Assembly (NCBI GenBank): GCA_017522185.1
Contig: JAFWZZ010000018.1
Coordinates: forward strand, 1-38,820
Source of the DNA: Bacillota bacterium
GTDB lineage: Bacteria > Bacillota > Clostridia > Peptostreptococcales > Anaerovoracaceae
Direction: 5' to 3'
DNA length: 38,820 nucleotides
The translations under genes were made by a program, and so were the position numbers. Shown in pieces: positions 1 through 38,820 of the stretch. The notes beneath the pieces are model-generated. The model did not search any database. It was not told the DNA's origin and saw nothing but the letters and a program-made list of their open reading frames with translations. The stretch's first letter is position 1. Each line of letters begins with the position of its first letter.

Positions 1-214
1 GATATCAAAAGAGGCTAGAAAATCTAGCCCCTAACGAATACTATCAATATATTTTGACAGGCAAATATCCAGTTTTCATGCAAGGAACGGAAATTAACCT
101 AAATTAAAAGCTCCGTGTCCTTGACATAGGTAGTAGTTTATCCATTTCCATATACACTTTTTGAAGAATTTTAGAATTGTAGTATACTTATCCCGGCACG
201 GCCCCGTTCTCACA
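1..214. other. Intergenic region left of the groEL 3' hairpin
   Basis: No gene is supported here. A short stem (GGCTAG/CTAGCC, 13-29) is followed on the minus strand by CTCTTTT and could be a weak terminator. The segment 144-168 is a near-exact copy of 14798-14822 (see repeat entry). The stretch is AT-rich. The reading frame that crosses it on the minus strand starts inside the hairpin loop and has no ribosome binding site, so I do not call it. Confidence 0.5.
144..168. repeat. Dispersed 25-bp repeat, copy 1
   Basis: Twenty-five bases matching 14798-14822 with one difference (A/G at the seventh base). The block TATACACTTTTTGAAGAA (151-168) is identical in both. After a 7-8 nt gap both copies continue with AAT(T/C)GTAGTA. 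Both lie between genes. I do not recognise the family. Confidence 0.6.
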
Positions 215-390
215 GACTGTACAGACAACGCGCACAGTTTTGTGAAAGGCTTAGGGGCAATCATATAAGACAAAAGAAAAAGACTTTGGCTAGAGTTTGA
301 TACCAATTTTATCAAACTCCCCAAAGTCTTCGTTGTCTTATCTATGATTGCCTAAGGCTTGAACAACTGTAAGCGCTGTCTTGTACAGTC
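215..390 (-). terminator. Giant nested hairpin at the 3' end of groEL (element 1)
   Basis: A ~176-nt inverted repeat whose outer stem begins 3 nt after the groEL stop codon. Paired blocks read in plus coordinates are 215-223 with 382-390, 224-227 with 377-380, 229-231 with 373-375, 234-239 with 365-370 (ACAGTT/AACTGT), 250-255 with 351-356, 257-264 with 344-351 (GCAATCAT/ATGATTGC), 266-273 with 333-340, 280-289 with 321-330 (AAGACTTTGG/CCAAAGTCTT), and 294-302 with 310-318 around a 7-nt loop. Read in the direction of groEL, the central stem is followed by TTTTTCTTTTG, so the inner part is a Rho-independent terminator. The outer arms then close over it. The same layout occurs at 38418-38610 and in part at 38751-38820. 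Confidence 0.85.
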
Positions 391-393
391 CGC

Positions 394-2031
<1,638 letters not shown>

Positions 2032-2044
2032 CTACCTCCCAAAA

Positions 2045-2320
2045 TTATTCTACGATTGCCAGAATATCGGACTGGTTCATAATCGTATATTCACAGCCGT
2101 CATACTTCACGTCTGTGCCTGCAAACTTGGAGAATACAACAGTGTCTCCAACTTTTACTTCCATCGGTTCGTCCTTTGTGCCAGGGCCTACAGCAACGAC
2201 TTCTGCAGTCTGTGGTTTTTCCTTGGCTGTGCTTGTCAGGATGATACCTCCTACAGTCTTTTCTTCCGCTTCCAGCTTCTTGATGATGACTCTGCTGCCT
2301 AACGGTTTTAATCCAAACAT
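2045..2320 (-). CDS. groES: 10-kDa co-chaperonin GroES
   Basis: The heptameric cap of the GroEL chamber. The 91-residue protein is of usual length and starts [14 protein letters not shown]. The mobile-loop region is [10 protein letters not shown] (near 19-28) and the C-terminal half carries [17 protein letters not shown]. It is the first gene of the groES-groEL operon, with AGGAGGTAAGAATT as its ribosome binding site. The promoter and CIRCE operator lie directly upstream, so heat-shock control by HrcA is expected. hrcA itself is not in the window. Confidence 0.99.
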
Positions 2321-2368
2321 AATTCTTACCTCCTGATATATATTGATTTTGTTCTTTCTTGCATAACG

Positions 2369-2395
2369 TTAGCACTCTAACATGCAGAGTGCTAA
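2369..2395 (-). promoter_or_regulatory. CIRCE operator (HrcA binding site)
   Basis: A perfect TTAGCACTC-N9-GAGTGCTAA inverted repeat, identical to the CIRCE consensus. It lies 11 nt downstream of the -10 hexamer of the groES promoter and 49 nt upstream of the groES start, where HrcA binding would block transcription. Confidence 0.97.
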
Positions 2396-2405
2396 TCTAT
2401 TTTCT

Positions 2406-2434
2406 ATTGTAGGGCTTCAACCCGCTTGTGTCAA
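2406..2434 (-). promoter_or_regulatory. groES-groEL promoter (SigA type)
   Basis: On the minus strand TTGACA (2429-2434), a 17-bp spacer and TACAAT (2406-2411) form a near-consensus housekeeping promoter. The start point would fall just before the CIRCE operator. Confidence 0.9.
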
Positions 2435-2475
2435 CCCTTTTAGATAATTCTTTGACCATTTCTTTCGGCATGATT

Positions 2476-3282
2476 CTATACGATTCCCCTTACTTCTACG
2501 TTGACCTTTACTACGTTGAAGGCAGTCATGGACTCGACCATTTCTGCCAGTCTTTCCTGGTAAGTAATCGCTGTGTCCCAAAGCTCGCTGCCGTCACGGA
2601 TGGCGATAGCCACGTCAATCATCAGGTTATCCGGTTCCGTGTTCTCATAGACGCGCATCACGCCTGCCACCCCTTCTGTCTCACGGGCAACGCCTTTGGC
2701 GATGTCAATCATGACCATGTCGGAGATGAAGAATTCACCCATGTAACTGAAGGTCGGTCTTACAACGGTCTTCTCGGAATACTCAGCCTTGCCAAAGTGT
2801 ATTCCTTTGAAGATACGCATCGGATCCAGGAAATAGCCCGCGAAGTCACGCTTCAGCTGGAGCGTCGGCACGGGAATGATGTGCTTGCCCAGGACGTGAC
2901 GCTGCTTGTCGGCGATTTTGCGCTCCTCCTCACTGGTAATGTCCTCGATGTAGATTCTCTCGGAAACTGCAGGAAGTCCCAGTCTGGCCACGATTTTATC
3001 TGTCATACGGTCACTGGTACCGATAATCAGCAGACTTTCCGGTGCCATCTCTTTGATGGATGCCGCCACGGATTCTGCGTGGTCATCCAGCGTAAACAAA
3101 GCCGTTTTGATGGCGCCCACCGTGGTCTTTTGACGCTTAGCGGAAATTCCCGCCTCTACCCTGTTCTTATAGATGAACAGGCCGTCGTCTATGATGCTTT
3201 CTATATTCTTTTCGCGGCAAAGATTGATGGCCTGATAAGATTTACCTGTTCCACTTTTGCCTGTCAATGTATAAACTTTCAT
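2476..3282 (-). CDS. P-loop ATPase fused to an Asp23/Gls24-like domain
   Basis: A 268-residue protein of unknown role. It begins with a Walker A motif (GKSGTGKS, residues 8-15) in a kinase-like nucleotide-binding fold that extends to about residue 150. The part from about 170 to 268 resembles the Asp23/Gls24 envelope-stress family (GEFFISDMVMIDIAKGVARE, then GVAGVMRVYEN and a C-terminal VKVNVEVRGIV). Asp23/Gls24 proteins are usually stand-alone and associated with the membrane or cell-wall stress response, so the fusion suggests nucleotide-regulated assembly; this is inference. It lies between groES and ferredoxin, divergent from the latter, with their 5' ends 68 nt apart. Domain boundaries are by eye. 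Confidence 0.75.
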   Translation of the reverse strand: MKVYTLTGKSGTGKSYQAINLCREKNIESIIDDGLFIYKNRVEAGISAKRQKTTVGAIKTALFTLDDHAESVAASIKEMAPESLLIIGTSDRMTDKIVARLGLPAVSERIYIEDITSEEERKIADKQRHVLGKHIIPVPTLQLKRDFAGYFLDPMRIFKGIHFGKAEYSEKTVVRPTFSYMGEFFISDMVMIDIAKGVARETEGVAGVMRVYENTEPDNLMIDVAIAIRDGSELWDTAITYQERLAEMVESMTAFNVVKVNVEVRGIV

Positions 3283-3283
3283 C

Positions 3284-3312
3284 TTTACTTATCCTATACC
3301 TTCTGTTATAAT
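3284..3312 (+). promoter_or_regulatory. Ferredoxin promoter
   Basis: TTTACT (3284-3289), 17-bp spacer and TATAAT (3307-3312), 38 nt before the ferredoxin ATG. A perfect 12-bp palindrome TAGACATGTCTA (3324-3335) lies between the -10 and the ribosome binding site and could be an operator. It is not a Rex-type site. Confidence 0.8.
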
Positions 3313-3350
3313 GATATTCGTATTAGACATGTCTATAAGGAGGTAAAATT

Positions 3351-3521
3351 ATGGCTTACAAAATTACAGATGCTTGCATCGCTTGTGGTGCATGTGCAGC
3401 AGAATGTCCAGTTGAAGCTATCTCTGAAGGCGAAGGTATCTATGTAATCGACGCTGATACTTGTATCGATTGCGGCGCTTGCGCAGGTGCTTGCCCAGTA
3501 GATGCTCCAGTAGAAGGCTAA
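3351..3521 (+). CDS. 2[4Fe-4S] ferredoxin, clostridial type
   Basis: Small low-potential electron carrier of 56 residues. It has the two classic cluster motifs CIACGACAAECP (residues 9-20) and CIDCGACAGACP (residues 38-49), so eight cysteines bind two cubane clusters. The length matches clostridial ferredoxins (about 55). An ideal AAGGAGGTAAAATT ribosome binding site precedes the ATG. It is a single-gene unit, with its own promoter and a UUCG-loop terminator at 3534. In anaerobes it serves hydrogenase, pyruvate:ferredoxin oxidoreductase or Rnf; the window does not show which. Confidence 0.98.
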   Translation: MAYKITDACIACGACAAECPVEAISEGEGIYVIDADTCIDCGACAGACPVDAPVEG

Positions 3522-3533
3522 TTCAAAAATATA

Positions 3534-3566
3534 GGCTGTTTCTTCGGAAACAGCCTTATTTTTTTA
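3534..3566 (+). terminator. Ferredoxin terminator, UUCG tetraloop
   Basis: Nine-bp stem GGCTGTTTC/GAAACAGCC (3534-3542 with 3547-3555) closed by a C(UUCG)G tetraloop and followed by TTATTTTTTTAT. On the other strand a shorter T-rich run follows, so it may also end the rex transcript, whose stop codon lies at its edge. Confidence 0.92.
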
Positions 3567-4208
3567 TCTGTCTGTCTTTTTATGAATGTCGTTCATATGG
3601 TAAGCCAGCGAATGCAGACTGTCTGATAACTGTACGTTTTCCAGTGCCACGTGTTTCGGCACTTCGATATCCGTCGGCGCAAAATTCCAGATGCCCTTTA
3701 CCCCTGCGAAGGAAAGCTTGTCTGCAACCTCCTGTGCGGTATCTCCACCTACACAGATGATGCCGATGCTGATTTTTTCTTTTTCCACGTACTCTACAAT
3801 GTTTTCATAGTCCATAATCGGAATGCCTTCCAGCTCCGTTCCGATCAGCGCCGGGTTAATGTCAAAGGCCCCATACACTCTGAAGGCCTGCTTGCTGGAC
3901 TGCATGTACTTGGCGATGGCATGGCCCAGGTTACCGGCACCGATAATGACCATCTTATACTCCTTATCCAGGCCTAAAATGGCGCTGATTTCGTCATACA
4001 GACTGTCCACGCTATAACCATAGCCCTGCTGCCCAAACCCTCCGAAATTGTTTAAATCCTGGCGAATCTGGGATGCTGTATAGCCAATCAGTGTGCTGAA
4101 TTCTTTGGAGGAAATCTTCTCCACACCCTTTTTTCGAAGCTCGATCAGGTATCTTCTGTATCTTGGCAGACGCTTGATGACCGCGTTTGAAATTTTTGTA
4201 TTCTTCAT
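3564..4208 (-). CDS. rex: Redox-sensing transcriptional repressor Rex
   Basis: Repressor that senses the NADH/NAD+ ratio and controls fermentation and respiration genes. An N-terminal winged helix (ISNAVIKRLPRYRRYL, GYTASQIRQDLNNFG) is followed by a Rossmann domain with the nucleotide loop GAGNLGHA. The chosen ATG at 4208 follows GGGGAGCAGC and gives 214 residues. An in-frame TTG four codons upstream contains the ribosome binding site and is unlikely to be used. It is transcribed in the same direction as acpP but separated from it by a terminator. I found no convincing Rex operator near it. Confidence 0.97.
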   Translation of the reverse strand: MKNTKISNAVIKRLPRYRRYLIELRKKGVEKISSKEFSTLIGYTASQIRQDLNNFGGFGQQGYGYSVDSLYDEISAILGLDKEYKMVIIGAGNLGHAIAKYMQSSKQAFRVYGAFDINPALIGTELEGIPIMDYENIVEYVEKEKISIGIICVGGDTAQEVADKLSFAGVKGIWNFAPTDIEVPKHVALENVQLSDSLHSLAYHMNDIHKKTDR

Positions 4209-4236
4209 GCTGCTCCCCAACCTGTTCTACATAATA

Positions 4237-4261
4237 TAAAAGCCCGTCAGTGCTGACGGGC
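4237..4261 (-). terminator. acpP terminator
   Basis: Minus-strand stem GCCCGTCAG-ca-CTGACGGGC (4242-4261) followed by TTTTATATT. It sits 16 nt past the acpP stop codon and before rex. Confidence 0.88.
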
Positions 4262-4276
4262 TGCTATGCGATTCTA

Positions 4277-4507
4277 TTATTCGCACTGTTCTTCAACGTA
4301 TTTAACTAAGTCGCCAACCAGCTGGAACTTCTCAGCATCTTCATCCGGAATTTCGATATCGAATTCGTCTTCGATCGCCATGATGATTTCAACTGCGTCC
4401 AGGGAGTCAGCTTCTAAATCCTTCATCAGGTTTGTGTCTAATGCTACGGCGGATTCTTCCACGCCTAACTGTTCTACGATGATTCCTTTAATTTTATCAA
4501 AAGCCAT
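4277..4507 (-). CDS. acpP: Acyl carrier protein
   Basis: Carrier of acyl intermediates in fatty acid synthesis. The 76-residue acidic protein contains the phosphopantetheine attachment motif [18 protein letters not shown], with the modified serine in DSL (residue 35). The length and acidic profile are typical. AGGAGGTTAATT-like (ATGGAGGTTAATT) ribosome binding site. It is transcribed alone from the promoter at 4542-4570 and ends at a strong hairpin. No other fatty-acid gene is nearby. Confidence 0.97.
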
Positions 4508-4541
4508 AATTAACCTCCATTGTCGTTTTAATTACAAAATT

Positions 4542-4570
4542 ATTATAGTTGACCTCTATATGTATTGCAA
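4542..4570 (-). promoter_or_regulatory. acpP promoter
   Basis: Minus strand TTGCAA (4565-4570), 17-bp spacer, TATAAT (4542-4547), 34 nt before the acpP start codon. Confidence 0.85.
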
Positions 4571-4593
4571 GAAAAAATTGAAAATTTCTGACA

Positions 4594-6537
4594 TTAAAAT
4601 TCCATCCAGCTCTCGTAGGCCGCGTCCAGTTCATCCTTGTAAGCCGTGCTTTTCGCGCTTAATTCGTGGAGCAGTTCGTGGTTCGTCAGGTTTTCCGGCT
4701 TGCACATTTCCTCTTCTGTCTCGGCGATTTTCGTCTCCAGTTCCTCGATTAAAGCTTCCAGCCGTTCCTTCTCACGACGCTGTCTTCTCTCTTCAGCTTC
4801 CTGCTTTTTCTTCAGGGCACGCTCTTCCGCAGCGGACAGCATGACATCTGCGCCCTGGCTGATCAGCTGCTGCTTCTCTTCTGCGGCCATCTCCTTCAGG
4901 TACTGCTTTCCTGATGCGATGGAAGCCTTCTTCTCTACGTAATAGTCGTATGCACCCAGATATTCAGTCAGGCCGTCACGCTCCAGTTCCAGGATTCTGG
5001 TCGGAATCTTGTTTAAGAAGTAACGGTCGTGGGAAACGACGATAACCGTACCGGGATACTCCAGCAGGGCATCTTCGAAGATTTCCTTGGAGTCGATATC
5101 CAGGTGGTTGGTCGGTTCGTCTAATACCAATACGTTGGCGCCGCTCATCATCAGCTTCAGCAGTGCCAGTCTGGCCTTTTCTCCCCCGGACAAAGATCCT
5201 ACCTGGAGGAATACCTGGTCGTTCTGGAACAGGAATCTGCCTAAAATGCCACGGATTTCACTATCCTTATATAATCGGTAAGAGTCATGAACCTCATCCA
5301 TGACCGTAGACGCATCGTTTAATAACAATTGACCCTGATCGTAGTATCCGAACTTGACGTTATGTCCGATCTTCAGGTAGCCGTCTGCAGGAGAAAGCTC
5401 CTCCATCATGATGCGCAGCAGAGTAGTTTTGCCCACGCCGTTGGGCCCCACGATACAGATTCTCTCGCCTCTCTTGATATCAAAGCTGACATTCTCGAAC
5501 AGCTCTCTTCTGGTCACCCCGAATCCGAAGGACTTTGCCAGTCCTTCCGCAAAAAGCACATCGTTACCGCTCTGGTATTCCTGACGGAAGTGCAGTTTCA
5601 TCTTCCCCAGTTCCGCCTCCGGTCTTTCGATGCGTTCCATGTGTTCCAGCATCTTCTCACGGGAAGCCGCACGCTTGGCCAGTTTCTCCGTGCCGCGTTC
5701 TTTGAAACGGCGGATCATGTCTTCCTGTCTGCGGATTTCTGTCTGCTGCTTATTGTATGCACGCAGCTGGGCTTCACGAATGGCTCTCTTCTTCTCCGCA
5801 AAGGCAGAATAGTTGCCTTCGTAAGCATGGAGTCTGTGATGCTCCACCTCAAAGATTCTGGTCGCCATCTGATCCAGGAAATAACGGTCGTGGGAAACCA
5901 TGATGATGGTGCCCTTGTAACCCTTCAAATACTGCTCCAGCCACTTCAGGGTACCGATGTCCAGATGGTTGGTCGGTTCGTCCAGGAACAGCAGGTCCGG
6001 CTTCTCCAGCAGGAGGCAGGCCAGTGCCAGACGGGTCTTCTCCCCGCCGGACAGGGTGCTGATTTTCTTGTTATAGTATTCTTCGCCAAAGGCCATGCTG
6101 CTGAGAATGCCGTTGATTTCACTCTTGTAAGTGTAGCCGCCCTTTTCCTTGAAGTCTTCCTGCATATCGGTAAGACGCTGGATCAGACCGCCGGCCGCTT
6201 CGCCCAGGCGGTCGATTTCCTCAGAAATGCGGTGCATCTCCTCCTCCATGGCCTCCAGGTGGGCAAAAATCCTGTGGATTTCCTCCAGCACGGTATTTTC
6301 TTTGTTGAAGTTGTCTTTCTGTTTCAAATAACCGATGGTGGTGTTCTGGGAAACATAAAACTGCCCGCTATCAGCCGGCAGCCTGCCGGACAGGATATTG
6401 AGCAGTGTAGTCTTGCCGGCACCGTTGGCGCCGACAATGCCGATGCGGTCTCCTTCGTTGACGTGGAAGGAAACTTTGTCCAGAATCACATCTACACCAT
6501 AGGTTTTGGTTAAATCCTTTGCTGATAAAATGATCAT
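4594..6537 (-). CDS. ABC-F family ATPase (ribosome-associated, Uup/EttA-like)
   Basis: Cytoplasmic protein of 647 residues with two ATP-binding cassettes and no membrane segments. ABC-F proteins act on the ribosome (translation factor or antibiotic protection). Walker A sequences are GANGAGKTTLL (first) and GPNGVGKTTLL (second). Both cassettes have LSGGEK(T/A)RLAL signatures and LDEPTNHLDI Walker B regions. A charged inter-domain linker and a long Lys/Glu-rich C-terminal coiled coil (about 545-640) follow the pattern of the family. The ATG at 6537 has GGAGACAGAAT before it; longer in-frame extensions run into tsaD. It is the last gene of the t6A operon, 13 nt after tsaD. Which ABC-F subfamily it belongs to cannot be set by eye. 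Confidence 0.93.
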   Translation of the reverse strand: MIILSAKDLTKTYGVDVILDKVSFHVNEGDRIGIVGANGAGKTTLLNILSGRLPADSGQFYVSQNTTIGYLKQKDNFNKENTVLEEIHRIFAHLEAMEEEMHRISEEIDRLGEAAGGLIQRLTDMQEDFKEKGGYTYKSEINGILSSMAFGEEYYNKKISTLSGGEKTRLALACLLLEKPDLLFLDEPTNHLDIGTLKWLEQYLKGYKGTIIMVSHDRYFLDQMATRIFEVEHHRLHAYEGNYSAFAEKKRAIREAQLRAYNKQQTEIRRQEDMIRRFKERGTEKLAKRAASREKMLEHMERIERPEAELGKMKLHFRQEYQSGNDVLFAEGLAKSFGFGVTRRELFENVSFDIKRGERICIVGPNGVGKTTLLRIMMEELSPADGYLKIGHNVKFGYYDQGQLLLNDASTVMDEVHDSYRLYKDSEIRGILGRFLFQNDQVFLQVGSLSGGEKARLALLKLMMSGANVLVLDEPTNHLDIDSKEIFEDALLEYPGTVIVVSHDRYFLNKIPTRILELERDGLTEYLGAYDYYVEKKASIASGKQYLKEMAAEEKQQLISQGADVMLSAAEERALKKKQEAEERRQRREKERLEALIEELETKIAETEEEMCKPENLTNHELLHELSAKSTAYKDELDAAYESWMEF

Positions 6538-6550
6538 ATTCTGTCTCCGG

Positions 6551-7567
6551 TTAAATTGCCAGGTTCGGGAAAGCGTCCAGATCCAGCTGGTCCGCACCCT
6601 TCTTCTGGTACTGGTAATATGCGGCACATCCGATCATGGCCGCGTTGTCTGTGCAGAGCACAGGGCTCGGCACATAGAGCTGAATACCCTTTGCCGCGCA
6701 GGCTTTCTCTAAATCGCCGCGCAGTTTAGAGTTTGCCGCAACGCCCCCTGCCAGCACCAGCTTGTCCTGCTTATGCTGCACGGCTGCGTCTACCGCCTTC
6801 TGCACGATAACCTCGATCACTGCCGCCTGGAAGCTGGCCGCTACGTCAGGCACGTTGATTTCCCTGCCTGCCTGTCTTTCGGTATTCAGGTAGTTCAGCA
6901 CCGCCGTCTTCAGACCGCTGAAGCTGAAATCCATGCTGCCCTTTTCCAGATATACACGCTTGAACGGAATTGCCTCAGGGTCGCCCTCTTTCGCTATCTT
7001 ATCGATTTTCGGGCCGCCCGGGTAACCGAGGCCGATGACGCGGGCAACTTTGTCGTATGCCTCGCCTACGGCGTCATCCCTGGTTCCGCCCAGTACTTCA
7101 CATTCTCCATAGTCCTTCATGTGCACGATATTGGTGTGACCACCGGACACAATCAGGCTCATGAAAGGCGGTTCCAGCTCCGGATACTCGATGAAATTGG
7201 CGCTGATATGGCCATGCATGTGGTTGACACCTACCAGCGGGATGTCCTTTGCGAAAGAAATTCCCTTCGCAGTCGCAACCCCCATCAAAAGTGCGCCTAC
7301 CAGACCCGGTCCGTAAGTCACGCCCAGCAGGTCGATATCGTCCAGTGTCACGCCTGCCGCTTCCAGGGACTGATCGATGACCGTGTTCATGTTCTGCAGA
7401 TGATGTCTGGATGCGATTTCCGGCACCACACCCCCGAAGGCCGTGTGCACATCAATCTGGGAAGAAATGATGTTGGAAAGCACCTGTCTGCCGTCTGCCA
7501 GAACGGCCACACTGGTCTCGTCACAGCTGGATTCAATTGCCATGGTCAAAAATTTTCCGTCTTTCAT
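6551..7567 (-). CDS. tsaD: tRNA N6-threonylcarbamoyladenosine transferase TsaD
   Basis: Transfers the threonylcarbamoyl group to A37 of ANN-decoding tRNAs, in complex with TsaB and TsaE. The 338-residue protein of the Kae1 family starts with [17 protein letters not shown] and carries the metal-binding HMHGHISA motif (His-x3-His), a nucleotide-binding VSGGHT segment and [10 protein letters not shown] near the C terminus. The ATG at 7567 follows GAGGAACATT. Longer in-frame extensions overlap the upstream small gene and are not credible. tsaB and tsaE occur in the same operon; tsaC/ywlC is not in the window. Confidence 0.98.
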
Positions 7568-7586
7568 AATGTTCCTCTTCGTTGTT

Positions 7587-7760
7587 TTACCGCTTCGTGC
7601 ACTTGTCCTCCGGGCCCAGAAACCTGCAGTTCTCACAGGACTGGTAATCTGCCATGGAGAAGGTGTCGAAGTCGAATCTTCTCTCAAAATGACTGCAGCG
7701 GGTACTGATTTCCATGAACCCGCCCGTTTCTTCCATATCGTAATAAGGTCTTGCTGTCAT
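7587..7760 (-). CDS. Small Cys-rich protein, 57 residues, in the t6A operon
   Basis: An unannotated-looking small gene that fills the gap between tsaD and rimI. It starts [20 protein letters not shown] and ends [16 protein letters not shown]. The cysteines at 22, 42, 45 and 54, plus His24, form a C-x-H ... CxxC-x8-C pattern that could bind zinc or an iron-sulfur cluster. A strong GGGAGG lies 7 nt before the ATG, and the stop is 19 nt before the tsaD start, so it fits the operon exactly. I do not recognise the family. An inverted repeat at 7776-7797 precedes its ribosome binding site. Confidence 0.8.
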
Positions 7761-7775
7761 CACATTGCCTCCCTT

Positions 7776-7797
7776 CTGACAAGGATATTCTTGTCAG
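7776..7797 (-). promoter_or_regulatory. Hairpin between rimI and the small Cys gene
   Basis: Perfect 8-bp inverted repeat CTGACAAG-gatatt-CTTGTCAG, 19 nt past the rimI stop codon and just ahead of the ribosome binding site of the small gene. No T-tract follows, so it is more likely an mRNA processing, stability or translation element than a terminator. Inference only. Confidence 0.5.
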
Positions 7798-7816
7798 GGC
7801 AGGCTCCGAATATGCA

Positions 7817-8296
7817 TCAGCATCCGAGACCCTCTTCATTTTCACTGTCTCTCCACATGATAATGGCGTCTTCCCCATTATCCGCGTAGTATCCTTTGCG
7901 GACGCCGGCTTCCGTGAAACCGAACTTCCTGTACAATGCCTGCGCCGCCACATTTCCGGCACGGACTTCCAGGGTATGTCTCACAAGTCCCGCCTGCATG
8001 GTAGCCTTCAGCATGTGATAGATGAGCAGGCTGCCGATGTTCTTTCTCCGGTAATCGGGAGAAACCGCCACGTTGGTGATGTGACCCTCATCCACGATGC
8101 CCCACACACCTGCATAGCCCACCACATGGCCTTCCACCTCTGCAACCACGTAAACGGCCCGCGGGTTTTCGCTCAATTCATAGACCAGGGACTCCTCAGA
8201 CCAGGGATCTGCGAAACAGATCACTTCCAAAGCCGCAATGTCCGCCGCGTCGCTGACTACTCCTCTTCTGATGATTACTTCTGTCGTTTCTGCCAT
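7817..8296 (-). CDS. rimI: Ribosomal-protein-alanine N-acetyltransferase RimI-like (GNAT)
   Basis: A GNAT acetyltransferase of 159 residues. In many Bacillota rimI sits between tsaB and tsaD, exactly as here. The acetyl-CoA binding motif is VSPDYRRKNIGSLLIYHML (near 99-117), preceded by DEGHITNVAV and followed by LEVRAGNVAAQALYRKFGF. The family acetylates the N-terminal alanine of S18 in Enterobacteria; substrates in Clostridia are less certain. It starts 10 nt after the tsaB stop codon. Confidence 0.93.
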   Translation of the reverse strand: MAETTEVIIRRGVVSDAADIAALEVICFADPWSEESLVYELSENPRAVYVVAEVEGHVVGYAGVWGIVDEGHITNVAVSPDYRRKNIGSLLIYHMLKATMQAGLVRHTLEVRAGNVAAQALYRKFGFTEAGVRKGYYADNGEDAIIMWRDSENEEGLGC

Positions 8297-8306
8297 GTCC
8301 GACTCC

Positions 8307-9104
8307 CTATCTCGCCTTGAATCTTGCTATCTTGGCCGCACGTTCACGGACCAGACTGCCGTCCTTCAGCTTCTGTTCTGCTTCCGTAGCACGCATGTAC
8401 TCCGGCTGCAGATCGACCGCTGTCACCGTCTCGTTCTTCTCCAGTTTGTCAAAAGCCGCCCTCGCCGTCATCTCTGCAGTCTGGTAGCGGTCTTCTTTAG
8501 CGGCTTCCAGAATGACAAAGGATCCTGCCGCTCTGGCGATTTTTTCTTTGAATTCCGCCAGCTGTTCACCGTATGCGTCGATGCCGTCGCCGTAGAACAT
8601 GATTCTGCCGGCCGGTGCCATGCCGCAAGGTGCATCATCCAGACGATCCCTGATGCAGGTTTCGATGGCCTCCAGAACGTCAGTCAGCATATACGGACCG
8701 CTTTTCAGGATGTCCTCGCCCTGTTCATCAAAGACGCCGCCGTAGACCTGTCCGCGGCGGGCATTGAAAATCGGTGCGACGATGGTCACGCCGTCGCACT
8801 TCAGTTTGAACGCATCCAGAGTCGGCACACCGATGGCCGGAATGTCCAGGGCCTGGGAAATAGCTCTTGCTGTGGAAACACCGATTCTGATTCCCGTAAA
8901 GGAGCCCGGTCCCACAGACGCCGCCACGGCCGTCATGTCTTTCTTATCTAAACCCAGTTTATCGATGAGTCTCTGTGCCATAGGCATCAGGTCCTTCAGG
9001 TGGTTCATTTCCTCTGCGGAAACTTCCATAGCCACCTGACCGTCGCCCTGAATAATCGCACAGGAACCCACTGGTCCTGTTGTCTCAAGCGCTAAAATGT
9101 ACAT
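8307..9104 (-). CDS. tsaB: t6A synthesis protein TsaB
   Basis: Partner of TsaD and TsaE in the threonylcarbamoyl transfer complex, a TsaD paralogue without the metal site. It starts MYILALETTGPVGSCAI and carries VGPGSFTGIRIGVSTARA, the hallmark segment of TsaB. The C-terminal part ends in a basic tail (VRERAAKIARFKAR). Length is 265 residues, slightly above the usual ~230. The gene overlaps the end of tsaE by 13 nt, which implies translational coupling. Confidence 0.96.
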   Translation of the reverse strand: MYILALETTGPVGSCAIIQGDGQVAMEVSAEEMNHLKDLMPMAQRLIDKLGLDKKDMTAVAASVGPGSFTGIRIGVSTARAISQALDIPAIGVPTLDAFKLKCDGVTIVAPIFNARRGQVYGGVFDEQGEDILKSGPYMLTDVLEAIETCIRDRLDDAPCGMAPAGRIMFYGDGIDAYGEQLAEFKEKIARAAGSFVILEAAKEDRYQTAEMTARAAFDKLEKNETVTAVDLQPEYMRATEAEQKLKDGSLVRERAAKIARFKAR

Positions 9105-9511
9105 TGATAGATTCTCTCTCCTTCTTTTTCACCGTATTCGATGAAGATGCAGATGGTCTCTTCCGGCAGGATTTCTGCCACCATATCTGCCCATTCCACG
9201 ATGGAAACGCCGCCGGCATAGAAGTATTCTTCCGCGCCGATTTCAAAGAGCACTTCCGGGTCTGTCACTCTGTACACGTCGAAGTGGTACAGGGGCAGTC
9301 TGCCGGAATGGTATTCACACACGGTGGTAAAGGTCGGACTGGTGATGCGCTCTGTGACGCCCAGTCCTTCCGCAATATATTTGGTCAGGGTGGTCTTCCC
9401 TGTTCCCAGGTCTCCGATCAAAGCCACCACATCGTTTGGTTTCAGCTTTGCCGCCAGCTCATGACCAAAGTTTTTCGTATCTTCTTCGTTTCTAATGATG
9501 ATTTTTCTCAT
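9092..9511 (-). CDS. tsaE: t6A synthesis ATPase TsaE
   Basis: ATPase that cycles the TsaB-TsaD complex. The 139-residue protein contains the Walker A motif GDLGTGKTTLTKYIAEGLG (near 38-56), the SPTFT segment and YHFDVYR, all diagnostic for the family. It lies 3 nt downstream of the ECF S-component gene and overlaps tsaB. Confidence 0.97.
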   Translation of the reverse strand: MRKIIIRNEEDTKNFGHELAAKLKPNDVVALIGDLGTGKTTLTKYIAEGLGVTERITSPTFTTVCEYHSGRLPLYHFDVYRVTDPEVLFEIGAEEYFYAGGVSIVEWADMVAEILPEETICIFIEYGEKEGERIYQCTF

Positions 9512-9514
9512 GCA

Positions 9515-10045
9515 TTATGCCTCTTTATGCAGGAATCCGGAGATTCTCTTATATACAAAGAACGTAATCACGGCATTCAGTCCCGCCTTAATCAGGTTGA
9601 ACGGAATGATAACCGGCACGATCATAGCCAGTACGGCTTCTCTCGGTGCACCCATATAGTGTGGTGTTACCAGGATGTTCATCACGCACATTACGGCAGT
9701 CGCGATGATTACGCCTGCTGCCAGGGCGATGATGGCTTCTTTCTTTGTCTTCTTGTGCTTGTAGATCGCGCCTGCAGTCACTGCGAACATGCCGGTCGCG
9801 AATACGTGCATCACGAAACCGTAAACAAAGTCGCCGCCCAGCATGAATGCCTGGATGAAGCTGACGATTACGGTCAGGATCACGCCTGCTGCCGGTCCGA
9901 AAGCAAAGGTTGTAATGTAAATCGGCACGTCTGCCGGATCATATACTAAGAATGGTGCTGGTGGAAACGGTATTCTGATCAACAGTACCAATACACAGGA
10001 AATTGCGGCCATCAGGGCCATTTTTGCTAATCTGCTTGTCTTCAT
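9515..10045 (-). CDS. ECF transporter S component, RibU-like
   Basis: Substrate-binding membrane subunit of an energy-coupling-factor vitamin transporter. The 176-residue protein has about five or six hydrophobic segments. It has the RibU-like features of an Asp-containing loop before the second helix (FLVYDPADVPIYITTFAFGP) and the AAGVILTVIVSFIQAF helix. Riboflavin is the most likely substrate, but closely related S components bind other vitamins. The shared EcfA/EcfT module is not in the window. No riboswitch is visible before it, because it follows pepV by 1 nt inside the operon. Confidence 0.8.
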   Translation of the reverse strand: MKTSRLAKMALMAAISCVLVLLIRIPFPPAPFLVYDPADVPIYITTFAFGPAAGVILTVIVSFIQAFMLGGDFVYGFVMHVFATGMFAVTAGAIYKHKKTKKEAIIALAAGVIIATAVMCVMNILVTPHYMGAPREAVLAMIVPVIIPFNLIKAGLNAVITFFVYKRISGFLHKEA

Positions 10046-10046
10046 C

Positions 10047-11495
10047 TTATCTTCCTTCCTCCGTCAAAACAAAATCCTTCTGTGTCAACTGATAGATTGC
10101 ATCTGCATAGATTTTCGTCATGGTCAGCAGACGGTCCAGAGACAGACGCTCGTCCTTCTGATGCATCCGGTCCTCGTCGCCAGGGAACAGGCCGCCAAAA
10201 GCCACCACGTTCTTTGCGCATCTGGCGTAAGTCGCACCGCCGATGACCATGGACTGGCTCTCCGTATCGCCTGTATGTCTGCGATATACATCCACTAAGG
10301 TCTGAATCATCGGGCTGTCAGGCGCCATGAAAATCGGCTCACGGTCCCTGCCTCTGATGAGACCCATATCGAATCGGTTAATGACCGGCAGAATCCCTTC
10401 GTACACCTGCGCACTGGTACAGCTGACAGGATATCGCACATTGATGGTCAGATCCACTGCCTGCTTTTCCAGTTTGATGACACCTGCGTTGAGGGTCAGT
10501 CTGCCGGACGCCTCGTCTGCAAATCCGCAGCCGATAGCATCACCGTTTAAGTCAAATCCAATATATTTGTTATAGAAATCCACGAACACGTTGACATCAT
10601 CGCTGGCGAAGTTGAGCCTGCCAAGGAAGGCCATCAGGATGGAGATGGCATTGAGTCCCGCTTCCGGCGTTGCACCGTGGGCGGATTTTCCTTCTGTGGT
10701 CAGTTCCAGAGACTTGCCCACGCCTTTGACGTGGAGTCTGTATCCCGTCTCTTCACGGAAGTCTGCCGCGTGTTCTTTGATCTGTTCATAAATCTTCTGG
10801 TCGTCTGCCTTCACTACGGCTCTGGCCTTTTCCGGAACCATGTTTGCCGCGCTGCCGCCGGATAAGCTTCTCAGCTCCAGGCCGCCGCTATTTGCCTTCG
10901 AGAACTTCTTTGCGATATCAAAGGTCAGGACGCCTTTCTCCCCGTGCAGCGCCGGGAAATCGCCGTCCGGTGTAAATCCGTAGTCCGGCATCTTCTCCTT
11001 GCGGAAATAATATTCCATGCCGCTCCAGTTGGTCTCCTCGTCCAGTCCCAGAATCAGACGGACCTTTTTTGCCGGCTCATAGCCCGCATCCTTTAATGCC
11101 TTCATGGCAAATAAGGCCGCAATGACAGGACCTTTGTCGTCTGTCGTTCCGCGACCGTATATATAGTCTCCTGCGATAGCGCCGTCGTAAGGATCGAAAG
11201 TCCAGCCTTCTCCCTCGGGCACCACGTCTAAATGTCCTAAAATGCCTACGGTCTCCTCGCCGTATCCGAAGTCGATATGGCCGCCGTAGTTGTCCACGTT
11301 CTTGGTTTCAAAGCCCAGTTCTTCTGCTAAGTTCAGCGTGTACGCAAAAGCATCCTGTACGCCTTTCCCGAAGGGATAAACCTCTCCGTTCTTGGTCATG
11401 ACAGGATTTGAAACAACGCTCTTTATAGAAACAAGGTCTTGCAGACACTGAATCTGCAAGTCCCTGTTCTTTTCTACGTTCCGGATATAATCCAT
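10047..11495 (-). CDS. pepV: M20-family dipeptidase, PepV-like
   Basis: Zinc-dependent dipeptidase of 482 residues in the cytoplasm. Metal and catalytic segments are visible: GHLDVVPEG (His-Asp pair), GRGTTDDKGP (bridging Asp), LGLDEETNWSG (catalytic Glu-Glu), TPDGDFPALHGEKG, and MHQKDERL near the end (last zinc His). Length and motif order match the PepV/Sapep branch. The start follows the nfu stop codon by 2 nt without a good ribosome binding site, so translation is probably coupled to nfu. Confidence 0.93.
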   Translation of the reverse strand: MDYIRNVEKNRDLQIQCLQDLVSIKSVVSNPVMTKNGEVYPFGKGVQDAFAYTLNLAEELGFETKNVDNYGGHIDFGYGEETVGILGHLDVVPEGEGWTFDPYDGAIAGDYIYGRGTTDDKGPVIAALFAMKALKDAGYEPAKKVRLILGLDEETNWSGMEYYFRKEKMPDYGFTPDGDFPALHGEKGVLTFDIAKKFSKANSGGLELRSLSGGSAANMVPEKARAVVKADDQKIYEQIKEHAADFREETGYRLHVKGVGKSLELTTEGKSAHGATPEAGLNAISILMAFLGRLNFASDDVNVFVDFYNKYIGFDLNGDAIGCGFADEASGRLTLNAGVIKLEKQAVDLTINVRYPVSCTSAQVYEGILPVINRFDMGLIRGRDREPIFMAPDSPMIQTLVDVYRRHTGDTESQSMVIGGATYARCAKNVVAFGGLFPGDEDRMHQKDERLSLDRLLTMTKIYADAIYQLTQKDFVLTEEGR

Positions 11496-11497
11496 TC

Positions 11498-11719
11498 TTA
11501 TACAGCTTCTACGCCTGCGATTTCAGGATAGCTTTCCTTCAGAACCTTTTCAACAATACCCTTCAGAGTCATTCTTGCGCCTGGGCAGCCTGCACAGTGA
11601 CCCTGCAGTCTTACCTTTACGATAAGGTCTTCTGTCAGTTCAACGAACTCGATATCGCCGCCGTCTCTCTGCAGGATAGGTCTGATTGTCTGTAAAGCTT
11701 CAATAATCTTCTGTTCCAT
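11498..11719 (-). CDS. NifU-like C-terminal domain protein (Nfu)
   Basis: Iron-sulfur cluster carrier of 73 residues, consisting only of the Nfu domain. The cluster-binding CxxC lies in GHCAGCPGARMTLKG (near 40-54), and the N-terminal half has the typical IRPILQRDGGDIEFVEL. It precedes pepV directly. A GGAGAAATAAAA ribosome binding site lies before the ATG. It could serve the ferredoxin and other Fe-S proteins of the cell; the link is inference. Confidence 0.95.
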   Translation of the reverse strand: MEQKIIEALQTIRPILQRDGGDIEFVELTEDLIVKVRLQGHCAGCPGARMTLKGIVEKVLKESYPEIAGVEAV

Positions 11720-11747
11720 TTTTATTTCTCCTTTTGTTTTATTGTTT

Positions 11748-12956
11748 TTAATTTTTTGTAAATACGGAAATATACATTCCGTCTTTTATCACGTCTACGT
11801 TAATCGGTTTCTTCGGTTCACCGGCTTCGTCAAAGGTAATATGACCAGATGCACCCTCGAAATTCGTCTTGGTCTGAATTGCTTCTTTCACCGCATCCGG
11901 TTCTGTGCCGCCTGCCGCCTCGATGGCATTGACTGCGATGAGGTAAGCGTCAAAGGCCAGTGCCGCCTCTTCCGTCGGTTCTGCATCCAGGTATTCTTCC
12001 TTATATGCCGTTACGAACTGGTCGTAAGTGGATGTGGTATCGACTTCTTTGTCCTGCACCGCTTCCTTATGGCTTACCAGATCGGATGCCACGGAAATTC
12101 TCAGGTTCGGATGCTCCTTTGCAAACTGCAACAGATCATCTCTGTTCCAGTCTTTTGGGCCGATAAAGTCTACCTTGTTCATGCCCAGCTCATCTGCCTG
12201 CGTCAGGATGCTTTGTGCTGTGGTCAGGCTGACCGGCATGAATACAGCCCTGATGTTGGCATCTTTGATCTCCGTCAGGAATTCTGTATAGTCGTTCATA
12301 TCTTCCTTCAGGTCAATGGTCACAGGTACGCAGTGCTGATCTTTAGTCAGTCTTCTCATTCTGCCCTTAAACTTGGATACCAGGTCTGTAGTTGTATCGT
12401 CCTTTTCCATTCTGATGACAGCAGCATGCTTGTACTTCAGTTTTTCCACCACATAGTGGGCAAGGGCTTTCCCCTGGCTGGCATCTGTAAAAGACACACG
12501 GAAGTAGTACGGGTTGTTGGTCGTAATCAAAGGATTGGTCGGTGTCATGGCAATGGCCGGAATCTTTGCTTCACCCAGAATCTGGCTGGCGATCAGAGTT
12601 ACCGTATCACCATAGCTTCCCAGTACGACGGACGGTTTCTTCGCAACCAGGTCGTTGACAGCGGTTTCCGCTACATAGATACTGCTCTGGGTATCGGCAT
12701 AGATCAGCTCGATATCCTTGTCCAGCACGTTAGGCTTCAACTTATGTGCCAGCTGTACGCCGCGTACTTCTTCATTGCCCATCTTACTGTCGTTGCCAGT
12801 CTGGGGCTCCAGAACACCGATTTTGATGGTCTCTGTCTTGAGGCCCGTTTCTTCAAAAAACGCCGCCTTAAAATTGTTATATGTGGTGCAGCCTGTCAGT
12901 GCCGCCATGGCAAACACCAGGACTGCTGCAACTGCTATATTTCTAATCTTTCTCAT
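11748..12956 (-). CDS. ABC transporter substrate-binding lipoprotein (Leu/Ile/Val-type)
   Basis: Extracytoplasmic binding protein of the Peripla_BP_6 class (branched-chain amino acid or amide type), 402 residues. The signal peptide MRKIRNIAVAAVLVFAMAAL leads into the lipobox LTGC. The mature part has the typical IKIGVLEPQTGNDSKMGNE opening, ALAFDAYLIAVNAIEAAG near the C terminus, and a bilobed length. The ATG at 12956 was chosen because the signal peptide starts there; longer in-frame starts cross the promoter at 12996. No permease or ATPase genes accompany it, so its transporter partners are elsewhere or it acts as a sensor. The ligand is unknown. Confidence 0.9.
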   Translation of the reverse strand: MRKIRNIAVAAVLVFAMAALTGCTTYNNFKAAFFEETGLKTETIKIGVLEPQTGNDSKMGNEEVRGVQLAHKLKPNVLDKDIELIYADTQSSIYVAETAVNDLVAKKPSVVLGSYGDTVTLIASQILGEAKIPAIAMTPTNPLITTNNPYYFRVSFTDASQGKALAHYVVEKLKYKHAAVIRMEKDDTTTDLVSKFKGRMRRLTKDQHCVPVTIDLKEDMNDYTEFLTEIKDANIRAVFMPVSLTTAQSILTQADELGMNKVDFIGPKDWNRDDLLQFAKEHPNLRISVASDLVSHKEAVQDKEVDTTSTYDQFVTAYKEEYLDAEPTEEAALAFDAYLIAVNAIEAAGGTEPDAVKEAIQTKTNFEGASGHITFDEAGEPKKPINVDVIKDGMYISVFTKN

Positions 12957-12995
12957 AATAATCCCTGTCTTTCTGTGAACATATGTGTACACCTT

Positions 12996-13024
12996 ATTAT
13001 ACGTTTTTTGGGGTGAAAAGTAAA
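12996..13024 (-). promoter_or_regulatory. Promoter of the substrate-binding protein and perhaps the whole operon
   Basis: Minus strand TTTACT (13019-13024), 17-bp spacer, TATAAT (12996-13001). No terminator is seen before nfu, so this promoter may drive the genes as far as the ABC-F gene. Confidence 0.85.
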
Positions 13025-13053
13025 CCTTTTCTGGAAAGAAACTTGTTTGAGCC

Positions 13054-13083
13054 TTGTTTGAACGACCATTGTTGTGGTACAAT
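13054..13083 (+). promoter_or_regulatory. Rubrerythrin promoter
   Basis: TTGTTT (13054-13059), 18-bp spacer and TACAAT (13078-13083), 42 nt before the start codon. It is divergent from the promoter at 12996. No PerR-type box was evident by eye. Confidence 0.75.
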
Positions 13084-13125
13084 ACACATATCAAAAGTTT
13101 TCAATCTTAAGGAGGAATTAGAATT

Positions 13126-13668
13126 ATGAAATGGGTATGTTCCGTATGTGGTTATGTTCACGAAGGTCCTGAAGCACCAGAAAAATGTCCAATGTGTAAA
13201 GTTCCAGCTGACAAGTTCATCAAGCAGGAAGAAGGCAACATCGAATGGGCTGACCAGCACGTTGTAGGCGTTGCAAAAGGCGTAGACCCTGAAATCATCG
13301 AGGGATTAAGAGCAAACTTCGAAGGCGAATGCACAGAAGTTGGTATGTACTTAGCAATGTCCAGAGTTGCACACAGAGAAGGTTATCCTGAAATCGGCCT
13401 GTACTGGGAAAAGGCAGCATGGGAAGAAGCAGAACACGCTGCTAAATTTGCTGAATTATTAGGCGAAGTCGTAACAGACTCCACAAAGAAGAACTTAGAA
13501 TTAAGAGTAGATGCAGAAGCAGGCGCTTGCGCTGGTAAGAAAGAATTAGCTACATTAGCTAAGAAGCTGAACTTAGACGCTATTCATGACACAGTTCATG
13601 AAATGGCGAAAGATGAAGCTAGACATGGTGCTGCATTTGCTGGTCTGCTGAAGAGATATTTTGGTTAA
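13126..13668 (+). CDS. Reverse rubrerythrin (peroxide-reducing)
   Basis: Non-haem di-iron protein that reduces hydrogen peroxide to water in anaerobes. The 180-residue protein has the rubredoxin-like domain at the N terminus ([10 protein letters not shown] ... CPMCKVP, residues 5-25), followed by the four-helix ferritin-like domain. The di-iron ligands are visible as [26 protein letters not shown] and [10 protein letters not shown]. The N-terminal rubredoxin order marks the 'reverse' type known from Clostridium acetobutylicum. Strong AAGGAGGAATTAGAATT before the ATG. The AT-rich, restricted codon choice suggests high expression. Confidence 0.96.
13654..13668. repeat. 15-bp direct repeat, left copy
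   Basis: AGATATTTTGGTTAA, the last codons and stop of the rubrerythrin gene. The same 15 bases recur at 14597-14611, just past the next gene. Together they bracket 928 bp that hold the lipoprotein gene. Confidence 0.85.
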
Positions 13669-13731
13669 GCATTCTCTCGAACCTACGGCGTTGCCGCAAG
13701 GTTAGAATGCTTGCGATTCCCGTCGGGAATC
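13669..13731. other. Two hairpins after the rubrerythrin stop codon
   Basis: The first stem runs from GCATTCT (13669-13675) to AGAATGC (13704-13710), with inner AACCT/AGGTT and CGGC/GCCG pairs. The second is GATTCCC-gtc-GGGAATC (13715-13731). Neither is followed by a T-tract, so they are more likely 3'-end protection or boundary structures than terminators. Confidence 0.6.
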
Positions 13732-13773
13732 TGAATTAATAACCATTGAAATTTCAATAAGAAATGACATTAT

Positions 13774-13810
13774 AGAGAACAATTCTGAAAAGAGTTGTTC
13801 TCTTTTTTCT
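13774..13810 (+). terminator. Terminator between rubrerythrin and the lipoprotein
   Basis: Nine-bp stem AGAGAACAA/TTGTTCTCT (13774-13782 with 13795-13803) followed by TTTTTCTTT. Confidence 0.9.
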
Positions 13811-13935
13811 TTGCTAAGAAAATGTAAATATGTATCCAGATTTGTGTACTTATCTTTACAACTGGAGTATAATGACCTTATAGAAATAACCTGACGGCAT
13901 TTTTCGGACGCATCGTTGCATAAAAGGAGGCTGAA

Positions 13936-14595
13936 ATGAAAGAAGGAATCAACAAAAGACTCGTGGGTGTATTTATGCTGATGTTAACTTTGGTATTGCT
14001 AACTGGATGCGGAATCAAGGCACAGACTTCCGGAGATGCGATTCAATACGAAGGTAAAGAATATGCAGCTATAGAATATCCGGCAAACGTATTCCGTTAT
14101 GCCTATAACGGAAACAGCCATTACGATATTGAGGAAGTGGAAGGCATTTATCCAATCGACAGCCCTAACTGGGATATGGTTTGGGATGACGGGACTCTGT
14201 ACTGTGATAAGAAATATGCAGCCAAGGCGAACGCATTTTATGCCGACGATGAAAATTATGTATGGTATTTGCTGATAGATTATGATGTAGAAGACAAAGA
14301 AGGATATTCTGTAGACATAGAATTAACTGCAGATGAACTTGAATATGTATACAACATAGAGAACAAAGAAAAGAATCTTGCAGTATTCTTTGACGAACTC
14401 GACAAAACTGCCAGCATCTTTAAAATCAGTAATGACGGTGTAGTAAGGGGAACCCTGTTAATCGGGAAATACAAAAGGGAATGGTACTGGAGAAGTGGCA
14501 TCATGGATGAGAGCCGGGAAAGTGATGGCACATGTCCCGAATACATACAGCCTCTGCCAGAATCTCTGAGTGACAAGATCTGCCTGGAGGAGTAA
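13936..14595 (+). CDS. Lipoprotein of unknown function
   Basis: A 219-residue protein with a signal peptide and lipobox LLTGC (Cys near 25), so it should be anchored on the outer face of the membrane. The mature part is acidic and rich in Tyr and Asp (DSPNWDMVWDDGTLYCDKKY, WYLLIDYDVED), with no motif I recognise. AAAAGGAGGCTGAA precedes the ATG. A possible -10 TATAAT lies at 13868. It is the only gene in a segment bracketed by 15-bp direct repeats and closed by the terminator at 14625, which suggests it was added behind rubrerythrin. Confidence 0.8.
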   Translation: MKEGINKRLVGVFMLMLTLVLLTGCGIKAQTSGDAIQYEGKEYAAIEYPANVFRYAYNGNSHYDIEEVEGIYPIDSPNWDMVWDDGTLYCDKKYAAKANAFYADDENYVWYLLIDYDVEDKEGYSVDIELTADELEYVYNIENKEKNLAVFFDELDKTASIFKISNDGVVRGTLLIGKYKREWYWRSGIMDESRESDGTCPEYIQPLPESLSDKICLEE

Positions 14596-14596
14596 A

Positions 14597-14611
14597 AGAT
14601 ATTTTGGTTAA
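14597..14611. repeat. 15-bp direct repeat, right copy
   Basis: Identical to 13654-13668. Here it lies 1 nt after the lipoprotein stop codon and 13 nt before a terminator stem, as if the original 3' end of rubrerythrin had been separated from the gene. Confidence 0.85.
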
Positions 14612-14624
14612 TTACCGGTAATAG

Positions 14625-14658
14625 AAAGAGGATGAACGCAATTTCATCCTCTTTTTTT
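14625..14658 (+). terminator. Terminator after the lipoprotein
   Basis: Twelve-bp stem AAAGAGGATGAA/TTCATCCTCTTT (14625-14636 with 14643-14654) running into a T-tract. Confidence 0.92.
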
Positions 14659-14797
14659 ATGTTTTTTGATGCCCTCCGGCTGTTGTTGATTACTAAATCG
14701 TGGCTGTTCGCAGCAAAAGTGTATATTATATTTGGAAAACATATACACTCCTGTTCTTTTCTCGAACTGCAGGTATACGAAAGCGCCAAAAACTTCA

Positions 14798-14822
14798 ATT
14801 TCCGTATACACTTTTTGAAGAA
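14798..14822. repeat. Dispersed 25-bp repeat, copy 2
   Basis: Matches 144-168 with one substitution; the downstream AATCGTAGTA also matches. It lies 28 nt left of the insertion sequence flank. The unit is also a near palindrome of the AAAAGTGTATA at about 14715. Confidence 0.6.
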
Positions 14823-14862
14823 AACAACCAATCGTAGTAACAGGGATAACAAAAAGGGCCTA

Positions 14863-14883
14863 TCCAAAATAGTTTGGGGTCTG
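14863..14883. repeat. Left subterminal inverted repeat of the insertion sequence
   Basis: Perfect 21-bp inverted match to 16646-16666 (TCCAAAATAGTTTGGGGTCTG). A second left unit, 14941-14961, is a perfect inverted match to 16637-16657. They are presumably transposase binding sites. Confidence 0.85.
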
Positions 14884-14980
14884 AATATTTTGGGGGCACT
14901 TTTTAGGGGCTTAAAGTAAACCCTGATTTTCAATCGAGAAGTTTGGGGTCTGGCTTTAGGGGATTAAAGCGAAATTAAAA

Positions 14981-15022
14981 AGAGAGCATTTGGTAAGGCA
15001 CTACCATTTGCTCTCTTTTTTC
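14981..15022 (+). terminator. Terminator upstream of the transposase gene
   Basis: Stem AGAGAGCA..TGGTA with TACCA..TGCTCTCT (14981-14995 with 15002-15016, one internal mismatch pair) followed by TTTTTTCC. It lies inside the left end of the element, 52 nt before the transposase start codon, and should block read-through from outside. Confidence 0.88.
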
Positions 15023-15073
15023 CTTTCTTCTATGATATGTTTGGGACTAATTCAAAGAAAGAAAGGAGTATCT

Positions 15074-16516
15074 ATGAATGATGATATCATACGTTTTTTA
15101 GACTTAAAAGATGCAAATATCGAATCTGTAAGTTCGATAATCCGTAAGGGCAAAAGAATCGTCACACTACAAAAGAAACTTATGGTTACATACTGCCCTA
15201 TCTGCAGTCACAGGATGCATTCAAAATGCATTTACAAGAGAGTACTTAATCATCCAATCATGCAGGATGGCATGCAGCTTTCCATTGTCCTCAACCAACG
15301 ACGCTGGAAATGCAGTAATCCCGCCTGTCAGCACTCGATGAATGATGAGTTCAGCTTCATCGAACCATACAGGAGAATTACCAATGCCACAGATCTCATG
15401 ATTGTAAATGCATTCAGGGATCCGTCTCTTACTGCAGCACAGATTGCCAGAACATTCCGCGTGTCTGATACTCATGCAATCACCACATTTGCAAGGTATG
15501 TAGATATGCCCCAAAGGCAGCTTACAGAGGCAATCTGTATTGATGAAGTCCATGCGGATATCAATTACAAGTGCAAATATGCTTTAGTTATCCAGGACTT
15601 CATATCAGGAGAACCTATTGATATGCTGCCAAACCGCAGGGAAGATGTTACAGAGCCATACTTTGCCAGCCTTCCATTAAGCCAGCGTGCAAGGGTAAAA
15701 TATCTTGTTACAGACATGTACAGGCCTTACCTTGGATTTGTTGACAAGTATTTCCCCAATGCAATTTCGGTTATTGATTCTTTTCACGTTGTCAAAATGA
15801 TAAACCAGGAACTTCACAAGTATATCCTAAAGCTTATCCGCAGATACCGTGACCGTGACGAGGCAAATCATGAGGCATTGGAGCAGAAACTTGGCCGCCG
15901 TATCGAGTTTACACCTTCCAGAGAATATTACCTTCTCAAAAAATACCAGTGGCTCATACTGAAAAACAACGAAGAAGTAAACTATTCCAAGCCGGCTAAA
16001 TACAACAAGAAACTCAAGAGATATGTAACAATTGCAGAAATTGAAAACATGCTGTTTGACATCGATCCTGATTTGGCTGAACTTCGGAAGCTGAAAGAAA
16101 AATACATCCGTTTCAACAGACAGTTTGGCGGTAAACATTCCGAAGCTGCAGACCGGTTAAGATACATCATTGAAGATTACCGGAACTGTCCTTATCCCAT
16201 GTTTCATAAAATTGCAGATTCCCTTGCTTATCACCGCGAAGCAATTGTTAACTCATTTATCATGGTGGAACGGCATTTGGAAGGTGAAGAACATATCAAA
16301 CGTCTTTCTAACGGTCCTGCTGAAGCCCTCAACAGAATCGTAAAGGATATGAAGCGAAACGGGCGAGGCTATCAGAATTTCTCACACCTAAGAAACCGTT
16401 TTCTCTTCTCACAGAGAGAAAATGCTGCAATACTTGGTGTGCCAAAACCACTCGAAGAAGTGGCCAATCCTACAAACAAAATCCGAGGGCCTTACAAGAA
16501 AAAAGCAAAAGAATAG
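15074..16516 (+). CDS. ISL3-family transposase
   Basis: DDE transposase of 480 residues. An N-terminal zinc-finger segment (CPICSHRMHSKC ... CSNPACQHS, about 40-85) and a helix-turn-helix (LTAAQIARTFRVSDTHAI) are followed by the catalytic core: IDEVHAD (first Asp), VTDMYRPYLG and VIDSFHVVKM (second Asp), and NGPAEALNRIVKDMKRNGRG (Glu). The ATG at 15074 follows AAAGGAGTATCT; a longer in-frame version would start within the terminator stem. The frame is intact, so the element may still be active. It ends at its own terminator at 16531. Confidence 0.96.
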   Translation: MNDDIIRFLDLKDANIESVSSIIRKGKRIVTLQKKLMVTYCPICSHRMHSKCIYKRVLNHPIMQDGMQLSIVLNQRRWKCSNPACQHSMNDEFSFIEPYRRITNATDLMIVNAFRDPSLTAAQIARTFRVSDTHAITTFARYVDMPQRQLTEAICIDEVHADINYKCKYALVIQDFISGEPIDMLPNRREDVTEPYFASLPLSQRARVKYLVTDMYRPYLGFVDKYFPNAISVIDSFHVVKMINQELHKYILKLIRRYRDRDEANHEALEQKLGRRIEFTPSREYYLLKKYQWLILKNNEEVNYSKPAKYNKKLKRYVTIAEIENMLFDIDPDLAELRKLKEKYIRFNRQFGGKHSEAADRLRYIIEDYRNCPYPMFHKIADSLAYHREAIVNSFIMVERHLEGEEHIKRLSNGPAEALNRIVKDMKRNGRGYQNFSHLRNRFLFSQRENAAILGVPKPLEEVANPTNKIRGPYKKKAKE

Positions 16517-16530
16517 TCCTACATATGCAA

Positions 16531-16568
16531 ACAGGAGATCTGACGACGAGGTCAAATCTCCTGTTTTT
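16531..16568 (+). terminator. Transposase terminator
   Basis: ACAGGAGAT/ATCTCCTGT (16531-16539 with 16556-16564) with an inner TGAC/GTCA stem, followed by TTTTTC. Confidence 0.9.
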
Positions 16569-16636
16569 CATATACGTTTTTAAATTTAGCTAGCCCCCAA
16601 ACTTTTTTGGAGTTAAGCACTTCGGGTACTGTCAGG

Positions 16637-16692
16637 CCCTAAAGCCAGACCCCAAACTATTTTGGAGAAACCCCAAACCTTTTTGGATACCC
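16637..16692. repeat. Right end of the insertion sequence
   Basis: A compound block. Bases 16637-16657 and 16646-16666 are perfect inverted copies of two separate left-end sites. A second degenerate CCCCAAACCTTTTTGGATA (16671-16689) forms the outer terminal repeat. Confidence 0.8.
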
Positions 16693-16698
16693 CAAAAA

Positions 16699-16738
16699 GG
16701 GGAGATTGAACCGAAAATTCAATCTCCCTTTTTTTATT
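16699..16738. terminator. Bidirectional terminator at the insertion point
   Basis: Eleven-bp stem GGGAGATTGAA/TTCAATCTCCC (16700-16710 with 16718-16728) with seven Ts on the right and, on the minus strand, CTTTTTGG on the left. It probably ends the Big2 gene on the minus strand. The 8-bp flanking repeat of the insertion sequence overlaps the first base of the stem. The remaining bases up to the gene at 16832 hold nothing I can name except a short AATCTG/CAGATT stem. Confidence 0.85.
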
Positions 16739-16831
16739 CGTTCGTTATTCTTGTCTCTTTCCCTTTTTATTACCCCTCAAGCAACTTATTCTCAGGTGTT
16801 TTGCATATAATCTGAGTCTCACAGATTCAGC

Positions 16832-19498
16832 TTAATAATAAGAATTAAAACCGATGTCGCTCAGGTTTAAGCCTGTCTTTTCAAACAGCGTTACATCCCA
16901 TGCGGTAAATGCCAGCTGTAATGCAGAGTTGGATAAGGTCTGCACGCCGCTGCTTGTCACGCCCATAGAAGAATCTACGGTAAAGTATACATCTTCTTCA
17001 CCGTCATAAGAACCCGGTGTAAAGTTCGCATGGCTCTGGAAGCCCATGCCTGCGGATTCATACAGCATGATGATTTCAGGTCTTACTGTGCCGGATGCGG
17101 TTCTGTTCAGAATCATGGAGATAGAGGTCTTTGCGCCAGAGCTCATTTCATTTGTGCATACAAAACTGAAGTCATCAGTTGCACTCTGATATACGATCGC
17201 ACCTACACTTGTGCCAGTGGAAGTTGTCAGCTGCTTCTTGATGAATTTGTTGCCGGCAGTATTGGTGCTTCCGGAGCTTGTAATATAGTTCTTCAGGGAA
17301 GTCAGGTTCTGGATAACAGGATTTGTTACCGTACCAGAACCGCTGCTGCTTCCACTGGAAGTATCGTATCCGCTGAAACCAATATCACTCAGGTTTAAGC
17401 CTGTCTTTGTGAACAGAGTCGCATCCCATGCTGCAAATGCCAGCTGTAATGCAGAGTTGGATAAGGTCTGCACGCTGTCGCTTGTCATGCCCATGGAAGA
17501 GTCTACTGTAAAGTGTAAGTCTTCTTCGCCGTCATAAGAGCCCGGTGCAAAACTTGCAGAACTCTGGAAGCCCATGCCCGCAGATTCATATAACATTACG
17601 ATTTCTGGTTTTACTGTGCCGGATGCGGTTCTGTTCAGAACCATAGTGATGGACGTCTTTGCGCCAGAATTCATCTCGTTTGTGCATACGAAGTTGAAAT
17701 CGTCGGATGCGCTCTGATATACGATTGCGCCCACACTTGTGCCGCTGGAAGTTGTCAGCTCCTTCTTGATGAATTTGTTACCGGCAGTATTGGTGCTTCC
17801 GGAACCTGTAATGTAGTTCTTCAGCGCTGTCAGATTGGAAATTACGGCGTTGCCGCCTTCGTCTGCATCTGCACCGCCTTCATCTGTATCTGCATCACCC
17901 TCATCATCGGACGGATCGTCAACTTCCGGCGTTTTTTCACCGAAATCCAGTTCAAAAATTGCCTTCTGGGACACATATCCCTTTGCATTTTCATCTACAT
18001 CTATCGTAATGAAATCACTTTCACTGGCTAAAACATAGGATACTTCCGCAGTACACATCTTTCCGGCAGAAATATACTTGGAAGAAGCATTATGTATGCA
18101 TGTGAAGTGGTTTGCAGATTCTCCATTCTTGTCATATACGGCAAAATCTGTAAAATCAAAATTCAGTCCGCCGGAGTAAGCAGTTTCTCCATCACACCAG
18201 TAAGTGTAGTTGATAGTAATAACCTGTACGCCAGGATCCTTGTCAACCTGGTTACATCTGTAGTGGTTTGTAACGGAATTAACCTTGAATCTCCACTGTC
18301 CCGGAACTTCCCAGACTTCTCCCATCTTAAACTTTGGAGTATTTACAGTTACGGTACAGCTGCCTTTTTTGTATGCAGCTTCTGCATAAACGGTTGCCGT
18401 TCCCGGTGCAACTGCTGTAACACCACCGTTTTCGTCTACGGTTGCAACCTTATTATCAGAGCTCTTCCATTTAACTGTCTTTTCCTTTGCGTTTGCAGGA
18501 TTAATTGTCGCAGTTAACGTCTCGCTCTCACCGGCATTTAATGTAATTTCACTCTTGTCCAATGTAACAGATTCAACTTCCGGAATTCTTACATATACAT
18601 AACAATATGCAGACTTGCCGCCAGCTGTCGCTCTGATCTTCGTATCGCCTGCACCGACACCGGTCACGTTGCCGTAAGCGTCTACTACTGCAACTGCAGG
18701 ATTGTCAGAAGACCAGATGATAGTTTTATCTGTAGCATTTGCAGGGTTTACTGTAGCCGAAAATGCCACGGTTTCATCTAATTTCATATATACGCTGCTC
18801 TTTCCCATAGAAACAGAGCTTACCGCTACAACTTCAGGTGTCTCTGGCTCCGGAGTCGGAGTTGGCGTTGGCGTTGGAGTTGGCGTTGGAGTTGGCGTTG
18901 GAGTTGGTGCCGGATCCGGTGTTGGGGTAACCGGTACGTTCTTCTGCTTTACCGTAATTTTGCAAGTCAGCTTTTTCTTGCCTGCTTTTGCAGTAATTGT
19001 CGCTTTTCCTGCCTTCTTTGCGGTAACAACACCCTTCTTGGATACAACCGCTACACTCTTATTTGATGTCGTCCAGGTAACTTTTTGAGCTGTTCCTTTT
19101 ACTTTCAGCGTGACCTTTTTTCCAACATATACAGTTGCGGTTTTCTTGTTCAGCTTTGGCGCTTCTTTAACCGTCACCTTGCAGGTATACTTTTTCTTAC
19201 CAACTTTTGCAGTAATGGTTGCCTTTCCCGCTTTTTTACCAGTTACAACACCTTTTTTGGATACGGTTGCAACGGCCTTTTTAGACGTGGACCAGGTAAC
19301 CTTTTTCTTGGTTCCGTTTACTTTCAGTTTCAAAGTAGCGCCAACATTGACTGTGGCAGATTTTTTACTGATTTTCACGGTTGCAGCTTCGGCAACTGCT
19401 ACCGCAGGTGTCTGCTGCAGTAATGGAAGATATACCGGTGTATATACCAGGCTGACTGCCATTACGAAGCAAAGCAATGTTTTCAGTAGTTTTTTCAT
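16832..19498 (-). CDS. Secreted multi-domain protein with Big2 domains and a duplicated C-terminal module
   Basis: An 888-residue extracellular protein. Order: signal peptide (1-38, AEA before the mature start); two lysine-rich Big2-type Ig-like domains (about 40-188, each with GKATITAKxGKKK); a Thr-Pro linker of about 12 TP units; two further Big2 domains (about 225-390, with the TVNPANATDKTIIWSS pattern); a DUF4352-like segment (about 392-530); an Asp/Glu-rich linker; and two tandem ~157-residue modules (about 555-711 and 731-888). The modules share NxxLKNYITxSGSTNTAGNKF and LNLSDIGF at their ends. No LPXTG or SLH anchor is visible, so attachment is unclear. Function unknown; Big2 domains suggest surface adhesion. 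Confidence 0.85.
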   Translation of the reverse strand: MKKLLKTLLCFVMAVSLVYTPVYLPLLQQTPAVAVAEAATVKISKKSATVNVGATLKLKVNGTKKKVTWSTSKKAVATVSKKGVVTGKKAGKATITAKVGKKKYTCKVTVKEAPKLNKKTATVYVGKKVTLKVKGTAQKVTWTTSNKSVAVVSKKGVVTAKKAGKATITAKAGKKKLTCKITVKQKNVPVTPTPDPAPTPTPTPTPTPTPTPTPTPEPETPEVVAVSSVSMGKSSVYMKLDETVAFSATVNPANATDKTIIWSSDNPAVAVVDAYGNVTGVGAGDTKIRATAGGKSAYCYVYVRIPEVESVTLDKSEITLNAGESETLTATINPANAKEKTVKWKSSDNKVATVDENGGVTAVAPGTATVYAEAAYKKGSCTVTVNTPKFKMGEVWEVPGQWRFKVNSVTNHYRCNQVDKDPGVQVITINYTYWCDGETAYSGGLNFDFTDFAVYDKNGESANHFTCIHNASSKYISAGKMCTAEVSYVLASESDFITIDVDENAKGYVSQKAIFELDFGEKTPEVDDPSDDEGDADTDEGGADADEGGNAVISNLTALKNYITGSGSTNTAGNKFIKKELTTSSGTSVGAIVYQSASDDFNFVCTNEMNSGAKTSITMVLNRTASGTVKPEIVMLYESAGMGFQSSASFAPGSYDGEEDLHFTVDSSMGMTSDSVQTLSNSALQLAFAAWDATLFTKTGLNLSDIGFSGYDTSSGSSSGSGTVTNPVIQNLTSLKNYITSSGSTNTAGNKFIKKQLTTSTGTSVGAIVYQSATDDFSFVCTNEMSSGAKTSISMILNRTASGTVRPEIIMLYESAGMGFQSHANFTPGSYDGEEDVYFTVDSSMGVTSSGVQTLSNSALQLAFTAWDVTLFEKTGLNLSDIGFNSYY
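16849..17830 (-). repeat. Tandem duplication of a ~475-bp coding module
   Basis: The sequences 16851-17309 and 17384-17829 (approximate limits) align along their length on DNA and protein level. The proteins differ by about one residue in six by my count. Stretches such as CTCAGGTTTAAGCCTGTCTT and ATGCAGAGTTGGATAAGGTC are identical, which suggests a fairly recent duplication. Confidence 0.8.
18846..18912 (-). repeat. Thr-Pro coding minisatellite
   Basis: Runs of GTTGGCGTTGGAGTTG units that encode Thr-Pro dipeptides in the linker of the Big2 protein. Such short-unit repeats change copy number easily and would alter linker length. Confidence 0.85.
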
Positions 19499-19627
19499 TT
19501 CTTTCCCTTCTTTCGTCGATTGTAAGTCAAATGTTTATCCCTTTGATGAACATTTTCTTCTCTATATATAATACGACTGAAGGATGGAAAATCTTTCAAA
19601 CATTTGTGTAATCATAAAAAAAGCAGC

Positions 19628-19655
19628 AAAAAGGCTGCTCGCTGAGCAGCCTTTT
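19628..19655 (-). terminator. Terminator of the fibronectin-III-like gene
   Basis: Minus-strand stem GGCTGCTC/GAGCAGCC flanked by AAAA/TTTT (19629-19654), followed by TTTTTGCTGCTTTTTTT. Confidence 0.9.
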
Positions 19656-19678
19656 GAAATAATACATGTAGCTAATTC

Positions 19679-21328
19679 TTAAATTGTATAGCGGTAGTTA
19701 TACTGATATTCTACAGAAATACTGGAAGTTCTCAGGTTCACCACTTTTTTCGTGCCTTTTTTCAGTGTGAATGTCATGTATTTCATGTCATAGGCATCCA
19801 TGTTAATTGGTTTATTGTAGAACTTCTGCTGGCCAATTAGCTTTCCATCTGCATAGATGGAAATACGAATCCAGTTAAACTTGTTCGCATAGAAAATTCT
19901 GTCGTTCAGAACCAGCGCCTTATACTGCAGTTTTCCATTGACATAGCTTACAGATTTCTTTCGCAGAACTGGTCCGCCATAATCATCAAAAGATGTGCTT
20001 GGAGACCAGGTCTTCTGATTCTTTGTAACCTTCTTATAAACCTTGCCGCTGAAATCACTATAGTATTTTTTACCGTTTCTCTTGCCAAAGGACTTGATTT
20101 TGTAATACTTCTTTGCACCTGTTTTTAAACCCGTATGTGTCCAGGATGTGGTCTTGCCGCTTTTGATAATCTTTACGCGCTTGTACTTTCCGTTCTTACT
20201 GTTTGCCGCATAGATCTCATAGCCAGATGCTCCGTTCACCTTATTCCAGGATAACTTCAAAGCCTTGGAGGATGTCGTCGTCGAAACTTTCAGTTTTGGC
20301 GCTTTTGCTTTCGCAGATTTCATGGATTTTTCGCCAGAAGCGGCTACCCAGGTGTAGGTCTCATAATCTTCGTCTTCAGATGCAACAGGAGCTACAATCA
20401 TGTAGGTTGCCGTTACGCCGTAAGGTACATTTTTGTCGATAAGTGTATGTTCATATTCGGAATAGAGCTCTTCTCTGGTTCCAATCTTCTTCCAGGTATT
20501 GTCTGCAGATGTTTTGCGGTAAACCGTATAAAGGTCTATAGTGCTGTCGTAATATACATCATCACGGTCACATGGATTCGTCCAAGTAACTTTGATATTC
20601 CCGGTATTTGTTTTAGAAAGTGTCATTCCAAAGTCCAAAGTTCCTGTAATGTTGGACGCATAATCGCTGTAATCACTGGTGTACAGAACACCGTCAGCAT
20701 ATCCCAGTGACTGCATTGCATAACTTCTCTTTATTTCAGTGGACGGGGTTGTATCTACCCAGCTTTCCGCTGACCCGTCATTTACCGTACCGATCAAAGT
20801 ATAACGATCGGTTTTTTCGTTATAACTAAAAATATGATAGCCTGCTGCACCTGAAATGGCTGTCCATGTAACTTCATAATTAGATCCGGATGCATTGACA
20901 TCTTTGATCTCCGGAGCTTTGATATAGGTATAATCCATCGTTTCTACAGTAGAGCTTACTTCGTAAATCTCCTCATCATCCCCGTAGTACGTTCCTCTTG
21001 CCAAAATTCTGTACTCATAAAAGCCACCATACGCAGTCGTATCATCGGTATACTCAAATTCATCCTCCCAAGCGTCCCATTCTACTTCTGCGATGTTCTG
21101 CCACTCTGTACTACCCGCGTTTTTTCTCTGCACATAAAAAGTGTCTCCGTAGAATTCGGCATCCCAATCGCAAGGATTTTCCCATGTCAGGTTGACATCT
21201 CCTCCCACCGTTCCGACGAGCTCCAATTCAAAAGATGAATCTGCCGACACTGGCTGCGCACAGAAAAGCATTATCAGTAGTGATAAAACCGCCATGCGCA
21301 CAGATAGTTTCGCTGTGATTTTTTTCAT
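19679..21328 (-). CDS. Secreted protein with fibronectin-III-like domains
   Basis: A 549-residue protein with a signal peptide (1-29, cleavage after VSA). Four fibronectin-III-like units can be traced by their VxxTWxxxxxAxGYxIF or WxNPCDxDxxFY patterns: about 32-130, 135-230, 232-345 and 347-440. The third-type unit repeats the NPCD...Y motif of the first. The fourth (KLSWNKVNGASGYEIYAANS ... GLKTGAKKYYKIKSF) is of the kind common on clostridial surface proteins. Residues 445-549 form a separate beta-rich tail. No anchor motif. Its leader AGAAAGAAGGGAAAG is nearly that of the 888-residue protein, suggesting shared control. Function unknown. Confidence 0.8.
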   Translation of the reverse strand: MKKITAKLSVRMAVLSLLIMLFCAQPVSADSSFELELVGTVGGDVNLTWENPCDWDAEFYGDTFYVQRKNAGSTEWQNIAEVEWDAWEDEFEYTDDTTAYGGFYEYRILARGTYYGDDEEIYEVSSTVETMDYTYIKAPEIKDVNASGSNYEVTWTAISGAAGYHIFSYNEKTDRYTLIGTVNDGSAESWVDTTPSTEIKRSYAMQSLGYADGVLYTSDYSDYASNITGTLDFGMTLSKTNTGNIKVTWTNPCDRDDVYYDSTIDLYTVYRKTSADNTWKKIGTREELYSEYEHTLIDKNVPYGVTATYMIVAPVASEDEDYETYTWVAASGEKSMKSAKAKAPKLKVSTTTSSKALKLSWNKVNGASGYEIYAANSKNGKYKRVKIIKSGKTTSWTHTGLKTGAKKYYKIKSFGKRNGKKYYSDFSGKVYKKVTKNQKTWSPSTSFDDYGGPVLRKKSVSYVNGKLQYKALVLNDRIFYANKFNWIRISIYADGKLIGQQKFYNKPINMDAYDMKYMTFTLKKGTKKVVNLRTSSISVEYQYNYRYTI

Positions 21329-21405
21329 ACTTTCCCTTCTTTCTAAGTTAACTTATATTTGTATTGTATCATAACATCCTCAAAAATAGCTATTTACAAA
21401 AACAG

Positions 21406-21435
21406 AACGAGGACGAACGCAGGTTCATCCTCGTT
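21406..21435 (-). terminator. Terminator of the 193-residue lipoprotein gene
   Basis: Minus-strand stem AACGAGGA.GAAC / GTTC.TCCTCGTT (21406-21418 with 21423-21435, one mismatch) followed by CTGTTTTTG. The stem resembles the one at 14625. Confidence 0.8.
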
Positions 21436-21444
21436 TTACGCCGC

Positions 21445-22026
21445 TTATCCATTAAAGCCTGCAGACCATGATTCCGTGATCTCAATCATCCCGCCAAAAA
21501 TGGCTTTGTAAAAACTACCATTTTCCTTAAACTCATCAATCATCCATACATCGTCGACCAAAGATAAGTTTATTACACATGTAGTTTTGTAGGTTTTCTT
21601 TTCTAACTTAGTACATTCTTCGTCTAATGCCTTCATTGATATTTCATTTGCTTCTTCATCCGTCATTTCTCCGAATGCCGCAGCAAAGGCAGCTGTCAAC
21701 ATTTCTTCTGCAGCAGCCTCAAAAGCTTTACCTAATTCATAGGTAGTAATCTCTACTTTCACAGTTGCCTTTTCGCCATCAATATTTTCCTCTACTATAT
21801 TGTATTCAAAGCCGAGAATCTTGTCAGCAACTGTTGCACCATATCCATCAAAACTTTTAGCAAACGCATCTACCTTTCCAGAATAAACTGCCTGTGCTGT
21901 TTCGTTGTCTTTTGCTTTATATGCTGTCATGAACTGATCTACTGTTTCGGTTGGACTTACGGTTCCGCAACTACACATCGCTAATATCATGATTCCCATA
22001 AGAATTGTTATAAATATCTTTTTCAT
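21445..22026 (-). CDS. Small lipoprotein, DUF4878/DUF5105-like
   Basis: A 193-residue lipoprotein with signal peptide and lipobox MCSC (Cys near 20). The mature part opens with TETVDQFMTAYKAKDNETAQ, which is the pattern of DUF4878/DUF5105 (NTF2-like) lipoproteins, and ends with LSLVDDVWMIDEFKENGSFY. Function unknown. It lies 9 nt downstream of the next lipoprotein gene, probably in the same transcript. The family assignment is by resemblance only. Confidence 0.75.
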   Translation of the reverse strand: MKKIFITILMGIMILAMCSCGTVSPTETVDQFMTAYKAKDNETAQAVYSGKVDAFAKSFDGYGATVADKILGFEYNIVEENIDGEKATVKVEITTYELGKAFEAAAEEMLTAAFAAAFGEMTDEEANEISMKALDEECTKLEKKTYKTTCVINLSLVDDVWMIDEFKENGSFYKAIFGGMIEITESWSAGFNG

Positions 22027-22035
22027 AATATCTCC

Positions 22036-22680
22036 TTATCTTAACTTATATCTGTACTGTGTTCCATCAAAGAACGTAATATTTACAAGCAACGGTTTTT
22101 GGGATGTTTCTACTTCCTTAGGGCATTCAACCAATGCATGTACACCCCTTTTTTCCAGTGGTGCTATATTTGTTATATTTGCATAAGTTAAATCTCCATC
22201 AGTGTCATCAGCAACATTGAAACCATCATAAGTGTAGCCGTCATTATAATCTACAGTAACACTATAAATTTCATCACATACCATATCTTTTTTCTGCAGA
22301 TTTTTTACAGTTAAGTCGACATGAACATAAACATATCCATTATCTGCAGCATAATATGTATAGTACGATGTTTTAGTATCCGGATCTAATTGATATGTAG
22401 TTTCAATTTTCTCTACATTAAACTCATAGTTTTCTGTTTTAACTTTGTCACCAATTTTAAGGTCATAAACTTGTTCTTCCGTCTCTACAGAATTATGTTC
22501 AATTTGAACCATCGGTTCTGTGCCCGGTGTCTCCGCAGAAATTTCTGCTTCCGTTTCTGGCTGTTCAGTTAGACTCTGCGAAGAATCACTCGCAGAAGTA
22601 ACCGTACCCTTATTCCCACATCCGGTCGTGCAAAATATAAGTACCATTATTAGCATTATTGGTATAAATTTCTTCATCAT
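22036..22680 (-). CDS. Lipoprotein with DUF4352-like domain
   Basis: About 214 residues with lipobox CTTGC (Cys near 20) and a Ser/Thr/Glu-rich spacer. A beta-sandwich segment resembles the telokin-like DUF4352 family (LKIGDKVKTENYEFNVEKIE ... YVYVHVDLTVKNLQKK). AAAGGAGCATT precedes a double ATG at 22680 and 22677. A further in-frame ATG at 22695 contains that ribosome binding site, so it is not the start. It lies 8 nt below the 348-residue lipoprotein gene in the same direction. Function unknown. Confidence 0.78.
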   Translation of the reverse strand: MMKKFIPIMLIMVLIFCTTGCGNKGTVTSASDSSQSLTEQPETEAEISAETPGTEPMVQIEHNSVETEEQVYDLKIGDKVKTENYEFNVEKIETTYQLDPDTKTSYYTYYAADNGYVYVHVDLTVKNLQKKDMVCDEIYSVTVDYNDGYTYDGFNVADDTDGDLTYANITNIAPLEKRGVHALVECPKEVETSQKPLLVNITFFDGTQYRYKLR

Positions 22681-22703
22681 AATGCTCCTTTTCATATAAT
22701 TTG

Positions 22704-23750
22704 CTATTTAATTTTATAAGAGAACTGATAAGGACAATCTTCAAAGTCGGTACCATACTTAAAGTACTCATCAAAACCAAAGTTTAATACTGCACTCTTA
22801 TAGTTTCCAGCCAACTCGTTAGGAATTTCTGCATATAAAACATAGCTTACGGACGCTAAAGGTTCGATAGAATAGCAAGAAGATGCGTCTTCTACTAAGA
22901 ATTCGTCGATTTCATATTCATATCCATCCACAACCAGGCTACCTACAAACTCAGCATCCAATTCCTGCTTAGATACATTTTTCAGGCTTCCTTCAATGTA
23001 CATGTATTTTTTTCCACTGTTTTCATATAAACCTGTTGTGGTTGTAAAGCTACCGCTTGTCTTACTGAACTTTACCTCTGGCTTAACATCATGGCCTTTT
23101 ACTGTCATTTCTACAAAGTCAGTTGTAACCTTATCACCCTTTTTTACTTCCTGCTGCTTAGCCACAACTTTTTCCACGAAAAGGTTTCCTTCGGTTTCTG
23201 CATCTCTGGTTGCTGTAATGGCATATACATAATCACATCCATTTACATCGCCGTCTGTGTACTCGAACCCATCATTGAATCCAAAAGTTAACTCGCAAGT
23301 TGTAAATTTTTCTAAGACTTCATCTGGAACCATCGCCGCTAAGAAGAATGTCCCCTGGTTCTTAGAGGCAAGTTCGTATTCGAAACTATCACCTACACCC
23401 ACATAACTTGAGCCTTTGTAGGTTTCACCACCATCAAATACGAAGTCAGCTTCAAAGTTTCCAACGTCTGCCGTTGCAGAGCCCAAATTCTTAATTGTAC
23501 CTACTAAAGAAACATAGGACTGTCCATCCTGCGCTTCATAGCTCATAGTGTTTTCAATCGGTCTCTTTACGCTTCCATCTTCATTAATGGTAGAGCCTCC
23601 CTCTATGTTATTCAATCCTGCGATAGATGATACTTGAATTTCAACGAAGTCCGTTGTAATAGTATCCCCATAATTCACTTCTTCAGCCCCACAAGAAGCC
23701 AAAGAAAAGCATAATCCTAATGCCAAAACAAGTGTCATTATTTTTTTCAT
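22704..23750 (-). CDS. Lipoprotein with two DUF4352-like domains
   Basis: A 348-residue lipoprotein, lipobox LASC (Cys at 20). Two units each begin with a GD-T-TDFVE signature: NYGDTITTDFVEIQVSSIAG (about 26-45) and KKGDKVTTDFVEMTVKGHDV (about 200-219). Each continues with a YVSLVGTIKNLGS or YMYIEGSLKNVSK strand. This points to an internal duplication of a DUF4352-like domain. The neighbouring 219-residue protein carries one such unit, so the cluster contains a small expanded family. Function unknown. Confidence 0.78.
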   Translation of the reverse strand: MKKIMTLVLALGLCFSLASCGAEEVNYGDTITTDFVEIQVSSIAGLNNIEGGSTINEDGSVKRPIENTMSYEAQDGQSYVSLVGTIKNLGSATADVGNFEADFVFDGGETYKGSSYVGVGDSFEYELASKNQGTFFLAAMVPDEVLEKFTTCELTFGFNDGFEYTDGDVNGCDYVYAITATRDAETEGNLFVEKVVAKQQEVKKGDKVTTDFVEMTVKGHDVKPEVKFSKTSGSFTTTTGLYENSGKKYMYIEGSLKNVSKQELDAEFVGSLVVDGYEYEIDEFLVEDASSCYSIEPLASVSYVLYAEIPNELAGNYKSAVLNFGFDEYFKYGTDFEDCPYQFSYKIK

Positions 23751-23860
23751 GTTTTTCCCTCCTAACTAATATGGTTTTACATTTTACAATCCACAAACAT
23801 CCCCTTGTATTTCTGCATAGTGTTTCACAAAGACTTCCACTTTTATTACGAAATACATAT

Positions 23861-25021
23861 CTAAATTATATCTTTGAAAATGAATTGTGTCAATCGCATA
23901 CGTGATTGACACAAGCCATTCTTGCTAATTACAATTAAAGCAAGCCTGTATATAATTCGAAATTTTGCGAAAAGCACATTAGACGCAGCAACATCCACAT
24001 TTACGGAGTACAGGTCCATTCTGTCTGTAACACTTGGAACCGTAGCCAATAAATCGATCGTTTCCTTTAATTCATCAGCCAGTGTGCTTCCGTTTGTCAG
24101 GTTCACCGGAGCCTTTGTTAATACAAACTCATAAGCATCTTCATAGTAATCATCATCTACATCTGCAGATGGGCCTGCAGGATATTCTTCGAAAACAATC
24201 TTCGCTGTGCCTACAGGAATGTATTCTGTATCGTTAAATGTACGTCCTACTCCCAGAGAGCCAGCATACAGATAACACTCGTCTAACAGGTTACCGTTCT
24301 TGTCATAGCAGTAGAAGTATTCACCCCAGTTAGATCTACCTTTTATACCATGCTCTACACACTTGAAAGTAATCTTCATTCTGTTTTCCGGATCATCCTG
24401 TTCACCGATTGTGTCTGGAATCACAACCTGAACGTTTTCCCAAGGTGCTTTTACTGTAACCTTAATCTTATATACTTCCTTGTTGTGGTCGTTTGTCAGT
24501 CTTACATATGTAGTACCTGTCTTCTTTGCTGTCAGTGTCAGTTTTGTCTTGTTACCGTTCCACTTCTTGCTCCACTTTGCAGCTACAACATTCGTATCAT
24601 CAATGTGGTAGCAAATTTCCTTTGTACCAACATATGTAACATTGATAACCTTCTTCTGGTTTGCCTTTGTAAAGGTTACATTCTTTGCATCTGCGGAGAT
24701 ACGGTTCTTTCTATGGTTGCAAACATACTTTTTCTTGCCAACTTTTGCAGTGATTTTTACTTTCCCTGGCTTCTTACCTGTTACAACGCCCTTCTTGGAC
24801 ACAGTCGCGATAGACTTGTCGGAAGTAGACCATTTAACAGCCTTCTTTGTACCCTGCATTTTCAGTTTCAGAGTAGCGCCTCTACGAACAACTGCGGATT
24901 TCTTGTTGAGTTTTACTTTTGTCGCTGCTTCTGCAGTTGCAACAACTGGTGTGTTTTCAAGCTGTGGAACCATTACCGGCGTATACGCCAGGCCGATCAT
25001 CAGCGCGAAGCATACCGACAC
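23861..25021 (-). pseudogene. Big2-type secreted protein, apparently frameshifted at both ends
   Basis: The open frame (386 codons from a GTG at 25021) encodes a Big2 domain (TKVKLNKKSAVVRRGATLKL ... GVVTGKKPGKVKITAKVGKK) and a beta-rich remainder. Its start lacks the charged beginning of a signal peptide. The well-placed ATG at 25037 (AAAGGATGTTTGGC before it) is one base out of frame: removing one A from the five-A run gives M-K-I-T-K-V-S-V-C-F, a normal signal peptide. At the other end the frame runs through a perfect 11-bp hairpin. Removing one A from an AAAA run gives an end L-F-A-N-F-E-L-Y-T-G-L-L and a stop at 23935, just before that hairpin. It is either a decayed gene, phase-variable, or has two homopolymer sequencing errors. 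Confidence 0.65.
23885..23914 (-). terminator. Perfect 11-bp hairpin at the end of the frameshifted Big2 gene
   Basis: TTGTGTCAATC-gcatacgt-GATTGACACAA (23885-23895 with 23904-23914). On the minus strand it is followed by TTCATTTTC. The position suits a terminator 20 nt after the predicted original stop codon. Confidence 0.65.
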
Positions 25022-25140
25022 TTTTGTAATTTTTCATGCCAAACATCCTTTCTGTAAATGTTTCAATATTATGGCGAAATCAAAAACGCCGTTACCAGTA
25101 TACACCTGATAAGCATAATATGTCGATTATAAGGATATAC

Positions 25141-25168
25141 AAAAAGGATGTGCCGCGTTGACACATCC
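25141..25168 (-). terminator. Terminator of the yerB-like gene
   Basis: Minus-strand stem GGATGTG/CACATCC (25146-25152 with 25162-25168) followed by TTTTTGTAT, 18 nt past the stop codon. It closes the spoIIE-to-yerB gene run. Confidence 0.88.
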
Positions 25169-25186
25169 TCATCATTCGATTTTTTG

Positions 25187-26236
25187 TTATTCCGCACCCG
25201 GCAGATCGGCGCTGCCTTCTTCCGGTGCCTCTTCAACCTTAGGCTTTTTATACTTCACAGAAGTATCCTGATCTGCTACCTGCACCCAGGAATTGCCCAC
25301 GGTCAGTTTAAACTCGTTGCCGTCGTTATCGACAAAGATGGTTCTGGAATCCAGGTCTTCTCTGGACCATGTACCCTTGACAACCTTACCGTTGGTGAAC
25401 AGTCTTGCCTTGCCGCCTTCGCACATGTCGATTTCCAGTCTGCCCTTGCTGTCATAAGCATAACTGCTTACACGCTGCACCAGCACGTTGGATACGGCAA
25501 TCTGCTTGCCGGTTTCGTGGTCGATGTAAGGTTCGCCGTCGATGTAGCGCAAATACTTGTTGGTTTCCGCATCGTAAACGTATTCACATTCGGATGCGCC
25601 GTAGTCTACCATGATTTTAATTGCGCCTTCGCCGATGCTTTCTTCGCCTTCCTCTAAGAACTTGAAGGCTCTGATCTTCTTCTTATTCTTCCACCAGCCG
25701 CGCTCTTTGATCTCTCCTCTGACTTCGGACCATTTAATATAGGAATCGTGCGGACCTTCCTTATCAGCCACGCGGTAGAAGTCTAATCCGCTGTTCATGG
25801 CGTTGATATACGGAACCACGTCGCTCATCAGGTAGTCTCTTGCCGCAGGGCTCCATCCGTGTGCCAGGAAGATCCCCTTGTATTCTCTTGTCAGGTCAAC
25901 GAAATACGGTCTGGTACTTCTGATTGGGCCGAATTCCTCTGGGAACTTGCTGTAGTAAATGGCATTCAGTCTGCTCTGCTGACCTTCAACCGGAAATTCA
26001 TAAACCAGGTCTGCCTTGGACAGCCAGGACTGCGGAATTGCATCCCCTACATTATCGATGGATACAACCAGCGGTCTTGCGGGATACTTCTTCTCACGTT
26101 CCACGCCGGTCAGCGGGCTTGTGTAAGTTACCACTTCCGGTTCCGGTGGAGCCGGTTCTTCCTTCTTGCAGCCTGTCATCAGGCATACTGCCAGCACACA
26201 GAGCACCAGCACGATCAAAATATTTCTCTTCTTCAT
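25187..26236 (-). CDS. DUF3048 (YerB-like) lipoprotein
   Basis: A 349-residue lipoprotein (lipobox LMTGC, Cys near 23) of the YerB family, widespread in Bacillota and of unknown role. The first DUF3048 domain includes ARPLVVSIDNVGDAIPQSWL, ADLVYEFPVEGQQSRLNAIY and GPIRSTRPYFVDL, which are the conserved segments. The C-terminal domain follows from about 220. It is 1 nt downstream of dus and is the last gene of its transcript. Confidence 0.93.
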   Translation of the reverse strand: MKKRNILIVLVLCVLAVCLMTGCKKEEPAPPEPEVVTYTSPLTGVEREKKYPARPLVVSIDNVGDAIPQSWLSKADLVYEFPVEGQQSRLNAIYYSKFPEEFGPIRSTRPYFVDLTREYKGIFLAHGWSPAARDYLMSDVVPYINAMNSGLDFYRVADKEGPHDSYIKWSEVRGEIKERGWWKNKKKIRAFKFLEEGEESIGEGAIKIMVDYGASECEYVYDAETNKYLRYIDGEPYIDHETGKQIAVSNVLVQRVSSYAYDSKGRLEIDMCEGGKARLFTNGKVVKGTWSREDLDSRTIFVDNDGNEFKLTVGNSWVQVADQDTSVKYKKPKVEEAPEEGSADLPGAE

Positions 26237-26237
26237 C

Positions 26238-27200
26238 TTACAACTCTCCTATCGCTTTTAAGAGTTCCTGTATGTCCGTAATCTGGTTCACCCTTCCACG
26301 AAAAGCAGCACTGCCGTGCTCGCCCTTCAGATACCAGCCTACGTGTTTCCGCATTTCACGGACCGCGACATACTCTCCTTTTAGAGCCATTGTATCACGT
26401 AAATGACGAATCATCATCTCTTTTTTTTCGTCACGTGTCGGCTTCGCAGGGATTTCCTCGCCACGCCACGCTGCGTTCAGCTCCCGGAAGATCCACGGAT
26501 TGCCCAAAGCGCCCCGGCCCACCATGATGAAATCACAGCCTGTCTGATCAAACATCCTCATGGCAGACTCTGCATCCACCACATCACCGTTACCGATAAC
26601 CGGGATGCTGACAGCTTCCTTTACCGCCGCAATCTGTGACCAGTCTGCCGTGCCGCTATAGTACTGCTCTCTGGTTCTTCCGTGGACTGCAACCGCCGCC
26701 GCGCCGCCGGCCTCAATGGCCTTTGCCGCTTCCACCGCACAGATAGACTTCTCGTCAAAGCCGATACGGATCTTTGCCGTCACCGGCTTGCTGCTGTTCT
26801 TCACCATGGCACAGATCAGGTCGTGGATCAGGTCGATGTTCTTCAGCAGGGCGGAACCCTCGCCGTTCTTGACGATTTTCGGCACCGGACAGCCCATGTT
26901 GATGTCTAAGATGGCGTTGTCACGGTTGTCCAGTTCTCTGGCCGTAAAAGCCATGATATCCGGTTCACTGCCGAAGACCTGAAATGCCACCGGCTTTTCC
27001 GCCTCGTCGATGTGAAGCAGCTTGTCTGTGTTTTTATCTTTGTAATATAATCCTTTGCCGCTGACCATCTCGGAATATACCAAAGCCGCTCCCATCTCGC
27101 GGCATAGTCTGCGAGTGGGAGCGTCTGTAATTCCTGCTAATGGAGCCAGAAAAAAAGGATTCTCAAGTTGTACGTTTCCGATTTTCAGCTCTTTTTTCAT
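26238..27200 (-). CDS. dusB: tRNA-dihydrouridine synthase (DusB-like)
   Basis: FMN enzyme that reduces uridines of tRNA. The 320-residue protein begins with the flavin-binding barrel (FFLAPLAGITDAPTRRLCRE) and carries the family signature DINMGCPVPKIVKNGEGSAL, whose Cys is the catalytic acid. Further motifs are KIRIGFDEKS, VAVHGRTREQYYSG, GNGDVV and MVGRGALGNPWIF. In B. subtilis the dus gene also lies downstream of ftsH and coaX. It follows coaX after 2 nt. Confidence 0.96.
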   Translation of the reverse strand: MKKELKIGNVQLENPFFLAPLAGITDAPTRRLCREMGAALVYSEMVSGKGLYYKDKNTDKLLHIDEAEKPVAFQVFGSEPDIMAFTARELDNRDNAILDINMGCPVPKIVKNGEGSALLKNIDLIHDLICAMVKNSSKPVTAKIRIGFDEKSICAVEAAKAIEAGGAAAVAVHGRTREQYYSGTADWSQIAAVKEAVSIPVIGNGDVVDAESAMRMFDQTGCDFIMVGRGALGNPWIFRELNAAWRGEEIPAKPTRDEKKEMMIRHLRDTMALKGEYVAVREMRKHVGWYLKGEHGSAAFRGRVNQITDIQELLKAIGEL

Positions 27201-27202
27201 GT

Positions 27203-28012
27203 CTATTTTCCTTTACAAGGCTTGTTTGGCTTCTTGTTCTTCTGGTAGATGATTTCCAGACCTTCCAGTGTCAGCATCTTGTCTACCACGTCGATGCAGT
27301 CTACGCCGCCGTCGATGAGGGTGGATAAACCGCCTGTCGCAACTACGGTAATCTTCTTGTCTTCTCCGCAGATTGCAGCCAGTTCCTTCTTCATTCTCGC
27401 TACTATGTAGTCCACCATACCCATGTGGCCGTAAACCAGGCCGGACTGCATGGACTGAATGGTGTTCTTGCAGATGGTCTGTCCCGGTTCTTCCAATTCA
27501 ACCTTCGGCAGCTTGGATGTCTTTTCGAATAAGGCATCAGATGTAATCTTCAGGCCCGGTGAGATAGTACCGCCCAGGTACTCTGCCTTATCGGTAATCG
27601 CACAGAAGGTTGTCGCCGTACCGAAGTCGATGACAATCAGCGGACCACCGTATTTGTGGATTGCGGCTACTGCGTTTACGATTCTGTCAGCACCAACCTG
27701 CTTTGGATTGTCATACTTGACAATCAGGCCGGTCTTGACACCGGATTCCACGGTAATAGCACGTCTGTTGAAATACTTCATGGACAGGTGCTGCAGCGTA
27801 AACAGCACGGATGGCACTACGGTGGAAATGATTACGTCTTTGACATCTGTCGTCTTCAGACCTTCGTACTGGAACAGCTGGTTTACCAGCATGCCATATT
27901 CATCAGCACTCTTTCTAGGGTCTGTTTCGATTCTCCAGTTGGTGATTAACTCTCCGTCTTTAAATACGCCAAGTACGATGTTACTGTTACCAACGTCAAA
28001 AGCTAAAAGCAT
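27203..28012 (-). CDS. coaX: Type III pantothenate kinase
   Basis: First enzyme of coenzyme A synthesis from pantothenate. The 269-residue protein of the actin-like fold starts [20 protein letters not shown] (phosphate-1 loop). It carries [24 protein letters not shown] (catalytic Asp) and [10 protein letters not shown], which are all diagnostic of CoaX. The usual neighbour of ftsH in Bacillota; here pucR is placed between them. Confidence 0.97.
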
Positions 28013-28049
28013 TGTTTTGTCTCCTTACTTATACATAAAATCACAATAT

Positions 28050-29633
28050 TTATTTTACAACTCTGTCCAGTCTCTTAAGAGCCAGAGCCATAGTCAATCC
28101 AGGAATCACGCGGTTACCGGTGATTTCGGCGCCCAGAACTTCGTTAATCCTCTTCAATCTGTACTGCACAGTATTGGTATGGATACCCATAAATTCTGAG
28201 GTCTTGCCGCTGTTCATGCCTGCGTCTAAGACGAAGGTTTCCAGTGTATCCAGCAGCTGTTTTGCCTTGTTTTCTCCCATTTCTTTGCGGAACGGTTCCA
28301 GAAGATCCATATAGTTCTTCTTCAGGTAGCCACCCTGTACCTGCAGGTTGATGCAGTTGGACACCAGCGCCAGCTCATACTTCGTGAACACGCGCTTGTA
28401 TGGGAATACGTTTTCCACAAAGGTCCAGGTTTCGCTGATCAGACGGAACGCATCGCCGGCACCTTCGATGCCATCGATACCGGTTGCATGGAAGATTCTT
28501 ACCGTCTTGCTTCCTTCCTTCAGCTTTTCGAAGAGCTTCAGGCAGGCCGCCTTCTGGCTGCCTTCGTCATCCAGCGGCTTTTCGCCTGCCTTCAGAATCA
28601 TGCCGTAGGTTTCTTCCCCTTCCGTGATCCGCAGCACCTCGATATGCTCCTTCTTTTCGAAATCGCTGATGGTGCTGTTGCACTGGTTGTTTTCGATACC
28701 CTTTGCGTAGAACACGCCCAGCAGGTTTTCTGCCTTGATGTCCATCTCGTCTTTCAGGGAATATGCCAGAGACTTGTTGCCTCTGATTAAGGCTTTGATC
28801 AGTTCCGCACGGAGGTCACGTTCCGGTGTGTACTTCCACATACCCATGGCCAGCTCGATGATTTCTGCCAGCTTTGTGATTTCTCCCGCGGAGTAGTTGT
28901 CTTCATTGTCGACGATGAACAGGAAGTATTTCTCCTTGTTGATTGTAATCGGACCCCAGTAGGTCAGCACGCCGTTGACGTCAATAAACGTATAGATGCC
29001 AGCCTTTTCCACGTCTCTCTCTTTACCCAGACGGATCGCATCTGCGATGGTCGCCTTCTGACGGGTCTCAATGGAGAGAATCGGGTTGAAGTCCTTGGAC
29101 AACAGGATCACCTGGAACTCGTTGTTCAGGGCCGCCTCGCGAAGGGCACCCTGGAAAGTCTTATGTTTTTCAAAGTTCAGAAGGTGATAAATCGTATTGT
29201 TAATCAGGCTGTTCTTGAAGTTATCGCCGTACAGCAGCTTGTCCATAATCTGTTCGATGGCGTCTGCGTACTCAGCCTTGTTGTTTTTTGGAATGACGAT
29301 CAGCGGAAGTCCTACCTGCTCGGCCGTTTCGATGACTTCGCTGCCTACGCTGGTCAGACCGTTTTCCAGGTGGAAAACCACCAGCGCGCTGACACCTGCC
29401 TTGGCAAAGCCCTTTACGACTTCGCACTGCATTTTCTCTTTCCCAGCCATGCCGTAGAATGAAGTGAGCACGATTTGTTCTCTCACGCCATTATTCTGCA
29501 GGGCAGTTTCCACGCCTGCTGCGTCCATGACGGACACAGAGCGCACGCGGTTTCCAATATTTCTCTTTCCTGCTGCCAGAATGCTAGGGCTGAACGCTTC
29601 TAAACTCAAGCAATCATTTACAGTTATCTTCAT
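28050..29633 (-). CDS. PucR-family transcriptional regulator
   Basis: A 527-residue regulator. The N-terminal PucR domain (to about 130) senses purine-type or other metabolites in known members. The middle is GGDEF-like or GAF-like in outline, and the C terminus has the helix-turn-helix of the HTH_30 type (MNSGKTSEFMGIHTNTVQYR then LKRINEVLGAEI). It is located between ftsH and coaX, 9 nt after the ftsH stop codon, so it is probably co-transcribed with them. The target genes are unknown. There is no purine catabolism gene in the window. Confidence 0.88.
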   Translation of the reverse strand: MKITVNDCLSLEAFSPSILAAGKRNIGNRVRSVSVMDAAGVETALQNNGVREQIVLTSFYGMAGKEKMQCEVVKGFAKAGVSALVVFHLENGLTSVGSEVIETAEQVGLPLIVIPKNNKAEYADAIEQIMDKLLYGDNFKNSLINNTIYHLLNFEKHKTFQGALREAALNNEFQVILLSKDFNPILSIETRQKATIADAIRLGKERDVEKAGIYTFIDVNGVLTYWGPITINKEKYFLFIVDNEDNYSAGEITKLAEIIELAMGMWKYTPERDLRAELIKALIRGNKSLAYSLKDEMDIKAENLLGVFYAKGIENNQCNSTISDFEKKEHIEVLRITEGEETYGMILKAGEKPLDDEGSQKAACLKLFEKLKEGSKTVRIFHATGIDGIEGAGDAFRLISETWTFVENVFPYKRVFTKYELALVSNCINLQVQGGYLKKNYMDLLEPFRKEMGENKAKQLLDTLETFVLDAGMNSGKTSEFMGIHTNTVQYRLKRINEVLGAEITGNRVIPGLTMALALKRLDRVVK

Positions 29634-29642
29634 GTTGTACCT

Positions 29643-31730
29643 CTATTTCTCTTCTTCGGTTTCTGTCTCTTCTGACTCTTCTTCCGGCAGGCTCAAAGGC
29701 GCTTCTGCTTCCACGTCTGCTTCCGCCTTGTCAGCGTCGGCATCAGCATTGGCATCTGCATCTTCTTCTGCCATGTAGTCCTCGTCATACTTTGCCAGTT
29801 CCGCAGCCAGTCTTTCCTCTTCTTCCTTGCGGATTCTCGCAAATTCTGCCGCTTCTTCTTCGTTGATTCTCTGGATTTCCGCATCCTTTTCACGCACCTG
29901 CTGTGCCATGCCTTCTGCGTCGATTTCTCCAGTGTATAACGCTTCGAACTGTTCGCCGTCTAAAGTTTCGACTTCTAACAGGGCCTGTGCAACTCTTTCC
30001 AGTTTATCCATGTTTTCTGTCAGAATCTTCACGGTATCTTCGTATGCTGCTTCGATGATGGCCTTCACTTCGTGGTCGATTTCGGAAGCAACACCTTCGG
30101 AGAAGTTCTTTCTTGTGGAGAAGTCCTTTCCTAAGAAGATTTCGTCGGAGTCACTGTAGTTTACAGGACCGATTTTTTCACTGAAACCATACTTCGTAAC
30201 CATGCCTCTTGCGATTTCTGTAGCCCTCATGATGTCGTTGCTTGCACCGGTACTGATATCGTCCAGTGTCAGCTGTTCCGCAACACGACCGCCCAGCAGA
30301 TGCTTGATGGCGTTGATCATGCCTTTCTTGGTTTCGTATGCTTTGTCCTTTTCTGGCAGGGACATGGTGAAACCACCGGCACTGCCTCTTGGGATAATCG
30401 TAATCTGGTGAACCGGGTCGGACTTCGGTAAGGATCTCATGACTACCGCGTGGCCTGCTTCGTGATAAGCCGTCAGCTTACGTTCTTCGTCGCTGATGAC
30501 TCTGCTCTTCTTCGCAGGGCCTGCCATAACCTTCGTTGCCGCCTCTTCGATTTCTGCCATTCTGATCTTACGGCCGTTTCTTCTTGCCGTGATCAGTGCA
30601 GCTTCGTTAAGCAGGTTTTCCAGGTCAGCCGGTGTGAAGCCCGGTGTTCTTCTTGCCAGAATCTTCGGAGATACCTCTTCAGATAACGGCTTGTTCTTTG
30701 CATGAACTTTGATAATTTCTTCTCTGCCCTTGATGTCCGGAATGCCGATCACGATCTGTCTGTCGAATCTGCCCGGTCTCAGCAGTGCAGGGTCTAATAC
30801 GTCTGGTCTGTTGGTTGCTGCCAGGATGATGATGCCGGAGTTTTCTCCGAAACCGTCCATTTCTACCAGCAGCTGGTTCAATGTCTGTTCTCTTTCATCG
30901 TTGCCACCGCCCAGGCCTGCGCCTCTCTTACGACCTACGGCATCGATTTCGTCGATGAAAACGATACATGGCGCGTTCTTCTTCGCCTGATCGAACAGGT
31001 CTCTGACTCTGGATGCACCTACACCGACGAACATTTCTACGAAGTCGGAACCACTGATGGTGAAGAACGGTACGCCCGCTTCTCCTGCAGTCGCCTTGGA
31101 AACGTAAGTCTTACCTGTTCCCGGAGGGCCTACTAATAAGATACCCTTTGGAATTCTTGCGCCTACTTCGTTGTACTTTCTAGGATCCTTCAGGAAGTCT
31201 ACTACTTCTTCCAGTTCTTCTTTTTCTTCATCTAAACCGGCCACGTCATCAAAGGTGATGTCTCTGCCTTCACCCTTCTTGTACATTCTGGCCTTGCTCT
31301 TGCCGAAGGCGAACGCCTTACCATTGCCACCCTGGTTCATCATCATATAGAACAGGAAACCCAGCGCCAGTACCATGATGATGGTCGGCAGGATGCTCAG
31401 AAGCACGCCGCCCTTGCTTGGCGGCGGTGCCTCTACTGTCAGTTTATCTTCCTGCATCTGCGGATAAATATAGGTTTCCTGCAGGTGGTTCATCATGACA
31501 GTATCGTTCACATAGGTGAATACGCTCTTATCCTTGCTCAGCTTGGCTGTAATCTTGGTATCCTTGATGGTCACCGCAGAAACCTTGCCCTGTTCCAGGT
31601 ACTGTGCCATCGTAGAATACTTGACCTGCTTCATGCTGCCGCCGCCGTTTGGGTTGTAGAAGACCGCCACGGTGAGAATCAGCACAAAGATCAGTAAGTA
31701 AATGCTAATATTCTTTGCAAATTTCTTCAA
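29643..31730 (-). CDS. ftsH: ATP-dependent zinc metalloprotease FtsH
   Basis: Membrane-anchored AAA+ protease. From the TTG at 31730 it has about 695 residues: first membrane helix (about 7-24), external domain, second helix (about 108-130), AAA domain with GPPGTGKT (about 201-208) and [13 protein letters not shown], then the protease domain with the zinc motif HEAGH (about 423-427). The C-terminal 80 residues are very acidic (Glu, Asp, Ala), longer than usual. The TTG start was chosen because GGGAGGAG precedes it. An alternative in-frame GTG at 31763 has no ribosome binding site. The P-loop is followed by YVSKA instead of the common LLAKA. Confidence 0.96.
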
Positions 31731-31808
31731 TTTCTCTTTTCTCCTCCCATTTTTGTATGTCACAAATCAAAATTTGTTGCTTGTTCCTAAATTAAGCATC
31801 TAATTTTA

Positions 31809-33212
31809 TCACAAATCACAAATTATTTCAATACAAATCACCTTTTTTGTGTCTGGACACAGTTTAAATTTCGAACAAAACCTGCCTTTCCCCTGATAAG
31901 GCGTTGCCCACAGCACATCGTGGCCGATTTTGACCAGTTGTACCTGGTCTCTCTGGTCCTTTGGAATCTTCCTGTCCACGAAATAGTCCTGTATCTTCTT
32001 GCGCTTTCCGCCATCCATGGCGATGGTGTCCCCCGGCTCCCGGGCCCCAAGGACAATGCGCTCCACAAAACCGGCACCATACGCCGCTTCCATCTGATCC
32101 GCATCAAAGGCACCATGGCTGTTTTTGTCCAGTCTCAGATTGCGGTATGCATCGGCTGACAGGACCTGAATCTGCAGGCGGCCTGTTTCGTTCTTTTCTT
32201 CCGCCAGAAACACTTTGATGTCGTCGTAATTCTTTGCAAAGCAATAACCCTTGGGCAGGTCTACTGACGCAGAAGGATGCCCGTGGAAGACGATTTCCTC
32301 ACACTTTGCAAAATGTGTGTAAGTCAGGTCCTCCGTCAGGCCGATTTCAGCAAAGGCTCTTGCTATGACGCGCTGCCGGATGCTTCTGTGCAGCGTGCGC
32401 AGGCCTTCTCCATCCAGCAGGATGCTTTTCTCTGTCTTTTCCCTGCAGAGTTCTTTGAAGGCAGTTCCCGCGGTTTCCCACAGGAACTCCTTGTCTGCGG
32501 CGCAACTCTTCCCCATTCTAATCATTGTATCCGTAATATTGGGATTGTATTCCTGTAAGAAAGGAATCAGTTCCAGCCTGATTTTGTTTCTTGCATAAAC
32601 CGGTTCCAGATTAGTATGATCAATCCTCGGCTGCAGTCCGGCATCCTGGCAATAGGCCAGAATCTCCTTTTTGCGGCAGTCCAGAAGTGGTCTGATAATT
32701 TGAAATCCGGTTTCATCCGTGCGGCTGTAGGAAATACCCGCAAGCCCGTCGGTACCTGCACCGCGCAGCATGCGGAACAGAATGGTTTCCGCCTGATCGT
32801 CTGCATTCTGTGCAACGGCAATGACAATATCCTCCTTTGGAATCCCTCCTGCAAGCAGTGCCTGCGCCTTCTTTCCAAATGCCTCGTAGCGGGCTTTGCG
32901 GCCGGCCTCTTCAGAGGTCATCTTCTGTTCCTCCGCGATGATGTTGCAGTCATAGACGAAGGATGTACATGGCCAGCCCCTTTCTTCGCACAGTCTCTCC
33001 ACATAGGCCTGGTCCTCTTCCGCATCTCCCGGTCTGAATTTGTGGTTGACATGGACCGGATAAAGCTTCCACTCCTGCGCCTCCGCCTCCCTGCAGAGCA
33101 CGTCAAAAAGGCACACCGAATCAGGACCTCCAGAGAGGCCTAATACAATGTGCGCTCCTTTTTTACATAAATCATGTTCTTTGATTGTATTGAGAATCTT
33201 TTTCTTTACCAT
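31809..33212 (-). CDS. tilS: tRNA(Ile)-lysidine synthetase TilS
   Basis: Converts the wobble C34 of tRNA-Ile(CAU) to lysidine, an essential reaction. The 467-residue protein has the PP-loop SGGPDSVCL (near 26), the N-type ATPase domain with GHNADDQAET-like AVAQNADDQAETILFRMLRG, and a TilS C-terminal domain (about 380-467, VLGAREPGDTIAMDG ... IQDYFVDRKIPKDQRDQV). The ATG at 33212 directly follows a -10 box. No ribosome binding site is present, so the transcript may be leaderless. In most Bacillota hpt follows tilS before ftsH; it is missing here. Confidence 0.96.
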   Translation of the reverse strand: MVKKKILNTIKEHDLCKKGAHIVLGLSGGPDSVCLFDVLCREAEAQEWKLYPVHVNHKFRPGDAEEDQAYVERLCEERGWPCTSFVYDCNIIAEEQKMTSEEAGRKARYEAFGKKAQALLAGGIPKEDIVIAVAQNADDQAETILFRMLRGAGTDGLAGISYSRTDETGFQIIRPLLDCRKKEILAYCQDAGLQPRIDHTNLEPVYARNKIRLELIPFLQEYNPNITDTMIRMGKSCAADKEFLWETAGTAFKELCREKTEKSILLDGEGLRTLHRSIRQRVIARAFAEIGLTEDLTYTHFAKCEEIVFHGHPSASVDLPKGYCFAKNYDDIKVFLAEEKNETGRLQIQVLSADAYRNLRLDKNSHGAFDADQMEAAYGAGFVERIVLGAREPGDTIAMDGGKRKKIQDYFVDRKIPKDQRDQVQLVKIGHDVLWATPYQGKGRFCSKFKLCPDTKKVICIEIICDL

Positions 33213-33218
33213 GGTTCT

Positions 33219-33247
33219 ATTATATACCACTGGTAACGGTTTATCAA
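33219..33247 (-). promoter_or_regulatory. tilS promoter, probably giving a leaderless mRNA
   Basis: Minus strand TTGATA (33242-33247), exactly 17 bp, then TATAAT (33219-33224). Only six bases separate the -10 box from the tilS ATG, so transcription should start at about the A of the ATG. The -35 overlaps the stop codon of spoIIE. Confidence 0.75.
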
Positions 33248-34998
33248 ACGTCAATTGCCGCCGTCAGCACCGTCAGATCGTCCCGTTCATGGATGCCATA
33301 CTTTTCCGCGGCTTTATTGATGACCAGTTCTGCAATCGTCTCTGGATCTCTGCTTCCGAACTCCAGAAGCCTCGACCGCAGCCAGTCGCAGCGAAAATCT
33401 TTGCGGTCGCATTCCGTTACGCCGTCTGAAACCATGACAAGAAGATCCCCCCGCTTCAATTTGATGTCGATGTATTCCAGGTCCAGTCCTGCGGTAATCC
33501 CTGCCGGCAGCGCCTGCCGTTTCAGCATGGACACCCTTCCATCATGTTTGATGAACGTGGTCGCCGCCCCCATCTTGTAAATCTTCGCCCGGCATTTTGC
33601 TCTGTCGATAATGGCAAGATCTACCGTGGCAAAACGCTCTTCTCCACCGGAAGCCATAAGAATCCCGTTAACCGTCTTCATAGCCAGATCCACATCAAAG
33701 CCTGCCTGCAGCAGCCGCATCAGTGTCGAGACTACCATCTTACTCTCTTCTGCAGCCTCCCTGCCTTTCCCCATGCCGTCGCTGATTACCAAAGCGATTT
33801 TGTGGTCATCAAAGGAAAATGCCGCCATGCTGTCACCGGAAACTGTTTCCGCTGAGTATGAAGCCTGTCCCACGCTGACTTTGACGAGCCTTCCACCTTC
33901 TGTCCGCAAAGCAGTTCTTCCCTGCAGGTCCTCCTGCAGACGATCTATCGTTCTTGCCATCCCGGTAAACTGATAGGACAAAATCTGTTTACCTTCCAGC
34001 TCCGTACCACAGAGTCTGCTCAGGCTCAGAAAGGCCTCCTTCTTCTTCTGCAGGTCACGACGGATGGCCAGATGCTGCAAATCTCTCTCCGTGAGGGCCT
34101 CAGGCAAAAACCGGTTTTCTATCATGTATCCTGCCTTTGAGAAAGTTCCCGCCGGCATCCATATAAACAGTGCCATCGCCGCTGCAAATCCATATACAAA
34201 CCCGCCGCCTGTTCCGCTTAAGGAAATCAACAAAACGGTTCCTATCACGATTTTCCGATACGTCTTGTCGACCCATGATGCCAGATACCACGCCGTCATC
34301 ATGCCTACAAGCAGCCATCCATAAATCTGCCACTGGCTTTCAACCAGGCAAAAGGAACAGACTGCAGTAACACCGGCCAGGGAAAACGCTTCCTTCAGGC
34401 CTTTGTTGTAAAGCATGGCTGCGATCAGAAACAACCAAAGGGAAAAGACCACTTCGTAAATCCCTATGGCTCCGATAAAAGAAACCGCCATAATTTCCAG
34501 GGAAACCGAAATCCGTTCCCTGGAAATACCGCAATGAGGCTTTCCCGTATAAAGGATTTTTGCAATGGTGTTGAAAACTCTGACATAAATGCAGAACGCC
34601 ATCGCTTCCATGAGCAGAACCTCCGGTTTCATCAGGAATAGCATGTCCACACAGAGAAAAGCGGCCAGATTACACAGTATAAGGACTGCCACTCCAATGG
34701 CCGTCCGCTGATTGATTGATAACTTTTTCTGATGAAAGAATAGAAAGAAAACCGCCAGACATGTCACTGCCGCCATGTCTCCATATAGAAACACTCCTTG
34801 TCTCATATAACATAACATCCCGCCCAGTACGAAAGGCAGCAGGTAGATATAGACCGTAGACACCGCCAGCATGACAATGACAAACGCCGGTGCTGCCGGA
34901 AATGTTCCGTCAAACAAATTGATGCGGCCTGCAAAAAACGCCGCGATACAGACAGCAGCCAGCTCTTTCCCCTGCACACGTTTTCCTATAAACTCCAT
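33244..34998 (-). CDS. spoIIE: SpoIIE-type membrane serine phosphatase (short form)
   Basis: In spore formers SpoIIE dephosphorylates SpoIIAA and so activates sigma F. The 584-residue protein starts with about ten hydrophobic segments (1-290), opening with AAFFAGRINLFDGTFPAAPA as in SpoIIE. A short coiled segment (305-375) follows, then a PP2C phosphatase domain (375-584) with SGDSMA, LVISDGMGKG, FATVDLAIID, MVSDGV and DDLTV metal and substrate motifs. B. subtilis SpoIIE has about 827 residues; the deficit lies in the central FtsZ/oligomerisation region. Its place ahead of tilS-ftsH matches the B. subtilis order. GGGGGAAAAT precedes the ATG. Confidence 0.9.
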   Translation of the reverse strand: MEFIGKRVQGKELAAVCIAAFFAGRINLFDGTFPAAPAFVIVMLAVSTVYIYLLPFVLGGMLCYMRQGVFLYGDMAAVTCLAVFFLFFHQKKLSINQRTAIGVAVLILCNLAAFLCVDMLFLMKPEVLLMEAMAFCIYVRVFNTIAKILYTGKPHCGISRERISVSLEIMAVSFIGAIGIYEVVFSLWLFLIAAMLYNKGLKEAFSLAGVTAVCSFCLVESQWQIYGWLLVGMMTAWYLASWVDKTYRKIVIGTVLLISLSGTGGGFVYGFAAAMALFIWMPAGTFSKAGYMIENRFLPEALTERDLQHLAIRRDLQKKKEAFLSLSRLCGTELEGKQILSYQFTGMARTIDRLQEDLQGRTALRTEGGRLVKVSVGQASYSAETVSGDSMAAFSFDDHKIALVISDGMGKGREAAEESKMVVSTLMRLLQAGFDVDLAMKTVNGILMASGGEERFATVDLAIIDRAKCRAKIYKMGAATTFIKHDGRVSMLKRQALPAGITAGLDLEYIDIKLKRGDLLVMVSDGVTECDRKDFRCDWLRSRLLEFGSRDPETIAELVINKAAEKYGIHERDDLTVLTAAIDV

Positions 34999-35199
34999 AT
35001 TTTCCCCCTTCTATATACCGTTTTTCTCATTCTAGCACGGAGCGAAAGAAGAAATTGTCGGAAAAAATAGTGGAAATTATGAAAAAATACGTTTTTTTGA
35101 ATGAAATCTTCGTTTTCAATCGTATTAACTATGTAAACATATTCGCGATTGTGGTATGATAGTAGAGACTAATATTACGAAACGTTGAGGTAGCTATAT
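34999..35199. other. Divergent region between spoIIE and the sigma factor
   Basis: About 200 bp of AT-rich DNA without a gene. It should hold the promoters of both divergent genes. The only -10-like hexamer with support is TATGAT at 35155-35160 (plus strand). Confidence 0.5.
35132..35160 (+). promoter_or_regulatory. Possible promoter of the sigma factor gene
   Basis: TATGAT (35155-35160) with TGTAAA (35132-35137) or, with 16-bp spacing, GTAAAC (35133-35138) upstream. The second reading would suit autoregulation by an ECF sigma factor. Weak evidence. Confidence 0.35.
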
Positions 35200-35691
35200 A
35201 TGCGAAGTGATTACGAACTTCGGCTTGCTATGGAGCGCTATGGCGATACCGTTCGACGTATATGTATGATTCATCTCAAAAACTATGCAGACACAGAAGA
35301 CATATTCCAGAATGTATTTCTGAAATATGCTCTCTGCGAAACGGAATTTACAAATGAAGAACATGAAAAAGCCTGGATTATCCGTGTCGCAATCAATGCC
35401 TGCAAGGATCTTCTCAAAAGTTTTTTCCACAAGAAAAGCGTGCCTCTGGAGTCTTTGATTGAAACTGCGGATTCCATTGCACCAAATCATCGTGAACTTC
35501 TTCAGACTATTTTGGATCTTCCGGAAAAGTATAGAAAGGTGATTTATCTCTACTACTACGAAGGGTATTCAGCAGCCGAAATAGGTCAGATTTTAGAGAC
35601 GAATGTAAACACTGTTTACACAAATCTAACCAGAGCAAGAAAACTGCTCAAAGAGGAATTAGGAGATTACAATGAAAGATCAGATTTTTAA
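35200..35691 (+). CDS. ECF-type RNA polymerase sigma factor
   Basis: A 163-residue sigma-70-family factor with only regions 2 and 4. Region 2 includes NYADTEDIFQNVFLKYAL and EKAWIIRVAINACKD (about 27-70). Region 4 includes LPEKYRKVIYLYYYEGYSA and a helix-turn-helix IGQILETNVNTVYTNLTRAR (about 110-150). It is preceded by TTGAGGTAGCTATAT as ribosome binding site. Its end overlaps the start of the anti-sigma gene by 20 nt, so the pair is translationally coupled. Confidence 0.94.
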   Translation: MRSDYELRLAMERYGDTVRRICMIHLKNYADTEDIFQNVFLKYALCETEFTNEEHEKAWIIRVAINACKDLLKSFFHKKSVPLESLIETADSIAPNHRELLQTILDLPEKYRKVIYLYYYEGYSAAEIGQILETNVNTVYTNLTRARKLLKEELGDYNERSDF

Positions 35692-36931
35692 TGCTTTTAA
35701 TCAAATTCACGCGGAAGAAGCATTGATCGAAAAAACATTAGAAGGGATGTATTCATATAGAGAAAAAAGAAGTAGAAGGGCTTTTTTCTCCCAGCGTGGT
35801 ATGGCATTGGCCGTATCTTTCGCTATGATGTTATGCATCGGTGTAACAGGCTGGCAAAGCTATTTCACACAGGCCTTTGCTTTGACCGTTGACGTAAACC
35901 CATCGATTGAAATGACGGTAAACCATTTTGACAGAGTCATTTCCGCCAAGGGTTTTAACGCGGAAGGACTGGAAGTTATTTCAGCCGTCAATGTGAAGCA
36001 TATGAATTATGCCGACGCCGTAGACTGCCTGTTAGAAGAACAAAAGAGAGAAGGATTTTTGGAAGATGACGGTACGGTACTTGTTGCGGTAGCCTGTCCA
36101 AAGGAAAAGAAGGCCGCACAGGTGAAGGAAGTCATCGATACTGCGCAGGCAGAAACGTCTCAGACTGTTGCGGTTGTACAGCCGGAAAAAGCAGTTGTCG
36201 TGGAAGCGGAAAAACACGACATGTCTTTCGGTAAGTATCAGGCCTACCTGGATATCCAGGAAGTGGAACCTGCGGTAACAACCGAAGAAGTCAAGGAAAT
36301 GAGCGTACAGGAAATCGCTTCCATCGTAAGCGATACAACACAGACCGGAAGCGCAATTGCAGCTGCAGGCGGCAGCCAGAGCAGCTCCAGTCATACGAAG
36401 GAACCTGTATCTGCACCGGTGGATGCTTCCACTAGTGCAAGTACCAGCAATCCAGGCAAAGACACAGGAACGAACGCTAACACAAGTGCCAGTCCTAATG
36501 CGGGTACAAACGCGAATACGAGCGCAACACCAAATAGTTCCACAAATTCTTCATCTGGCGGTTCTGATAAGAAGCCTGTTACCAATTCGAATAACGGTAC
36601 TGACAGCAGCACAGATAAGAAGCCTGCTGATACCGGTAACAAAGACAATGCTTCTGACAAGAAACCAACCGGAACGACCGACAAGGACAATGCTTCTGAC
36701 AAGAAACCAACCGGAACGACCGACAAGGACAATGCTTCTGACAAGAAACCTGCCGGTACCACTGACAAAGACGATACTTCCGTGAAGGATCCTGTCGGTG
36801 AAACAACACCAGCCCCTGTTCCTGAAACAGTGCCTGGTGATAACGCAGAAAGCTCCGACGTCAATGTTGAAAACAATCATGTTGAAGACGAAGGCATCGA
36901 GCCTGAAGCAACAGAAAATTTAGCACCATAA
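35672..36931 (+). CDS. RsgI-like membrane anti-sigma factor with Asn-Pro cleavage motif
   Basis: A 419-residue one-pass membrane protein: cytoplasmic part (1-42, expected to hold the sigma factor), membrane helix (about 44-62), and an outer RsgI-type domain. That domain begins LTVDVNPSIEMTVN, with the Asn76-Pro77 pair at which RsgI of Clostridium thermocellum is known to cleave itself, and runs to about 140 (FNAEGLEVI, NYADAVDCLLEEQ, GTVLVAVACP). A Gln/Glu-rich segment is followed by a low-complexity Ser/Thr/Asn/Lys/Pro tail (about 230-419). The tail includes repeats of D-N-A-S-D-K-K-P-T-G-T-T-D-K and probably reaches into or through the cell wall. No carbohydrate-binding module is seen. Confidence 0.88.
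   Translation: MKDQIFNAFNQIHAEEALIEKTLEGMYSYREKRSRRAFFSQRGMALAVSFAMMLCIGVTGWQSYFTQAFALTVDVNPSIEMTVNHFDRVISAKGFNAEGLEVISAVNVKHMNYADAVDCLLEEQKREGFLEDDGTVLVAVACPKEKKAAQVKEVIDTAQAETSQTVAVVQPEKAVVVEAEKHDMSFGKYQAYLDIQEVEPAVTTEEVKEMSVQEIASIVSDTTQTGSAIAAAGGSQSSSSHTKEPVSAPVDASTSASTSNPGKDTGTNANTSASPNAGTNANTSATPNSSTNSSSGGSDKKPVTNSNNGTDSSTDKKPADTGNKDNASDKKPTGTTDKDNASDKKPTGTTDKDNASDKKPAGTTDKDDTSVKDPVGETTPAPVPETVPGDNAESSDVNVENNHVEDEGIEPEATENLAP
36644..36769 (+). repeat. Three 42-bp tandem repeats in the anti-sigma tail
   Basis: Units at 36644-36685, 36686-36727 and 36728-36769. The first two are identical and the third is diverged in its second half. They encode 14-residue units of the extracytoplasmic tail and could vary in number. 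Confidence 0.92.
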
Positions 36932-36971
36932 TAAACTGGATGCAAAGTACATAAAAGGGATGTTTATGGAA

Positions 36972-37004
36972 AAGAACAGCGGAATCCGCTGTTCTTTTTC
37001 TTTT
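36972..37004 (+). terminator. Terminator of the sigma/anti-sigma operon
   Basis: GAACAGCGG-aat-CCGCTGTTC (36974-36994) followed by TTTTTCTTTT. Confidence 0.93.
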
Positions 37005-37006
37005 CC

Positions 37007-37034
37007 TTGCTATTTCCCGCCCCGTTGATATAAT
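37007..37034 (+). promoter_or_regulatory. nhaC-like gene promoter
   Basis: TTGCTA (37007-37012), 16-bp spacer, TATAAT (37029-37034), 28 nt before the start codon. Confidence 0.75.
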
Positions 37035-37062
37035 GGGAGTAAGATATAAAGGAGGCTTGTTT

Positions 37063-38418
37063 ATGGAAATGGATTACGGCATCATCTCCTGTATACCGAT
37101 TACGGTATTGATGGTAGGAGTGTTATTAACGAAGAGAATCACAGAGATGATGGTTTTGGCTTCCCTGCTGGGTGCCATCCTCATTCACAAAGGAGACTTT
37201 TTCTCTGGATACATTGATATGATTTACGGCACGCTGTCCAATTCTTCCTATCATTTTGTACTGTTCATTCTGATGGGATTTGGCGGCATGATCAAGCTGT
37301 TCCAAGAATCCGGCGCATTGCTTGGGTTCCGGCATACTCTGTCCAAACATGTAAAGGGAGAAAAAACGCCGCTCCTTGTTGCCTGGCTCATGTCGGCAAT
37401 CATGTTCGTCGATGACTATCTGTGCGCGCTGGCGGTATCTTTCTCCATGCGTGAAATCACAGATGAAAACAAAATCCCCCGTGAACATCTGGCCTTCCAG
37501 GTTAACGTGCTGTCCTCCTGCATCTGCATCCTGATACCATTCAGCAGCTGGGTTGCATTTACCAGCGGTCTTCTGCAGGATCAAGGGTTCGGCTTCTCCG
37601 ACTACATGGCCGGCCTGCCGTTTATGTTCTATCCGATTCTGATGGCCATCCTATGTATTTTGCTGGCTGTCGGCGTCATCCCAAAGGTAGGCGCCATGAA
37701 GAACTCCTATGAGCGACTGCGCACCGGCGGTCCTCTCCTCCCGGATGAAAAAGGCAGCGCCTCCATCGTAAACCTGGAAATGGAAAACGAGGTCAAAGAA
37801 AGCTCCGCACTAAACATCATCATCCCGGTTGCTGTAATGGTTGCCGTGGTGCTGATTTACGATAACGATCTGGTCCACGGCATCTTCGCATGCATCGCGG
37901 CCCAGTGCCTCATGTACGTATTTGGAAAGATTATGTCCCTGTCCGAGTTCGTGGACCACTTCTACGAAGGTGCCAAGTCCATGTGCTCCATGGCAATTCT
38001 TGTATGCTTCTCCTTCACCTTGAGCGCAGCAAACCAGACCATGGGATTCTTCGATTTCCTCATCGGCGGCATCAGCCAGAACATTGCTCCTGAACTGATT
38101 CCTGCCCTGACCTTCGTCACCGTAGGTCTTGCCGTATTCGCAACGGCCGGTTACTGGGTCATCCAGGTTATCACCATTCCGGTGTTTATTCCACTGGCAG
38201 TGGCTGTAGGACTTCCTGTACCGATTGCTATCGCGGCTGTGATGAGCGGCGTAGGATTCGGCGGCAACTTCTGCTTCTACTCCGACACCGTATTCATGAC
38301 CGCAGCCGGTACCGGCATCTCCAACGTGAGACAGATCAAAGTCTCCGCGCCATACATCCTGACGATAACGGCCATTACGCTCATTGCTTATGTTGTGCTG
38401 GGGTATGTGGTTATGTAA
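37063..38418 (+). CDS. NhaC-family Na+/H+ antiporter-like membrane protein
   Basis: A 451-residue integral membrane protein with about 11 hydrophobic segments. Segments such as FVDDYLCALAVSFSMREIT, a conserved SSCICILIPFSSWVAF helix and GVGFGGNFCFYSDTVFMTAA near the C terminus (with the SDT motif) fit the NhaC/ion-transporter superfamily. Substrate exchange could be Na+/H+ or an amino acid or organic acid. AAAGGAGGCTTGTTT precedes the ATG at 37063; an upstream in-frame ATG contains the promoter and ribosome binding site. It is a single-gene unit whose stop codon is part of the giant hairpin behind it. Confidence 0.9.
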   Translation: MEMDYGIISCIPITVLMVGVLLTKRITEMMVLASLLGAILIHKGDFFSGYIDMIYGTLSNSSYHFVLFILMGFGGMIKLFQESGALLGFRHTLSKHVKGEKTPLLVAWLMSAIMFVDDYLCALAVSFSMREITDENKIPREHLAFQVNVLSSCICILIPFSSWVAFTSGLLQDQGFGFSDYMAGLPFMFYPILMAILCILLAVGVIPKVGAMKNSYERLRTGGPLLPDEKGSASIVNLEMENEVKESSALNIIIPVAVMVAVVLIYDNDLVHGIFACIAAQCLMYVFGKIMSLSEFVDHFYEGAKSMCSMAILVCFSFTLSAANQTMGFFDFLIGGISQNIAPELIPALTFVTVGLAVFATAGYWVIQVITIPVFIPLAVAVGLPVPIAIAAVMSGVGFGGNFCFYSDTVFMTAAGTGISNVRQIKVSAPYILTITAITLIAYVVLGYVVM

Positions 38419-38610
38419 ATCCCCGTCAGCACATGCCATGCACAGTTCTTTTGTTGCTGGCAATCATAGACGAGAATCTCAAAGACTTTGGTGTCTTTCA
38501 CGAAAATGGGCTTTCGCCCCGTGACAAGACAACCCAAAGTCTTTTTTCGTTTCTCGTATGATTGCAGCAGCTCCTCAAGCAAACTGTGCCCGACATGTCT
38601 GACGGGGATT
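38418..38610 (+). terminator. Giant nested hairpin at the 3' end of the antiporter gene (element 2)
   Basis: A ~193-nt inverted repeat beginning with the last base of the stop codon. Paired blocks: 38418-38429 with 38599-38610 (12 bp, perfect); 38431-38435 with 38594-38598; 38441-38447 with 38582-38588 (CACAGTT/AACTGTG); 38460-38468 with 38557-38565 (GCAATCATA/TATGATTGC); 38470-38476 with 38551-38557 (ACGAGAA/TTCTCGT); 38481-38491 with 38534-38544 (AAAGACTTTGG/CCAAAGTCTTT); then a forked top with 38498-38502/38520-38524 and GGGC/GCCC. A T-tract (38542-38547) follows the central stem in the gene direction. Core blocks are shared with element 1 in the same gene-relative orientation. Confidence 0.85.
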
Positions 38611-38750
38611 CTTAAGTATAGAAAACAGGATTCGTCAAAAGAAAGGTGAAGCGCAGTACAATCATTCGAAATGCCTTCCATGGTTGCGCATTGGTGGCTG
38701 TAAATAAAAAAGCGGCATGTTGCTGTGAGAGACTTTTCGCGAAGGCGAAG
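38611..38750. other. Intergenic segment between two hairpin elements
   Basis: About 140 bp with no gene. It contains a small stem around TTCGCGAAGGCGAA (38735-38749) and an isolated ACAATCATTC (38660-38669) that resembles the core block of the hairpins. The 3' arm of element 3 may start here. Confidence 0.4.
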
Positions 38751-38820
38751 GACAATCATACAAGGATACGAAGAAAGGGTTTGGATGGAGTTTGATACCA
38801 ATTTTATCAAACTCCCCAAA
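38751..38820 (-). terminator. Partial giant hairpin (element 3), cut by the window edge
   Basis: Only one arm and the top are visible. CAATCATA at 38753-38760 matches the core block; TTTGG (38780-38784) pairs with CCAAA (38816-38820); AGTTTGATA (38789-38797) pairs with TATCAAACT (38805-38813). The last 32 bases (38789-38820) are identical to 294-325 of element 1. The orientation equals element 1, so it should end a minus-strand gene lying beyond the right edge. Confidence 0.75.

Follow-up and report, generated by a model that had tools for sequence, protein, structure and literature searches.

Giant terminator-bearing palindromes at gene ends as a probable family of MITE-like DNA repeats

Several kinds of bacterial DNA combine palindromic structure with a position close to the ends of genes. 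YPAL elements insert just past stop codons, over terminator-like sequences, in hosts that belong to another phylum than those described here; ERIC elements are palindromic in form; and the attC sites of integrons, which adjoin stop codons, conserve their structure while their sequence varies. Compared by description, attC sites were set aside as an unlikely match, because the conserved blocks of the present elements lie in the middle and not at the ends. In the cited passages, YPAL or RU-2 (Yersinia palindromic sequences, about 168 bp) are described as small mobile intergenic units, interspersed and palindromic, with a predicted conserved stem-loop (PMC2759123, PMC2267715). The palindromes reported here are of similar size and likewise interspersed; unlike YPAL, compared by description, their arms differ widely among copies yet pair, their stems reach the stop codon and direct repeats occur only in one genome (G018). 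SPRITE, BOX, RUP and ERIC are further terminator-bearing or palindromic interspersed repeats (PMC10969869, in the passages concerned). According to the same passages, SPRITE is dispersed, has terminator-like sequences and includes elements inserted in one another, as in our family, and ERIC and other prokaryotic MITEs are small, intergenic and numerous, and part of them lie at the 3' ends of genes. Again compared by description, arm co-variation distinguishes our family from SPRITE as those passages present it, and it differs from ERIC and other MITEs in that its outer arms are copy-specific, flanking direct repeats are found in one genome only and a search for Y1 transposases found no parent transposon. 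REP/REPIN sequences with their RAYT transposase are intergenic palindromes too, but REPs measure 20-40 bp (PMC3733652, passage cited) and the present elements are far longer, in a genome (G000) that has no Y1 (RAYT/IS200) transposase. Template switching in replication creates and maintains hairpins, with multi-base compensatory changes and reverse-complement arm copying as in our family; in the part of the source cited it is reported for RNA genes (PMC8794818), whereas the present case is a dispersed intergenic repeat. Perfect inverted repeats are also enriched after stop codons across 118,019 genomes, as the cited passage states (PMC13155455). By anatomy and position, the present family appears to work like YPAL/SPRITE-type repeats, and the literature searched, mostly outside subscription papers, gave no description of it.

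The window, that is, the whole stretch of 38,820 nucleotides that we analysed, is contig C12 of genome G000 (2.12 Mb, 35 contigs). It contains three copies of the palindrome, which are listed below with their neighbours; R1 is a 97-position covariance model of the core, made from 12 copies including elements 1 and 2.

215..390, reverse strand: element 1, a giant palindrome (5' arm, core, 3' arm) directly after the groEL stop codon
256..352, reverse strand: core of element 1 (R1 match, 95.1 bits)
272..330, reverse strand: inner intrinsic terminator of element 1 (A-tract, stem with a 2-nt bulge, U-tract)
394..2025, reverse strand: groEL, the gene upstream of element 1, named by eye from the sequence
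37033..38418, forward strand: Na+/H+ antiporter gene (nhaC-like; PF03553, E 3.3e-16), upstream of element 2
38418..38610, forward strand: element 2, a giant palindrome beginning at the nhaC-like stop codon
38459..38566, forward strand: core of element 2 (R1 match, 87.1 bits)
about 38706..38820, reverse strand: element 3, a third copy, of the young A subfamily, reversed and cut by the contig end (R1 match C12:38780-38820, model positions 29-69)

Read in the sense of the upstream gene, elements 1 and 2 have the same order of blocks: ACAGTT, GCAATCATA and AAGACTTTGG, then an apical hairpin (in element 2 a GTCTTTCACG...CGTGACAAGAC module), followed by CCAAAGTCTTTTT, TATGATTGC and AACTGT. The base of the stem lies 3 nt past the groEL stop in element 1 and at the nhaC-like stop in element 2, and the centre holds a stem and then a U-tract in the sense of the upstream gene. 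An earlier reading of this DNA from its letters (the sequence-only reading) had stated this block order, this proximity to both stop codons and the central intrinsic terminator, and direct inspection of the sequence bore it out on all three; element 3 it had overlooked. When both strands of the window were folded locally and only single hairpins with >=40 pairs and an energy below -45 kcal/mol were kept, elements 1 and 2 had the lowest energies (-110.7 and -106.6 kcal/mol), and the next-lowest hairpin (-74.0 kcal/mol, 32904-33141) lay inside a coding frame; several other gene ends that were inspected within the window have short hairpins. The window also carries an ISL3-type transposase (PF01610, 14990-16516) followed at about 16590-16700 by several short repeats CCCCAAAC...TTTTTGG, and, by Pfam, a SpoIIE-type phosphatase (33244-34998) and an RsgI-like anti-sigma protein (RsgI_M, 35672-36931). 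At 38640-38705, and past the 3' arm of copy L047, a further repeat (ATGGTTGCGCATTGG...; AATCATTCGAAATG) adjoins A-subfamily copies and may form a palindrome of its own.

The sequence-only reading had proposed a covariance-model search of the host and related genomes, with many covarying copies at gene ends as its prediction and the window copies alone as the opposite outcome. R1 located 29 sites in G000, 27 of them at E <= 1.5e-9 and two as fragments cut by contig ends, with three weaker places (E 0.12-0.93) left out of this count, so that the window copies are far from alone. An identical 71-nt stretch is common to four of the 29 sites, and pairs of the A subfamily are 84-95% identical across the core and 45 nt on either side; like MITEs, the elements are short, dispersed and present in many copies, some of them near-identical. 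Six contig ends (C3, C11, C12, C13, C20 and C32) lie in or adjoin A-subfamily copies, and thus the assembly seems to be broken at the repeat, and G000 probably has more copies than were counted. Outside G000 the family is patchy, with many copies in some species and none found in their sisters: among 60 relatives, R1 matched none of the 12 genomes of the same genus and gave 11 matches in G018, which belongs to another genus. At E <= 1e-4, the 349 genomes searched with R1 in this bacterial family included at least 21 carriers, from 11 of 92 genera; the figure is a lower bound because the filters were strict and at most 11 candidates were scored per genome. In a class-wide draw of 391 genomes, with at most 10 candidates scored per genome, model R2 matched only G000 and G266, both of this bacterial family, and nothing outside it. 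As far as searched, therefore, the palindromes are confined to one bacterial family. A gapped IUPAC pattern gave two matches in named genomes and one in viral contigs (sets from which records of the own genome are possibly absent), and these were taken as chance because their folds show no such hairpin; a match in G043 (L065) was a different, near-perfect hairpin and was not accepted as a member.

Each element is about 150-250 nt in size and is built in layers. Outermost is a stem specific to each copy; inside it come a loop region with ACAGTT/AACTG or GTCCTCG/CTGCGGAA, then a block of the AATCATA type, and then a stem of variable sequence and ACTCAA. The innermost part has a stem, for example GACTTTGG, followed by the apical hairpin, a bulge of 2 nt, the partner of that stem and the U-tract; the bulge sits at one constant place in 60 of 63 cores. 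Oriented with the upstream gene, the core is predicted to act as a typical intrinsic terminator, and since the element brings its own terminator, that of the host gene would be replaced or enlarged. Among the G000 copies with a left neighbour, 24 of 26 lie downstream of a same-strand gene, and with crude open-frame calls the same held for 58 of 73 (from 81 copies, including 8 of G018). Of 26 G000 copies, 15 have the stop codon 33-46 nt before the core; the gap is 63-84 nt in 8 others and >130 nt in the last 3. In several genomes together, 48 of 67 copies were usable; the paired arm ended between -7 and +10 nt from the stop in 28 of these, against a permutation mean of 13.1 (p 1e-4), and the length of the arm followed the distance to the stop (Spearman 0.70); no such anchoring was seen in the G018 copies. 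At L061 (C22:16069) and L063 (C32:2) the upstream frame, judged by eye, possibly enters the element and would add element-encoded residues to the protein. A coding origin was rejected, since the core is open in some copies yet the frames, also compared by eye, differ among copies.

We consider it probable that these are non-coding, terminator-bearing, MITE-like palindromic DNA repeats that occupy the sites of ordinary terminators and whose arms are matched by DNA-level processes. Copies would spread as mobile DNA through some enzyme; some of them would enter a terminator already present by way of its loop, and the arms of that terminator would then become the outer stem; and the complementarity of the arms would be kept either by arm-to-arm DNA copying (replication template switching) or by co-recognition of the arms as inverted repeats. 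That stems end at stop codons could be explained because arm copying could run outwards until coding sequence halts it.

The occupation of terminator sites can be seen when the same loci are compared among sister species. At three convergent gene pairs within one genus, G155 has ordinary short bidirectional terminators at all three, and a giant hairpin occupies the same gap in G152 (three loci) or G150 (two loci). The outer stem that G152 has at locus 1 (GGCGAGAG/CTCTCGCC) matches the terminator stem of G155 (GCGAGAGC/GCTCTCGC) at equal distance from the stop, as would be expected if the element had entered the terminator loop; loss of the palindrome centre could mimic such an empty site. The match was partial, and not clear, at locus 2 and absent at locus 3, where the cores of G150 and G152 are equal at 92 of 96 positions and their outer stems are unrelated, each being self-complementary. 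In G150 the locus 1 copy (L140) has a core-like element inside larger palindromes with the ends GGGGACGGTTCTACTTGCAAA / TTTGCAAGTAGAACCGTCCCC, an arrangement of nested repeat families. The groEL end was readable in 7 of 12 sister species (four ends were missed by the pattern and one locus was left out) and carried the element in none of the seven: by eye, five had ordinary terminators, and in two a different kind of hairpin repeat lay close to the stop. At the groEL ends of G012 and G010 (L086, L089), hairpin repeats of the type CAACAAGGAGGGACCCG...GGGAGGATTCCTTGTTG, arranged in tandem and starting near the stop, represent a second gene-end repeat family.

The clearest sign that copies may be mobile comes from the sequences of G018. 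Here very similar cores are enclosed by differing self-complementary outer stems, the copies have ends of the GTTACAGTTCAGAGG type in common as candidate terminal inverted repeats, some with the shared ends are core-less or have a partial core (partly deleted), and L223 holds an additional palindrome within its apex; in G000, the outer ends differ from subfamily to subfamily. Exact direct repeats of 7-11 nt were present at the element ends of L072, L073, L214 and L238, four of the eight G018 copies that a fixed pattern retrieved (nine rows, L223 being read on both strands), while none of 5000 cross-pairs reached 7 nt. L069, L075, L212 and L223 had no direct repeat of >=7 nt, and one was seen by eye at L070. 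Outside G018, flanking repeats of >=7 nt occurred in 1 of 57 copies, which is at the null level of 1.8%, so that in the stop-anchored copies they do not rise above chance. The sequence-only reading had allowed that a known transposon with terminal repeats and target duplications might account for the copies; this is borne out in part, since shared ends with flanking direct repeats were found in G018 only, and no known transposon was recognised. Y1 transposases (PF01797, E <= 1e-5) numbered zero in G000, were missing from 16 of the 21 carriers and were rarer in carriers (5/21) than in non-carriers (132/328). Mobilisation by IS200/IS605 or RAYT was therefore rejected as the current cause in G000.

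A mobile hairpin might also insert specifically into terminator loops, so that every outer stem would be a split host terminator and outer stems would never have co-evolved. This explanation is possible, although we would not favour it: it is in accord with locus 1, with the unrelated outer stems on very similar cores at locus 3 and in G018, with the extra palindrome in the L223 apex and the replacement of apical hairpins, and with the existence of palindrome-targeting insertion sequences (PMC1525189, as stated in the cited passage), but loci 2 and 3 lack a clear match to the sister terminator, outer stems are frequently >=40 bp, several young A copies bring an identical outer stem along and the core itself co-varies. 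A further reading, which we put forward tentatively, is a nested-doll terminator parasite: mobile hairpins would invade terminator loops as well as one another's loops, the host terminator would turn into the outer stem, and arm copying in the course of replication would extend and rematch the stem to both stops.

How the arms stay matched can be followed between close copies, where a change may affect one or both sides of a pair. Two-sided Watson-Crick cells and one-sided cells were about equally common in G018 (136 and 165) and in G079 (282 and 253), counted over non-independent copy pairs, and numbered 22 and 37 in four B2 copies and 94 and 253 in seven g12 copies; the five young A copies of G000 had 64 one-sided cells and no two-sided ones, in addition to 4 two-sided non-pairing changes. 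One-sided changes prevail in three of the five copy groups, indicating that arm correction is not constantly active, and the young A copies contradict a uniform, continuous correction. The gene end at L112, with its stop codon, recurs over 19 nt as a perfect inverted copy in the 3' arm, beyond the element. By analogy with the hairpins mentioned above, template switching may act on this family.

It is unlikely, in our view, that template switching did everything, namely that non-mobile bidirectional terminators grew in place to both stops and their core spread by gene conversion only. The ending of stems at stop codons and the dependence of their length on the stop distance, the copied gene end of L112, the two-sided changes among close copies of G018 and G079 and the published mechanism (PMC8794818, in the part cited) would all suit such growth. 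However, the same core is found at unrelated genes and in 11 of 92 genera, young copies contain identical stretches, the G018 copies have shared ends and direct flanking repeats, and the youngest copies are dominated by one-sided changes.

The remaining question is whether pairing is kept in DNA or in RNA. Arm complementarity was scored by an X-drop alignment that rewards Watson-Crick matches only. Of the 67 copies scored, 60 lay above the 95th percentile of 1650 mismatched-arm controls and 37 surpassed the highest control (73 copies were given, of which 6 had <60 nt of flank and were not scored; the set did not include G018); stems that differ in sequence and nevertheless pair in each copy, as the sequence-only reading had it, are thus far above chance. 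In 63 distinct cores, 30 of 32 pairs had changes on both sides, 95.8% of cells were paired and the covariation score was 0.562 versus 0.176 in shuffles and <=0.099 when slid, a level above the controls that 0 of 500 shuffles reached, with an alignment fitted to the tested structure and counts that therefore lean towards structure. Selection on the transcript should prefer G.U to A.C on the transcribed strand. Outside two U-tract pairs, the 1851 lettered cells comprised 1761 Watson-Crick, 18 G.T, 16 A.C and 56 other, and the arms had 127 G.T versus 144 A.C; G.U was thus not tolerated above A.C. The U-tract pairs had 27 G.T versus 2 A.C, with U on the 3' side in 25 of 27, an excess that provides a useful internal control for the wobble test. 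Folding both strands of 27 copies gave 102 versus 104 G.U pairs, and the reverse strand had the lower energy in 20 of 27. As no wobble bias exists outside the U-tract, pairing looks to be kept at the DNA level; the U-tract is the sole part of the palindrome with visible RNA-level constraint, which was not measurable in the palindrome apart from the terminator. At the gathering score Rfam gave no family in the window, and at E <= 1 element 1 gave sub-threshold generic hairpins only. A structured RNA class in 3'-UTRs (a stability element, an RNase III substrate or a released small RNA) with pairing kept by transcript selection is hence the least probable explanation: the two-sided changes, the sense orientation with the upstream gene and the conserved bulge and U-tract speak for it, but the balance of G.T and A.C in core and arms, the better fold of the reverse strand, the Rfam result and a core terminator that comes before the 3' arm, and would release transcripts ahead of its synthesis, speak against it.

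The sequence-only reading had interpreted pairing maintained through sequence change as selection on structure; the two-sided changes are real, and the lack of a G.U preference points to DNA. Of its two proposals, a new class of structured RNA in 3'-UTRs loses weight through this lack, through the reverse-strand folds and through the early release that the inner terminator would cause, and a MITE-like element spreading into terminators is favoured by the repeated copies, the sense terminator core, the positions of sister terminators and the ends and repeats of G018.

For RNA discovery, two-sided covariation alone would mislead, as palindrome arms point to DNA-level matching, and this family-wide data set, with strong two-sided covariation and little sign of RNA-level selection, is a warning for covariation-based searches. 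If the nested-doll reading is true, the whole intergenic space would be a single DNA hairpin, complementary to itself, and its covariation would pass for that of a structured RNA. The family also allows a natural test of whether 'compensatory' changes can come from template switching. Finally, terminators emerge here as sites that repeated palindromes inhabit, and these would carry a replacement terminator with them.
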